A stretch of DNA of 64,000 bases, from contig JAGYIY010000002.1 of the NCBI GenBank assembly GCA_018402485.1, forward strand, positions 248,001-312,000, given 5' to 3'. A program made the translations under genes and the position numbers. Each line of letters opens with the position of its first letter. Within the stretch, counting starts at the first letter, position 1. Of the stretch, positions 1 to 64,000 are shown one piece after another. Below the pieces are notes generated by a model. The model did not search any database, had not been told where the DNA came from, and saw nothing but the letters and a program-made list of their open reading frames with translations. Origin of the DNA: Roseivirga sp. (GTDB taxonomy: Bacteria > Bacteroidota > Bacteroidia > Cytophagales > Cyclobacteriaceae).

Positions 1-158
1 AAAATACTTGACATTATGGGTTTGGTTTCTAAAAATAGATTAGCCACTTGGTATGAATGTTTGCCAACGGCAGTCCGTCTCAAAACTCACCTTTAAATCT
101 GCTGAATTCCTACCTTTTCAGTAGAAACGACAGCCGGTTAAAAGCGGTACTTCAAGAG

Positions 159-183
159 GTCTGACACCTCGCAGGTGTCAGAC
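159..183. repeat. REP-like perfect inverted repeat GTCTGACACCT-CGC-AGGTGTCAGAC
   Basis: 11-bp perfect arms (159-169 and 173-183) with a 3-nt CGC spacer, read directly from the sequence; intergenic. Confidence 0.85.
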
Positions 184-309
184 ATCTTTGCCCAAATCAA
201 ATTCATATAGCATCTTGGCTATTTGGGACGGGGAAAATTTACTCTTTCTCATATTACAGTTTTTAAAATTAGAAATTCTATTTTTAATCTGTAGCAGTTT
301 TGGGGGGGC

Positions 310-441
310 TTACAACGTTTAGTATATGAAAAGTAGGCGATTTCGAAGCACAAAAATTTCGGTTAAGTACAAAGTTTGAAACGAGCCAAAACGCATGAAT
401 TCACTACTGTTTCGCCTATTTTTTATATACATTGTTGGGCG
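310..441 (-). repeat. attC-like imperfect hairpin abutting the stop codon of the AIPR gene
   Basis: Left arm 312-340 (acaacgtttagtatatgaaaagtaggcga) pairs imperfectly with right arm 412-441 (tcgcctattttttatatacattgttgggcg); minus-strand ACGCCCAAC fits the RYYYAAC core consensus and lies about 5 nt past the TAA of the AIPR ORF. The distal core (GTTGTAAGC) is degenerate. Confidence 0.4.
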
Positions 442-445
442 TTCG

Positions 446-2257
446 TTATTCTTCTTTTAGTTTCTTTATCACAGCTTCAAAAATTCCTTTATACGTTCCG
501 TCTTTCTTTAGCCACTTATTTGTGTCGTTCGGTAGCCATTCTTCTCCTACATATTCCTTTTTCGCTTGTTTTTTCACATCAAGATAGTATTGAAGTGCTT
601 TAATCGTCTTAATAGCAAAGTCGTCAAATTCAGTTTCAAGAGTTAGTGTGAAACGTTCGCTTTGATTTACATATCCATTTGGTTTGAAAGTGGACAACTC
701 ACTTATTAAACTCTCTGGTGAATCTATTTTGTGTAGTTTGTCTTGAAAGAAGTATAAAGCTGAAAGTGAAAGTAAAACGTCATTTATGTAGTTGTTCCAT
801 AAAATTTCATAATTGTTATATTTCTCTCCTTTAATGTCGTTTATTCTTTCCGCAATTCGATAAGCTAAAATGAGTTTGTAAAATTGGTCATCTTCATTTT
901 TAGAAGAGTCAAAAATTCTGTCATAGTATAATTCAGAGAATACCAACTTATGGCGACCCACTGTAGATATTGGTAATTGCAAGTAAAAAGATAAATACGA
1001 AACACCTAAATCTAAATTTCTAATTTTTAAATGCATTGGACTTTTGCCAAATGGATTTCTATATTTTTTCTTATTCACCGTTGCCCATTCTCCATCTTTT
1101 TTGTCGTAGAAAACCCCAACATTATTTAGGTGTTCAAAAATCTTATTTTGAATTCTGTCGCCTGAATGTAAATCTCTTGCACTTATAGCATTTTGACTAT
1201 TACTGGCAACTGCAATGTCCATTGATATTTTTGAAGTTCTTGCTTTGTCTTTTACTTTAGTTAATCGAAGTAAAATTTGAATATTATCTGGTAAGTCGTT
1301 TACAATTCTTATAAGTGACTTGGCTGTTTGTCCACCGTTTACAATTTGAAAATTTTTGATTGTCAAGGTATTATTTTCATTAATTGTAAAGTCTTGACAC
1401 ACTCCATTAATTCCGTTGTTTAAAATCCAAAAATTTGATTTTTCTCCTTTAGAATACTCTTTTTTAATTTTTGAGTTAATATCGTTTTCGCCCTTGTAAT
1501 ATCTAACGTTTAATGCAAGAATTAGCTCTTTCTTATCTTCAATTATTGGCTTTAGGGAATTGGCATAAATTGAGGTGACAACTGTTTCTAATTCTGATTC
1601 GTCATTGTCATAGTAAGTAAGGTTTTTTGAAAATATTTCGTTCTCAACAAATCTTAATTCAACTTCATTTTTGGGTATTTCAATATCATCATAAAGTTCT
1701 TCCAATTCTTGGTAATTGTAATAACGAATGTCAAAATTTATGTTCTTGTCTTTGTAATTAGTATGAAGAGCATTTATATCTGTTTTTATATTGCCAATAA
1801 AGTCAGGGTCTATGAAGTAAAATGTGATAGAGAAATTGTTTGCTTTTAAGTTTTCGGGTGTTAGTATTGGCAATAACTCTTCGTCAATCACTTTTTTCAG
1901 TTTGTGATTAGGTGATAAGTTTTCGTCAGTCAAACCAATTATCCAATCAATAAAACGTTTGTTTTTCTTGATTTCATTAGTGTTTAGTAATTGGTTTTTA
2001 GAGTACTTGAATTGGAAAACCAAAATTTCATTATTGGCTTGATTTGTGAAAATCGCATCATTTCCCAAATCATTAGCCATATCTACAATATGGTCTTTTA
2101 TAAATTGGTCGAAATCATTTCCGTCATATTCGAAGTCAATGATTTTGTTAAAACACTCTTTAATTATAAAATGACCGAATGCGGTTCCGTCATTTTGATA
2201 TTTTTCGTTTGTAGTTAGTTCAGCTACTTGTTCTTTTATTCTATCGTAAAATTCCAT
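446..2257 (-). CDS. AIPR-family (abortive phage infection) protein
   Basis: 603-aa ORF; AIPR-type core ILALNVRYYKGENDINSKIKKEY...FWILNNGINGVCQDF...IKNFQIVNGGQTAKSLI is characteristic of the family. Confidence 0.85.
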   Translation of the reverse strand: MEFYDRIKEQVAELTTNEKYQNDGTAFGHFIIKECFNKIIDFEYDGNDFDQFIKDHIVDMANDLGNDAIFTNQANNEILVFQFKYSKNQLLNTNEIKKNKRFIDWIIGLTDENLSPNHKLKKVIDEELLPILTPENLKANNFSITFYFIDPDFIGNIKTDINALHTNYKDKNINFDIRYYNYQELEELYDDIEIPKNEVELRFVENEIFSKNLTYYDNDESELETVVTSIYANSLKPIIEDKKELILALNVRYYKGENDINSKIKKEYSKGEKSNFWILNNGINGVCQDFTINENNTLTIKNFQIVNGGQTAKSLIRIVNDLPDNIQILLRLTKVKDKARTSKISMDIAVASNSQNAISARDLHSGDRIQNKIFEHLNNVGVFYDKKDGEWATVNKKKYRNPFGKSPMHLKIRNLDLGVSYLSFYLQLPISTVGRHKLVFSELYYDRIFDSSKNEDDQFYKLILAYRIAERINDIKGEKYNNYEILWNNYINDVLLSLSALYFFQDKLHKIDSPESLISELSTFKPNGYVNQSERFTLTLETEFDDFAIKTIKALQYYLDVKKQAKKEYVGEEWLPNDTNKWLKKDGTYKGIFEAVIKKLKEE

Positions 2258-2291
2258 TCACTTGTTTTTTTCTAATGACGCCCAACATTTG

Positions 2292-2313
2292 TATAACGCG
2301 CATGCGCGTTATA
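2292..2313. repeat. 22-bp perfect palindrome TATAACGCGCATGCGCGTTATA
   Basis: Read directly; lies just outside the ACGCCCAAC sequence (2278-2286) upstream of the AIPR gene. Confidence 0.9.
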
Positions 2314-2533
2314 TCACATGTACCTACCAAAGCCTAACCCCTTAATAGTCAGTATAATAGACCGGATACCAAAATACTGTACCATTTAGCTCTTGTAATA
2401 AATATGCGACCATCTTTTAAAGTTAGTACAAAAGAAATAAAAATCATAAGGGGATGATTCGCGGTTTGCAAATGCTCACTTTATGGAGCTGTGGTGATGG
2501 ACGAATTACGATTTGGGGATTTTTGAATTTGGT

Positions 2534-2659
2534 TTCTACATTCTGACTTCTGAAATCTAACTTCCAGCTTCCAGCTTCTAACTTCCAACCTCCAACTTCT
2601 AACCTCCAACTTCTAACCTCTGACTTCTAACCTCTGACTTCCAGCCTCCAACCACTACC
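2534..2659. repeat. Degenerate 7-bp tandem repeat, consensus YTCYRRC, about 18 units
   Basis: Units in one register without indels: ttctaca ttctgac ttctgaa atctaac ttccagc ttccagc ttctaac ttccaac ctccaac ttctaac ctccaac ttctaac ctctgac ttctaac ctctgac ttccagc ctccaac cactacc. Confidence 0.9.
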
Positions 2660-2668
2660 CCCCCACTT

Positions 2669-3448
2669 CTAGCCTCTTAAAAACACAAAATGATTCTCCG
2701 TAGACGCTTCTTCATCAAAGCGGTAACCTTCGCCTGTAAAGGTTTTAACGCCTTCCACTGAATTGATTTGCTCTTGTACGATGTAGCGCGCCATGGCACC
2801 ACGCGCCTTCTTGGCGAAGAAAGAAATGACCTTGTACTTGCCATTCTTTTCGTCTTTAAAATCTACATTCACCACGCGAGCTGTCAGGGCTTTTTGTTTT
2901 AAGACCTTAAAGTATTCGTTTGAAGCCAAGTTCAATAATACATCATCGCCTTGGGTTTTTAATTCTTTCATTAATTGCTTAGCCAGCTGGTCTCCCCAAA
3001 AGGCATAAAGTGAGTTGTGATTGCCTACCTGCAGCTTTGTCCCCATTTCTAACCGGTAGGGTTGCATCGAGTCCAAAGGTTTTAAAACACCATACAAACC
3101 CGATAAAATGCGGACATGGTCTTGTGCAAAAGCCACAGCTTTGACACTCAGCGATGCCGCCTCCATGCCCTGATAAACATCTCCTTGAAAAGCAAAAAGC
3201 GCTGCCTTGGCATGATTTGGATCGTTATTGACATCAAAATTCAAATAGCGCTCTTGGTTCAGTTCGGCCAATTTATCGCTAATGCTCATGAGGTCTTTGA
3301 GGTCGCGGGCTTCGAGTGTCTGAAGCTGCTTGACCAAGGTAGTAGCTTGTTTACGGAAAACAGGCTGTGTTTGCGGCAAACTTTGGGCAGCAGGCGGAAG
3401 TGGATTTTCAAAATCAAGCGTTTTGGCAGGAGAAAGAACAAGTAACAT
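2669..3448 (-). CDS. yaaA: Peroxide stress protein YaaA (UPF0246/DUF328 family)
   Basis: MLLVLSPAKTLDFENPLP N-terminus and ILSGLYGVLKPLDSMQPYRLEMGTKL motif; start moved from 3478 to the internal Met preceding LLVLSPAK. Confidence 0.9.
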   Translation of the reverse strand: MLLVLSPAKTLDFENPLPPAAQSLPQTQPVFRKQATTLVKQLQTLEARDLKDLMSISDKLAELNQERYLNFDVNNDPNHAKAALFAFQGDVYQGMEAASLSVKAVAFAQDHVRILSGLYGVLKPLDSMQPYRLEMGTKLQVGNHNSLYAFWGDQLAKQLMKELKTQGDDVLLNLASNEYFKVLKQKALTARVVNVDFKDEKNGKYKVISFFAKKARGAMARYIVQEQINSVEGVKTFTGEGYRFDEEASTENHFVFLRG

Positions 3449-3564
3449 AAGCAATAGAATTTGAATACAATGATACAAAGCTTAAAGTAAAATTCCATTC
3501 CCTTTGTTGCGTGAAATCCATGTAATTCCATCAGAAAAATGATTGTAAGGCTTAGCTTTACATC

Positions 3565-4929
3565 TTGATGCAACGCAAGAAAATTGACCTTACTCGTGGT
3601 TCGCTTATCAAAGGGCTGATTGCACTCTCCCTACCCATTATTGGCGCCAATTTATTGCAAACAGGCTATCAATTGGTCGATGCCTTTTGGGTAGGTCGTT
3701 TGGGAGCCCATGCTGTGGCTGCCGTGTCTATCAGTTATCCGGTGAATTTTCTATTGATCTCACTCAGCTCAGGCTTTGCTTTTGCCGGAACCATACTTGT
3801 GGCCCAATATGCGGGAGCCAAAAAAATGCAGATGGTCAACCATGTGGCTACCCAAACCTTGGCCATGGTCGTGATCATGTCCATTGTTTTGTCTGCCATT
3901 GCTTACTGGCTTTCCCCTTATATTTTAACCGGATTGGGCGTTGAAGAAGTGATTTTCGATGATGCTAATTTTTTTCAACGCATCATATTTCTGGGGCTGG
4001 TCTTCAATTTTGGCTTTATCATGTTCCAATCCTTGTTGCGTGGCATTGGTGAAGTCAAAATCCCTTTATACATCAATGCTGCTACCCTAGCGCTCAATTT
4101 TGTACTCGACCCCCTATTCATTTACGGCTGGGGACCTGTGCCTGCTTTTGGGGTAGCTGGTGCCGCAGTTTCTACCTTGTTTACGCTTTTTCTTTCTGCT
4201 GCCATTGGGCACTATGTTTTGTTCAAAGGCATCACAGACATTCAGCTTACGCTTAGGAAATTCTCTTTCGACATTCCTCTTTTAAAGAAAGCCTTTAAAA
4301 TAGGTGCACCCTCTTCCATTGAAATTTCAGCACGTGCTTTGGGTTTAACTTTAATGACGGGCATAGCAGCCTACTTCGGCACTGAAGTACTGGCCGCTTA
4401 TGGTGTAGGCTCACGATTGATCAGCTTTGTTGTCATTTTCGGTTTGGGTTTATTGCGTGCCTCTTCTACTGTGGTTGGGCAAAATATGGGGGCTCAGCAG
4501 ATAGAAAGGGCAGAAAAAGGGGCCATTTATGCGGCATGGATGGGTTTTGTGAGTCTGGGCATACTGGGCATCATCATGTACTTTTTTGCAGACCCCTTGG
4601 TGCGCACTTTCCTCACCGGAGACGAGCATGTGATTCAGATGGGCGTCAATTTTATGAAAATATGTTCCCTAAGCTTTGGTTTTATGGGTGCGCAACTGGC
4701 CTTGGTAGGCACGCTGCGTGGTTCGGGGAACACCCTGGAATCTATGTTTCTTACCATCATAGGCATTTGGGTGATCCAATTCCCATTCGCGTGGTTTAGC
4801 ACACGCATGGGTTGGATGGATCAATCCGGGCTTTGGTGGTCATTCCCAATCAGTTATGTACTTTCCTGTTTGCTTACTGTGTATTGGTTCAAACGTGGCA
4901 CATGGAAAGAGAAAAGATTGATCTCCTGA
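3565..4929 (+). CDS. MATE family efflux transporter
   Basis: 454-aa polytopic protein, MATE-like N-terminus (LPIIGANLLQTGYQLVDAFWVGRLGAHAVAAV). Confidence 0.9.
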   Translation: MMQRKKIDLTRGSLIKGLIALSLPIIGANLLQTGYQLVDAFWVGRLGAHAVAAVSISYPVNFLLISLSSGFAFAGTILVAQYAGAKKMQMVNHVATQTLAMVVIMSIVLSAIAYWLSPYILTGLGVEEVIFDDANFFQRIIFLGLVFNFGFIMFQSLLRGIGEVKIPLYINAATLALNFVLDPLFIYGWGPVPAFGVAGAAVSTLFTLFLSAAIGHYVLFKGITDIQLTLRKFSFDIPLLKKAFKIGAPSSIEISARALGLTLMTGIAAYFGTEVLAAYGVGSRLISFVVIFGLGLLRASSTVVGQNMGAQQIERAEKGAIYAAWMGFVSLGILGIIMYFFADPLVRTFLTGDEHVIQMGVNFMKICSLSFGFMGAQLALVGTLRGSGNTLESMFLTIIGIWVIQFPFAWFSTRMGWMDQSGLWWSFPISYVLSCLLTVYWFKRGTWKEKRLIS

Positions 4930-4933
4930 AGTA

Positions 4934-7234
4934 TCAATTCTTTAAATTCAAACGAATCGTCTCCCCACCGTTTACCTCATATGCCTCATCATAAACAAAT
5001 AAGGACAAATGGGTCTCCGACTCATTGCTCATTTCAACAGATGTACTGTTGGCAGCTATGGTCAAATGGCAATCTCTAAATTTGATATGGAAGGAATAAC
5101 CTTTCCACTGGGCTGGTAGCATTGGGTAAAAGTGTAGCTCGCCTTTTTTCACCCGCATGCCTGCAAAGCCTTTGGCAAAAGCCATCCATGTACCTGCCAT
5201 AGACGTGGTATGGCAACCATCTTCTGTATCGTTGTTGTAGTCGTCCAAATCCAATCGAGCTGTGCGCAAGTACATCTCGTAGGCTTTTTCTTTCCGGCCT
5301 AATTTAGCCGCCAATATGGCGTGCACACAAGGAGAAAGTGAGGACTCATGCACGGTCATGGGCTCATAAAAATCAAAGTTTCGCTCAATGGTCTCCCTAT
5401 CAAACTCATCCTCGAAGAGATAAACCCCTTGCAGTGTATCGGCTTGTTTGATAAAACAAGAACGCAGAATACGGTCCCAAGACCAGTTTTGATTGATTGG
5501 CCTTTGACCCTTAGGAATGTCGTCTACCGTCATGATGTCTTTGTCTAAGAAGCCATCTTGCTGCAGGAATACTTTTCTTTCTTCGTCATACCCAAGGTAC
5601 ATATGGTCTAAGATATGCTGCCAATGCTTTGTTTCTTCTGGGGAAAATTTGAGTTGGCTTAACAAAGCATCTAGTGCGGCATTGCCTTTGTATGCTTGCA
5701 GACCATCGAGGGTGTACTGCAAGGTCCACAGTGCCATTTTACTGGTGTACCAATTGTTATTGACATTGTTTTCATATTCATTCGGACCTGTAACCCCATG
5801 CATTACATACTGTCCTTTTTGTTTAGACCAGTGTACACGCTGTGCCCAGAAACGGGAGATGGCAATCAAGACTTCTAAGCCATACTCCAGCAAATAATCC
5901 GGATCGTTGTGGTAATTGATATAATCGTAAATGGCATAGGCAATGGCACCATTTCTATGAATTTCTTCGAAGGTAATTTCCCATTCATTGTGGCATTCCT
6001 CCCCATTCATGGTCACCATAGGATACAAAGCAGCACCATCGGTGAACCCTAGTTTTTGTGCATTCTCAATGGCTTTTTGCAAATGTTTGTAGCGGTACAG
6101 CAAGAGGTTTTTAGCCACTTGCTGATCGGAGGTCGCCAAATAGAAGGCCAAGCAGTAGGCTTCTGTATCCCAATAGGTGCTACCCCCGTATTTTTCGCCT
6201 GTAAACCCTTTGGGGCCAATGTTCAGGCGCGCATCTTCTCCGGTATAGGTTTGATTGAGTTGAAAAATATTGAAGCGTATGCCCTGCTGTGCAGAAACGT
6301 CCCCATCAATTGTAATGTCACTTTTCTCCCATTTCTGCGCCCATAAGTTCACATGCTCCTGCAATAATTCTTCGTAACCAGATTGTTGAGCTTTTAGCAC
6401 TTCTTTTTGACAAACAGAGGTCAATTCACCTTTATCCACATGCATGGAAGAGATGTTAGAAGCGTATTTGAAAACGGTAAATGGCACACCTTCCTGTATG
6501 CTCCCTTCTTCTGTTACTTCCACATACTTTTCTTTTTCTTGTGCACTTATACTTTCTTGCACCCAACCGCCAGTAATGTCGTAAGCCATTCCTGTCACCA
6601 CATGAAAGTTTGTCTTTTTTGTGTTGGCGACTACGTAAGAAAAATGACTGTCAGCCTTTTTATCTACTTCTTCCCAAAACTTCTCATCATAGTTGGCATC
6701 TGCATTGATTACATCAAAATCAATGAAAGGCTTAAGGGTAACGGTTCCCGAGAAGTTGAGTGGTGTTACCTGGTAGGAAATGGCACCTACTTTGGTACGG
6801 GCCATGCTGCAAAACCTTTGCGCCACAACCTTCACCTCTTTCCCTGAAGGTAAAGCCACATGAAAAGAACGCTTCAGCCAACCTTCTTTCATGTTCAATT
6901 CCCTACGGAAAGCATGAATTTTAGCTTTGGCTAGATCTAAGGGTTCACCATCAAAAAACAGATGAATACCAATCCAATTAGAAGCATTTAAAACTTTTGC
7001 GAAGTATTCGGGGTAACCATTTTTCCACCAGCCTACACGGGTCTTGTCGGGGTAATAGACACCTGCCACGTAATTCCCTTGCAGGCTATGGCCGGTAAAT
7101 TGTTCTTCGAAGTTGGCACGTTGCCCAAACATTCCATTGCCCAAACTGAAAATGCTTTCAGAAATTTTGTTGAGTTCCGGATCAAAACCCTCTTCTATGA
7201 TGGACCAAGGATCTTGTTTGATGTAATTCTTCAT
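4934..7234 (-). CDS. Glycoside hydrolase family 65 (disaccharide/glucoside phosphorylase)
   Basis: 766 aa; N-terminal ESIFSLGNGMFGQRANFEE, catalytic-region motif EECHNEWEITFEEIHRNGAIAYAIYDYINY, GVTGPNEYENNVNNNWYT; followed by beta-PGM gene context. Confidence 0.9.
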   Translation of the reverse strand: MKNYIKQDPWSIIEEGFDPELNKISESIFSLGNGMFGQRANFEEQFTGHSLQGNYVAGVYYPDKTRVGWWKNGYPEYFAKVLNASNWIGIHLFFDGEPLDLAKAKIHAFRRELNMKEGWLKRSFHVALPSGKEVKVVAQRFCSMARTKVGAISYQVTPLNFSGTVTLKPFIDFDVINADANYDEKFWEEVDKKADSHFSYVVANTKKTNFHVVTGMAYDITGGWVQESISAQEKEKYVEVTEEGSIQEGVPFTVFKYASNISSMHVDKGELTSVCQKEVLKAQQSGYEELLQEHVNLWAQKWEKSDITIDGDVSAQQGIRFNIFQLNQTYTGEDARLNIGPKGFTGEKYGGSTYWDTEAYCLAFYLATSDQQVAKNLLLYRYKHLQKAIENAQKLGFTDGAALYPMVTMNGEECHNEWEITFEEIHRNGAIAYAIYDYINYHNDPDYLLEYGLEVLIAISRFWAQRVHWSKQKGQYVMHGVTGPNEYENNVNNNWYTSKMALWTLQYTLDGLQAYKGNAALDALLSQLKFSPEETKHWQHILDHMYLGYDEERKVFLQQDGFLDKDIMTVDDIPKGQRPINQNWSWDRILRSCFIKQADTLQGVYLFEDEFDRETIERNFDFYEPMTVHESSLSPCVHAILAAKLGRKEKAYEMYLRTARLDLDDYNNDTEDGCHTTSMAGTWMAFAKGFAGMRVKKGELHFYPMLPAQWKGYSFHIKFRDCHLTIAANSTSVEMSNESETHLSLFVYDEAYEVNGGETIRLNLKN

Positions 7235-7240
7235 GCTGAT

Positions 7241-7891
7241 TTAAAGTTTTTCAAAAATCGTTAAGTCTAAATTTTTCATGTCGGGAATCACCGCATGTGC
7301 TTGATACAATATGTCAGGTTGCCCTACGCCAATACATTTCATTCCACCAGCCAAGGCCGCTTGCACGCCAGATATGGCATCTTCAAAGACCACACAATCA
7401 GCAGGATTCACATTCAAGGCCTTAGCCCCAAGCAAAAACACTTCAGGATCTGGCTTAGAGTGCGATACATGCGTGCCATCTATGGCAACATCGAACACAT
7501 CTTCCATCCCCACTGCCTTCAAAATCGATGGTCCATTTTTACTTGATGTACCCAATGCCAATAAAACATTGTTTTCTTTGAGTAAGGTAATAAAATCAAC
7601 TACACCGGGAAGAATGTCGTGTGGTGTCATTTTCGAAATAATTTTCCGATAAACTTCATTTTTTTTGTTGGTGAAGGTTAACACCTCTTCCTCTTCCATT
7701 TTAATGCCACCCATGGCTAAAATACGCTTCATCGAAGAGGTTCTGCTGACTCCTTTTAATTGTTCGTTCTCGGCTTCACTAAAAGGGACCCCTAATTCAG
7801 CGGCAATGGTTTTCCAAGCTATAAAGTGAGCAGGCACTGTATCAACAATCACACCATCTAAATCGAAAATGCAACATTTTGGTCTATTCAT
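7241..7891 (-). CDS. pgmB: Beta-phosphoglucomutase family HAD hydrolase
   Basis: FDLDGVIVDTVPAHFIAWK, LALGTSSKN, KPDPEVFLLGAKALNVNPADCVVFEDAISGVQAA; adjacent to GH65. Confidence 0.9.
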   Translation of the reverse strand: MNRPKCCIFDLDGVIVDTVPAHFIAWKTIAAELGVPFSEAENEQLKGVSRTSSMKRILAMGGIKMEEEEVLTFTNKKNEVYRKIISKMTPHDILPGVVDFITLLKENNVLLALGTSSKNGPSILKAVGMEDVFDVAIDGTHVSHSKPDPEVFLLGAKALNVNPADCVVFEDAISGVQAALAGGMKCIGVGQPDILYQAHAVIPDMKNLDLTIFEKL

Positions 7892-8880
7892 TGAATTGAT
7901 TTGTAATTGTTCTCAATCATTTTATCTGTTTCGGATAAAGGTTTAAAGACGCTAAACGTACTTCCTTGGGTACGCTGTGCACCTAATGCATTGGCATACT
8001 TCGCTGCCTTGATGTAATCGTCTTTGACATCTTTTAATCCATAGGCCAACCCACCAGCAAATGAATCTCCGCAACCCGTAGTATCTACTACATGCTGCAT
8101 AAAAATGGAAGGCACGAAGTCTTCTTTTAATGTACCATTCTCTTTGGTGAACACTTTACACCCGCTCTCATCGGTGGTAATGATAAGCGCTTTTGGGCCC
8201 ATATCTAAGATGTAATCCGCCATAGGTTTCAGGTGATCTTGACCGATATCGTCCAATAGATCGGTTAGTTCTTCTTCTTTGTATTCATGCTTATACCAAG
8301 TGCACCACGATTCTTCCAAATTCATTTTGAGCACATCGATGTATGGAAGCCAAAGATCTCTTTCTACCCAAAACTTTTTATGGCGCTGCCCACTGATGGT
8401 AAGGGTATGTGTAGGGCCATGACCATCAAATATGATGAGCCCCTCGCTATGCTCTTTGAGGTACTTGAGTGTATCTAAAGCAATTTCATGATCCGTAATG
8501 GGAACAAAGACAAAGACATCGCATCCCAAATAAGGAGCCAAATCTCGAGGCATAATGGGGTTCATAAAAGCCGTTTGGCGTTCTTCGCGAAAATTTTGAT
8601 CTAGAAATTTCAGTTTAATCACATCACCACTATCTGCCTCATCAGATACGCCTGACATGTCTATGGCAGGGTAAGGGGCAAAAATCTCACGAACTGCGGG
8701 CATGTCTTTTTTACGGATATGCGATATTGGGTAAACTGTACCATGCCCCTGAATGAGTTGTGCAATACCAATGGTTGGGTGTGTAATACATCCATACTTT
8801 TCAAAAACTTCACCCTTGTGGGTAGTGATGTGATCGCGTGGAATAGGCCCAATTACAGCAATACGAGATTCTTTCTGCAT
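7888..8880 (-). CDS. PfkB family carbohydrate kinase
   Basis: DTTGCGDSFAGGLAYGL C-terminal PfkB signature. Confidence 0.85.
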   Translation of the reverse strand: MQKESRIAVIGPIPRDHITTHKGEVFEKYGCITHPTIGIAQLIQGHGTVYPISHIRKKDMPAVREIFAPYPAIDMSGVSDEADSGDVIKLKFLDQNFREERQTAFMNPIMPRDLAPYLGCDVFVFVPITDHEIALDTLKYLKEHSEGLIIFDGHGPTHTLTISGQRHKKFWVERDLWLPYIDVLKMNLEESWCTWYKHEYKEEELTDLLDDIGQDHLKPMADYILDMGPKALIITTDESGCKVFTKENGTLKEDFVPSIFMQHVVDTTGCGDSFAGGLAYGLKDVKDDYIKAAKYANALGAQRTQGSTFSVFKPLSETDKMIENNYKSIQ

Positions 8881-8888
8881 AAACTAGA

Positions 8889-10493
8889 TTAGCTAAAATA
8901 GATCCAAATAGCAAAAATAATAAGGACAAGCAAAACCGTGAGTATGGTATCATTTCTTTTACCTGCTGATGGTATTTTTACATTTTTATTGTAGGTAATA
9001 CCTTCCACTTGTGCTGGCAATGGGGCATCGTAGAACAGGGAAACCACGATTAACAGCGTACAACTAACGATGAATAAGAAGATTGCAAAATGTAAGAAGT
9101 TAATGGTGGCAAAACTATACAGGAACGTACCTTCGGACAACTCACTTTTGTTGAGTTCCATAACAAAACGAAAGGCACCAATGAAAAAACCGCTCCATAA
9201 GGCTGCCATCGCTCCCTTTGCATTCAATCGTTTAAAGAAGATGCCTAATAAAAAAACCGCGGCAATTGGAGGAGCTATGTAACCTTGAACACTTTGTAAA
9301 TAAACAAAAAGCTGATCTGAAACATTTTCCATAAAGGGTATCCATGCCAAACCTATACCCACCATGATAACGGTAGCTATCTGACCAATGCGCACCAAAT
9401 TCCTTTCTGAAGTTTCCGGTTTCCAACGCTTGTAAACATCAATGGTAAACAACGTAGAACAGGAATTGAAGACAGAAGATAAGGAACTCATCAAAGCGGC
9501 CAATAAGCCAGCAATCACGAGGCCTCTCAGCCCAGCAGGAACCATGTTTTGAACCATCACAATTAAGGCTTGATCGTTATCTTCTAGGGCAAAAACGCCT
9601 TTTTGAGACAGAGCATAAGCAATGATACCTGGCAAAACAAAGAGAAAAACAGGCAACATTTTTAAAAAACCACCGAAAATGGTTCCCTTCCGCGCCTGTT
9701 CAATATTGCGCGCCGATAGCACTCTTTGCACAATGTACTGGTCGGTACACCAATACCAAACGCTCAAAATGGGTGCACCAAATAAAATGCCTGTCCACGG
9801 AAAATCAGGGTGATTCATAGGCTGCCACATATCAAAAAAACCATCATCTACCGAAGCTTCCAAAGCACCCCAACCTCCCAATTCACTCAAACCAAAGAAA
9901 GTTACAGCTATAGAACCCCCAATCAGTACAAACATTTGGATCATATCGGTGTAGAGCACCGCCTTTAATCCACCGAATACGGTGTAAATACCTGTAGCAA
10001 TAACAATGATAAATGCACCGGTCCAAAAACCCACTCCAATGGCGGTAAAGACAATGCCTCCGGCCGCGATGGTCACAGATATTTTAGTGAGGATGTAAGC
10101 AATGATAGATATCCATGTTAAATAAGTTCTAGCCGAAGATGAATACCTTCTCTCTAAAAATTCTGGCATGGTAAAAACACCACTTTTGGCATAAAATGGC
10201 ACGAAAACCCAGCCTAGTAACAGCAGCATAAAACCGGCAAGGATTTCAAACTGACCTACAGCAACTCCAGAAGATGCACCGCTGCCTGCCAGTCCTACCA
10301 AATGTTCGGAACCAATATTGGAAGCAAAAAGCGATGCACCGATCACAAACCACCCCACATTTTTACCTCCTAAAAAATAATCGGAAGAAGATGCGTTTAC
10401 TTTCTCCTTAAAAGTGGCCCAAGCAGCAATACCAAAAACGATCAGGAAATATCCGATTAAGAAGACATAATCAAGACTTACAAGACTTACCAT
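8889..10493 (-). CDS. Sodium:solute symporter (SSS family, sugar-transporter-like)
   Basis: 534 aa; SSDYFLGGKNVGWFVIGASLFASNIGSEHLVGLAGSGA, GGLKAVLYTDMIQ. Confidence 0.9.
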   Translation of the reverse strand: MVSLVSLDYVFLIGYFLIVFGIAAWATFKEKVNASSSDYFLGGKNVGWFVIGASLFASNIGSEHLVGLAGSGASSGVAVGQFEILAGFMLLLLGWVFVPFYAKSGVFTMPEFLERRYSSSARTYLTWISIIAYILTKISVTIAAGGIVFTAIGVGFWTGAFIIVIATGIYTVFGGLKAVLYTDMIQMFVLIGGSIAVTFFGLSELGGWGALEASVDDGFFDMWQPMNHPDFPWTGILFGAPILSVWYWCTDQYIVQRVLSARNIEQARKGTIFGGFLKMLPVFLFVLPGIIAYALSQKGVFALEDNDQALIVMVQNMVPAGLRGLVIAGLLAALMSSLSSVFNSCSTLFTIDVYKRWKPETSERNLVRIGQIATVIMVGIGLAWIPFMENVSDQLFVYLQSVQGYIAPPIAAVFLLGIFFKRLNAKGAMAALWSGFFIGAFRFVMELNKSELSEGTFLYSFATINFLHFAIFLFIVSCTLLIVVSLFYDAPLPAQVEGITYNKNVKIPSAGKRNDTILTVLLVLIIFAIWIYFS

Positions 10494-10530
10494 AGGCTCA
10501 AAAAGTTAAGTGCTTTACCGCACACCAAGT

Positions 10531-11328
10531 TTATTGATAGACACGAACATAATCAATTTCCATGCGGTTTGGAAAGATATCGTTTGCAACACCATATTTC
10601 CCACCCCAATTACCACCCACTGCTATGTTTAAGATGAGGTAGAAAGGATGATCAAAAGGCCATTCTTCAGTATTTTTATCTGTATTAACAAAAGAATGAT
10701 ACTTCTCATCATCTTTAAAAAAATCAATACGATCAGCCGTCCATTCCACAGCATACAAGTGAAAAGCATCGGAAATATCTGAAACCTGTATCGAATCGCC
10801 TTTTTGTGTTCCTTTCATATGATTGAATGCTTGGGTATGCACCGTACCATGCATCATGCCCTGATGGTAACCTACGTGCTCCATAATGTCTATTTCACCA
10901 CTTTTTGGCCATCCACCATATTTATTTTCTTGAGGGAGCATCCATATCGCTGGCCAATTGCCTTTACCTGCCGGTATTTTGGCCATAACTTCTACCCTGC
11001 CATATTGCCAAAAACCTTTGTCTTTTGTAATGAGTTTAGCTGAGGAATAAGCGCTGGTTTGCAAAGAATCATTCAGTGCGGTAATGATGAGCTTTCCGTC
11101 GCGTACCGTAACATTCTCCGGTCGATCACTATAATATTGTAATTCGTTGTTGCCAAAACCACAGATTTCAGGACATCCATCGCCTACATAGGCTGTCCAT
11201 TTAGAAGTGTCTAATTCATTCCCCTGAAATTCATCTTGCCAAACTAAGCTTCTTTCTTTCTGCCCGCATGCTAGTAAAAGCATCACGCATACAACAAGGG
11301 AAAAAAACAGTATAAAAATGCGTTTCAT
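10531..11328 (-). CDS. GH16 family glycosyl hydrolase (lipoprotein; beta-1,3-glucanase-like)
   Basis: GEIDIMEHVG catalytic motif, lipobox LLLACGQ; start adjusted from 11403 to MKRIFILFFSL. Confidence 0.9.
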   Translation of the reverse strand: MKRIFILFFSLVVCVMLLLACGQKERSLVWQDEFQGNELDTSKWTAYVGDGCPEICGFGNNELQYYSDRPENVTVRDGKLIITALNDSLQTSAYSSAKLITKDKGFWQYGRVEVMAKIPAGKGNWPAIWMLPQENKYGGWPKSGEIDIMEHVGYHQGMMHGTVHTQAFNHMKGTQKGDSIQVSDISDAFHLYAVEWTADRIDFFKDDEKYHSFVNTDKNTEEWPFDHPFYLILNIAVGGNWGGKYGVANDIFPNRMEIDYVRVYQ

Positions 11329-11390
11329 GACTAAGCCGTTAATTGAAGGTCTTTTTTGAGACCATTCGTTTAAATGATAAAATACCTTTT

Positions 11391-13559
11391 TTAGAGTGTC
11401 CATTCCAATCGAGCAGTGAGTCCTTCATTGACATTAGCACCTACAAATACTTCAAAATCACCGGGTTCCACAATCCATTTCCGATTTTCATTAAGCATCT
11501 GAAAGTCTTTTTCTTCTAATTTGAATTTGACCTTACAACTTTCGCCTGACGGTAAAGTCACTCTTTCAAAAGCTTTCAACGCTTTGGCCACTGGCGTAAT
11601 ACTTGCCTTGATGTCACTGATATAAAGTTGTACCACTTCTGTACCATCATATAATCCTGTGTTGGTTAGGTTCACGCAAACCTCCAAGCTATCGCCAGGT
11701 TCCATACATGTTTGGGAAAGTGTCAGGTCTGAAAGTTCAAATTTTGTATAGGTTAATCCATAGCCAAATGGAAATAGAGGTTCATTGGGAGTGTCTCTAT
11801 ATTTCGATAAGTAAATGCGCTCTGAAGCAGGTTCATCGTAATTTCCCAAATAGGGTCTGCCTGTCCGCTTCATTTGATAATGAATGGGGATTTGTCCAAC
11901 GGCATTTGGGAAGGTCATGGGGAGCTTTCCTGAAGGTACAACATCGCCGACCAGCACATCGCCGACTGCGTGGCCTGCCTCCGAGCCTGGCGACCATATG
12001 ACCATTAGGGCATCTGCCTCTTCAGCCAATTCAGGAACCACAAGCGGACGTCCGCAAGAAAGGAGAACGATTACTGGTTTGCCTAATTCTTTTATTTCTC
12101 TAAAAAGCTCTAACTGATTATCAGGGAGACCAAGTTCCGCTCTGGAGGCTGCCTCACCATTCATTACAGCACTTTCTCCGAGTACCATCACTACCACATC
12201 TGATTGCTTAGCGATTTCTTTTGCCAGAGGAAAATGTTTTGTGGTAGAATGATACAGTTCGCATCCCTGCGCAAACAGAACATCTAAACCAGCCTCTTCA
12301 AGGCCTTCCTTGATGGTAACAGGATCATCAGGTTCTGCAAAAAATGACCAAGTACCATTCATATCCGGAGCATTATCGGCCAAAGGACCAATCAATGCCA
12401 CTTTCAAGCTTTTTTTCAAGGGCAGCATACTACCCTCATTCTTTAATAAAACAAAACTTTGCTGTGCCATTTGGCGAGCAACAGATAAATGATCCTTGGT
12501 TTTGAGCTCCAGTTTTTCCCTTTCACGGTTGCCGTACCTGAATGGGTCATCAAAAAGCCCTAAATCGTTTTTGAGTTTTAAAATACGATAGACCGACTCA
12601 TCTAGCACACTTTCTTGAATCTTCCCTTCTTTGATGGCAGGGATTAAATATTTCAGATATCCTTCCGACATCATGTCTAAATCTGTTCCGGCCTGAAAAG
12701 ATTTCAAGGCTGCACCAGCTTCATTTTCAGCAGCACCATGAGCAGATACCTCGGCAATGGACCCCCAATCTGAAACCACAACGCCATCGAAGTTTAATTC
12801 CTTTCTTAAGAGTGTTTTTAATAACCATTCATTCGCAGTACAAGGAACTCCATTAAAATCATGAAAGGCGGTCATTACTGTGGCTGCACCTGCTTCAAGC
12901 GCCTTGAGATAAGGGGGCAAATAAGTGCTGCGAAATAAGTGCTCAGACATATCTACCGATTGGTAATCGCGACCACCTTCCGGAGCACCGTAAGCGGCCC
13001 AATGTTTAACACATGCTGCCATGGTGTCTGGCTTTGATAAATCATCTCCTTGGAAGCCTCTGACCCTTCGCTGTGCAATTAACCCACCTAAGTAAGGGTC
13101 TTCACCTGCGCCTTCGGCCACACGCCCCCACCTGGCATCTCTGCTAATATCGCACATAGGTGCAAAATTAAAATGGATACCTGCTGCTGTAGATTCTTTC
13201 GCAGCGATTTGGGCCGTACGTTCAATAAGCTCCAAATTCCAACTAGCCGCTTCTGCTAAAGGTATGGGGAAAACTGTTTTAAAACCATGAATGACATCGG
13301 CACCAATCAATAGTGGTATACCTAAACGACTTTCCCGCATGGCAATTTCCTGCAAACGATGAACGTAATCAGCACCGTATACATTGAAAAGACCGGTAAT
13401 TTCTCCATTTCTAATTTGATCATCAAATTTATCGGAGGTAGTGGGTTTCATTGTTGGGCCGGTAATGAACAAATCACCTACCACAAAGTTGAGTTGCCCC
13501 ACCTTTTCTGCCAATGTCATTTGTGCGATCAAGTCCAGAAGCGCGGGCACCTTACTCAT
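11391..13559 (-). CDS. bglX: GH3 beta-glucosidase
   Basis: 722 aa; VVSDWGSIAE nucleophile motif, KHWAAYGAPEGGRDYQSVDMSE, C-terminal fibronectin III-like domain. Confidence 0.93.
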   Translation of the reverse strand: MSKVPALLDLIAQMTLAEKVGQLNFVVGDLFITGPTMKPTTSDKFDDQIRNGEITGLFNVYGADYVHRLQEIAMRESRLGIPLLIGADVIHGFKTVFPIPLAEAASWNLELIERTAQIAAKESTAAGIHFNFAPMCDISRDARWGRVAEGAGEDPYLGGLIAQRRVRGFQGDDLSKPDTMAACVKHWAAYGAPEGGRDYQSVDMSEHLFRSTYLPPYLKALEAGAATVMTAFHDFNGVPCTANEWLLKTLLRKELNFDGVVVSDWGSIAEVSAHGAAENEAGAALKSFQAGTDLDMMSEGYLKYLIPAIKEGKIQESVLDESVYRILKLKNDLGLFDDPFRYGNREREKLELKTKDHLSVARQMAQQSFVLLKNEGSMLPLKKSLKVALIGPLADNAPDMNGTWSFFAEPDDPVTIKEGLEEAGLDVLFAQGCELYHSTTKHFPLAKEIAKQSDVVVMVLGESAVMNGEAASRAELGLPDNQLELFREIKELGKPVIVLLSCGRPLVVPELAEEADALMVIWSPGSEAGHAVGDVLVGDVVPSGKLPMTFPNAVGQIPIHYQMKRTGRPYLGNYDEPASERIYLSKYRDTPNEPLFPFGYGLTYTKFELSDLTLSQTCMEPGDSLEVCVNLTNTGLYDGTEVVQLYISDIKASITPVAKALKAFERVTLPSGESCKVKFKLEEKDFQMLNENRKWIVEPGDFEVFVGANVNEGLTARLEWTL

Positions 13560-13564
13560 TGGGT

Positions 13565-14800
13565 TTATTTCTTTTCGTAAACTCTAATGTAATCGAGAAT
13601 AAATTGTTCTCGATTTGCATTTGGCGATATTTCACCACCCATTCCGCCACCCATCGCTAAGTTAACAATCAAATTTTGGGGTTTATCAAATGGCCATTCT
13701 AATTCATCACCTGTTTTGTCATAGGTATAATAATGCTCGCCATCTACAGCCGCAAAAACACCCTCAGGAGTCCATTCTATGCTATAGGTGTGAAACGTAT
13801 CTACCATATCCTCAACATCTGTTACTGCAGTTATGTGGGTACCTTCTTTAAAATAATACTTACGCGTATGGCAAGATCCATGGTTCATTCCATTTCCGGT
13901 TACATCATCAATTTCACTACCTACACATTCCAGTACATCAATTTCACCACAATAAGGCCATGAAAGTTCATCACGGTAGCTATCCCCCAATAACCAACCG
14001 GCTGCCCAAGTGCCATCTATGGCAGGCACTTTGGCCCTGAATTCAATTTTACCGTATAAAAAACTTACTTTACCTCTTGTGGTCAGTCTGGCAGATGTCC
14101 AAGGTTGATCCATATCGTCTTTTCGAGCTTCAATGATAAGGTTGCCATCTTCAAGCCGGGCATTTTCCGTTCTTTCAGCTGTATAGTATTGTGGTTCATT
14201 ATTTCCCCAACCCCAGTTACCTACATCGTATGTCCATTTAGAAGCGTCTGGTAAGCCAGTGCCCTCAAATTCGTCCGACCAGACCAGCTCCCAATCTGTT
14301 CCTTCCACAGATTGCTCCAAAACCACAGGCGTATCTTGATGATCAATCATCTTGGTAATGTGAATAGCTTCCACCTCTACACCACTGAGATGCAATTTAA
14401 CAGGATGATTGCCTGCACTCAAGGGACTACCATCTCTTGATACTTTATAAAAAGCATCACCATCGACCGCTACGACACCTGTGACATTATAAGTTCTTCC
14501 GTCTGGGTTATCGTAATAATCTTCTAACCACACTTGGCCCTCTCCCTTAACTGAAAAAGCAATATTGTACCGTCCGGTTTCCTTGATTTCCAAGTGATAG
14601 GTTGCCCAAGCCTCATTGACTGCTGACACACCTTTATCCGTTTGGGTTATTCCATCAGAAGAGGTATCAAATGCACTTGCTGCAATGGTGTAAATCGGAT
14701 CATTGGGTGATTCTTTTTGCTCGGTATTGACACAAGAAACACTTAAAAAGGCTAAAATAACGATACCAAATAAAGAGATATGGCGTTTCATATTATTCAC
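13565..14800 (-). CDS. GH16 family glycosyl hydrolase with N-terminal CBM-like module (lipoprotein)
   Basis: GEIDVLECVG motif; N-terminal beta-rich module (GRYNIAFSVKGEGQVWLEDYY...LHLSGVEVEAIHITKM); lipobox FLSVSCVN. Confidence 0.9.
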   Translation of the reverse strand: MNNMKRHISLFGIVILAFLSVSCVNTEQKESPNDPIYTIAASAFDTSSDGITQTDKGVSAVNEAWATYHLEIKETGRYNIAFSVKGEGQVWLEDYYDNPDGRTYNVTGVVAVDGDAFYKVSRDGSPLSAGNHPVKLHLSGVEVEAIHITKMIDHQDTPVVLEQSVEGTDWELVWSDEFEGTGLPDASKWTYDVGNWGWGNNEPQYYTAERTENARLEDGNLIIEARKDDMDQPWTSARLTTRGKVSFLYGKIEFRAKVPAIDGTWAAGWLLGDSYRDELSWPYCGEIDVLECVGSEIDDVTGNGMNHGSCHTRKYYFKEGTHITAVTDVEDMVDTFHTYSIEWTPEGVFAAVDGEHYYTYDKTGDELEWPFDKPQNLIVNLAMGGGMGGEISPNANREQFILDYIRVYEKK

Positions 14801-16358
14801 TTTTGATCAATATTTTCTCAAGTTCTTCTAAGCTCTTTCCTTTGGTTTCAGGTAGTCTCCTAACTATAAAAATTAGACCTAAGAAAGCCAATACACCATA
14901 AATAAAGAAGGTTATGGCACTGCCAAAGGTGGATAGTTCCCATGGGAAGATAAACTGTACACCAGCACTAACAGCAGAGTTGACAAAGCCCACTAAAGAA
15001 ATGGCGATTCCTCTTACGCTTAGTGGAAATAATTCTGAGAACAAAACCCACATCACAGGGCCTAGGGAGATGGCAAAGGAAGCGACAAAACCTATAATCC
15101 CTATCAGAATAAGTGTGGGATTTATATTTATTGCTGCTGTGATTAGCTCTGATTCAAATGCTTTGGCTCGCACAGAGCCTAATACTGCCCTGATCTCATT
15201 TTTGTAGTTGACGTCATTATCAAAGTTCTGGCCAGCCAATACAGAAATTTCTGTGCGCACTTGAGGATCAGAAATTTGATCTATTTTCTCTTGACTTAAA
15301 CGATAAGTGGCTGAATTAAATCCATAGGCTAAGATGAACATGAAAATAGCAATGCCCGATACACCTACGATCAATAAAGGTTTTCTACCCAAACGATCAA
15401 TAAAAACCATGGCCAAAATTGTAAACACAAGGTTTGTAATTCCGACCAAAATGGCCTGAACAAATGAAGCATCGGTACCAATACCCGACTGTTCAAAAAT
15501 CATGGGTGCATAAAAGAAGACAGCATTGATGCCAGTAATCTGCTGTAGGACCCCGATGACCAAGCCAATGATCAGTACAAGCCGGAAGGCAGGTTTAAAC
15601 ACTGTTGTCATTGGCGTTTTGGGCTTGTTTTCATCTGCCTTGATGGCCAAACGAATCGCAACCATATCTTCTTCTACTTGATGCTTAGAGGCGAACTTGA
15701 GCATTACCTCCTGTGCCTCATCCACTCTTCCTTTCATGATCAACCAACGCGGGCTACGAGGCACCCAAGCTAGACCGATGTAATAAAAAACGGCTGGAAA
15801 AGCTTCTACACCCAACATCCATCTCCAGTTATATTGGTCAATTCCTAGAGATTGCACCCAATGAAGATCTGAATCTCCTAAAGACAAGATAAGGTAATTA
15901 CTAAAAAATGCTAAGGAGATCCCGACAACGATATTCAATTGGTTAAAAGAAACAAGCTTACCACGTTCTTTCGGTAAAGCGATTTCCGCAATATACATTG
16001 GCGCTAGGATTAAGGAAGCACCTACACCCAGACCACCGATCATCCGGAAAATGAGAAAAAGTATAAAGTTTGGGGCTAAAGCTGACCCTATAGCCGAAAC
16101 AGCAAAAATAAGCGCACACGCCTTGAGCAATACCCTTCTGCCAAAACGATCGCTTAAAGGCCCCGAGACCATCATAGCGAGTGATGCCACGATCGTTAAA
16201 GAACCCACGGAAAAACCCAATTGAAGGTCTGTTAAGGCAAATTCAACTTGAATGAATTTGTTGACACCGGAAATGACTGATGCATCAAACCCCATCAAAA
16301 GACCACCAAGTGCTACTATCGCAGCAATCTTTGCGGTGAAACTAGCTTGTCTTGTCAT
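14793..16358 (-). CDS. MFS sugar transporter (sugar porter family)
   Basis: PLSDRFGRRVLL, RMIGGLGVGASLILAPMYIAEIALPKERGKLVSFNQL, IDRLGRKPLL, RRLPETKGKSLEELE. Confidence 0.93.
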   Translation of the reverse strand: MTRQASFTAKIAAIVALGGLLMGFDASVISGVNKFIQVEFALTDLQLGFSVGSLTIVASLAMMVSGPLSDRFGRRVLLKACALIFAVSAIGSALAPNFILFLIFRMIGGLGVGASLILAPMYIAEIALPKERGKLVSFNQLNIVVGISLAFFSNYLILSLGDSDLHWVQSLGIDQYNWRWMLGVEAFPAVFYYIGLAWVPRSPRWLIMKGRVDEAQEVMLKFASKHQVEEDMVAIRLAIKADENKPKTPMTTVFKPAFRLVLIIGLVIGVLQQITGINAVFFYAPMIFEQSGIGTDASFVQAILVGITNLVFTILAMVFIDRLGRKPLLIVGVSGIAIFMFILAYGFNSATYRLSQEKIDQISDPQVRTEISVLAGQNFDNDVNYKNEIRAVLGSVRAKAFESELITAAININPTLILIGIIGFVASFAISLGPVMWVLFSELFPLSVRGIAISLVGFVNSAVSAGVQFIFPWELSTFGSAITFFIYGVLAFLGLIFIVRRLPETKGKSLEELEKILIKSE

Positions 16359-16382
16359 AGGTAGCCTGAGTCGATTAAATGA

Positions 16383-17237
16383 TTATTGAAATACCCGAAT
16401 ATAATCTACAATGAAATGCTGAGGAAAAGAGGTGGAAGTACTTGGAGAACCAGGCCAATTCCCACCAACGGCTAAGTTAAGGATAAAAAAGAAGGGTTTT
16501 CTAAATTCATCTAATTCAGCAGGGGATGTATCTATCGTATGATATACTTCATCGTTTACTAACCATCGAATTTGATTCTCTGTCCAAATAACGGAGTAGA
16601 CATGAAATTCGTCACTGTACGTGCCAGTAGCGCGTGTTTTGCTACCGCCAAACTCGGCATGTTGACCTTGATTTTGCCAATGCACTGTGCCATGTACTGT
16701 ATTTTCTCTGCCATTACCTCCCACCATTTCCATGATGTCGATCTCCCCACTTGCAGGCCAACCGACAGAAGAGAAGTTCGTTCCCAGCATCCAGATAGCA
16801 GGCCATAGGCCCTGTCCTCTGGGAAGTGCGGCACGCACGTCTATTCGGCCATAACGAAAATTCTTTTTTCCCATCGTCACCAAGCGAGAAGAAGTATATT
16901 GACTTGAGCCAACCGATTCTTTTTTCGCTGTAATGACTAGATGACCTTCTTGAAGACTGGTATTTTCCTCACGGTAATATTGTAATTCATTATTGCCCCA
17001 TCCGTTGTTACCCGTGCCCGTTTCGAAAGACCAATGATTACGGTTTAAAGAAGTTCCGCTAAAATCCTCTTCCCAAGTTAATGTAAGGTTAGGGTACGAA
17101 TTAGGAGAAACATAACCAGTAGCTGGAATTTCTATCTCTGAACCAACAGGAACAGGGTTAGGTGTTGGTTCATCAGAACCACCGCAACTAGAAAGGAGGA
17201 ACAAGATTAAGATCAGTAATGACGGGTATAATCTCAT
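16383..17237 (-). CDS. GH16 family glycosyl hydrolase (lipoprotein; laminarinase-like)
   Basis: GEIDIMEMVGGN motif; lipoprotein signal MRLYPSLLILILFLLSSCGG; start adjusted from 17342. Confidence 0.9.
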   Translation of the reverse strand: MRLYPSLLILILFLLSSCGGSDEPTPNPVPVGSEIEIPATGYVSPNSYPNLTLTWEEDFSGTSLNRNHWSFETGTGNNGWGNNELQYYREENTSLQEGHLVITAKKESVGSSQYTSSRLVTMGKKNFRYGRIDVRAALPRGQGLWPAIWMLGTNFSSVGWPASGEIDIMEMVGGNGRENTVHGTVHWQNQGQHAEFGGSKTRATGTYSDEFHVYSVIWTENQIRWLVNDEVYHTIDTSPAELDEFRKPFFFILNLAVGGNWPGSPSTSTSFPQHFIVDYIRVFQ

Positions 17238-17314
17238 AAGGCTTGGATAAAAATAGGCGCCCACCAACCCTAATTGCTGAGTATGGTGGGCACCTGAATG
17301 AATATGTATTGATC

Positions 17315-18226
17315 TTACTTTTTCTCGAGCAAATAAGTCCAATGTACCATAAAACCATTGCCATCTGCATCGAATGCAATGCGTAACTCCATATCGGTTT
17401 CGCTCACACTAGCCACCTCATAAGTTACCCTTGAAGGGTATGCATCGCTGGCAACATGATTACCCAATTCACCCAAATTTGTTACTTTAGGTAAACCTAT
17501 GTAAGCACCAATTCCATTAACAACAAAATTGGTTCCGTCAAAAGTATAGGTGTAAGAACCACTACCATCAAACGGAGCAATGGGTGTACCACAAGAGTCT
17601 CCTCCACCTTGCCAAGCTTCTAGGAAAGTTGCACCCTGCATAGCAATGGTGAAAGTACCATCTGAATTGAAAGTCCATTCGTCGTCGAAAAAGCAATCTC
17701 TAACACCAGTTACTTCTGCTAAAGGTACGCCCCACCATTCTCCACTGCCTGAGGCTGGTCCAACTTTTAGCGCACCTTGAACAGGTTTCATTACCCAGGT
17801 TCCGGTAATGTCTGGTAAAGCACTCACCACATTCACTTCTGTAGTAGCTGTTGCAGAGTTTCCATTCGAATCAAAAACGGTTGCATTAAAAAGATGATTA
17901 CCAGCAGGTAGTGGTGAAGAGGTTATGGTTACTTCATCATTATCGCCTGTAAGCTCCTCACTTCCAGAAACTACACTAGCACCTCCTGAAGTAATATTCC
18001 AATCTACAGATGCAAGTGTACTGATTGAACTTCCTTCAAGTCCGTCATTGAAACTCAAGCTAATAGAAAAATTATCTCCTTCTACAAGACCGGAATTAAT
18101 GCCATCGATTGTAACCGTTGGATCTGAGTCTATAAGCACTAAATCTGCTCTGTCGTCTTCACAGGCAGCCACCATTACAACAAGTGCGAGTGCTGTAAGG
18201 GCCAATTTGATTTGTGTTTTCATCAT
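17315..18226 (-). CDS. Lipoprotein with N-terminal Ig/PKD-like region, probable glycan-locus surface protein
   Basis: Lipobox MVAACEDD; Ig-like repeat region, then lipocalin-like ITGTWVMKP...WTFNSDGTFTI; first gene of the GH operon. Confidence 0.6.
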   Translation of the reverse strand: MMKTQIKLALTALALVVMVAACEDDRADLVLIDSDPTVTIDGINSGLVEGDNFSISLSFNDGLEGSSISTLASVDWNITSGGASVVSGSEELTGDNDEVTITSSPLPAGNHLFNATVFDSNGNSATATTEVNVVSALPDITGTWVMKPVQGALKVGPASGSGEWWGVPLAEVTGVRDCFFDDEWTFNSDGTFTIAMQGATFLEAWQGGGDSCGTPIAPFDGSGSYTYTFDGTNFVVNGIGAYIGLPKVTNLGELGNHVASDAYPSRVTYEVASVSETDMELRIAFDADGNGFMVHWTYLLEKK

Positions 18227-18285
18227 TCTTCTATTTTTTTCACCTCAAAGTCCGACCTTCTTTACAAAGGAGCAAATAATTAGGT

Positions 18286-18332
18286 ACTACAATAACTCTA
18301 CATGTATTTCGTCTGCACTACTACAATAACTC
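18286..18332. promoter_or_regulatory. Pair of 13-bp direct repeats ACTACAATAACTC, 34 bp apart
   Basis: Exact copies at 18286-18298 and 18320-18332 in the divergent intergenic region between the GH operon and its putative regulator. Confidence 0.6.
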
Positions 18333-18399
18333 AACACAATCAAAATAAAAATGCTATATTCGTGTTTTAAAGGCTATTTGATGAAATACAACATTACAC

Positions 18400-21324
18400 A
18401 TGAATGAAGAAAGATTTACACTTTGCAATCGATTGAGAGAAAACCCTTACATCTCCCCTTTGTGGTCGATTTCAGCATTACTCTTATTGTTTTTAATCTC
18501 AACTTTAGGGCATTCACAATCATTATCCATTCAAGGATTGCCATTCATTCAAAATTACAGTTCAGATGTTTATGAAGGTGGCATACAGAATTGGGAGATC
18601 ACTCAAGACTTTTCAGGAAGGCTTTATATCGCTAACAATTTAGGTTTACTGAGTTTTGATGGTTCAAAGTGGGAGTTGCATAGCGTTATGAATCACACTA
18701 AACTTCGTTCTGTTTATTATGATCATTCTAATAAAATATACGTGGGCTCTCAGCGAGACTTTGGATTTTTTGAGCCTGACTCCAGGGGTCGATTGCATTA
18801 TGTATCTTTAGCAGACTCCTTACCCGACGAGCATCGTGATTTTGATGAAACATGGAAAATATACAGTCAGGATGATGGCTTATATTTCTGTACGTTTAAT
18901 AAAATTTATTTCTATAATGGAGAAGGTATCTTTAGCTACCCTTCAGCTTTTGATTTAGAAATTTCATTTCAAGTCAACCAAAACATTTATGTTCAAGAGT
19001 GGAATAGAGGACTTTCACTCTTAAAAAATGGAACATACCATTTGATTGAAAATGGAACATTTTTCAAGGACAAAAGGATTTCTCAAATACTACCATTTAC
19101 CAACGACAGCTGGCTTATCAGCACATTCAAGGATGGTATTTTTACATATACTAATGGTAAGATACAGCCTTACCCTCTCTCCAAAGAAATTCCGAATAAC
19201 TTGATCATAAATACCATCAAAAGGTTAAGTAACGGGCAGTTAGGTATAGCCACTCAAAACGAAGGCTTCTTTCTAACTACCATTGGCGGTGAATTGGTTT
19301 ATCAGCTTACCAGCAATGAAGGACTAGAAGACAACACCGTAAACTTTATTTATGAGGATCGGCACAAAAATGTATGGTTGGCACTCAATAATGGCCTTGC
19401 CCGAGTTGATATTCATTCTCCATTCAGCTACATACACCACAACATGGGCATCGAAGGAGCTGGGTACACTGCACTAAAATCTGGGGATGAAATCTTAATG
19501 GGTACTAACAATGGTTTGTATCGCTGGTATCAGCAAGAAATAGAGTCAATAAAAGGTGCTGAAGGACAGGTGTATTCTATACAAAACATGGCAGGAAGAA
19601 CCTTAATTGGTCATCATCTTGGTACTTTTGAATATGAAAACCAAAAAATAAAACAGATTCAAAATGACAAGGGTGTATGGGATTTTTTATCGCATCCAAC
19701 AATGAAAAACACCTATTTGAAAGGTACCTACAATGGTCTTCGAAAAGTAACCTTAACGAATAATCAAATCATTGAGAGCAAGCCTTATTCAAATTTCAAA
19801 GAATCTTCACGGATTATGGCTTTCGATGAAGAATACCTATGGGTAACTCAAGGGTATAAAGGAGCTTTCAGACTACAATTTGATGAAACTTTAGATCAAG
19901 TTAAGGAAGTAAAGCTTTACAATAGCGATAACGGATTCCCCTCAGATATCTTGATTAATGCTTTTGAAATATCAAATAAACTATTGTTTGGATCTGAAAG
20001 GGGGTTTTTTCGTTATGATAAGGCGAGTGATTCTTTTTTACCATATGAAAAATTCAACAATCTATTAGGGGCTGACGTATCCGTGGTAGATATGGATGAG
20101 GACGAAGTAGGCAATATATATTTTATTGATAACCAAAAATTAGGATTATTAACGCCTATTGTGGGGGATGATTATCAAATCAAGTCGAACAGTTTTAATA
20201 AAATTAAAAAAATCTGGAACGATGATTTAGGAAATATCAATGTGCTTGACCTCAACAATATTTTAATAGGTGCAAAAGCAGGCTTTGTACATTACGATCC
20301 AAGGAAAGACCTTATAAAAAATGAGCCGTTACATGTTGTTTTTAACAATATTCAAAATAAAGGAAAGAAAGATGAAATAATTTTCGCTGGATATGGGGCA
20401 CATGATAGGCTTGAAGAAAACCATTTTCCTTATGCTCAAAATGGGTTTAGCTTTCAATTTTCTGCTACCCATTACGAATCAGGCGATCAGTTGCAATATC
20501 AATACCTCATGGAGAATTATGAAAATGAATGGTCTCCTTGGTCCACTCAAAACTTTAAAGAATACACTAATTTACCTGAAGGTAATTACGTTTTCCATGT
20601 AAAGGCAATGGATGTTTTCGGAAATCAATCAGAGTCATCGAGTTATGCTTTTTCGATTTCACCCCCTCTTTATCGCACCACATTAGCCTATTTACTTTAT
20701 ATTTTAACCATTGCAATCTTTCTTTTACTGCTCTATAAGTTTTTAGAAAAGCGGCATAAGCGCGAGAATTATGCACTTACAACTGCCAAAAACGAAGAAA
20801 TTCAAAAAAAGGAATCGGCCTTAAAAGAGGTAACCCAAAAAAGTGAGGCTGAAATTGTCAAGTTGAAAAATGATAAACTCATGGCAGAAATCAGTTTAAA
20901 AAGGCAAGAGCTTACATCTTCAGCGATGCACTTAATTCAAAAAAACCAACTGCTTAATCAAATCAAAAATAATTTGATTGGCGTCACTAAAGAAGCTGGT
21001 AATAAAGAGATTGCCAAACAGCTCAATAGAATTATTCGTACCATTCAAAAAGACCATAGCGCAGAAAATGAGTGGAAACAGTTTGAAGAAAATTTTGACC
21101 AGGTACATGGTGGGTTCATTACGCGACTCAAGGAGGCCTACCCAGCCCTATCTCCACAGGAGTTAAAATTTAGCGCCTACATACGCATGAATCTGAACAC
21201 CAAAGAGATTGCCAATTTACTCAATATATCTGTTCGGGGAGTCGAAATTGGAAGATACCGCATTCGCAAAAAACTGGAGCTAGAACGTAAGGATAGTCTA
21301 AGTGATTTTTTACTCAGGTTTTAA
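18400..21324 (+). CDS. Membrane regulator: two-component-type beta-propeller, Y_Y_Y domain, TM helix, coiled coil, LuxR-type HTH
   Basis: 974 aa; propeller-like repeats (IYEDRHKNVWLALNNGLARVD), Y_Y_Y-like (YQYLMENYENEWSPWSTQNFKEYTNLPEGNYVFHVKAMD), TM LAYLLYILTIAIFLLLLYKF, C-terminal HTH LNTKEIANLLNISVRGVEIGRYRIRKKL; no histidine kinase motifs seen. Confidence 0.85.
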   Translation: MNEERFTLCNRLRENPYISPLWSISALLLLFLISTLGHSQSLSIQGLPFIQNYSSDVYEGGIQNWEITQDFSGRLYIANNLGLLSFDGSKWELHSVMNHTKLRSVYYDHSNKIYVGSQRDFGFFEPDSRGRLHYVSLADSLPDEHRDFDETWKIYSQDDGLYFCTFNKIYFYNGEGIFSYPSAFDLEISFQVNQNIYVQEWNRGLSLLKNGTYHLIENGTFFKDKRISQILPFTNDSWLISTFKDGIFTYTNGKIQPYPLSKEIPNNLIINTIKRLSNGQLGIATQNEGFFLTTIGGELVYQLTSNEGLEDNTVNFIYEDRHKNVWLALNNGLARVDIHSPFSYIHHNMGIEGAGYTALKSGDEILMGTNNGLYRWYQQEIESIKGAEGQVYSIQNMAGRTLIGHHLGTFEYENQKIKQIQNDKGVWDFLSHPTMKNTYLKGTYNGLRKVTLTNNQIIESKPYSNFKESSRIMAFDEEYLWVTQGYKGAFRLQFDETLDQVKEVKLYNSDNGFPSDILINAFEISNKLLFGSERGFFRYDKASDSFLPYEKFNNLLGADVSVVDMDEDEVGNIYFIDNQKLGLLTPIVGDDYQIKSNSFNKIKKIWNDDLGNINVLDLNNILIGAKAGFVHYDPRKDLIKNEPLHVVFNNIQNKGKKDEIIFAGYGAHDRLEENHFPYAQNGFSFQFSATHYESGDQLQYQYLMENYENEWSPWSTQNFKEYTNLPEGNYVFHVKAMDVFGNQSESSSYAFSISPPLYRTTLAYLLYILTIAIFLLLLYKFLEKRHKRENYALTTAKNEEIQKKESALKEVTQKSEAEIVKLKNDKLMAEISLKRQELTSSAMHLIQKNQLLNQIKNNLIGVTKEAGNKEIAKQLNRIIRTIQKDHSAENEWKQFEENFDQVHGGFITRLKEAYPALSPQELKFSAYIRMNLNTKEIANLLNISVRGVEIGRYRIRKKLELERKDSLSDFLLRF

Positions 21325-21326
21325 AC

Positions 21327-22334
21327 TTACCGCGAGGAATCCCTGATGATGACTTTTGAGTCGTATTTAATATGCATTTGATGGGGTGGAATATGCTTCT
21401 TTTCAATCACTTTGAAAAGCAGTTCAGCAGCTGCTACTCCCATTTCTATGGGTTCATGCGTAACACTCGTTAAACTGGGTTCCACAATTTCGCAAAGGTT
21501 ACTGTTTCCAAAACCGACAACAGATACATCTCGAGGTACGTTGAGTCCTAATTTCTTAATTTTTAAGATGGCCTCTACAGCTAACTCATCACTAAATGTA
21601 AAAAGTGCATCGGGTCGGGTTTTAGGGTTTTCAAACATCTTTTCAATGATAGGACCATGATCATCTTCGGATTTTGTAAAAACCACGGAATTTTCATTGA
21701 TTTCATAGTCGTAGGTTTTAAGCGCTTCGAGATATCCTTCATACCTACTTTTAGAAATCCCTAAAAGTCCTGGACCACCCAAATGCCCAATTTTCTTTCG
21801 ACCTCTTTTAATCAAGTGTTCTACGGCTTGAAAGGCACCTTTAAAATCATTAGCCTCAACGGTTGGCGTTTCAAACCCTGGCGCAATTCGATCAAAAAAC
21901 ACAAAGGGTGTGTCGTAAGCCTGGAGCGTTTCTAGGTGCTCATAATTTTTCGTATCGCTAGAGATAGACAGAATTACACCTTCCACCTTACATGAGAGTA
22001 GAGATTTGATTTGATCTACCTCATCATGATAGTTTTCATTCGATTGGCAAATGATGGTAAAGTAACCATGATCGCTTACAATTTGCTGGATACCATCAAT
22101 GGCTGAAGCAAAAAAATTACTTGTGATTTGGGGGACTAAAATACCAATGGAATTAGAGCGTTTTGTTCGCAAGCCTGCTGCAATGAAATTGGCTTGATAT
22201 TTCATATCCTTAGCGGTTTTCACTACCAATGTCTTGGTGTCCTTGCTAATATTCGGATGATCATTTAATGCTCTCGACACCGTTGATGGCGAAATAGAGA
22301 GTTCATTTGCAATATCTTTAATGGTTACAGCCAT
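21327..22334 (-). CDS. LacI family transcriptional regulator
   Basis: MAVTIKDIANELSISPSTVSRALNDHPNIS HTH; periplasmic-binding-protein-like effector domain. Confidence 0.95.
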   Translation of the reverse strand: MAVTIKDIANELSISPSTVSRALNDHPNISKDTKTLVVKTAKDMKYQANFIAAGLRTKRSNSIGILVPQITSNFFASAIDGIQQIVSDHGYFTIICQSNENYHDEVDQIKSLLSCKVEGVILSISSDTKNYEHLETLQAYDTPFVFFDRIAPGFETPTVEANDFKGAFQAVEHLIKRGRKKIGHLGGPGLLGISKSRYEGYLEALKTYDYEINENSVVFTKSEDDHGPIIEKMFENPKTRPDALFTFSDELAVEAILKIKKLGLNVPRDVSVVGFGNSNLCEIVEPSLTSVTHEPIEMGVAAAELLFKVIEKKHIPPHQMHIKYDSKVIIRDSSR

Positions 22335-22406
22335 CAGTAAATTAGTTTAGAGCGTACAATATGGCTAATTTCTAGATGATATGCATACTCTGACTGAAGC
22401 TGTATT

Positions 22407-22425
22407 GATGAAAACGTTTGTTATG
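22407..22425. promoter_or_regulatory. Possible LacI-family operator (gatgaaaacgtttgttat)
   Basis: AAACGTTT palindromic core with the central CG typical of LacI-family operators, about 75-95 bp upstream of the lacI-type gene start. Confidence 0.3.
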
Positions 22426-22450
22426 CCCGAAAAAAAATATTGAAAATAGC

Positions 22451-23347
22451 TTATCGCTGTTTTTTGCTCTTGAACCCATGCGTAATCTGTCCCCAAAAAT
22501 TTTTTGGGAAAGATTCATCACCAGGAAATCCAATGGGTATAGACTTGCCAGAATAGGGAATGTGAGCCGTCCCGAACAGATAATCCCAAATGCTTAAGCT
22601 GATGCCAAAATTGACTCCATACGACCTGCCCTTTGGTAGCTCATGTGCATGATGCCACATGTGCATATTCGGATGGTTAAAAATGTATTTAAGTGGACCA
22701 ATATTTACATTGATATTCGCGTGATTCCAGTGCCCGATGGCTAAAGTAAACATATGAACAAAGAAAAAGTCATCTATGCCAAAGCCAATCATGGCTAAGG
22801 GCAAATACTCTATCGTCCGATACACCAGCGTTTCCATCCAATGATATCTCAAATGTGCTGCAAAACCCATTTCTTTAACTGAATGGTGAACTTTGTGATA
22901 CTCCCAAAGTGCAGGCACGCGATGCAGCAACCTATGCGTCCACCATTGGATGAAATCACGTACAAAAAACAACAACAATAGCTGCGCCCCTATCGGCCAT
23001 GTTGCTACTTGCAAGGCCACAAGATTATTCATACCCAAGGCAGCCAAAAAATCATTAAAGAGATTGACAAAAACATCAGACAGTGCATTGAAAATGATGA
23101 GTGAAAAAAGGAAAAAATTGAAAAACATATAAAAAGCATCTAACCAAAAATCTTTTCTAAACTTAGGCTGACTTTTACGCCAAGGCTTCACCCATTCCCA
23201 AACCAAAAAAAACATGGAAACCCCTATCAATAGCCAAAAATAATTTTGCCAGAGGGGTTTATCAGTGTATTGAAAAGTTATTTCCTTCCATAGATAATCA
23301 CCATAGCCTTGGTAAGACTGTTTAATAATTTCGAAAATCTCATTCAT
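22451..23347 (-). CDS. Sterol desaturase / fatty acid hydroxylase family protein
   Basis: Histidine clusters HRLLHRVPALWEYHKVHHS, HANINVNIGPLKYIFNHPNMHMWHHAHE. Confidence 0.9.
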   Translation of the reverse strand: MNEIFEIIKQSYQGYGDYLWKEITFQYTDKPLWQNYFWLLIGVSMFFLVWEWVKPWRKSQPKFRKDFWLDAFYMFFNFFLFSLIIFNALSDVFVNLFNDFLAALGMNNLVALQVATWPIGAQLLLLFFVRDFIQWWTHRLLHRVPALWEYHKVHHSVKEMGFAAHLRYHWMETLVYRTIEYLPLAMIGFGIDDFFFVHMFTLAIGHWNHANINVNIGPLKYIFNHPNMHMWHHAHELPKGRSYGVNFGISLSIWDYLFGTAHIPYSGKSIPIGFPGDESFPKNFWGQITHGFKSKKQR

Positions 23348-23454
23348 TTGGTTACATCATTCACCCGTAAAACCTTCATTTTTACCTTCAGTAAGAAACT
23401 CTTTTGTGAGCATTTAGAATGCTACTACATTCAAATTACATAAAATGAGAACAC

Positions 23455-25905
23455 ATGGTTTGTTACAAAAGTTACCCACAATTTAGAGTCATATGTATAT
23501 TGTTCGTTTTTTATTGTTTGTCCATTTCCGTCTTTGGTCAAAATAGCGAAAAAAACAAAGAAGAGCCAAAAAAAGAAAAGACCTATGCCGACCTAATCAA
23601 AGACATGACAATTGATGAGGGAGTTTTCGCCCTTTATCAAAACGATGAAAAAGTATATTTTGATATTCCGGCCAACGCATTGCAAAAAGACATGTTATGG
23701 ATTACGCGTTTGGTCTCTTCCCCAGAAAACCTTAGTCCTTTTCTAGGTTCGGGGTGGAAAATGAATGAGCAAGTGGTACAGTGGGAAAAAAGAAATGATC
23801 AGATTTTTTTAAAGACCCTTTCCTTCAATAATGTCGCAGATAGTACCGATGCCATTTTTCAGTCTGTACAAAACAACAATTTTGCACCTATCATTGGGGC
23901 TTTCAAAATCATAGGTCAGCCCGACGATTCATTATCTTATTTAATAGATGTAAGTCCTTTTTTTAAGGGAGACACCAAAGCCATCAGCGCTTTAAATTCA
24001 GGTTTACGTACACAACTGCAGGTGAGGCGTTTAGAAGGAGACAAAAGTTATATTGAGTCTGCTAAGAGTTTTCCAATAAACGTGGAATTACGCCAGGTAA
24101 TGACATATGAATCTAACCGCCCACCTTCTAATCGTTCTACAGGGCTAATCACGATGAAGGTGAGTCAATCCATTATTCAATTACCTGAAAAACCGATGAT
24201 GCCACGCTTGGCCGATGAGCGAGTCGGATGGTTCACCAACGGAAATATCAATTATAGCTCTAATAAGTTGAAGGGTGATCAAACAAGATTTCTTAAACGC
24301 TGGAGGCTAGAGCCCAAAGACATGGCTGCTTATACCCGAGGTGAATTGGTGGAACCTATCAAGCCCATTGTATATTACTTAGACCCTGCTACACCCGAAA
24401 AATTTAAAAAGTGGTTTAAACTCGGAATTGAAGATTGGCAAGTGGCTTTTGAAGCTGCCGGTTTCAAGAATGCCATTATCGCCAAGGAACCTCCTTCACC
24501 TGAAGAAGATCCTGATTGGAGTCCGGAAGATGCCCGCTATTCTACCGTTCGTTACATTGCTAGCATGACGCGTAATGCTGTAGGACCTAGTACCTCAGAC
24601 CCTCGTAGCGGAGAGATTATTGAATCTGATATCATATGGTTTCATAACCACTTAAGATCTTATCGTAATTGGTACATGATTCAAACTGGAGCAGCAAACC
24701 CTAGGGCCAGAACATTAAATACTCCTGAGGAAGATATAGGCGAAATGATGCGTGCTGTAATTGCCCATGAGATTGGGCATGCCTTGGGTCTACCACATAA
24801 CATGAAAGCGAGTTCGGCTTATCCTGTAGAGTCGCTTCGCGACCCTGCGTATGCAAAGGAGTTTGGGGTTGCTCCTACCATTATGGATTATGCTCGCTTA
24901 AACTACATAGCTCAGCCCGGTGATGGCGTAACTCGTTTTATCCGTAAAATCGGGCCTTACGACAGGTATGCTATTAACTGGGGCTACCGCGTAATTCCAA
25001 CTGCCAATTCTCCTGAAGAAGAAAAAAGCACCTTGAATGCATGGATTGAAGAAAAGTCAGGCGATCGCATGTTTCGTTTTGGAAGCTCAACAGGATCGAA
25101 TCCTGAAGCTCAAACGGAAGATTTGGGAGATAATAGTGTGCTAGCAAGTACTTACGGTATGAAAAACTTAATGCAAGTCGTTCCTAATATTTTGGCATGG
25201 ACGAAGGATGGAGAAACTAAGGACTATTCAGATGCAGAAGAAATTTATGGAGAAACCATCGGTCAATGGAGAAGATTTGTGGGACATGTCATCACGAATA
25301 TTGGAGGTATTACCGAAGATTTAAAATCTACGGATCAATCAGGGCAAGTCTTTCAGGTAGTAGCAGAAAGCCGTCAGAAAGCTGCTATGGATTGGCTTCA
25401 TGATTATGCTTTTGCCACACCCGAATGGTTGATGCACGAACCACTTCTTCGTAAGATTGAAGGATATGGTGCTGTGAATACCATTCGAAGCACGCAAGTT
25501 TCATTTTTGAATCAACTCATGGATCCGGCACGTGCTCAAAGACTGATTGAAGCCGAAGCATTTAAGAATAGAAATACCTATACACTTTATCAATTCATCA
25601 GTGATATACGTCGAGGGTTATTTTCAGAATTGGCATCGGGTGAGTTTTTAACCATACCTCGCAAAAACTTGCAAAGAGCCTTTGTGGCCAGAATGCAATA
25701 CATGATGGAAAACGAAGCTACAGGATTTCAGGCTCGAAACGTCAACATCAGTCAGTCTGACATCCGTCCTGTAGTAAAAAATGAACTCAAAGTATTATTA
25801 GGTCAAATTGACAAGGCCATGATTAACTATACCGCTAGAGAAGGACAATATCATTTGCAAGATCTAAAAGATCGTATAGAGGAAATCTTAGATTTAGATG
25901 ATTAG
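23455..25905 (+). CDS. Zinc-dependent metalloprotease (DUF5117/DUF5118-type)
   Basis: HEIGHALGLPHNMKAS zinc motif; MWITRL-like N-terminal module; signal peptide. Confidence 0.88.
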   Translation: MVCYKSYPQFRVICILFVFYCLSISVFGQNSEKNKEEPKKEKTYADLIKDMTIDEGVFALYQNDEKVYFDIPANALQKDMLWITRLVSSPENLSPFLGSGWKMNEQVVQWEKRNDQIFLKTLSFNNVADSTDAIFQSVQNNNFAPIIGAFKIIGQPDDSLSYLIDVSPFFKGDTKAISALNSGLRTQLQVRRLEGDKSYIESAKSFPINVELRQVMTYESNRPPSNRSTGLITMKVSQSIIQLPEKPMMPRLADERVGWFTNGNINYSSNKLKGDQTRFLKRWRLEPKDMAAYTRGELVEPIKPIVYYLDPATPEKFKKWFKLGIEDWQVAFEAAGFKNAIIAKEPPSPEEDPDWSPEDARYSTVRYIASMTRNAVGPSTSDPRSGEIIESDIIWFHNHLRSYRNWYMIQTGAANPRARTLNTPEEDIGEMMRAVIAHEIGHALGLPHNMKASSAYPVESLRDPAYAKEFGVAPTIMDYARLNYIAQPGDGVTRFIRKIGPYDRYAINWGYRVIPTANSPEEEKSTLNAWIEEKSGDRMFRFGSSTGSNPEAQTEDLGDNSVLASTYGMKNLMQVVPNILAWTKDGETKDYSDAEEIYGETIGQWRRFVGHVITNIGGITEDLKSTDQSGQVFQVVAESRQKAAMDWLHDYAFATPEWLMHEPLLRKIEGYGAVNTIRSTQVSFLNQLMDPARAQRLIEAEAFKNRNTYTLYQFISDIRRGLFSELASGEFLTIPRKNLQRAFVARMQYMMENEATGFQARNVNISQSDIRPVVKNELKVLLGQIDKAMINYTAREGQYHLQDLKDRIEEILDLDD

Positions 25906-25928
25906 TTTCAATCACAAGTTTTAGCATG

Positions 25929-25960
25929 AAAAAAGACCTCAAATGGAGGTCTTTTTTTTT
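25929..25960. terminator. Rho-independent terminator (aaaagacctc aaatg gaggtctttttttt)
   Basis: Stem GACCTC/GAGGTC with poly-T/poly-A flanks, between convergent genes. Confidence 0.85.
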
Positions 25961-26007
25961 AAAAATGCTCGTGTTAATCGAAAGGGAATCAGCAGATTCC
26001 TCCTACA

Positions 26008-27144
26008 TTATTCTTTGGTTTCCAATCGGTACAAACCTGCTCCCTCTACCCCTACATACAAATAGCCATCATTCCCCATGACCACATTACGCACCCGGCC
26101 AATACCTTTTGCCAATTGTTCTTCTTTGACAACTTTATCATCTTTTATGACCAGCCGCACGAGATAGTTAAATTTCAAAGACCCGAGTATCATATCTCCT
26201 TCCCAGCCTTCATATTTACTATTGTGCACAAATGCTAAACCACATGGAGCGATTGATGGCACCCAATAGGTAACAGGTTGCTCCATTCCTTCTCTTTTGG
26301 TCTCATCTGTGATAGGGTTTCCACCATAATTCACGCCATAAGTTATCACAGGCCAACCGTAGTTCTTGCCTTTTTCGATCAAGTTTAATTCATCTCCTCC
26401 CTGAGGGCCATGTTCATGGGCATATATCTGACCTGTTTGTGGATGTGTACCCATTCCCTGTGGATTTCGGTGACCAAAAGAGTAAACTGCTGTTTTTGCA
26501 TTCGCTTGACCTACGAAAGGATTGTCTGAAGGTATTGAACCGTCATCCTTCAATCTGTAGATTTTACCCCCATCTCTAGAAATATCTTGTGGGTTTTCAT
26601 CCCTTGCTCCTCTGTCACCTATAGAGAAATACACGTGGTTTTCACTATCGAAAGTAATTCGGCTACCAAAATGTTGTCCTCTACGCGTATTGGGCGAACC
26701 CTTGTACAATATCTCATGGTTTTCAAAACCTTGCCCATCCCATTGTGCTCTACTGAGAGCCGTCATGGCACCCGTGCCTTCACCCTTATCGCTTGCAAAA
26801 GTAAAATAAACCCAGCGATTGATTTCAAAATCGGGATGCAAGGCGATATCTAACAAACCTCCTTGCCCTTGGACTTTACTTTCTGGCCCTCCTAGTACAT
26901 TTGTATTCAATACCTTATCGTCTTCGATTAAAACAATACTCCCTGTTTTTTCGGTAATTAGAATCTTTCCATCAGGGAGAAAAGCCATACCCCAAGGGTT
27001 ACTGACTTGATCCGTGACCAAAACCGGCTTTAAATCTGCTGATTCAAATACTTGCTGGGGCTGAAGAGGCTGAGTCTGTGAATCACAAGCCAATAGGATC
27101 ATGAAACACACACTTAATACGGTTCTAAAGACTTGCACTTTCAT
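26008..27144 (-). CDS. PQQ-dependent sugar dehydrogenase (glucose/sorbosone dehydrogenase family), lipoprotein
   Basis: NPWGMAFLPDGKILITEKTGSIVLI, GHRNPQGMGTHPQTGQIYAHEHGPQGGDELNLI. Confidence 0.9.
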   Translation of the reverse strand: MKVQVFRTVLSVCFMILLACDSQTQPLQPQQVFESADLKPVLVTDQVSNPWGMAFLPDGKILITEKTGSIVLIEDDKVLNTNVLGGPESKVQGQGGLLDIALHPDFEINRWVYFTFASDKGEGTGAMTALSRAQWDGQGFENHEILYKGSPNTRRGQHFGSRITFDSENHVYFSIGDRGARDENPQDISRDGGKIYRLKDDGSIPSDNPFVGQANAKTAVYSFGHRNPQGMGTHPQTGQIYAHEHGPQGGDELNLIEKGKNYGWPVITYGVNYGGNPITDETKREGMEQPVTYWVPSIAPCGLAFVHNSKYEGWEGDMILGSLKFNYLVRLVIKDDKVVKEEQLAKGIGRVRNVVMGNDGYLYVGVEGAGLYRLETKE

Positions 27145-27345
27145 AGCAGTATAGTTTTTAAAAGGTGTTACGCAAAAGTAGGTCCTTTGTTAGAAATTCA
27201 GTGGCCTGGCCAAAAATAATTGAATGTTGAAGAAACTCCTCATTCCTCTTTGATGGTTTTGGGGAAGAAGTAGATGGCACCACAGATTAATGCTAATTCT
27301 CCTAGCTTGATTCTGTGGTCGCTTTGGTTTTTTTGATAGATATGT

Positions 27346-28770
27346 TTAGCCTACACATACGGGCTCCAAATACTTTTCTACAGCCTTAGCCACTTGACGA
27401 CCTTCTTGGATGGCCCAAACCACTAAACTCTGTCCTCTACGGCAATCTCCGGCGGCAAAAACCTTAGGATTAGAGGTTTGAAAACCTGTGGTCTTTATGT
27501 TACCACGGTCATCGAGAGCCAATTTCCATTGATTCACAGGCCCTTTATGCTCAGGGTGAATAAATCCAATAGCCACAAGTGCCATATCACAAGGAATGAT
27601 TTTTTCAGTATTGGGAATTTCAGCAAACTCGAAGGTACTGGTATTCTTCCATTCAATACGTACGGTTTGGATACCTGTGAGTTTCCCGCCTTCACCTATA
27701 AATGCTTTTGTCAATAAGGCCCAATCCCTTTCTACACCTTCTTCGTGGGAGCTCGAATGTGTAAGTGTCATGGGCCATTCAGGCCATGGGTTACTGGTTA
27801 TGCGTTGTTCTGGTGGGCGCTCCATTAGCTCTATTTGGGTCACCTCAGCAGCTTTTTGTCTATTGGCAGTGCCTACACAATCAGCACCCGTATCTCCACC
27901 TCCAAGTACCACCACTTGTTTACCCCCCGCATGATATCTATTTTCGACTTTTGCTTGTACTCCTGAAATCAAACGGTTTTGGTGAGTGAGGTAATCCATT
28001 GCAAAATGAATCCCATCTAACTCTTTGCCAGGAATGGGTAAAGCTCTTGGAACAGACGACCCAGTGCACAGCACAATGACATCAAAGGTGGCTTCTAAAT
28101 CCTCAGAGGTCATATCTTTTCCAATTTCCACACCACAGCGGAAGTGTATTCCTGCCTTTTCCATCAGGCTTACCCTCCGAGCCACCACTTCTTTGTTCAG
28201 TTTAAAATCAGGAATACCAAACCTAAGTAGACCACCAGCAGCTTCATCGCGTTCAAAAACAGTAACAGAATGCCCCTTCTTAAACAGTTCTTCGGCTGCT
28301 GCCAAGCCCGCAGGCCCAGAGCCTACCACTGCCACTTTTTTACCTGTTGGATCAACGGATTTGACAGGCTTTTCCCAACCTTCTAAAAAAGCCCTTTGTG
28401 CGATTTCTTTTTCAATGTGCTCAATATTCACTGCATCACTATGTAAGGCCAATACGCAAGAAGCTTCACAAGGTGCAGGACATATGCGCCCAGTGAATTC
28501 CGGAAAGTTATTGGTAGACTTTAAAATATGGAAGGCCTCTTTCCATTCACCTCGATACACAGCATCATTGAAATCGGGTATTTTATTTCCCAGCGGACAA
28601 CCGTTATGACAAAAAGGAACACCGCAGTCCATACAGCGAGCTGCTTCTTTGGTGTATTGAGGTTCTTCCCATGCGTCTACAAACTCATCGAAATGGTGTA
28701 CCCGTTCCTCTACCGCTTGTTTGCGCTTATCACCCCTACTGTATTTAAGAAATCCTTGGCTATCTCCCAT
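27346..28770 (-). CDS. gltD: Glutamate synthase small subunit
   Basis: ARCMDCGVPFCHNGCPLGN, GSGPAGLAAAEELFKKGHSVTVFE; adjacent to gltB. Confidence 0.95.
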   Translation of the reverse strand: MGDSQGFLKYSRGDKRKQAVEERVHHFDEFVDAWEEPQYTKEAARCMDCGVPFCHNGCPLGNKIPDFNDAVYRGEWKEAFHILKSTNNFPEFTGRICPAPCEASCVLALHSDAVNIEHIEKEIAQRAFLEGWEKPVKSVDPTGKKVAVVGSGPAGLAAAEELFKKGHSVTVFERDEAAGGLLRFGIPDFKLNKEVVARRVSLMEKAGIHFRCGVEIGKDMTSEDLEATFDVIVLCTGSSVPRALPIPGKELDGIHFAMDYLTHQNRLISGVQAKVENRYHAGGKQVVVLGGGDTGADCVGTANRQKAAEVTQIELMERPPEQRITSNPWPEWPMTLTHSSSHEEGVERDWALLTKAFIGEGGKLTGIQTVRIEWKNTSTFEFAEIPNTEKIIPCDMALVAIGFIHPEHKGPVNQWKLALDDRGNIKTTGFQTSNPKVFAAGDCRRGQSLVVWAIQEGRQVAKAVEKYLEPVCVG

Positions 28771-28772
28771 AT

Positions 28773-31700
28773 TTATATTGTAACGTTTTGAAAATCTCTC
28801 TTTTTGGCCATCACCTTTTTGTATTCAGTTGGAATCACCTTTACGAAATGTGTCTTCATCAAATCCCAATTACTTAACAATTCGATGGCTTTGACACTGT
28901 TGGTGTATCTGTGATGCTTCTCTAGCATGGTATATAAGAAATCAAAATCGTCTTCTTCAGGGTATTCCAACTGTACGAGCTCATGATTGCAACGTTTAGC
29001 AAAATCAAAGTCCCTTGCAAAGACATATGCGATACCTCCAGACATGCCTGCTGCAAAGTTTTTACCCGTTTCACCCAATACTACTACGCGACCTCCTGTC
29101 ATGTATTCACAGCCATGATCACCCAAGCCTTCTACCACAGTTTTTACTCCTGAATTACGCACAGCAAAGCGCTCCCCGGCTTGACCATTCACATAAAGCC
29201 TGCCCCGTGTAGCACCATATAAAGCAACATTTCCAATCAATAGATTATCTTCGGCCTTGCAGGCGCTTTCTGGAGATGGGTAAATGACTAACTTACCTCC
29301 TGACAAGCCTTTACCTACATAGTCGTTGGCCTCACCTTCTAGATTAAAAGTGATTCCGTGAGCTAAAAAAGCGCCAAAACTTTGTCCGGCTGTACCATAA
29401 AAATCAGCGGTGATACTTCCATCGGGTAAACCTTCTGCTCCAAATTTTTCTGAAAAATGACCAGACAGCATAGCACCTGTCGTACGATTTTCGTTGTGAA
29501 GGGCTTGTTCAAATCGTACCTTTACCCCGTGCTTGAAAGTCGGCTGAGCTAATTCTATCAAACGGTGATCAAGTACATCGTTGGTGCGACTTGGCTGCGT
29601 AGTCGTTTTATATTGTTTGCGTTGATCAGCTGCAAAATCGTGTTGAAGCAATAAACTTAAATCGATGTGACCACCGTACTGCATTGCTTTCTGCTTATCG
29701 AAGCTCAATAAATCGGTGCGTCCCACTAGTTCATTGACCGTTCTTACTCCCAATTGGGCCATGATATGACGTAATTCCTCCGCCATAAATTCAAAGAAAT
29801 TAACGATATGCTCTACTTTCCCAGTGAAAAGCTGAGTAAGTTCAGGCTTTTGGGTAGCTACGCCCACCGGGCAAGTATTCAGATGACATTTACGCATCAT
29901 AATACACCCTTCTACCACCAATACAGCTGTGGCTACGCCCCATTCTTCTGCACCTAACATGGTGGCTATGGCGAGATCACGTGCTGTTTTAATTTGGCCA
30001 TCGGTTTGTAATTTGACGCGTTTTCGCAAATCGTTGCGTAGTAATGTCTGATGCGTTTCAGCTAATCCAATCTCCCAGGGAATTCCTGCATGATGAATTG
30101 AACTAAGTGGTGAAGCACCTGTTCCCCCATCGTGGCCCGAGATGAGGATGTTATCGGCATTGGCCTTGGCCACCCCAGCGGCTATGGTTCCCACCCCAGC
30201 TTCAGCAACCAGCTTAACGTTGACATCTGCCCTTGGATTTACGTTTTTTAAATCGAAAATTAGCTGAGCCAAGTCTTCAATCGAATAAATATCATGATGT
30301 GGCGGGGGTGAAATAAGCGTCACCCCTGGTGTTGAATGGCGAATGCGTGCAATGTTTTCATCGACCTTGATACCGGGTAACTGACCACCCTCCCCAGGTT
30401 TTGCCCCTTGTGCAATTTTGATTTGCAGTTCATCTGCATTCATCAAGTATTCAGTGGTAACCCCAAAACGTCCACTTGCAATTTGCTTGGTGGCAGATCG
30501 TGCAGAAGTACCATCTTTTTCTGGTTTGAATCGGGAAGGGTCCTCTCCACCCTCACCACTATTGGAACGACCTCCTATTTGATTCATGGCCTTGGCTATT
30601 GTGGTATGGGCCTCTTCTGAAATTGAACCAAAGGACATAGCCCCAGTTACAAAGCGCTTCATGATGGCCTCTTTGGGTTCTACCTCTTCTATTGAAATAG
30701 ATTTAGCTACTTTAAAATCAAGAAAACTACGTAAAGTAACATGGGCCTTTTCTTGTTCATCAATCGCCTTGGCATATTCCCGAAACAATTCGAAATCTTT
30801 CAAACGGGTTGATTTTTGAAGTAGGTGAATGGTTTTGGGGTTGAATAAATGCTTTTCACCTTCTGCTCTCCATTGATATATACCTCCATCTTGTAGCGTA
30901 TGTTCTATGGCGTGCTCATCATCCGCAAGCTTGGCATTCCTTTTGATTTCTCTTTCCAGCTCATAAAACCCCTTACCCGAAATACGATTGGGTGTACCTG
31001 TAAAACAGAGGTGAATTATGTCATTATGTAAGCCAAGTGCTTCAAATATTTGCGCACTTTCATAAGAGGCTAATGTTGATATGCCCATTTTGGACAAAAT
31101 TTTTCTTAAACCATAATTAATAGCGGCAAGGTATTGTGTTGTTGCTTGCTGTCGATCATCTCCGTTATGGAGGTGCACCAAAGATTCCAATGCCAGATAG
31201 GGATAAATAGCTGATGCACCAAAACCAATCAGTGTTGCAAAATGATGTGTTTCTGTAATGTCACCACCCTCTACAATTAAGCTCACACGTGCCCTTAAAC
31301 CCACCTTTGTAAGATGCTGATGAACGGCACCTACAGCGAGCAACGAGGGTACCGACAACCATGCTTTTTTTGCCCTATTCGATACTATCAAAAGATTGGT
31401 TCCATCCCGAACGGCAACTTCAGCCATCTCACCTAAACTCATCAAATACGTCTTTAAATTCGTTTCGTCCGACTTGTAAAGTGTGCTTAGGGTACTGGAT
31501 TTAAAATCTTGGTTTTGTTGCTTTTGTAACCATTTAAAAGTTGCAGGAAGCAAAACAGGCTGTTCCAAAAATATTTTTTTCGAGCTCTCATCATTGTCTT
31601 CCAAAAGGTTGTTGGACTGTCCCAAGAACATGTTCAGAGACATCACTGCTTTTTCCCGAATAGGATCAATGGCAGGATTACTGACTTGCGCAAAAATTTG

Positions 31701-33233
31701 CTTAAAATAGTTACTAAGGTGTGCATTCCTTTTCGCAAAAACTGCCAACGGTGTGTCGTTACCCATGGAGCCAATCGGCTCGGCACCCTTGTCAGACATA
31801 GGTTTTAAGATGTGTTTTAAATCATCTTTTGAATAGCCAAAACGTAATTGTTCTTTCAACAACAGCTCGGCAGACTTTTCTGGAATGTTTTGATCTTCAG
31901 AGATATTATGGGGGATATGATGAATGAGTTTAGCATTCCAAGCTTGATAATTTTCTTCTTGGCCAAGGCGTGTTTTGATCTGATCATCCTCCTCAAAAGT
32001 ATTTTCTACTAAATTTACCAGAAGCATTTGTCCGGGATTCAGCTTACCGCGCTTCATCACCTGAGCTGGTGCCACTGGCACGATACCTGTTTCAGAAGCA
32101 AAAATAATGCGGTTGTCGCGCGTTACAGTATATCGGGTAGGCCGCAGTCCGTTTCGATCAATGCATGCACCTACCTTGTTGCCATCTGTAAAACACAATG
32201 CTGCTGGGCCGTCCCAAGGTTCAAGGAAGGTGGCATGGTATTCATAAAAGGCGCGTAATTCATTGCTTAATGACACATCTTCGCGCCATGCTGGAGGAAT
32301 AAGCATAGACATAACACGTTCTATATCTCTACCTGCCATAACCAATAATTCCACCACCATATCTAGGTTGGCCGAATCAGAAAACTCCTTTTGGCAGATC
32401 GGTAATAGATGTTTGAGCTCTTCCTGCGAAAAATGTACCGCATCGAACAAAGCCTCTCGTGCCTTCATTTTATTAATATTACCCTTTATGGTGTTGATTT
32501 CACCATTGTGCGCAATGAAACGAAAAGGTTGTGCTAAGCGCCATTCGGGCAATGTGTTTGTAGAATAACGAGAATGAATTATGGCAAAAGCCGAAGTCAT
32601 GCTCGGGTCTTTTAACTCTGGATAATAAGTGTTTAGTTGGTAGGTCCTTAGCTCACCCTTGTAGATAATAGAATGGGAGGAACAACTTGAAAAATAAAAT
32701 TCATTATGCTTAGGATGGTGTTTGGCCTGATTTTCCGTTAGTTTACGAAAAACATAAAGTTTACGATTAAAATCTACACCAGATAAATCGCTAGCATCAA
32801 TAAAATATTGCCATACTTCAGGCTCATTACTTTTCGCATAATCTCCAATTTTACTATTTTCTGTAAGGACCTTTCTTTTCCATATTAAAGTTAAATTCAG
32901 GGCCTTCAATGAAGAGCCAATGATATCATGATAAGTTCCCCCATCTTCTTTAGGAATAAAAACCATGCCCACCCCATATTTACCAAGCTGCGGTAGTTCC
33001 AGACCATTACTTAGTGCTTCCTTTTGAAAAAATGCATGGGGAATCTGTATGTGTAACCCAGCACCATCCCCTGTTGTATCATCAGCTGCCACACCGCCTC
33101 TATGTTCCATTTTGTGTAGCATTACCAAGGCATCGTGGACGGTTTTATGGGTGGGTTGATTATCTATATTTGCGATGAAACCAATGCCACATGCGTCTTT
33201 TTCATATGCTTTATTATAAAGTCCTTCTTTCAT
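28773..33233 (-). CDS. gltB: Glutamate synthase large subunit
   Basis: About 1490 aa; DACGIGFIANI N-terminus, SGGKLVIYPSPES, GEGGEDPSRF; start probably 33233 (MKEGLYNKAYEKDACG). Confidence 0.95.
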   Translation of the reverse strand: MKEGLYNKAYEKDACGIGFIANIDNQPTHKTVHDALVMLHKMEHRGGVAADDTTGDGAGLHIQIPHAFFQKEALSNGLELPQLGKYGVGMVFIPKEDGGTYHDIIGSSLKALNLTLIWKRKVLTENSKIGDYAKSNEPEVWQYFIDASDLSGVDFNRKLYVFRKLTENQAKHHPKHNEFYFSSCSSHSIIYKGELRTYQLNTYYPELKDPSMTSAFAIIHSRYSTNTLPEWRLAQPFRFIAHNGEINTIKGNINKMKAREALFDAVHFSQEELKHLLPICQKEFSDSANLDMVVELLVMAGRDIERVMSMLIPPAWREDVSLSNELRAFYEYHATFLEPWDGPAALCFTDGNKVGACIDRNGLRPTRYTVTRDNRIIFASETGIVPVAPAQVMKRGKLNPGQMLLVNLVENTFEEDDQIKTRLGQEENYQAWNAKLIHHIPHNISEDQNIPEKSAELLLKEQLRFGYSKDDLKHILKPMSDKGAEPIGSMGNDTPLAVFAKRNAHLSNYFKQIFAQVSNPAIDPIREKAVMSLNMFLGQSNNLLEDNDESSKKIFLEQPVLLPATFKWLQKQQNQDFKSSTLSTLYKSDETNLKTYLMSLGEMAEVAVRDGTNLLIVSNRAKKAWLSVPSLLAVGAVHQHLTKVGLRARVSLIVEGGDITETHHFATLIGFGASAIYPYLALESLVHLHNGDDRQQATTQYLAAINYGLRKILSKMGISTLASYESAQIFEALGLHNDIIHLCFTGTPNRISGKGFYELEREIKRNAKLADDEHAIEHTLQDGGIYQWRAEGEKHLFNPKTIHLLQKSTRLKDFELFREYAKAIDEQEKAHVTLRSFLDFKVAKSISIEEVEPKEAIMKRFVTGAMSFGSISEEAHTTIAKAMNQIGGRSNSGEGGEDPSRFKPEKDGTSARSATKQIASGRFGVTTEYLMNADELQIKIAQGAKPGEGGQLPGIKVDENIARIRHSTPGVTLISPPPHHDIYSIEDLAQLIFDLKNVNPRADVNVKLVAEAGVGTIAAGVAKANADNILISGHDGGTGASPLSSIHHAGIPWEIGLAETHQTLLRNDLRKRVKLQTDGQIKTARDLAIATMLGAEEWGVATAVLVVEGCIMMRKCHLNTCPVGVATQKPELTQLFTGKVEHIVNFFEFMAEELRHIMAQLGVRTVNELVGRTDLLSFDKQKAMQYGGHIDLSLLLQHDFAADQRKQYKTTTQPSRTNDVLDHRLIELAQPTFKHGVKVRFEQALHNENRTTGAMLSGHFSEKFGAEGLPDGSITADFYGTAGQSFGAFLAHGITFNLEGEANDYVGKGLSGGKLVIYPSPESACKAEDNLLIGNVALYGATRGRLYVNGQAGERFAVRNSGVKTVVEGLGDHGCEYMTGGRVVVLGETGKNFAAGMSGGIAYVFARDFDFAKRCNHELVQLEYPEEDDFDFLYTMLEKHHRYTNSVKAIELLSNWDLMKTHFVKVIPTEYKKVMAKKRDFQNVTI

Positions 33234-33424
33234 ATGCTTTTCCCGATTTAATTTTAGCAATCGATTACGCTGATTATAGACATAACCTGAGTATGTTCAA
33301 GAATGAATTTAGCTACTTTAAAATCCTTTCAACAACCGGGAATTCCGTTTGATATGATGGTCAAGCTTCTTTTCACATTTTGTTTAATACTGACATTCAG
33401 TGCCTTATATGCTAATTTGATATT

Positions 33425-34960
33425 ATGTCTAAAACACCCCACGAGCAATTATTGCATGAGTTGATCCATTCTCTTACCAAATCAGAAAAGAGAAGCTTTA
33501 AACTATATGCGAAAAGGTCTAGTGCACGCGATGATGCTAAATTCATTCGGCTCTTTGACATTCTAGAGAAAATGGAGGTCTACAGCGAAGCCGCCATCTT
33601 AAAGAAAATGCCTAAGACGAGTAAAACACAATTGGCTAATCTGAAGGTGCATCTTTATGGGCAGGTATTAGGCAGCTTACGGCTTTCCAACTTGAAAGAC
33701 GACATAGACATTGAACTAAGAGAACAGCTTGATTTTATCCGTATCTTATATAAAAAGGGGCTATATGGACAAAGTTTGCGCTTACTTAACCGGGCGAAAA
33801 AAGTTACAGGTGATTATCGAAAAGATTTATTTGAATTAGCACTTCTCGATTATGAGAAACAAATCCGCTCACAGCAAGTCTTTGATCTAGCTGAAAATCA
33901 AGCTGATGCCATAGACAAGGCTACAGAAGAAGCTATGAACCGATTTATTAATGTTCAGCGCTTTTTCACCCTTGCCACAAAACTCAAAGCACGCTTTATC
34001 GAAAAAGGAATGATTAAAAGTGAAAGAGAGTTAAATAACCTAAAAGCTTTATTTTACACGAAGCTACCTCAGTTTAATGAAGAGAAGCTCGCATTCAATG
34101 AGAAATTTTATCTGTATCGTGCCTACTATTGGTTTTCTTACCTTACCTATCGTTTTGAGCAGTGCTTGGTATATGCAGAAAAATGGATTAACCTTTTTCA
34201 TGAGAACAACTTAACTCAAAAAAGAAAAGCCGGTTATCTTAAAGGATTGAACCGACTACTTCAATCAGCCTTCCGCATTGATGACCGCGAAAAATTTGAT
34301 CAGTATTACGAATTACTTGTTGATTTTGATCAACAAAGTGATGACCCCTTAACTGGTAATACGCAGGTACTGCTCTACAAGTATCGAACCATTCAATTAT
34401 TCAATCACACCTTCTTGCATGCCAATTTTATGGAAGCTACACAGGCGGTTGAAGCAACCATGGAACAGGTAAAAGTCCATAGGAAATTCATTGACCAACA
34501 TAACCTACTGGTCATCTATTACAAAGCTGCCGTTTACTACTTTGCCAGCCAAAACTACGTAAAAGCGAGCGCATCACTCAAGTTTTTATTAAATGACAAG
34601 GGTGCCCTGAGAAGTGATTTAAAAGGTTATGCCCGACTCATTCATATCATCATTGACTTTGAAACAGGCGATGCCGAGGATTTTGACCGTGAAATAAAAT
34701 CAATGGAAAAATACATCATGGAGGAGGAAAACATGGGGGAAATTCAAAAACTATTCATCGCCTTTATGAGCAAGTCTGCTAGAATATTTCCTCAAGAACT
34801 TCCTGCTGCTTTCAAGCGACTCAAAAGAGATTTGGAAAACATCAGCAGGGATGATTTTGAAAATAAAACATTACTCTATTTTGATTTGATGAGCTGGGTT
34901 GACGCACAAATTGAAGGAAAGAGCTTTGGAGAGATGATACGGCAAAAGGCACTGAAATAA
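33425..34960 (+). CDS. Conserved helical-repeat (TPR-like) protein of unknown function
   Basis: 511-aa alpha-helix-rich ORF; no catalytic motif recognised. Confidence 0.6.
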   Translation: MSKTPHEQLLHELIHSLTKSEKRSFKLYAKRSSARDDAKFIRLFDILEKMEVYSEAAILKKMPKTSKTQLANLKVHLYGQVLGSLRLSNLKDDIDIELREQLDFIRILYKKGLYGQSLRLLNRAKKVTGDYRKDLFELALLDYEKQIRSQQVFDLAENQADAIDKATEEAMNRFINVQRFFTLATKLKARFIEKGMIKSERELNNLKALFYTKLPQFNEEKLAFNEKFYLYRAYYWFSYLTYRFEQCLVYAEKWINLFHENNLTQKRKAGYLKGLNRLLQSAFRIDDREKFDQYYELLVDFDQQSDDPLTGNTQVLLYKYRTIQLFNHTFLHANFMEATQAVEATMEQVKVHRKFIDQHNLLVIYYKAAVYYFASQNYVKASASLKFLLNDKGALRSDLKGYARLIHIIIDFETGDAEDFDREIKSMEKYIMEEENMGEIQKLFIAFMSKSARIFPQELPAAFKRLKRDLENISRDDFENKTLLYFDLMSWVDAQIEGKSFGEMIRQKALK

Positions 34961-35026
34961 ATTCTCCACCATGGGGTTAAACTATTTTTTAATTCAGTCA
35001 TCTAAGAAGTAAAAAAAATAGAAATC

Positions 35027-35428
35027 ATGAGAAAAACAGTAATTCTAATCACCATGCTGTTCATAGCGATAATTTCGCTTCAAGCACAGCGAGGCGGTGG
35101 TCAAAGGGGTGGCGCTGAACGCCAAGATCCTGAAACCATGGCAAAGCAAAGAGCTGAAACCTTACAGGAAAAATTAGGGCTTTCAGATGAGCAACATAAA
35201 ATGACTTATGAAGCCATTTTTCAGAACCAAAATAAGATGCGCGATAAAATGCGCGCATTGATGGCAGATAGAAACCGAGAGGGCATGCGATCGGCTACAG
35301 AAGAGTCAAGAAAAAATCTTGATAAAAAGTTAAAAGAAATTTTCAACGAAAAACAGTGGTTAGCCTACGAAAAATGGCGAAAAGAAAACACTCCCACAAG
35401 AAGAAGAGGTGGAGGTAAAAGCGACTAA
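35027..35428 (+). CDS. Small secreted Gly/Arg-rich protein, Spy/LTXXQ-like
   Basis: Signal peptide; LQEKLGLSDEQHKMTYEAIFQNQNKMRDKMRALM helical region; RGG-rich ends. Confidence 0.5.
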   Translation: MRKTVILITMLFIAIISLQAQRGGGQRGGAERQDPETMAKQRAETLQEKLGLSDEQHKMTYEAIFQNQNKMRDKMRALMADRNREGMRSATEESRKNLDKKLKEIFNEKQWLAYEKWRKENTPTRRRGGGKSD

Positions 35429-35449
35429 AAAAATATGAAAAAACACATT

Positions 35450-35483
35450 AAGGCTATTCATCTAATGATGAATGGCCTTTTTA
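35450..35483. terminator. Terminator hairpin aaggc(t)attcat ctaatg atgaatggcctttttatt
   Basis: Inverted repeat followed by T-rich tract after the 35027-35428 gene. Confidence 0.8.
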
Positions 35484-35492
35484 TTGGTTACT

Positions 35493-35975
35493 TCAAGAAA
35501 AAAGGTTTACAAAGAACAACCAGGTCATCCAGCCAGAAGCGATAAGCTTAAATATTGTCCCAACCAAAAAACCTATAAAAGACCCTAAGGCTGCTCTCAA
35601 AGCACGTTCATTTGTTGTTTTTCCAGAACTCAACTCCCCAATGAAAGCACCAACAAAAGGTCCAATAATTATCCCAAAAGGAGGAAACATAAACAATCCG
35701 ATGATTAAGCCTATGGTACTACCCCAAACGCCTCTTTTACTCCCACCATATCGCTTTGTACCAACTACCGGTACTATGTAATCTAAAGCCGTTACCACTA
35801 TGGTAATAGCAGCCCAAGTCCATAGCATCTCGGCGCTGAAGGGTGATTTTTCGGTAAGATCAAGAAAAATTAAGCCTATAAAACTAAGAGGAGGGCCTGG
35901 GAGAATGGGTAAAAAGCAACCTATTAAACCAATAATAATAAAAATAAAACCTACAGAGGACAAAAAAACATCCAT
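35493..35975 (-). CDS. DUF456 domain-containing membrane protein
   Basis: GLIGCFLPILPGPPLSFIGL, YGGSKRGVWGSTIGLIIGLF...GIIIGPFVGAFIGEL. Confidence 0.85.
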   Translation of the reverse strand: MDVFLSSVGFIFIIIGLIGCFLPILPGPPLSFIGLIFLDLTEKSPFSAEMLWTWAAITIVVTALDYIVPVVGTKRYGGSKRGVWGSTIGLIIGLFMFPPFGIIIGPFVGAFIGELSSGKTTNERALRAALGSFIGFLVGTIFKLIASGWMTWLFFVNLFS

Positions 35976-36044
35976 GGCTAAATGATAAAAACAGATTACA
36001 TGTGTAAGATAAAGTATTCATGACAAATTTGATGAATGCTTATC

Positions 36045-36695
36045 TTATTTTTCAGATTGGTATTGCTCTTTAATTTGATTAGGAAACAATTTGAATAGCT
36101 TTTTGACCTTGGGTACAGCAACACCTAAAATGTATGGGTTGCCTCGATTTAATTCATAATAATCTTGATGATAATCTTCTGCCATCCAAAAAACCCCGTA
36201 AGGTTTAATCTCCGTTACTATTTCATCTTGATATACTTGGTTGGCAGACAGTTCTTTAATGACCCCGATGGTGATTTCTTTTTGCTCTGATGAATGATAA
36301 AACACAGCTGAACGATACTGTTTCCCTACGTCGGGACCTTGTCTATTGAGTTGAGTGGGATCGTGTGTTAAAAAGAAAATATCTAAAAGTTCTTTGTACG
36401 AGACTAAGTCTGTGTTGTAAATAATTTGAATAGCTTCGGCATGACTTGTCTCACCATAACTTACTTGTTGATAAGTCGGACTTTGCTCCGAACCACCAAT
36501 ATACCCTGAGTACACATCATCTACACCCACCACTCTTTCAAAGACAGCCTCTGTACACCAAAAACAGCCTCCAGCGAAAGTGGCAACCGCTTGGCCAGTT
36601 TTGAGTTGAGGTCCCACAACAGCCTTTGTGCCTTGCGCCATGCACGACAAAATGAAAAGTGGGGTGATAAAAATTAAGGTGAAAAACTTTTTCAT
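36045..36695 (-). CDS. msrA: Peptide-methionine (S)-S-oxide reductase MsrA (secreted/lipoprotein)
   Basis: ATFAGGCFWCTEAVFERVVGVDDVYSGYIGG; signal sequence. Confidence 0.95.
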   Translation of the reverse strand: MKKFFTLIFITPLFILSCMAQGTKAVVGPQLKTGQAVATFAGGCFWCTEAVFERVVGVDDVYSGYIGGSEQSPTYQQVSYGETSHAEAIQIIYNTDLVSYKELLDIFFLTHDPTQLNRQGPDVGKQYRSAVFYHSSEQKEITIGVIKELSANQVYQDEIVTEIKPYGVFWMAEDYHQDYYELNRGNPYILGVAVPKVKKLFKLFPNQIKEQYQSEK

Positions 36696-36736
36696 AGGCT
36701 GTTTTCTTTTAAGAACGTTTCAAAAACTACTACTGT

Positions 36737-37210
36737 TTACTTTTCTTCCAAAATACGCTTCAAATCTGCCGGAGAATAGTTGACTGATTTTAAGGTTTTA
36801 TTATCAGAAGTTCTGTAGACCAAAAAATAATCGTCTGAAGCCTCAATATAGCTCTCTGTACCATCTTTGTCTTGATAAAACTTTCGAGTTGCTTCCGCCT
36901 CTTCCCTTGTTGAGCATGTTTTACTCATATTAGAGCGTTGAACCTCATCAAAAAGTGATTTAAACTTATCACCCATTCCAAATTCTAATATTGCTCCAGA
37001 AAGCACATACTGTAAATCACAAAGTGCATCCGCTACCTCCACCAAATTATGATCTGCAATGGCTTCTTGTAATTCCTTAAGTTCTTCAGCTAATAGGGCC
37101 ACACGGAGATCGCATCTATTTTGAGCAGGTATAACAGGGTTGGACTCTATTGGGTGCTTAAAGGTTTTATGAAAACGAGCAACACTATTCAATGGTCTTG
37201 GTTCTTCCAT
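36737..37210 (-). CDS. MazG/PRA-PH-like nucleoside triphosphate pyrophosphohydrolase
   Basis: LLAEELKELQEAIADHNLVEVADALCDLQYVLSG (EExxE...ExxD pattern). Confidence 0.8.
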   Translation of the reverse strand: MEEPRPLNSVARFHKTFKHPIESNPVIPAQNRCDLRVALLAEELKELQEAIADHNLVEVADALCDLQYVLSGAILEFGMGDKFKSLFDEVQRSNMSKTCSTREEAEATRKFYQDKDGTESYIEASDDYFLVYRTSDNKTLKSVNYSPADLKRILEEK

Positions 37211-37215
37211 ATTTT

Positions 37216-37248
37216 TTAAAAAAAAAGGCTTGAAAAAAATTCAAACCA
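37216..37248 (-). terminator. Terminator-like hairpin downstream of msrB
   Basis: Minus strand GGTTTGAA ttttt TTCAAGCC followed by poly-T. Confidence 0.6.
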
Positions 37249-37278
37249 ATGTTAATGAATTATTTAATTGAGACGAAT

Positions 37279-37839
37279 TTACTTTAAATCTTTTTTAAAT
37301 TTTGGGGGTTCTTCACCCTCCGGTACAAAGATTAAAGCAGCAGAATTGATACAAAATCGTTTCCCTGTTGGTTTGGGTCCATCATCAAAAACATGTCCCA
37401 GATGAGAACCACTTTTACTGTCCACTACTTCCCATCGAATCATTCCGAATGAAGTATCCTTCACTAATTTTATAGCAGAATCATTTATGGGTTCCCAAAA
37501 ACTAGGCCAACCTGAGTAAGAATTATATTTAGTACCAGAAGAAAAAACGGGTTGTAATGATGCTGCGGAATAATACGTTCCTTTCTTCTTATTGTCGTTT
37601 AGCTCACCACTAAATGCCCGCTCGGTTGCTTGTTCTCTCAACACGCTATACTGCATTGGTGTTAAACGCTGTTTCCATTCTTCTTCTGTTAGCTGTATCT
37701 CGAAGCTTTCCTTCTTGTACTTTTTGTCTTGTGTCGGTTTATCTTGAGATACTTGCCCTAAACTTGGCAACTGCAGGGCAAAAATGCTAGTAACCAATAC
37801 AATTACCAAACCTGATATCAGAATAACTTTAGCCTTCAT
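37279..37839 (-). CDS. msrB: Peptide-methionine (R)-S-oxide reductase MsrB (exported)
   Basis: [37 protein letters not shown]-terminal signal anchor. Confidence 0.93.
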
Positions 37840-38146
37840 TACTTCTTTTTTTCTTTAAACAACAACCATTGTAATATGTTTCCCTTACCACCTAAGAATA
37901 ATGTCCATTGAGATTGATTACTGGCAGAGAAGTTTCAAAACTCATTTTTTGACTAACCTTTTGCAAAATGACTTTAAATTTAAAATTTCTTTTGCGTCTT
38001 TTAAGCCTCGTCATTTACCGGGGATTGCTCTCTTCTTTGAAGGACAGTAAGCATCCTTCTTTCATTCGACCAAAACCTTAAAAATTGCACATAAAAAGGC
38101 CTATGAGTGAAATTTGGGAAAAAGGAGCTCTGTGAAAAGAAGCGTT

Positions 38147-38335
38147 TCAAATATCTTGTTTCAATAAATGTTTATTGAATACGCGTATTCTGTTGCAAAT
38201 GGCTAATTCTCTAGATACAATAGAAAGATCTGACATACACTTTTTCAATCTTTCTGTGGTTTGAATGGAGCGTTGATGAATTTTTTCTCCAGCATATTTT
38301 AATAGTTTGTCACTCAAGTGCTTCATATGTGTCAT
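38147..38335 (-). CDS. Small hypothetical protein (62 aa)
   Basis: ORF only; lies in an otherwise non-coding gap. Confidence 0.3.
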   Translation of the reverse strand: MTHMKHLSDKLLKYAGEKIHQRSIQTTERLKKCMSDLSIVSRELAICNRIRVFNKHLLKQDI

Positions 38336-38450
38336 GTGCTTTTATCTTTATTTGTTAAGGTAAACGTTTTTATGTTCCTCAGGTTATCTAAAACAGAGAT
38401 CCTTTTCGGGTTAAGATAACCCTCTTAACAACCAATGTTCTCACTTTATT

Positions 38451-39782
38451 TTATGAAAGGTAAATTACTTCTCTTTTCGTTTTGTACTGGGCTATAATTG
38501 CATGTATTTCTCGGCTTTCATTTTGTCTGATAATCATTTCCTGAAGTAGCTCTTTTTGTACATCATTTTGCCTTGAAAAAAATCCATAGCCCATGTAAGT
38601 ACCTTTATTGACCCAAACAGCACTTTGTTCAGCGCTAGTGCGCCCGCTACCCAAAATCACATAGGACACTTCATTAGCCGTTAATGCTTCAATGGTGTTT
38701 TTTAGACGCTCGCCAGCAGCCTTGGGCTCAAATGTTTCTGTATCATAGCCATAAAAGCTCATCATGCTCACGGGAAGGCCACATTGCTTGGGGTCGAGTT
38801 GATTTTCCCTGGCCAACTGAATCAAAAAACTTCTGGCCTTATCTTGTGATGGAAATTGTGCCAAAGGTTTCATTCCCTTCTGAATTTTACCAATCACCAG
38901 GCGAGGATTACCGGTTACGTCTTGATAGGCATAAATACCAAATCGAGGTTTAGGGAATTTGAGTGCTTTATTGAATGGGGGAAACTGTTTTTGAATGTCA
39001 TGGGCTTCTTTAAGAAAAGCAATCATTTCATCTCCACACAACTCATAATGGATATTATGTATTTTGTCCTTCAACTTCTGTTTATAAATAACATCTGTGC
39101 TCGAAAAATGCTGACGGACTCGCTTTTTGATTTGATTGGCTTTGCCCACATATAAAGTTTTGCCTCGATTGTCTAGAAAATAATATACACCTGTAGCCTC
39201 TGGTAATTTCTCATATACTTCCTCATTAAGATGCGGAGGTAAAAAAGCCTCTTTTGAATTTCTTTTTAAGAAAAACTCAAACTCTCCCTGTTCATTTTTT
39301 AGCAGAATATCGAGCAATATGGCTGTTGCCCTTGCATCGCCCATTGCCCGATGTCGGGCAAAATTATCAATCTCAAAATATTGGCACAAACTACCCAAAG
39401 CATGGGATTTTAATTCAGGAAAAATCTTTCGGCTTAGGCGAACTGTACAAAGTTTGGTGGGCGAAAAACTTAAGCCAACTTCTTGAAATTCTTTTTTGAG
39501 AAATCCATAGTCGAAATTTACATTATGTGCCACAAACACATGTCCTTCCAACATTCCAAAGAGCTCATTTGCTATTTCGCGAAAAGGTGGAGCATCGTCT
39601 ACCATGGCTTGTGTGATGCCCGTGAGTAAGGTAATGGACTGGGGGAGATATCTCTCTGGGTTAATCAAACTTTGGTATTCATCCACCACCCGCTCACCAT
39701 CATGAATAAGTACAGCAACTTCCGTTATCTTCCCTCCATTAGCAGAGCTTCCGGTGGTTTCTATATCTACAATGGCGTACAT
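38451..39782 (-). CDS. DEDDh exonuclease (DnaQ/epsilon-like) fused to GIY-YIG nuclease domain
   Basis: YAIVDIETTGSSANGGKITEVAVLI, FVAHNVNFDYGFLKKE, HRAMGDARAT; then TGVYYFLDNRGKTLYVGKANQIKKRVRQHF (GIY-YIG). Confidence 0.92.
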   Translation of the reverse strand: MYAIVDIETTGSSANGGKITEVAVLIHDGERVVDEYQSLINPERYLPQSITLLTGITQAMVDDAPPFREIANELFGMLEGHVFVAHNVNFDYGFLKKEFQEVGLSFSPTKLCTVRLSRKIFPELKSHALGSLCQYFEIDNFARHRAMGDARATAILLDILLKNEQGEFEFFLKRNSKEAFLPPHLNEEVYEKLPEATGVYYFLDNRGKTLYVGKANQIKKRVRQHFSSTDVIYKQKLKDKIHNIHYELCGDEMIAFLKEAHDIQKQFPPFNKALKFPKPRFGIYAYQDVTGNPRLVIGKIQKGMKPLAQFPSQDKARSFLIQLARENQLDPKQCGLPVSMMSFYGYDTETFEPKAAGERLKNTIEALTANEVSYVILGSGRTSAEQSAVWVNKGTYMGYGFFSRQNDVQKELLQEMIIRQNESREIHAIIAQYKTKREVIYLS

Positions 39783-39817
39783 GCTCTGAATTTAGATAAC
39801 TCTTTGTAATTTAAACC

Positions 39818-40660
39818 ATGAATAACAAAAAATGGATAAAAAAGGCTTCTGGTGAAATGGTCATTTTTGATCCAGAAAAGCTCAAAACCTCTTTGTTTAA
39901 AGCAGGGGCATCGCCAGAACTTATTGCACAAATCACCCAACAAATAAGCGAGAAACTCACCGAAGCTACCACTACTAAGTCTATTTATAAACAAGCCTAT
40001 CAATTATTACGACAAGACTCCCAAAAGTTAGCAGGTCAGTATAAACTCAAAACCGCTCTTCTAGAAATGGGACCATCAGGTTATCCTTTCGAACATTTTG
40101 TAGCCATACTTTTGAAACATCAAGGCTATCAAACAAAAGTAGGAACTCATATTAAGGGAGGTTGTTTGACTCATGAGGTAGATATTTTGGCTCAAAACCC
40201 TGATGAAATCATTATTGCAGAATGCAAACACCACAGTCGTGCCGGATACAAATCAGATGTTAAAATACCCTTGTATGTACATGCTAGGTTTCAAGATATG
40301 GTTTTAGGTGATCAAGTACAGTCTAAAAAAAAACCTATGAAATGTGCTATCATTTCGAATACCCGATTTACTTCCGATGCAGAGACCTATGCCACCTGTT
40401 ATAACCTACAATTAATAGCTTGGGACTACCCTAGTAAGGGGAGTTTAAAGCAACGCATAGCCCTATCTAAACATTACCCCGTAACATGTATTCATTCTTT
40501 AACTAAAAAAGACAAAGAAACGCTGATGCATGAAGGCATAGTGTCATGCCAGCAGCTGTATAATGATAATGCCATTTTGAGTAGATTCGATCAGAACAAA
40601 AAGTCACGCATATGGTCCGAAGTGCAAGCTATTTGTCAAGATGAAGGAGTAAATAAATGA
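39818..40660 (+). CDS. ATP-cone domain fused to Mrr-like restriction endonuclease domain
   Basis: N-terminal ATP-cone-like ASGEMVIFDPEKLKTSLFKAGASPELIAQI; then YPFEHFVAILLKHQGYQTKVGTHIKGGCLTHEVDILAQNPDEIIIAECKHH (D-ExK-like motif). Confidence 0.8.
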   Translation: MNNKKWIKKASGEMVIFDPEKLKTSLFKAGASPELIAQITQQISEKLTEATTTKSIYKQAYQLLRQDSQKLAGQYKLKTALLEMGPSGYPFEHFVAILLKHQGYQTKVGTHIKGGCLTHEVDILAQNPDEIIIAECKHHSRAGYKSDVKIPLYVHARFQDMVLGDQVQSKKKPMKCAIISNTRFTSDAETYATCYNLQLIAWDYPSKGSLKQRIALSKHYPVTCIHSLTKKDKETLMHEGIVSCQQLYNDNAILSRFDQNKKSRIWSEVQAICQDEGVNK

Positions 40661-42348
40661 ATTAACCAACTCAATAACATCACCAAAATACACCCAAAAG
40701 CATTGTACCAAAGAAATCCCATGGTCAATGGCCCAGCCAGACCTTGTGTATTCAGATAATGCACAAAAATCACCACTGCTTGGCTCAATAAGGCTGCAAT
40801 AAAGATAGCATTACCCTTCACCCTTTTTATAAAAATAGCCACAACGAAAATACCTAGAACGATGGGGTAAAAAAGACTGCCAATTAAATTAACGGCTTGA
40901 ATTAAGTTTTCAAACAGACTCAAAGTGGAGGCAAAAATAATAGCTAACACCCCCCAACCCAGCGTGAACCATTTAGAAGATTTCAAATAATGACTTTGGG
41001 AAGCTTCTTGTCTTATTTTTCTTTTGTAAAAGTCGATGGTTGTAGTAGACCCAAGTGCATTTAATTCCGAAGAGGTAGATGACATCGCTGCCGAAAAAAT
41101 AACTGCAAATAATAACCCTACAATCCCCACTGGCATTGTACTGGTTACAAAATTCATAAAAATATAGTCTTTGTCATTTATTTCACGGTTGGGTAAAGCC
41201 TCAGCGATCATCTCCTTGGCTTGGACGCGCAATCGATCTGAATTATCTTGTAAACGGTTGAGCTCATACCGAGCTGTCTCTATCATTAATTCATTCTTTT
41301 CGGCAATGGCACGATTAAGTAGTTGGACCACTTCCTTTTTCTCTTCAAAAACCGATGTATACCGTACTTCAATGTCTTTAAAACCATCTCCAAATGCTTC
41401 ATTTAGCAAAACCTCTTGACGAACCGCTTCATTAAAAAAGATGGGGGGTTGATTGTACTGATAAAAAACAAACACCATAACACCAATGAACAAAATCACA
41501 AACTGCATAGGCACTTTCAGCAATCCATTCATCATTAAGCCCATCCGACTTTCTTTCAGTGTCTTTCCAGAAAGGTATCGCTGTACCTGCGACTGATCTG
41601 TACCAAAATAAGACATGAAAAGAAAAACAGCTCCGGTAATACCCGACCAGAAATTATAGCGATCACTCAAATCGAACTCAAAGTTGACTACATTCAATTT
41701 ACCCATTTTGCCGGCCACATGCAGGGCATCTGTGAAGCCTACATTTTGTGGTAGCGAAGTAATGACCAAAATACCGGCAACGATCATCCCTCCCATCATC
41801 ACAGCCATTTGTTGTTTTTGGGTTTGTGTAACCGCTTTTGTTCCTCCAGAAACCGTATAAATAATCACCAATACACCAATGACAACCGTGGTGAGCTGTA
41901 ACGGCCAGCCCAGTAAGGCACTAAGAATAATGGCAGGAGCGTAAATGGTGATGCCGGCAGCTAGACCGCGTTGTACTAAGAAAATCATAGCGGCCAACAT
42001 ACGCGTCTTAACGTCAAACCGCTTTTCTAAAAACTCATAAGCAGTATACACCTTTGCTTTATAATATAGTGGAAGAAAAAAGATAGATATTAAAATCATG
42101 GCAATAGGCAGTCCAAAATAAAACTGAATGAACCGCATACCATCTGTATAAGCTTGCCCCGGCGTGGATAAAAAGGTGATGGCACTGGCTTGGGTGGCCA
42201 TAATGGATAAACCTATGAGCCACCACTTGCTATCGCTACCTCCTTTAAGGTAGTTATCCATATTTTGTTCGCCTCTCGTTTTCCAAACCCCATAGGAAAC
42301 AATAAAGATGAGGGTTCCAAAAAGAACTATCCAATCAATGGCTGTCAT
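40636..42348 (-). CDS. Sodium:solute symporter (SSS family)
   Basis: 570 aa; MDNYLKGGSDSKWWLIGLSIMATQASAITFLSTPGQAY, VSGGTKAVTQTQ. Confidence 0.9.
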   Translation of the reverse strand: MTAIDWIVLFGTLIFIVSYGVWKTRGEQNMDNYLKGGSDSKWWLIGLSIMATQASAITFLSTPGQAYTDGMRFIQFYFGLPIAMILISIFFLPLYYKAKVYTAYEFLEKRFDVKTRMLAAMIFLVQRGLAAGITIYAPAIILSALLGWPLQLTTVVIGVLVIIYTVSGGTKAVTQTQKQQMAVMMGGMIVAGILVITSLPQNVGFTDALHVAGKMGKLNVVNFEFDLSDRYNFWSGITGAVFLFMSYFGTDQSQVQRYLSGKTLKESRMGLMMNGLLKVPMQFVILFIGVMVFVFYQYNQPPIFFNEAVRQEVLLNEAFGDGFKDIEVRYTSVFEEKKEVVQLLNRAIAEKNELMIETARYELNRLQDNSDRLRVQAKEMIAEALPNREINDKDYIFMNFVTSTMPVGIVGLLFAVIFSAAMSSTSSELNALGSTTTIDFYKRKIRQEASQSHYLKSSKWFTLGWGVLAIIFASTLSLFENLIQAVNLIGSLFYPIVLGIFVVAIFIKRVKGNAIFIAALLSQAVVIFVHYLNTQGLAGPLTMGFLWYNAFGCILVMLLSWLIHLFTPSS

Positions 42349-42473
42349 GCATAAAATTTAGTAAAAAAATAAAACAAGGCGATGAAAATGACGAGTACCC
42401 CTAGAACGAAAGCATACATTCCACACCAACTGCGAACAAATAAAAATTTCACTTTTTCTTTCTCTGTGCTCAT
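42345..42473 (-). CDS. Small single-TM protein (42 aa), MSTEKEKVKFLFVRSWCGMYAFVLGVLVIFIALFYFFTKFYA
   Basis: Manual translation; start overlaps the PIG-L stop (ATGA at 42470-42473) and stop overlaps the SSS start (ATGA at 42345-42348). Absent from the supplied ORF track, probably because of its length. Confidence 0.7.
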   Translation of the reverse strand: MSTEKEKVKFLFVRSWCGMYAFVLGVLVIFIALFYFFTKFYA

Positions 42474-45025
42474 TTGTTATCTTGTACCTTGTCCTGATTA
42501 ATAATTTCATCTTGGCCTAAAGAAACCATATTGGCGAAAATTCGATAAGCCCCTGGCACGCCCTGAGGCAACTCTCTAAACCAAGAGTACCCCGTATAAA
42601 CAAAATAACCTCTACCATATTGGGTGACTAATAAGCCACCATTTTTGGGTGTTTCTCCCTTATCGTTAGCAGATAATACTGCTGTATAATGGCTGTCCCA
42701 TTCGTCTGGGAAATAAAGTCCTCTTTCCTGCACCCAGCCTTCAAAATCCTTGGATGTAATCTTATTGGGTATATTCAAAACAGGATGATCTGGAGCCAAT
42801 ATCCTTACTTCAGCATACTCATCTGTTACACGATCTCTTGAAATACTAAAAGGATAAGGACCAATAGGAGGCTGATTACGCATCGCTGTATTGTACTGCA
42901 CAATGACATTACCTCCGTCTTGCACGTACTTCATCAACTCAGGTTGTACAAAAGACATACGTTCGACGGTATTGAAAGCTCTTATGCCGACCACTACTGC
43001 ATCGTAAGAAGAAAGCATGGTTTGGTTTATTTTTTCTGGATCTAGTAAATCCACCCTAAAACCCATTTGCTCCAAACTTGACGGGATTTCATCACCACTT
43101 CCCATGATATAGCCTATACGTTCTCCACTAATTTTAAGATCAGCCTTCACCAATCTAACTTCAGTTTTCGGAAAGATCATTTGATAAGGAATGTGGTCAT
43201 AATCAATTGTTCTTAAACCTCTGTCGTACACTTTTCCGTTCAGTGTAGTAGATACGGATAAAAAATCGTCTGAGGGATGTGCTGGTGGTGTGATAAAAAG
43301 TTGATAGCGAAATTCATCCCCCTTTTGAATCAATTCATACGGAATATCATTGGTGCTTGCCTCCCAACCTTGTGGAAGATTCAATTGCACAGTGCCGTTT
43401 ACATTGTCCATTCCAGCTTTTACTAGTACTTCTACAGATTTTGGCTCATTATCGATGAAGAAGAGGATATCCTCTTCTAAAGAAACAAAAACAGGCGGTG
43501 TAATCACGAAAGGTCTGTACACTTCCCCTTCTACCCTGTCGTTTTCTTTGTAGACCACGGGAATGGTGTACTCGAAGTCTTCTGCTGCTATTTTAAGCTT
43601 AAAAGTAGCAAGGAGAGCAGGTGGATTTTCTGGCAACCCAACGAGCAATGGTTGATTTACTTCATACATTCCGATATTCTCATTGGTGTTGAATAACCAA
43701 TAAGGCTGCGAAATTTCTTTCTCACTGATTTGAAAGTCGAAAGACCCCCTTACATCTAGATTGTTGGAGAGCGCTTTGGTTTCATTCAGTAAGGACTTCC
43801 CTTCCATTTGAATGCCTTGAAGAATTACACTTACGGCTGATCTGTTGATCGCCTCCCATTGCAGGAACACTTGCTCACCTTTTACTGCAGAAAAATCATT
43901 GGCCTTTACTTCTAAAAACAAACCTAATGCTCCTTTAATAATTTGATTAAGCTCTTTAAGCTTTACATTTCTCCAGTATTCGTTGCCAAGACCAGCTATG
44001 TTCTTTCTTATTTTCATTAGTTCAGGTACAATGGCAGCCGGATTTGATATGTCGAATTCGGCATTGACTTTTCTTATGGCCTGACCAATAGGCTCTCCAC
44101 CAACGATACGCGACCAGCTATCATTTATGTTGTCAAAAATGTCATCTTGAGGCATATCTCCTTTCCAATACATTAAGTACCCATTATTATCTCCTCGACT
44201 ACCCGTACTTCCAAACCCTTGAGACTTGTGCTGACTACGGCTTAGGGCAGATATCTCGCTGTAAGATTGGCCAAGCAATGGATTATAAACACCTATGTTG
44301 ACTGAGAAATAACCAGGTTCATCTTCATGCTCTGAGGTGAAGCCTCCTCCAAAGTTATAGGTATTCCAATAAAGACTTTTGGGTTGCCATGGTGCTACAT
44401 ATTCTATTTGCTCGGGAAAAGCCTGCGGATTTCCTGCTAAGTCAAACGCTTCTTGGGCTAATATGGCAGATGCCGTATGATGGCCATGCATTCTACCACC
44501 AGGGACTCGCGTTGTATCAAAACGGGTAATTATAATGTCAGGACGATGTTTACGAATGGCCCAAACCATGTCAGCAAGTACCTTCTCTTTATCCCAAAAA
44601 TTGAAAGTTTCATTGGGGTCTTTTGAGTAACCAAAGTCATTAGCTCGTGTAAAAATTTGTTCACCCCCATCCGTTCTTCGGGCTGCAAGGAGCTCCTGTG
44701 TTCGAATGATGCCTAAATATTCTCTGATATCCGTACCAATTAAATTTTGCCCACCGTCGCCGCGTGTCATCGATAGATAGGTGGTACGGTATTTCTTCTC
44801 ATTTGCCAAATAAGCAATAAGGTTAGTGTTTTCGTCATCTGGATGGGCTGCTACATACATGGCAGACCCCAATACTTCGAGCTTATTTAATGCCTGCTTT
44901 AGCTCGGCAGCATTGGGTTTTGATGGTTTCTGGGCTTGTAAAGCACCAACACAAAAAATATAAGAAAAAATGAATGACCAAAGAACCACGTATCGCATAG
45001 CAAAGGATGAATTAATGATTTTCAA
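42470..45025 (-). CDS. PIG-L (LmbE-like) family deacetylase
   Basis: AAHPDDENTNLIAYLANEKKYRTTYLSMTRGDGGQN, MHGHHTASAILAQEAFDLAG. Confidence 0.9.
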   Translation of the reverse strand: MKIINSSFAMRYVVLWSFIFSYIFCVGALQAQKPSKPNAAELKQALNKLEVLGSAMYVAAHPDDENTNLIAYLANEKKYRTTYLSMTRGDGGQNLIGTDIREYLGIIRTQELLAARRTDGGEQIFTRANDFGYSKDPNETFNFWDKEKVLADMVWAIRKHRPDIIITRFDTTRVPGGRMHGHHTASAILAQEAFDLAGNPQAFPEQIEYVAPWQPKSLYWNTYNFGGGFTSEHEDEPGYFSVNIGVYNPLLGQSYSEISALSRSQHKSQGFGSTGSRGDNNGYLMYWKGDMPQDDIFDNINDSWSRIVGGEPIGQAIRKVNAEFDISNPAAIVPELMKIRKNIAGLGNEYWRNVKLKELNQIIKGALGLFLEVKANDFSAVKGEQVFLQWEAINRSAVSVILQGIQMEGKSLLNETKALSNNLDVRGSFDFQISEKEISQPYWLFNTNENIGMYEVNQPLLVGLPENPPALLATFKLKIAAEDFEYTIPVVYKENDRVEGEVYRPFVITPPVFVSLEEDILFFIDNEPKSVEVLVKAGMDNVNGTVQLNLPQGWEASTNDIPYELIQKGDEFRYQLFITPPAHPSDDFLSVSTTLNGKVYDRGLRTIDYDHIPYQMIFPKTEVRLVKADLKISGERIGYIMGSGDEIPSSLEQMGFRVDLLDPEKINQTMLSSYDAVVVGIRAFNTVERMSFVQPELMKYVQDGGNVIVQYNTAMRNQPPIGPYPFSISRDRVTDEYAEVRILAPDHPVLNIPNKITSKDFEGWVQERGLYFPDEWDSHYTAVLSANDKGETPKNGGLLVTQYGRGYFVYTGYSWFRELPQGVPGAYRIFANMVSLGQDEIINQDKVQDNK

Positions 45026-45155
45026 ACAACCTTCAATCTATGGTATTGTCAGATATTTTCTGTCAACTCTTACATCATCGGTCATATGAATTTATCAGAT
45101 GAGCATAAATCATCTTACAACGGATAAAGATGAATAAACTAAGTGTATCTAACAA

Positions 45156-45190
45156 AAAAATAGCTGAACGCGTTAGCATTCAGCTATTCA
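45156..45190 (-). terminator. Terminator hairpin AATAGCTGAA...TTCAGCTATT
   Basis: Perfect stem with poly-A on the + strand (poly-T on minus), downstream of 45209-45607. Confidence 0.8.
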
Positions 45191-45208
45191 TATTGGATGA
45201 CAATGCAA

Positions 45209-45607
45209 CTACTCTTTAACATTCACAGTAATAGTTTTACTCCAAGCCTTACCATAAGATTGGTGGACGCCATTGGCAAATTGTAAGGTAAGTGTATGCT
45301 CACCCGGAGAGAGTTCTAATGTATGCTCAGTTTGACCTTTCCCAAAGTGAATATTTGTTTTATTCGCTGGAACCATTTCCCCCTCTGGAATGAATCCACC
45401 ATCAATGATAATGTGATGATGACCCTTGTTGTCATTGATAGGGCCAGCTGGTTCTACTTCCATACCCACAACACCCATCTTAACGGTAACAGGAGATGTT
45501 ATTTCTTGACCATTTTCTAAGTTTTCAAAGTACACACCATCCTCTGGTGTACAGGCTGCAAAGGTTAAAATTGCTAAGAGTAAAATTGAATGCTTCAATA
45601 ATTTCAT
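45209..45607 (-). CDS. DUF4399 domain-containing lipoprotein
   Basis: VKMGVVGMEVEPAGPINDNKGHHHIIIDGG...INFGKGQTEHTLEL-type pattern (HFGKGQTEHTLELSPGEHTLTLQFANGVHQSYG); start adjusted. Confidence 0.8.
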   Translation of the reverse strand: MKLLKHSILLLAILTFAACTPEDGVYFENLENGQEITSPVTVKMGVVGMEVEPAGPINDNKGHHHIIIDGGFIPEGEMVPANKTNIHFGKGQTEHTLELSPGEHTLTLQFANGVHQSYGKAWSKTITVNVKE

Positions 45608-45765
45608 AATTTGGATTTTTCTATTTGCTTTAAATATGCTTGGCATTACTAGTAAAACATAATTAACTGTTTAAAGTTCGATGAAACTCTCAAACTAATT
45701 TTTCAACGTACATTCTGCATTTTTTAAATGTAATCTCATGAAGATCATGTTGCAATAAAAAGCAA

Positions 45766-46413
45766 ATGTATGGAATTGAACCTAACATGAATATTTTTTG
45801 TCAATTCAATATGAAAAAGAAAGCGAAATCAAAAATCAATAAGAGAGAAATCATTGAGCTAGCTTTAATTATTGTTGTATTTGCTGGTATTTATTTCAGT
45901 GGCTATCAAGCGGAAATCTTCGGTAAAGTGCAACAGGTCGTATTACAAACAGGCTTGATGAATGCCGGTACGCTCGATGAGTCCGCCATAAAGGAAGCGT
46001 CTTATGATTTGATTTTGAGAGATGAAAAAGGTCAGGAAGTTGACATGAACACCTTCAAAGGTAAGATCATTTTCATTAATATTTGGGCCACTTGGTGTGC
46101 TCCTTGCGTGGCAGAAATGCCAGGTATTCAGAAGTTATATGATAAAACCCGTGAAATGAATAATTTGGTATTCTTGATGATATCAGAAGACCGTAACTTT
46201 GAAACTGCCAAGGCATGGATAGATAAAAAAGGCTTCGACTTTCCTATTTACTACCGAGCGTCGAGTCTACCCAAAGTTTACGAAACTGGGGTTATTCCCA
46301 CCACCTTTATCATTTCTCCCAAGGGCGATATTGTGGTTAAAAAAGAGGGTATGGCCAATTACAACACTAAGAAATTCCGGAAAATGCTCATCGATCTTGG
46401 AGAGAGCTATTGA
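45766..46413 (+). CDS. TlpA-like thioredoxin-fold protein
   Basis: INIWATWCAPCVAEMPGIQKLYDK; N-terminal TM segment. Confidence 0.9.
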   Translation: MYGIEPNMNIFCQFNMKKKAKSKINKREIIELALIIVVFAGIYFSGYQAEIFGKVQQVVLQTGLMNAGTLDESAIKEASYDLILRDEKGQEVDMNTFKGKIIFINIWATWCAPCVAEMPGIQKLYDKTREMNNLVFLMISEDRNFETAKAWIDKKGFDFPIYYRASSLPKVYETGVIPTTFIISPKGDIVVKKEGMANYNTKKFRKMLIDLGESY

Positions 46414-47825
46414 TGAAAATCCCCTCGCTTATATCGGTCAAAATAATCTTTTGATGCCGCCCAAGCTTTAGGGGCTAAAACAATGGCAGAGATCATGGTA
46501 GGAATAGCCATCAAAGCAAAACCACTATCAATTAACCCAACAACAACTCCCAAGGAGGTTACAGAACCTAAAACGATGGTTCCGATATAAATATAATTGT
46601 ATAGTTCTCCTCTTTTCGCACCGAACATAAAAGACATACACTTGACACCATAGTAGGAGTAAGATAGCAGTGAAGAGACGGCAAAAACAAGTATGCATAA
46701 GCCAAGTAGATAACCTCCAACACCAGGAATGGCCACATTAAAGGCTTTTAAAGTTAAAGTAACCCCAAGCAAACCCGTATCCTCGGCCCCAACAAACTCT
46801 TCGTAAACTCCAGTACTAAGGATTACCAGAGCGGTAAGTGTGCAAACCAATAAAGTATCTATTGCAGGCCCCAACATGGCAACCAATCCTTCTCGAACAG
46901 GCTCATCTGTTTTGGTATCTCCATGAACCATGGGAGCCGTACCAATGCCTGCCTCATTGGAAAAAGCAGCCCTTTTTGCACCTACAATAATGATAGCACC
47001 AATTCCCCCACCAAGTACAGCACTTCCAGAAAAAGCCTCTTCGAGAATGGCTGCAAAGATATCAGGAATACCAGCTAGGTTCTGGAATAGGATATAAACT
47101 ACCAATACAAAATACAGTACAACCATAGAGGGTACCATTTTAGAAGCAACGCGACTGATTTTTTTTATTCCTCCAAAGATTACAGTAGATACCAAAGCCG
47201 TAAGGATCAAACCAATGATCAATGAGGCGTATGAAATATTAGCACCAAAGGCCTGAAAAGAAGAAGTAGCATCGTAACCCATTGCTGGTCCTAGGACCGT
47301 ATTTAATGCAGCAGTAAGCTGATTAGCTTGAAAAATAGGTAAGGCGCCAATCAAGGCAAAAATACAAAAGAACACAGCCATAGGCCTCCATTTACTTCCT
47401 AAACCTTCGGTAATAACGTACATGGGTCCACCCCTCACCTCTCCATCTGAATCTTTACCTCGATACATCACGGCAAGTGTGCAGGTAAAATATTTGGTAG
47501 CCATACCAAAAAAAGCCGACACCCACATCCAAAAAATAGCACCTGGCCCGCCCATGGTAATGGCAACTGCCACTCCGGCAATATTACCCATACCCACTGT
47601 CGCTGCCAATGCTGTAGAAAGTGCTTCGTAGTGACTGATCTGACCTACTTCATGATCGGAATCGTATTTTCCCAATAAAATATTGATGGCATGTCGAAAA
47701 TAAAGAAAGGGTGTAAAACGAGAATAAACCAAAAAAAACAATCCTCCTCCCATTACCAAAATCAGTAAAGGGAAGCCCCAAATCCAGCTACTAAAACCAG
47801 ACACCGCATTTTCTATAATCTCCAA
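46407..47825 (-). CDS. Alanine/glycine:cation symporter (AGCS family)
   Basis: ALSTALAATVGMGNIAGVAVAITMGGPGAIFWMW, AAFSNEAGIGTAPMVHG. Confidence 0.95.
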   Translation of the reverse strand: MEIIENAVSGFSSWIWGFPLLILVMGGGLFFLVYSRFTPFLYFRHAINILLGKYDSDHEVGQISHYEALSTALAATVGMGNIAGVAVAITMGGPGAIFWMWVSAFFGMATKYFTCTLAVMYRGKDSDGEVRGGPMYVITEGLGSKWRPMAVFFCIFALIGALPIFQANQLTAALNTVLGPAMGYDATSSFQAFGANISYASLIIGLILTALVSTVIFGGIKKISRVASKMVPSMVVLYFVLVVYILFQNLAGIPDIFAAILEEAFSGSAVLGGGIGAIIIVGAKRAAFSNEAGIGTAPMVHGDTKTDEPVREGLVAMLGPAIDTLLVCTLTALVILSTGVYEEFVGAEDTGLLGVTLTLKAFNVAIPGVGGYLLGLCILVFAVSSLLSYSYYGVKCMSFMFGAKRGELYNYIYIGTIVLGSVTSLGVVVGLIDSGFALMAIPTMISAIVLAPKAWAASKDYFDRYKRGDFHQ

Positions 47826-48066
47826 AGCTTACTTTTTATTTGACCTTAATATTAATTCATCTGGTAGAAGCCCACAAACTTTATAAGGTATTTGTTGTGC
47901 ACATGATGTTTCTCTGATTTTCTTTTCCAAATTGAGTGATCCTTCTTTAATGGTCAAAAATAGACTCAAGTTCTTCTTAGCAAAGCAATTCAAAACCTAA
48001 AAAGGTTAAAGCGTAAACAGGAGTTAAAAGAAGGGATGCTAAGGTGAAAATTATGAACGATTATTT

Positions 48067-49083
48067 TTACAAACAGTGTACCAATTGCCAAAGCATTCTT
48101 GCCCCTACATTGGCATCCCAATCATCCATTCCTACACCCACCTCGCATAGATCTGCCCCAATAATCTTCTTTCCAGAAGCTTTCAGTTGGCTCAACAAAT
48201 ACACTATTTCTTGAAACTCTAGCCCCCCTGGCACAGGTGTACCTGTAGCCGGACACAATTTCGGATCCAATCCGTCAATATCTAGAGATATATAAACATA
48301 CTCGGGCAAGGCCGTCAATATTCGAGTACACTGATCTTTCCACAAAACACCTTCAAACTTTTCTGCCTTCAGCTCATCGTCAAAAAAAGTAACTATCCGG
48401 TGAGATTGATGATCCATGACCAAACGTTCCTCTTCACAATAGTCACGGATACCCACTTGTATCAATTTCATATCGGGCTGTTCTTGAAGCACATTATGCA
48501 TAATGCTAGCATGTGAATAAGTAAACCCTTCGTATGAATTTCTCAAATCAGCATGTGCATCGATTTGCAACAATCCGAAATGAGGGAAAGCAGCTGCACA
48601 GGCCCTTATATGACCCAAAGGTGTACTATGATCACCCCCTAATAAAATGGTTCTCTTGCCACGCGCTTGCCAATCTAGTGTGATTTGCTCCACATAATCC
48701 ATCAACTGGGCACATTCTGCATTTATTGTGTCCAGTCGCACATACATTTCGTCAGCTTCATCAATGATTTGCCCCCTTTCTAGCCAATTGATATAATCTG
48801 CGGCCAGTGGTCTTAAATCTTCATCTTTATACAGCCACATTTCAGGTATTTCTGATAGCGCCACTTTCGTCTGATACAGCTTGGACCTTCCAGGAATCTC
48901 GTAATCAATTTGTGAAGATGCTTCTAAAACTTGCTGAGGGGCTAATGCCGTTCCTTCTTTATAAGAAACAGTAACGTCCCAAGGTACGGGAATCACAACG
49001 ATGTCAGCCTCATCAGGCGAAAAAGGTAATCCAAAAAGACTGCCCTTTACGCCTACGCCATTCGGATCAAATGCATCTGCCAT
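48067..49083 (-). CDS. Agmatinase/arginase family ureohydrolase
   Basis: LLGGDHSTPLGHI, QIDAHADLRNSYEGFTYSHAS, ISLDIDGLDPKLCPATGTPVPGG. Confidence 0.92.
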   Translation of the reverse strand: MADAFDPNGVGVKGSLFGLPFSPDEADIVVIPVPWDVTVSYKEGTALAPQQVLEASSQIDYEIPGRSKLYQTKVALSEIPEMWLYKDEDLRPLAADYINWLERGQIIDEADEMYVRLDTINAECAQLMDYVEQITLDWQARGKRTILLGGDHSTPLGHIRACAAAFPHFGLLQIDAHADLRNSYEGFTYSHASIMHNVLQEQPDMKLIQVGIRDYCEEERLVMDHQSHRIVTFFDDELKAEKFEGVLWKDQCTRILTALPEYVYISLDIDGLDPKLCPATGTPVPGGLEFQEIVYLLSQLKASGKKIIGADLCEVGVGMDDWDANVGARMLWQLVHCL

Positions 49084-49094
49084 TGAAGAAAGAT

Positions 49095-50372
49095 TTAGTT
49101 AATCATTTTTTTAACAAAATTAGGAAGTGCAAAGGCTGCTTCATGCAAATCTCCATTGTAGTATTGTAACCCTTGTTCCTTTGCGAAAATCTCACTTTTC
49201 TCTTTATCAAACCCTAAAAGTGGATGTGCCTCTCCCTTAGATGAATAAGAAAATGACCACATACCGGTCGGGTAAGTTGGAATGTAAGCCAGGTAACAAT
49301 GCACCTTGTTATGACCGAAAATACCCCTATAGGTATCATAAATTTCTTTGAATACCTTGGAATTAAAACGAGGCGACTCACTTTGGGTAATCATAATCCC
49401 ATTAGGACTCAAAATGCGATGCACTTCCTTATAAAAATCAACGGTAAAAAGGCCTTCAGCAGGTCCTATAGGATCCGTTGAATCGACAATGACCAAATCA
49501 AATGAAGCATCCCTAGCTTCCTTGACATAAGTAATGCCATCGTCAACAATTAAGTTTAATTTCTCATGACCTAGTGCAGAAGCAATATGGGGTAAATGTT
49601 GTTTGCAAGCTTCAATTACTTTGTCATCAATTTCAACCATGACTACCTCTTCCACACTTTCATGCTTTAAAACTTCCCTAGCTGTACCTCCGTCTCCACC
49701 ACCAATAATCAGAACACGCTTTGGTTTAGGATGAGTGAGTAAAGGTACATGGGTAATCATTTCATGGTACACATACTCGTCCTTCTCTGTGGTCATTACC
49801 ATACCATCTAGCGTAAGCATATTGCCATAAGCTTGGGTATTGTATACCTCTACCCTCTGGTAATCGGACTGCACATCGTAAAGCTTACCATCATGCTTCA
49901 AAGACAAGGCTATTTTATCATCTCTTTCGGTAAACCATACATCTCTGGTTCTAATAGGGCTTCCATCATCAGCACTTTGCTCATCACGCAAAGCATTCAG
50001 GTCAAACTTCTTTTTCGTGAGCAAAGCCATTTCACCACGATTCAGTTCAACCGCAGAACCATGACCGGCACCAAATTTTTCTTTCAAAATTTGATAAGAT
50101 ACCCAAGGATTCACAGAATCGCCACAAGTAAATAGATCGACCGAAGCGTATCCATATTCAGGCCAAGTATGAATGGCCAGATGACTTTCTTGGATAACGA
50201 CCACACCTGATACCCCATAAGGTGAAAAATGATGAAAAGTAGTGTTGATGATGGTGGCGCCTGCTTCTTCAGCGGCAGCTACCATGCTTTTTTCAATATG
50301 AACTACATCGTTGAGTAATTCAGGTGCACATTGATAGTACTCTACTATGATATGCCTTCCGAGTGATGCCAT
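49095..50372 (-). CDS. speD-speE fusion: S-adenosylmethionine decarboxylase proenzyme fused to spermidine synthase
   Basis: N-terminal SpeD ([28 protein letters not shown]) followed by SpeE ([50 protein letters not shown]). Confidence 0.93.
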
Positions 50373-50424
50373 GATGCAAAAATAAGATCTTCACATTTCT
50401 TCAGCATCATAACTATGCAAGAAT

Positions 50425-50901
50425 TTAGAAGGTAAAGATTTTCTTTACAAGACAAGTATTTTGCGCCAAATGCTCCCATTCTCCTTCAAATTGAAGCCAT
50501 GCTGAAGTAGCAGGTTCATATTGGCATAAATCATCCGATAAATAATGAAATAGTTCCGAAATCCCCGGGTTGTGACCGACTATGGCCACATTATTAAAAA
50601 TAGAATTGATTCTGGTCACAAAAGCCTTCATTAAATTGGTGCTTGCCTCATACAATTCCTCTGAAGCAATCATTCGAGGGGTTGGCCTCAAGGCATAAAA
50701 AGTTTTTTCCGCTGTCATTTCTGTTCGAATAGAAGGACTCACATAAACTGCATCCCAATGGATGGACAGTTCTGCAAACGCTGCACTTAATAATTCAGCT
50801 TGTTTGATACCATGTGGGGTCAATTTCCGTTGGAAATCTGTAGAAACATTGCCCACTTTCTCTGCCTCAGCATGTCTTACCAGTAATAAATTTCTAACCA
50901 T
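50425..50901 (-). CDS. SixA-like histidine phosphatase family protein
   Basis: NLLLVRHAEAEKVGN and VGHNPGISEL motifs. Confidence 0.88.
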   Translation of the reverse strand: MVRNLLLVRHAEAEKVGNVSTDFQRKLTPHGIKQAELLSAAFAELSIHWDAVYVSPSIRTEMTAEKTFYALRPTPRMIASEELYEASTNLMKAFVTRINSIFNNVAIVGHNPGISELFHYLSDDLCQYEPATSAWLQFEGEWEHLAQNTCLVKKIFTF

Positions 50902-51046
50902 TTCTTAGGCTATCTAGTTCGGAATTCAATAACGTTTAAAGTAATGTAAGGGTCAAGCTTTTCAAGAGTCCATTTACAAATACTTGTTTTTTTGAAACAA
51001 TTTTACGCATCTTTGAACGCCTGATAAACAAAAAACAAAGAAAAGA

Positions 51047-53374
51047 ATGTCAAAAAATCTCGTCATCGTTGAGTCTCCCGCCAAAGCCAAGACCATTGAA
51101 GGATACCTTGGGAAAGATTATAAAGTAGTATCTAGTTACGGCCATGTAAGAGACCTACCCAAAGGTGGCAATGCCATTGACATTGAAAATAATTTCACAC
51201 CTACCTATGAAGTCACTGCAGACAAAAGAGATGTGATAAAACAACTCATTAAGCTGTCAAAAGCATCTGAAATGATCTACTTAGCTAGTGATGATGACCG
51301 TGAAGGAGAAGCCATTAGTTGGCATTTAAAAGAAGCTTTGAAATTAAAACCAGCACAAACCAAACGTATTGTTTTTCGAGAAATCACAAAATCTGCCATT
51401 GACCTTGCCATTGCGAACCCACGCGATATTGATGATGATTTGGTGCATGCGCAACAAGCGCGTAGGATTTTAGATCGATTGGTGGGCTATGAACTATCTC
51501 CCATTCTTTGGAAAAAAATAAAAAGGGGGCTTTCGGCTGGTCGAGTGCAATCTGTTGCGGTACGAATCGTAGTAGAAAGAGAAAGGCAAATCGAAAAATT
51601 CAAACCTGAATCTACTTTCAAGGCTACTGCTCTATTCCAAATTGGAGGTAAAGAGTTAAAAGCTGAACTTGGTAAAAAATTCCAATCCGAGGAAGAAGCG
51701 AAAAATTTTGTGCAAAACTGTGTAGGTGCTGAATTCACTATTGATAAGTTAGAAACTAAACCCGCAAAGCGAACGCCTGCTGCCCCATTTACCACTTCTA
51801 CATTACAGCAAGAAGCCAGCAGGAAATTGAGCTATTCGGTAGGCCAAACCATGAGTTTAGCTCAGAAATTATACGAATCGGGGAAAATTACCTACATGAG
51901 GACCGATTCCGTCAATCTATCACAAGATGCTATGAAAGGAGCTTCGGCGGAAGTTACCAGAGCATACGGCCCAGAATACGTTCAGGCAAGAAAGTTTAAG
52001 ACTAAATCTAAAGGTGCACAAGAAGCACATGAAGCCATACGCCCCACTGATTTTTCGGCACATACTGCCGGTGGCAATTACAATGAAAAGCGCTTATACG
52101 ACCTCATTTGGAAACGTGCCGTAGCTTCTCAAATGGCAGATGCCCAACTCGAAAAAACAACAGCTACCATTGGCATTTCTACTACTGAAGAACACCTGAC
52201 AGCCCATGGTGAAGTAGTAAAGTTTGATGGTTTTCTCAAAGTGTATTTAGAATCTACTGATGATGAAAACGAAGAGGAAGCCAAAGGAATGCTACCACCC
52301 TTAAATGTTGGTGATGTTCTGGACTTGAACAAACTTACATCACGCGAAAGTTTCAGCAGGCCTCCTGCACGTTACACTGAGGCAAGTTTGGTGAAAAAGT
52401 TAGAAGAACTGGGAATCGGACGTCCCTCTACCTATGCCCCTACCATATCCACCATTCAGAAACGTGAGTATGTGGTAAAAGAAAACAGAGATGGTATTGA
52501 GAGAAAATACCGAGAACTTACGCTTGAAAACCACAAGGTAGAAGAGCACACTAAAAGTGAAATTACAGGTACGGAGAAGGCTAAACTATTCCCAACCAAT
52601 GTTGCCATGGTAGTCAACGATTTTTTGGTAGAACATTTCCCCAATGTGATTGACTTTTCCTTCACAGCAAAAGTAGAAGAAGAATTCGATGAAATTGCTC
52701 ATGGCAGACAAAGCTGGGATGGCATGATTAGTAACTTTTATGGAAAATTCCACAAAACCGTTGAAGATACGGAATTGGTAGATCGCAAAGATGTTGGCTC
52801 TAGCCGGGAATTGGGCAACGATCCAAAAACCGGGAAACCAGTGATCGCACGATTGGGTAGATATGGCCCCTTGGTTCAAATTGGTGAAACTTCAGAAGAC
52901 GAGGAAGTTGAAAAGCCACAATTTGCCAGTTTAAGAAAAGGACAATTCATTGAGAGCATTACGTTAGAAGATGCCCTCGAACTATTCAAGCTGCCACGTA
53001 CTGTTGGTGAATTTGAAGACAAAACAATTGTAGCTGCCATTGGTCGCTTTGGTCCTTACCTTCGTCATGATGGAAAATTTATTTCACTTGGTTTAGATAA
53101 CGATCCACATAGCATTGATCAAGAAACCGCAATAGCGTTAATTGAGGCGAAACGCAAGGCCGATGCTGAAAAACACATTAAATCTTTCCCAGAAAATGCT
53201 GATGTACAGGTTTTGAACGGACGATGGGGTCCTTATATAAAAGTAGGTCGCAAGAATGTGAAAATACCAAAAGATACAGAACCTGAATCGCTTACTTTAG
53301 AACAGTGTTTAGAATTAGCCGAAAAAGCTCCAGAGAAAAAAGCACGTGCCAGAGGAAAAGCAAAGAAGAAATGA
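51047..53374 (+). CDS. topA: DNA topoisomerase I
   Basis: NLVIVESPAKAKTIEGYLGKDYKVVSSYGHVRDLPK, ITYMRTDSVNLS, LGIGRPSTYAPTISTIQKREYV. Confidence 0.97.
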   Translation: MSKNLVIVESPAKAKTIEGYLGKDYKVVSSYGHVRDLPKGGNAIDIENNFTPTYEVTADKRDVIKQLIKLSKASEMIYLASDDDREGEAISWHLKEALKLKPAQTKRIVFREITKSAIDLAIANPRDIDDDLVHAQQARRILDRLVGYELSPILWKKIKRGLSAGRVQSVAVRIVVERERQIEKFKPESTFKATALFQIGGKELKAELGKKFQSEEEAKNFVQNCVGAEFTIDKLETKPAKRTPAAPFTTSTLQQEASRKLSYSVGQTMSLAQKLYESGKITYMRTDSVNLSQDAMKGASAEVTRAYGPEYVQARKFKTKSKGAQEAHEAIRPTDFSAHTAGGNYNEKRLYDLIWKRAVASQMADAQLEKTTATIGISTTEEHLTAHGEVVKFDGFLKVYLESTDDENEEEAKGMLPPLNVGDVLDLNKLTSRESFSRPPARYTEASLVKKLEELGIGRPSTYAPTISTIQKREYVVKENRDGIERKYRELTLENHKVEEHTKSEITGTEKAKLFPTNVAMVVNDFLVEHFPNVIDFSFTAKVEEEFDEIAHGRQSWDGMISNFYGKFHKTVEDTELVDRKDVGSSRELGNDPKTGKPVIARLGRYGPLVQIGETSEDEEVEKPQFASLRKGQFIESITLEDALELFKLPRTVGEFEDKTIVAAIGRFGPYLRHDGKFISLGLDNDPHSIDQETAIALIEAKRKADAEKHIKSFPENADVQVLNGRWGPYIKVGRKNVKIPKDTEPESLTLEQCLELAEKAPEKKARARGKAKKK

Positions 53375-54345
53375 CAAAGTATAGCCTCATCCTAGTTTTA
53401 TTTTTTGGTTTTGACATTATTTCTCAAGCGCAGGATTTCCCTCAAGATTCAGTGAGTATCGTTTCTGATGGTATAGAACTTGGTGGAATGCTTATGTATC
53501 CTAAAGATCATTCATCAGCTCTTACAACGCCTGTGGTCTTGATTATTCAAGGTTCAGGCCCGACTGACAAAGATGGTAACTCCAACCTTTCTACAGGCAA
53601 AAATAACGCATTGCTGTATGTCGCCCAGGCACTTGCAGAAGAAGGAATTGCCAGTTTGCGTTATGATAAACGTGGTATGGGTATGAGTGGTCAGACCCCA
53701 GTAATAGAAACTAATTTGACTTTCGATGATTTCATTACAGATGCACAAAACTGGGTCTTATACCTTTCGAAAAATGCAAAATTTGGAAAAATAGGAGTCT
53801 TAGGGCATAGTCAGGGGGCACTCATTGCTTCGGTGGTAAGTCAAAGTGAAAAGGTGTCTGCTTTAGTAAGTGCCGCAGGTACTGGTAACAGTATAGACCA
53901 AACTATATTAAAGCAAATCAAAGACAATCCCTTCAATCCAGCACAAATCTACAAAGAGGCTGAAGAAATTTTTAAGCAGCTCGAAATGGGAGCGTCTGTA
54001 GACTCCATACCCCCCTATTTCAGTTCACTTTTTAGGAAAACCATCCAACCTTTTATGAGCTCTTGGATGAAATACGACCCTAAAGAAGAATTAAAAAAAG
54101 TAAATTGTGCTATCTGGATCGTGAATGGTACGACAGATATTCAAGTAAGTACAAAAGATGCTGGGGCATTAAAAGAAGCACAGCCGAGAGCTGAATTAAC
54201 CATCATCGAGGGAATGAACCATGTATTAAAAGAATCCCCTGAAGAACGGAATACGAATTTGGCTACATATTCCAATCCAAAATTGCCGCTTCATCCCTTG
54301 TTTGTGGAAAAAATGAAAGACTTTTTCAAAAAGCAACTGCGATGA
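53371..54345 (+). CDS. Alpha/beta hydrolase (secreted)
   Basis: VLIIQGSGPTDKDGNS, LRYDKRGMGMSG, GVLGHSQGALIA; start adjusted to 53371 (ATGA overlap with topA stop). Confidence 0.88.
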   Translation: MTKYSLILVLFFGFDIISQAQDFPQDSVSIVSDGIELGGMLMYPKDHSSALTTPVVLIIQGSGPTDKDGNSNLSTGKNNALLYVAQALAEEGIASLRYDKRGMGMSGQTPVIETNLTFDDFITDAQNWVLYLSKNAKFGKIGVLGHSQGALIASVVSQSEKVSALVSAAGTGNSIDQTILKQIKDNPFNPAQIYKEAEEIFKQLEMGASVDSIPPYFSSLFRKTIQPFMSSWMKYDPKEELKKVNCAIWIVNGTTDIQVSTKDAGALKEAQPRAELTIIEGMNHVLKESPEERNTNLATYSNPKLPLHPLFVEKMKDFFKKQLR

Positions 54346-54887
54346 AAAGAGAAGACGCCAAGTTGATTTTAACAAATTGGACCAAAACCGAAAGCTTATT
54401 ACGACATGCCAGAACGGTTGAGCTTGTTATGGAAGCTTATGCTGAAAAATTTGATGAAGATGCTGAAGAATGGGCTGTTGCCGGAATGTTACACGATGCG
54501 GATTATGAAAAATTCCCGGAGGAACACCCTAATAAGATAGTGGCTTTACTGCAAGACAAAGGAGAACATAAGATAGCACATGCCATCTCAGCACACTACA
54601 CCAAATGGAATGTAACTTATGAAAATACACTAGACAAAGCCCTATTGGCAAGCGATGAGCTTACAGGCTTTATCGTAGCCTGTTGTCAGGTAAGACCTGA
54701 TGGTATTATCGGCCTCACCCCCAAGTCGGTGAAAAAGAAGCTTAAGTCTAAAAATTTTGCGGCTAAGGTAGAAAGAGATGAAATTGCCAAAGGAGTAGCG
54801 TTGTTAGGAGTCGACTTAGATGAACATATTCAATTCATTATCAATGTATTGGAAAAACATAAGCACGAATTGCAGTTGGTCGCTTAA
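54342..54887 (+). CDS. HD-domain hydrolase
   Basis: WAVAGMLHDADYEKFPEEHP HD motif. Confidence 0.88.
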   Translation: MKREDAKLILTNWTKTESLLRHARTVELVMEAYAEKFDEDAEEWAVAGMLHDADYEKFPEEHPNKIVALLQDKGEHKIAHAISAHYTKWNVTYENTLDKALLASDELTGFIVACCQVRPDGIIGLTPKSVKKKLKSKNFAAKVERDEIAKGVALLGVDLDEHIQFIINVLEKHKHELQLVA

Positions 54888-55119
54888 CCCTTAATAAATC
54901 ACTTGAACTTCCCCATTGCATTGCTCATTAAGCAAAGAAACATTAAAAATGGTTTGTTAGTTAATGCGATAACATAGGTTACCCTTTGGCATAGGCTCCC
55001 CATAAAAATAACCCTTATTTCTTCTTTCAAGTGAATCATATTTAACCTTTTTTGCAGTATGCATCTTTATCGTCTAATTTAGAATGAGTTGATACATGCA
55101 AAGTAAAAGCGTACAAAAT

Positions 55120-55794
55120 ATGCGAATCATTGTTTTAACGGGGGCAGGTGTAAGTGCAGAGAGCGGTTTAAAGACTTTTCGCGATGAGAATGGCTTATGG
55201 GAGGGCCATGATGTGATGGAAGTTGCCTCACCGCAAGGTTGGTCAAAAAACCGTGAATTAGTACTTGATTTTTACAACCAGCGCAGAAAACAAGCACTTC
55301 ATGCGCAACCCAATCGTGCACATGAATTAATTGCCTCGCTGGAGAAAACGCACGAAGTACATGTGATTACCCAAAACGTAGACAATTTGCATGAAAAAGC
55401 AGGTAGTACACAAGTGCTTCATTTACATGGGCAACTTTTCCAAAGCCGCAGTACAGTTGATGAAAGTCTTATTTATGAAATGGAGGGATGGCAACTTCAA
55501 ATAGGTGACAAGTGCGAAAAAGGAAGTCAATTGCGCCCAAACATTGTTTGGTTTGGAGAATCAGTGCCTTTAATGGAAGAAGCCATACGTTTGGTTGAGC
55601 AAGCCGATATTTTCATAGTGGTGGGCACTTCGCTTCAGGTTTATCCGGCAGCAGGATTAGTTCACTATACCCCTCAAAATGCTCCAATCTACGTTATAGA
55701 CCCTAAGAAACCAAAAATGGAAGGTTCAGCACGTGTTCATTTTATTGAAATGAATGCTACCACAGGTATGGAAGAAGTACTTAAGCTATTTTAG
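55120..55794 (+). CDS. cobB: Sir2-family NAD-dependent protein deacylase
   Basis: IIVLTGAGVSAESGLKTFRDENGLWEG, ITQNVDNLHEKAGS, LHLHGQ; start adjusted from 55096. Confidence 0.93.
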   Translation: MRIIVLTGAGVSAESGLKTFRDENGLWEGHDVMEVASPQGWSKNRELVLDFYNQRRKQALHAQPNRAHELIASLEKTHEVHVITQNVDNLHEKAGSTQVLHLHGQLFQSRSTVDESLIYEMEGWQLQIGDKCEKGSQLRPNIVWFGESVPLMEEAIRLVEQADIFIVVGTSLQVYPAAGLVHYTPQNAPIYVIDPKKPKMEGSARVHFIEMNATTGMEEVLKLF

Positions 55795-58700
55795 CGCCTG
55801 ATTTGAAAAGAACGTATTACATCATTGTTTGCAACAGAAATAAGGTATTTCTCCCCATTAACTTTAATAGACTCTAGATCCCTGACATCTTGATTCAAGA
55901 TTAAACCAGTTTGCTCGAGTGGTACAACCTCAAATTCAAAATTCCCTTTGTTCAACATTACGGTACCAAAGTGCGAGTCATAGCGAATAGTTTCTACTTC
56001 AGTCCCATAAAAATTACCGCCACTAATGATATCTTTTCGTCCATCACTATTAATGTCTTCTAGTATAAAATCGTTTATTCTGCCAAATTGAGCTTTTGTC
56101 GGAAACGCTTTAAAGGCAAAACTACCATTACCTTGGTTCATTAATATTCCAGATTCAAAGTTGTTGACTGTAAGCTGAATGGAGGCATCAAGTTTTTCTT
56201 GCGAATAAATAGAAACTAAATCAGCTTTCGCAAATTTCTCGTAATTATCGAATTTATCGAGTATGAAGGGCATTTGCTGCGAACTGCATTCGCGACCTCT
56301 TACCGGTAATAACTCTTTTCCATTCGTCTTAGAAAGTACGATATCTCCTGTACCGTTTCCATCAAAATCATTGTAAAATAAGTACAGAGGTTTATCGGAT
56401 TTCGGATGAAATTTGTTGTTTAAGCCATTATTACCTAAGATAAAATCCATATTTCCATCCTCGTTCAGATCAATCGGGACAATTCGATTCCACCAACCAG
56501 ATAAATTTGAAAAATCTTGTTCTGAACGCTTAAACGAATCACCATCATTCCAAAATAAAAGAGGCGACGTCCATTCACCTACAACCATCATATCTGGATA
56601 ACCATTCCCATCCCAATCACCTACTACTCCATCTGTAAGCATGGCTTTTAATTGTGTAAAGTCGTCATTACGCTCGGCCGAAACATTAATAAAACGACCT
56701 TTTTGATTTTCATAAATAAAGCTCTTAGGTCCTAAAGGATATTGGCCAGGAATATTTCGGTTTAAAATAATGAGGTCCAAATCATTGTCACCATCCAAGT
56801 CAATGGGTATTGCCTTTGCTCCTGCGGCTCGGTCGTTTGGCAATGTACCTGCAGTTGCTTTTTTGAATTGACCATTTCCTTCGTTCCAGTACAAACGATC
56901 TTCCAATAAATGTTCATTACCTCTGTAAAATTCACCGCTACCACTCACAACGTATAAATCTAGATCTCCATCACCATCCGCATCGAAAAAAGTAGCTTGC
57001 ATATCTTCATAAGCAGCATCTTGAGAAAAAACTTGCGTAGAAGACGGACGAAAAGAACCATCCATTTGTTGTATAGCAAGATAAGCTGGCTGTTGATGGG
57101 CACCACCTACAAAAATATCCTCCAAACCATCATTATTTACATCGGCAATCGCTGTAAATGGACCATGCTCAGATTGTCGGTGAGGTAGAAGAATTTCTTT
57201 TATAAAATCGTCAAATTCATTTTCATTGTGCATATAACTTAAACCTGATAATTCTTGTGACACAAAGAATGGATCTTTTGAAGCATTGGGTAATTCTACA
57301 AAATCCATGGCATCGTAGTCGATAAATAAATTACCCTTAGTTGGGTTTTCGATTATCGAAGATCTACCATTGGGCCATTTCACATGGACAGATGTCAAGG
57401 TAAGGTCTGCGTCATAATGAATATCGGTAGTAGCATGAGATAAGAAACCACGACTACCCCTTATCTTCTCTACCCATTTCGTTTCATTTGTATGTAGAAC
57501 CAACTCGGTACCTAAAGCATTTAAATTTTCTTTGGGACCTTTTACTTCAATTTTAAAAGCATTTTGCTGGTGATTTTCTACTGATAAATTCTGATAAAGC
57601 GTAGCCATGAGTCCCATGTTATTCACTAAGATCTCGAGGTCTCCATCATTATCAAAATCTGCATACACAGCACCATTAGAATTAAACGCTTGCTTCATGC
57701 CCCATTGGGTATTTGCACGATCAAAGTGTAAGCCATCGACATTCTTAAAAATAGGGTTTTGCAAATTTGTGCTAGGTAATAAGCGCAAAACTTGCCCCAT
57801 TGTTACCTGTTGTCCAGAGGCTCTCATGCGCTCGGTTTCATTCATAGCATCGTTATCTGTTATGTCTTTTTTGATGCCATTGGTTATAAATAAATCTTTC
57901 CATCCATCATTATCATAATCAGCAAAAAGTGCTGTCCAGCTCCAATCCGTTTTGTCAATCCCTGCCATTTGTGCAATTTCACTAAAATAGCCCTCACCAT
58001 GATTGTATTGTAGGGTATTGTACATGTATTGATGTTGCAATCCTTCGGCCACCATCTTTCGGAAGTAATCGTTACTCATCGATGCCATGAGACGTTTGGA
58101 ACGTTCATGCGACTCTGGAGCCATATCTAAAGTAAAAAGGTCGAAATAACCATTTCGATCTACATCTGACCAATCGCTACCCATGCTAAAAAATGAGGTA
58201 TGTGGAAAATATTCTCCGATCTCTTCTTTGAATGTACCATCCTGCTGGTTGATGTAAAGCATATCTGATGTGAGGTAATCGTTGGCCACGTATATATCGT
58301 CCCAACCATCATTGTTGAAATCGCCTGTTACCACGCTCAAACCCCATGCCTGGTTCATTAATCCAGCATCAGCTGTTACATCAATGTAGTGTCCGTTTTC
58401 ATTGCGGTACAATCGGTCAGATGCAGCCGGGTCGAATATTTTATTGGCAGCAATTACATTCATTACATTATTATTTTCGAAATCCATCCGATGATTCATG
58501 AGATAAAGATCTAAATCTCCATCTCTGTCATAATCAAAAAAATATGCTTGCATCCCGTAGCCCGTATCTGCTAAGCCGTAATCTTGTGCCGCTTCAGTAA
58601 AAGTGAGGTCACCATTATTGATGAAAAGTTGATTAGCTCTTTTGGATGGTTCCTGATATCTTCCCGATCTTACCAAATAAATATCGTCCAAACCATCTTG

Positions 58701-59093
58701 ATTCACATCTACTACAGTAACTCCATTTTTCCAAGCTCCATTAGAAGCAACGCCCGCAGATTCGGTAATATCTTTAAAACTAAGCTCGCCTTGATTGTGA
58801 AAGAGTTTATTACCACCTTGGTTAGACACTAAATAAATGTCTTTTAAACCATCATTATCGAAATCACCAACCGCTGCACCAGCACCATTGTAGATATAGT
58901 TGAAATTAAAAAAATTATGCTCGCGGTCTTCACGCAGTGAATTAATAAAACTGAGGTTTGATTTTGTAAAATGCACTTGTCTAAAAATCGGATTTAGTAC
59001 TTCTTCTTTTTCCTCATTCTCTTTTGGGTCAGGCCCAGAGCAAGCCGTAAAAAACAACACGAGTACTACAGCTAAATAATTATATTTTAACAT
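55791..59093 (-). CDS. FG-GAP/VCBS-repeat, CRTAC1-like (UnbV/ASPIC) lipoprotein
   Basis: About 1100 aa; repeated DFDNDGLKDIYLVSN-type calcium-binding repeats; ASPIC-like HVKWPNGRSSIIENPTKG; lipobox FFTACSG; start adjusted from 59159. Confidence 0.9.
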   Translation of the reverse strand: MLKYNYLAVVLVLFFTACSGPDPKENEEKEEVLNPIFRQVHFTKSNLSFINSLREDREHNFFNFNYIYNGAGAAVGDFDNDGLKDIYLVSNQGGNKLFHNQGELSFKDITESAGVASNGAWKNGVTVVDVNQDGLDDIYLVRSGRYQEPSKRANQLFINNGDLTFTEAAQDYGLADTGYGMQAYFFDYDRDGDLDLYLMNHRMDFENNNVMNVIAANKIFDPAASDRLYRNENGHYIDVTADAGLMNQAWGLSVVTGDFNNDGWDDIYVANDYLTSDMLYINQQDGTFKEEIGEYFPHTSFFSMGSDWSDVDRNGYFDLFTLDMAPESHERSKRLMASMSNDYFRKMVAEGLQHQYMYNTLQYNHGEGYFSEIAQMAGIDKTDWSWTALFADYDNDGWKDLFITNGIKKDITDNDAMNETERMRASGQQVTMGQVLRLLPSTNLQNPIFKNVDGLHFDRANTQWGMKQAFNSNGAVYADFDNDGDLEILVNNMGLMATLYQNLSVENHQQNAFKIEVKGPKENLNALGTELVLHTNETKWVEKIRGSRGFLSHATTDIHYDADLTLTSVHVKWPNGRSSIIENPTKGNLFIDYDAMDFVELPNASKDPFFVSQELSGLSYMHNENEFDDFIKEILLPHRQSEHGPFTAIADVNNDGLEDIFVGGAHQQPAYLAIQQMDGSFRPSSTQVFSQDAAYEDMQATFFDADGDGDLDLYVVSGSGEFYRGNEHLLEDRLYWNEGNGQFKKATAGTLPNDRAAGAKAIPIDLDGDNDLDLIILNRNIPGQYPLGPKSFIYENQKGRFINVSAERNDDFTQLKAMLTDGVVGDWDGNGYPDMMVVGEWTSPLLFWNDGDSFKRSEQDFSNLSGWWNRIVPIDLNEDGNMDFILGNNGLNNKFHPKSDKPLYLFYNDFDGNGTGDIVLSKTNGKELLPVRGRECSSQQMPFILDKFDNYEKFAKADLVSIYSQEKLDASIQLTVNNFESGILMNQGNGSFAFKAFPTKAQFGRINDFILEDINSDGRKDIISGGNFYGTEVETIRYDSHFGTVMLNKGNFEFEVVPLEQTGLILNQDVRDLESIKVNGEKYLISVANNDVIRSFQIRR

Positions 59094-59150
59094 TTGAAGT
59101 ACAATTTTTGAATATTGAGACTTTATCTCTAACATTGAACGAAATAACCT

Positions 59151-61250
59151 TTGGACCATATCTTTAAACCATTGATCAACAATTTTAACACAAATGATTT
59201 GTTAAACCAATTTGTTCGAAATGCAATTTTTCTTGCTTTTGTATTATTTACATTTGCATGTTCACAGAAAAAATCAACAAGTGACACTGAAAGCTTAAAT
59301 GCCTTACAATTTGAAGAAAGTGCCTATTTGAAAAGACATGCGACAAACCCTATTGATTGGCAAGCATGGAGTGATGAAACCCTTAAAAAAGCACAAAGTG
59401 AAAATAAATTGGTTATCATAAGTATAGGATATTTTTCATGTTTTTGGTGTCATGTAATGGAGGAAGAAACGTTTTCTGACACTTTAGTAGCACATATAAT
59501 GAATGAAAATTACATTTCAATAAAAGTTGATAGAGAAGAAAGACCAGATATTGACTTGATTTATACAGAAGCTGCGCTACAAATGACTGGAAATGCAGGT
59601 TGGCCGTTAAATGTTATTGCCACTCCCGATGGCAAACCCCTTTTTGCAGGAACTTATTTCGAAAAACAAGATTGGTTAGCCGTAATAGAAAGAGCCAGTT
59701 ATTTGTATACAGAGCAGCCCGAAATCATAAAAGAGGATGCACAGCGTTTAGCCAATAGAATAAGACAAAAGCAAAACTTTGAATCCAGTAGTACTTCTTT
59801 TGATCTAAAAACCCTTGACAATCTTTGGTTACCAAGAATCGATACGGCGTATGGAGGAATAAATGGGCAAGAAAAGTTCCCTAATACTCCTTCTTTACTT
59901 GCTATGATGGACTACACGTACTATCACCCAAACACTGTTTTGAATCAATTTTTAAAGACAACATTAGACCGAATGGCAACAGGTGGATTGTTTGATGTAG
60001 TAGGTGGTGGCTTTTATCGGTACACTACAGACAGTCGTTGGGAAATACCACATTTTGAGAAAATGCTTTACGATAATGCTCAGCTCATTTCGCTTTATGC
60101 TAAGGCCTATCAAAAATTTAAAGACCCTTTTTACCTACACATCGCTGAAAAGACAATGGGTTTTTTAAATGACGAAATGCGCTTATCTAAGGGCGGATTT
60201 TTGGGGTCAATTAATGCTGTTAGCAATAACGAGGAAGGTGCATTTTATGCTTGGCAATTCGAAGAACTGAAGCAAGCGGGTGTTTCGCAGAAATTTATCG
60301 ATGCCTTTCAAATTACCACTACAGGTAATTGGGAAGAAGAAAAAAATTTACTGTACAGTAATCCAAAATTTAAAAATGAAATCTTGATGTGGGCAGAGAA
60401 TGGGCTTTTCAATGATCTAAAAAATATCCGATCAAAAAGAAAGAAGCCTTCAAAAGACAGCAAGGTACTGGCGGGTTGGAATGCGTTGATGATAGAAGCC
60501 TATATTGACCTCTTTAAAGCCACAGGATCAGAATCCTACCTAGATTCTGCCAAAAAACTAACAGAATGGCTTTTAGAAAATTTCTTAAATACTTCTAAAC
60601 AATTATTACAAAGAAGTGAAAACCAGAAAGAAATATCTTTTCTAGAAGATCAAGCCCTACTCATTCATGCTCTTATTCATTTATATCAAGCAGACTTAGA
60701 TGAAAAGTGGCTAAATCAAGCTAAAAAATTCACAATCAACACATTGAAAAATTTCGATCAACGCAATGGTTTATATGCATACACAGATAGAAATGAAGAC
60801 CTTTTTCTAGAAGCCATCCCAACCTTAGATACAAGCATTCCCTCGGGTAATGCTTTAATGGCACATAATCTCTTACAATTAGCTGAATTTTATTTTTTAG
60901 ACCACAATGACTGGCATGAATTAGGTAGGACGTTACTCCAAACACAAAAGGCAAACATCTTAAAACAACCTACATTTAAAGGTCAATGGATACGTACAGC
61001 ACTTTTTGAAGATAATCCTCCTTATGAAATTGCGATTGTTGGAGCTGAATTTCGTGATGTACAAAGAGAATTTTTGAAAGAGGGATACCACCCTGATTGG
61101 GTCATCATGGGAGGTTTAAAAGAAGGCCAAATTCCATTACTAAAGAATAAGGCAGTGAAAGGAAAAACAATGATATATGTTTGTAAGAATAAAGTTTGCA
61201 AATTACCTACAGATAATGTGGCGCGTGCCATAGACCTGGCAAAAGACTAA
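59151..61250 (+). CDS. Thioredoxin domain-containing protein (YyaL/SPATA20/DUF255 family), lipoprotein
   Basis: YLKRHATNPIDWQAWSDETLKKAQSENKLVIISIGYFSCFWCHVMEEETFSD; lipobox FTFACSQ. Confidence 0.92.
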   Translation: MDHIFKPLINNFNTNDLLNQFVRNAIFLAFVLFTFACSQKKSTSDTESLNALQFEESAYLKRHATNPIDWQAWSDETLKKAQSENKLVIISIGYFSCFWCHVMEEETFSDTLVAHIMNENYISIKVDREERPDIDLIYTEAALQMTGNAGWPLNVIATPDGKPLFAGTYFEKQDWLAVIERASYLYTEQPEIIKEDAQRLANRIRQKQNFESSSTSFDLKTLDNLWLPRIDTAYGGINGQEKFPNTPSLLAMMDYTYYHPNTVLNQFLKTTLDRMATGGLFDVVGGGFYRYTTDSRWEIPHFEKMLYDNAQLISLYAKAYQKFKDPFYLHIAEKTMGFLNDEMRLSKGGFLGSINAVSNNEEGAFYAWQFEELKQAGVSQKFIDAFQITTTGNWEEEKNLLYSNPKFKNEILMWAENGLFNDLKNIRSKRKKPSKDSKVLAGWNALMIEAYIDLFKATGSESYLDSAKKLTEWLLENFLNTSKQLLQRSENQKEISFLEDQALLIHALIHLYQADLDEKWLNQAKKFTINTLKNFDQRNGLYAYTDRNEDLFLEAIPTLDTSIPSGNALMAHNLLQLAEFYFLDHNDWHELGRTLLQTQKANILKQPTFKGQWIRTALFEDNPPYEIAIVGAEFRDVQREFLKEGYHPDWVIMGGLKEGQIPLLKNKAVKGKTMIYVCKNKVCKLPTDNVARAIDLAKD

Positions 61251-62326
61251 ATATTGCCCCATTGACTTTTATGGTTATACAAAAGTTGCCCTTTTTTGAT
61301 GGTTAATGGGGCATTGAGGTTGTTGGTATACAACTTTCCCGTCCCTAAGCCTTGGGGCATCAATTCTGCATAATTTGCTGTCATTTGTGCAATAGCATTT
61401 AAAGCAATATTTGATTCCAGCATAGAAGTAAACCACCAGCCTATATCTCGTTCTTCTGCCAATTCTATCCATTCCTGACAAGCCAAAATACCACCGAGTA
61501 ATGAGGGTTTTAAAATGATAAACTGAGGTTGAATTTGATCTAATAATTGTGCCTTTTCACCAAGGCCATGAACCCCAATCAATTCTTCATCCAGGGCTAT
61601 GGGTAATATAGCTTCTTTACAAAGTTGACGCATCAAAGTCCGTTGCCCTGCCGCGACGGGCTGTTCAATGGAGTGAATATTCAGTGCAGCTAATTGTATC
61701 AGTTTCTCTCTGACATCTCCTTCACCAAAAGCACCATTGGCATCTACTCTTAAAGTAATTTCATTTGGTCCATATTGTTCTCTAATGTATTCCAATAGGC
61801 GAATTTCATCATCAAAACCAATGGCACCTATTTTCATCTTAATGGTATCAAAGCCTTCCTTTAGTTTTAGCGTAATTTGTTCTTGCATAAAGTTTGGCTC
61901 TCCCATCCAAATCAATCCATTGATGGGAATACACATTTTCCCATTAAAAAAGTCATTCTGAAAAATCTCTCTTCTTCCGCCATGAAATAGGTCAAGCAAA
62001 GCTGTTTCTACCGCAAATCGAATCGAAGGTAAGGAAGAAGGCACCAAGCTGTGGACCAATGAAAGAATAGATTGTGGATCAGAAAGCGAAAAGTTATCTG
62101 CTGTGACTCGTAAGAGCTCCTTCCGCAAAACATGCTCAAAATCGTTTGAATAGTCAATAGATAGCCCTTTGAGTGGACTTGCCTCACCCCAGCCAACAAC
62201 TTGAGGATTCCGGTTATCAAAAACCTTAATCCACCACGTTTCTTTCTCATTAAAGCTACCTCTTGATGTACCAGCAGTAAATGTAAATCGAAGGATATGG
62301 GGAACGATTTCAAATTGAAGAGCCAT
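61247..62326 (-). CDS. menC: o-Succinylbenzoate synthase (enolase superfamily)
   Basis: GWGEASPLKGLSIDY, TIKMKIGAIGFDDEI, LRVDANGAF, SIEQPV, FIILKPSLLGG. Confidence 0.82.
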   Translation of the reverse strand: MALQFEIVPHILRFTFTAGTSRGSFNEKETWWIKVFDNRNPQVVGWGEASPLKGLSIDYSNDFEHVLRKELLRVTADNFSLSDPQSILSLVHSLVPSSLPSIRFAVETALLDLFHGGRREIFQNDFFNGKMCIPINGLIWMGEPNFMQEQITLKLKEGFDTIKMKIGAIGFDDEIRLLEYIREQYGPNEITLRVDANGAFGEGDVREKLIQLAALNIHSIEQPVAAGQRTLMRQLCKEAILPIALDEELIGVHGLGEKAQLLDQIQPQFIILKPSLLGGILACQEWIELAEERDIGWWFTSMLESNIALNAIAQMTANYAELMPQGLGTGKLYTNNLNAPLTIKKGQLLYNHKSQWGNI

Positions 62327-62910
62327 TAACGGTTTAATAAACGTTGTACATATTTACCGATGATATCAAACTCTAAATTAACGGCATCGCCTACTTGGAG
62401 TTGATTGAAATTAGTGTTTTGATAGGTATAAGGAATGATAGCGACCCTAAAACTACCCTCTTGTGCCTTGAAGCAAGTTAGACTGGTGCCGTTGATACAG
62501 ATAGAGCCTTTCTCTACCGTAACATTGCCTAAGGTAGCATCATAATTAAAATCAAATAACCAACTCCCATCCACTTCACTGATTTGGCTCACGTAGCCCA
62601 GCTGATCCACATGACCTTGAACCACATGACCATCAAACCTTCCATTGGCCAACATGCAGCGCTCAATATTTACTTTTGAACCTTCTTTCCAACTAGCAAG
62701 ATTGGTTTTTTGTAAAGTTTCATCAATGGCAGTAACACGATAAGTCGCTGACCCTACTGCCACAACGGTGAGACATACTCCATTGTGAGCTACACTTTGG
62801 TCGATACTTAACTCAGAAGTAATAGGACAACTGATGTCGAAGTGGATGTTAGAACCTTCTTTTTGTATATGCCGAACGATTCCTAAGGTTTCAATGATTC
62901 CTGTAAACAT
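62326..62910 (-). CDS. ribE: Riboflavin synthase alpha chain
   Basis: MFTGIIETLGIV, SVAHNGVCLTVV, HVVQGHVDQLG, GSICINGTSLT. Confidence 0.95.
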   Translation of the reverse strand: MFTGIIETLGIVRHIQKEGSNIHFDISCPITSELSIDQSVAHNGVCLTVVAVGSATYRVTAIDETLQKTNLASWKEGSKVNIERCMLANGRFDGHVVQGHVDQLGYVSQISEVDGSWLFDFNYDATLGNVTVEKGSICINGTSLTCFKAQEGSFRVAIIPYTYQNTNFNQLQVGDAVNLEFDIIGKYVQRLLNR

Positions 62911-63017
62911 AAATAAAGCTTAAAAATTTAAAATTAGCGATTTGAAAAACACTTCATCATAAAACACGAAAGTTTTACAAGGGTTCTGATTAATTTTGAA
63001 ATAACTTCAACCCAAGA

Positions 63018-63665
63018 ATGAAAGACGAATACAAGCATAAGGGGATGCGCAGGAATTTGGTGAAAACCCTACGAGATAAAGGCATTTCAAATGAGCAAGT
63101 ATTGCAAGCGATTGGCGAAATCCCCAGACACTTTTTTTTCGATCAGGCTTTGGTGGAACATGCTTATGAAGATAAGGCCTTCCCCATCGGATCTGGACAA
63201 ACCATTTCTCAACCCTACACTGTGGCTTTTCAATCAGAATTACTTCAGGTAAATGAAAAGGATAAAGTTTTAGAGATTGGAACAGGATCGGGCTATCAAG
63301 CCATGGTATTACTCAAGCTAGGCGCAATTGTTTATACCATAGAATTTCAAAAAGCACTTTACGAAAATACCAAGCAGTTTCTTCCTCGGCTGGGTTATCA
63401 ACCACACTTTTTTTATGGCGATGGCTCCAAAGGCCTATCAAGATTTGCACCATATGACAAAATCATAGTTACTGCTGGGGCACCCACTGTTCCAGATCAG
63501 TTGATTGAGCAACTTAAAGTTGGCGGTGTTTTGGTGATTCCAGTAGGCGACCATAAAACACAGCAAATGCTGCGCATAACAAAAATTACTGAGCGTAAAG
63601 TGCGTACTGAAAACTTCAGCGACTTTCGTTTTGTTCCACTGCTAGGTGAAGAAGGATGGAAATAA
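63018..63665 (+). CDS. pcm: Protein-L-isoaspartate O-methyltransferase
   Basis: IPRHFFFDQALVEHAYEDKAFPIGSGQTISQPYTVAFQSELL, VLEIGTGSGYQA. Confidence 0.95.
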   Translation: MKDEYKHKGMRRNLVKTLRDKGISNEQVLQAIGEIPRHFFFDQALVEHAYEDKAFPIGSGQTISQPYTVAFQSELLQVNEKDKVLEIGTGSGYQAMVLLKLGAIVYTIEFQKALYENTKQFLPRLGYQPHFFYGDGSKGLSRFAPYDKIIVTAGAPTVPDQLIEQLKVGGVLVIPVGDHKTQQMLRITKITERKVRTENFSDFRFVPLLGEEGWK

Positions 63666-63778
63666 TAGGTATATATTAATATATGTATATATTTACATAT
63701 ATACTATTTTGAAAGACTCGCGATCACACTCAAAATACCCACGTATATTTTATAATTTTACCTCAAACAAAATTTCAT

Positions 63779-64000
63779 ATGGCTAAGCAGACTAAAAAAC
63801 CGTCAGATTCTTGTGTTACCATGACCGAACTCGTTTTACCCAACGACACCAACACATTGAATAATTTAATGGGCGGTCGATTAATGCACTGGATGGATGT
63901 AGTTTCAGCCATTGCTGCTCAGAAACACTCCAATCGTATTGTTGTTACCGCCTCTGCCGACAACATTAGCTTTAATCATGCCATTGAATTAGGAGATGTT
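63779..64000 (+). CDS. Acyl-CoA thioesterase (hotdog fold), truncated by window end
   Basis: Manual translation MAKQTKKPSDSCVTMTELVLPNDTNTLNNLMGGRLMHWMDVVSAIAAQKHSNRIVVTASADNISFNHAIELGDV. Confidence 0.85.
   Translation, partial: MAKQTKKPSDSCVTMTELVLPNDTNTLNNLMGGRLMHWMDVVSAIAAQKHSNRIVVTASADNISFNHAIELGDV

Follow-up and report, generated by a model that had tools for sequence, protein, structure and literature searches.

At one end of the window (the whole 64,000-nt stretch of Roseivirga sp. DNA analyzed here), a single minus-strand ORF of the AIPR family lies between two short inverted cores and is followed by an imperfect hairpin extending from about 441 to 308 (Table 1). The first-pass annotation had located the ORF, both cores and the hairpin correctly. 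In a profile search, the ORF scores 115.4 bits against PF10592, above the curated cut-off of 25, and 126 bits against the PADLOC AbiU profile. AIPR proteins carry the annotation of abortive-infection phage resistance, and the cargo of this unit, which holds no partner gene, is predicted to be an AbiU-like anti-phage protein, protection against phage being only inferred from these matches. Toward the N terminus, D67 and Q82-F-K84 are conserved in eight AIPR relatives and could correspond to a PD-(D/E)xK-like nuclease motif. This remains an inference, the predicted structure (mean pLDDT 67, built from 8 sequences) being too weak to check it; a PDB fold search with this structure gave no match at E <= 0.001, so no mechanism is claimed from the fold.

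The ends of the unit are of the GTTRRRY / RYYYAAC type, with GTTGGGCGT located 20 nt ahead of the ATG and ACGCCCAAC 4 nt past the stop, being complementary at 9/9 positions. By our own estimate for any 9-mer, the chance of a 9-nt inverted pair in these two short intervals is about 0.003. The cassette so delimited has a leader of 29 nt and a tail of about 130 nt downstream of the stop codon. The distal core, GTTGTAAGC, had been noted from the outset as departing from the consensus. The mismatch is real, but it does not represent a failed core, because an integrated cassette owns only the G/TT and the bases that follow belong to the next cassette or to the target.

Table 1. Coordinates of the cassette, its recombination-site features and the adjoining attI-like sequence in the window (a slash marks the cassette boundary)
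Feature	Position	Strand	Remarks
AIPR-family ORF, 603 aa, sole gene of the cassette	446..2257	minus	ATG at 2257, stop at 446; PF10592 and PADLOC AbiU profile matches
Whole cassette, 1970 bp	316..2285	minus	From TT of G/TTGGGCGT to G of the distal G/TT; boundaries conserved in L052 and L053
5' core of the cassette, GTTGGGCGT	2278..2286	minus	Complementary to 433-441; plus-strand reading is ACGCCCAAC
R'' core of the attC, ACGCCCAAC, RYYYAAC type	433..441	minus	
attC-like site	309..443	minus	Covariance model R1, 153.5 bits
attC stem, 5' arm	412..430	minus	
attC stem, 3' arm	322..340	minus	Two conserved C opposite A (bottom strand G.T)
Distal core, GTTGTAAGC	308..316	minus	Other attC copies share only G/TT; the remainder is target sequence
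attI-like site	2287..2312	minus	Palindrome ATAACGCGCATGCGCGTTAT (2293-2312), ACAAAT ahead of the G/TT junction; close to the L124 attI

A comparison with other genomes shows that these ends accompany the gene, in line with the first-pass proposal that flanks and ORF would vary together. AIPR orthologues with 87% and 80% protein identity, found in two MAGs, one of Flavobacteriaceae (L052) and one of Bacteroidales (L053), start with GTTGGGCGTCATTA and end with CGAACGCCCAAC, identical to the window cassette, and each is located between other attC sites and has other neighbors than in the window. The ORF DNA is 75-80% identical and the cassette arms are the same, while the attC bodies are just 47-67% identical and the approximately 110 nt upstream 18-39%. 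The attC body would be either fast-evolving or swapped beneath a constant gene and arms, and the data do not decide between the two. In L052, the orthologue is the second cassette after an array-head recombinase. More distant AIPR relatives in L054 and L057 are also in cassettes, with different ends (GTTATAGGCG / CGCCTATAAC), the one in L054 being the first cassette after the C-terminal part of such a recombinase, and the relatives in L055, L056, L058, L059 and L060 have no such flanks in the R1 search. Judging from this comparison, which underlies the boundaries, the mobility and the structure, the AIPR gene is almost certainly a genuine mobile cassette of the integron type.

The attC-like hairpin and its spread

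When the 146-nt tail is used as query, matches of up to 93% identity are observed in 88/198 genomes of the family, representing 53 of its 86 genera. These matches begin and end at query positions 10 and 132, which correspond to YAAC and GTT, defining an attC-like repeat of approximately 123 nt, and the sequence beyond these edges varies between copies. Similar sites elsewhere, for which the first-pass annotation had proposed a search, exist both in the same genome, with a second copy of the repeat on contig C17, and across the phylum.

An alignment of 33 copies reveals a 17-pair stem plus AAC/GTT pairs, with compensatory changes at 10 base pairs (RNAalifold). Double-changed cells on the named structure amount to 31 versus 6.2 in shuffles, none of 500 reaching the observed value, and the signal is lost when the stem partner is shifted along the sequence; the copies are related, so these figures should not be taken as probabilities. 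Moreover, the top strand has A.C at two stem positions, in 28/33 and 32/33 copies, and the bottom strand hence T.G, and folding gives a more stable bottom strand in 30 of the 33 copies, by a mean of 1.8 kcal/mol (p 2e-6). Integron attC sites recombine as a folded bottom strand (PMC8352920). The window hairpin folded alone is not more stable than background (z of -0.03 and -0.43 against shuffles), and the thermodynamics of one copy would therefore have missed the site. Rfam gives nothing in the window at the gathering score and nothing in L022-L024 at E <= 1, and a search of phage records with the attC yielded no match. Based on its conservation, the hairpin is a recombination site, the recombination activity itself being inferred.

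The covariance model (R1) scores the window hairpin far above background, as the first-pass annotation would require of a true site; the model was trained with the window copy included, whereas most of the copies it detects were not used for training. Sites are detected in 160/198 genomes and 78/86 genera of the family and in 101/199 genomes sampled from the phylum Bacteroidota, with E-values that are rough owing to a short calibration, and none in three non-Bacteroidota genomes used as a small control. The largest array, on plasmid pPP2 of Persicobacter psychrovividus (contig C3 of G050), whose host belongs to the GTDB family of the window, contains about 120 sites in a single orientation over about 98 kb. 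The cassette genes of this array (L125-L126; NZ_AP025294.1 306000-404592 plus the record start) are mostly hypothetical.

Other plasmids carry the same type of site. In p63039 of Myroides odoratimimus (L122, NZ_CP013691.1, 4990-7111), the same attC family flanks blaOXA, blaMYO-1 and aadS, the ends of the blaMYO-1 cassette matching at 8/9 positions, and in a Riemerella anatipestifer plasmid (L123, NZ_CP072192.1, 5994-7255) an erm(F) cassette with 9/9 ends lies between two R1 sites. A Chondrinema plasmid (L124, NZ_CP111070.1, 1407-5127) has a recombinase, an attI, a GNAT cassette, a group II intron, which may be inside or close to an attC, and an attC.

The ends of 51 cassettes lying between consecutive sites were also compared. 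The bases after GTT and those before the next AAC are complementary at a mean of 5.10 of 7 positions, versus 2.21 +/- 0.19 after reassigning ends at random between cassettes (0/5000 shuffles reach the observed value), and the two sides of one and the same attC are unrelated (2.22 of 7). Complementary ends specific to each cassette are the signature of circularizing cassettes, excision being inferred from this pattern.

Tyrosine recombinases at the array head

In pPP2, a tyrosine recombinase is located at the 5' end of the array, across the record start, and it is missing from the distributed gene table because the gene spans this point. Related recombinases occupy the array head in many loci. 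In a set of 17 of them, termed A3, six catalytic residues are invariant (R242, K267, H331, R334, H357 and Y366). The six A3 members that were scanned match PF00589 and PF13495 and score 199-232 bits against TIGR02249, with a cut-off of 265, and 212-224 bits against NF040815, with a cut-off of 220. According to the alignment, the array-head enzymes lack an insert of at least 20 residues that both true IntI of the family possess, and they are often approximately 95 aa longer at the N terminus. In the tree, a split with 100/100 support separates XerC/D-like proteins from the array-head recombinases together with IntI, the branching point of IntI among these recombinases being unresolved.

For the association of this enzyme with the sites across the phylum sample, an A3 score of at least 264 bits was used, the next matches being at 232 bits or below. 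R1 sites are present in 57 of the 71 genomes with an A3-type recombinase versus 44/128 without it (odds ratio 7.8, p 5e-10). Among the matches listed, all 26 recombinases within 20 kb of an R1 site are on the attI side (26/26, p 3e-8), 20 of them co-directional with the cassettes and 6 opposite. Three of these genomes also contributed to A3, and excluding them leaves 23/23 on the attI side; the p-values are optimistic since the genomes are related. Thus, the insert-less array-head recombinase probably drives cassette exchange, which would be a strong inference from position and co-occurrence, with catalysis untested.

The insertion locus and its explanation

The window cassette stands alone: model R1 recognizes a single site across the window and the surrounding 12 kb, and no further one in locus L022. 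With no recombinase in the window or L022 either, the SALIN/CALIN criterion of an attC without a nearby integrase is met. The first-pass caveat that no integrase is in the window holds for the region searched, but the relevant enzyme is probably not IntI; it would be a relative without the IntI-specific domain. Neither could be found elsewhere in the genome, where the first-pass annotation had suggested looking: this 84.6% complete assembly yields neither an A3-type recombinase at E <= 1e-40 nor an IntI above the TIGR02249 cut-off, so that the criterion for a complete integron (IntI with its specific domain) is not met.

The bases ahead of the cassette resemble an attI. At array heads, the recombinase stop is followed in most loci after 40-125 nt by the first cassette, and the attI junction in between has a rough consensus of hairpin-TATACAAn-GTT. 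The window junction reads ATAACGCGCATGCGCGTTATACAAAT/GTTGGGCG, and that of the Chondrinema plasmid array, directly past the recombinase stop codon, reads ATAACGCGTATGTGCGCGTTACACAAAT/GTTAGCTG. With a weight matrix derived from 26 other junctions, leaving out the window and L124, the window junction ranks 2nd of the 2003 GTT sites in the window, with no recombinase beside it. The better-scoring GTT, at 61285 (tatggttatacaaaa^gtt), is taken as a coincidence, since neither a hairpin nor a cassette accompanies it and the two genes on either side are ordinary and convergent. Within the family, the attI-like motif is found only in this genome (two copies) and in G029 (one), the latter with no recombinase and no matching R'' within 1.5 kb. 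The second palindrome of the own genome, at C10:442635, has no cassette, and given this lone copy the motif may be present outside integrons. From the likeness of the junctions, we regard insertion of the cassette at an attI-like sequence as quite likely.

In each of two relatives from the same genus, a sortilin-like gene lies next to yaaA in convergent orientation, separated from it by 377 nt in G210 and by 922 nt, apparently with an extra gene, in G058. In the window genome they are 6.9 kb apart, and the interval holds a lipoprotein, a PIN protein, AbiEii, a DUF6088 protein and the AIPR cassette. At the level of gene order, this comparison is an empty site for the whole island and not a base-level one for the cassette. 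The empty site joined at G/TTRRRY that had been proposed for relatives was not found at nucleotide level, the same-genus genomes being too divergent, and no attI-like sequence was seen in their yaaA/sortilin-like gap. Dispersed repeats (CAACTAAGGATTC..., ...CTGCCGTTACC) at L022 4820-6230 and 8060-8200 and L023 3190-3400 adjoin AbiEii, PIN and the cassette ends, and match neither R1 nor Rfam. Between the attI-like site and yaaA, window 2520-2670 is a low-complexity tract of CTTCTAACCTCCAA-type repeats, with more copies elsewhere in the genome.

Taken together, we favor, with a probability of about 0.8, a lone (SALIN-like) defense cassette, inserted at an attI-like G/TT and belonging to a Bacteroidota integron-like platform with an insert-less recombinase. 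That the cassette is a lone or attC-only one in a Bacteroidota genome, as first annotated, is supported by the recurring repeat, the cassette ends and the L052/L053 orthologues. Comparison of sequences shows the identity of the cassette, its boundaries, its changes of context, the structure of the site and the position of the recombinase at array heads. On the platform, cassettes ending in attC hairpins of approximately 120 nt, whose bottom strand folds better, would circularize via their complementary arms and insert beside a tyrosine recombinase at the array head, a relative of IntI without its specific domain, which is inferred, and only inferred, to catalyze the exchange. The single-gene AIPR cassette, with its own attC-like site, would have entered by site-specific recombination at the G/TT of the attI-like sequence downstream of yaaA, and the precise empty site would read ...TTATACAAATG/TTGTAAGC... 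As a lone cassette in a genome where no such recombinase is found, it was probably inserted in trans by an enzyme located elsewhere, the alternatives being that the recombinase has been lost or is missing from the assembly. Against this explanation, the insertion cannot be attributed to any resident enzyme of the 84.6% complete genome.

A sub-version of the same explanation is that the locus is the relic of a local integron, where recombinase and array once resided and all but one cassette decayed. The attI-like site directly upstream of the cassette would fit, with AbiEii and PIN nearby as possible remnants of its cargo; yet no recombinase remnant is detected in window 2287-5200 (best E 0.014) and L022 has no second R1 site, which leaves a local relic doubtful. 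Less plausible still, a canonical IntI could have inserted the cassette at a non-classical attG, the array-head recombinase being a bystander. Cassette insertion at attG sites is published (Loot et al. 2024, cited in PMC11023631), and true IntI does occur in the family; in G082, one contig contains both a truncated IntI and an attC of the type described here. Nevertheless, IntI over the cut-off is restricted to 2/198 genomes (G026 and G082), compared with 160/198 for the sites, no R1 site is present in the 19 kb around the full-length IntI of G026, and it is the insert-less enzyme that takes the attI side throughout and whose attI the window junction resembles. The truncated IntI (L063, G082:C64, 4333-8159) has an adjoining transposase-like fragment and possibly represents a decayed canonical integron. 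Finally, a transposon-like or homologous-recombination block that moved AIPR and hairpin with incidental core matches is hardly credible, since the adjoining AbiEii, PIN and dispersed repeats provide an island setting but would not account for ends complementary cassette by cassette, compensatory pairs or the co-oriented sites of pPP2.

Significance and relation to known systems

There is a reasonable case, well short of certainty, for a phylum-wide integron-like platform in Bacteroidota, with arrays reaching about 120 cassettes and a recombinase lineage without the IntI-specific domain, that carries defense and resistance genes, is missed by IntI-based tools and could explain cassette uptake in Riemerella. 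The IntI-specific insert is described as the domain that defines integron integrases and that they require (PMC9668308 citing Messier and Roy; PMC8138268), and it is incompletely conserved in an integron-like subgroup (PMC8138268). Integron surveys identify integrases via this domain (PMC9668308), and a system without it would therefore escape them. The system has apparently been overlooked, an earlier description not being excluded because the literature checked was open-licence PMC only. Since the sites flank blaOXA, blaMYO-1 and aadS in Myroides and erm(F) in Riemerella plasmids, the platform bears on the spread of resistance. It also raises the question of what would allow a recombinase lacking the IntI domain to act on a folded single-stranded attC.

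In Riemerella anatipestifer, aph(3')-IVb enters the chromosome by natural transformation without need of homology, as an insert with a 27-bp 5' UTR and a 140-bp attC-like 3' UTR; no integron or recombinase was found and the mechanism was termed not yet elucidated (PMC13148043). The leader and tail of the window cassette are alike in length, with no sequence comparison made, and the platform supplies specific candidates for both the site and the recombinase behind this homology-independent uptake. As for the cargo, the AIPR protein matches the AIPR/AbiU family (PF10592) above cut-off, and it differs in the absence of a partner gene from the cassette.

Compared with integron cassettes, including CALIN and SALIN elements, the same single ORF, RYYYAAC...G/TT cores, cassette-specific complementary arms, structured attC with a favored bottom strand and arrays in one orientation are observed. 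Class 1 and Vibrio attC sites have bulged bases; in place of these, the stem described here carries two conserved A.C positions (G.T on the bottom strand). The host phylum also differs, being reported as almost devoid of complete integrons: in the 2022 survey with IntegronFinder 2.0, Bacteroidetes yielded only In0 elements and one complete integron (PMC9024848). With respect to IntI (TIGR02249), the array-head recombinase scores under the cut-off, lacks the IntI-specific insert and is mostly co-directional with the cassettes, whereas it shares with IntI the position of a tyrosine recombinase at the attI end, the six catalytic residues and a grouping in the tree apart from XerC/D-like proteins.
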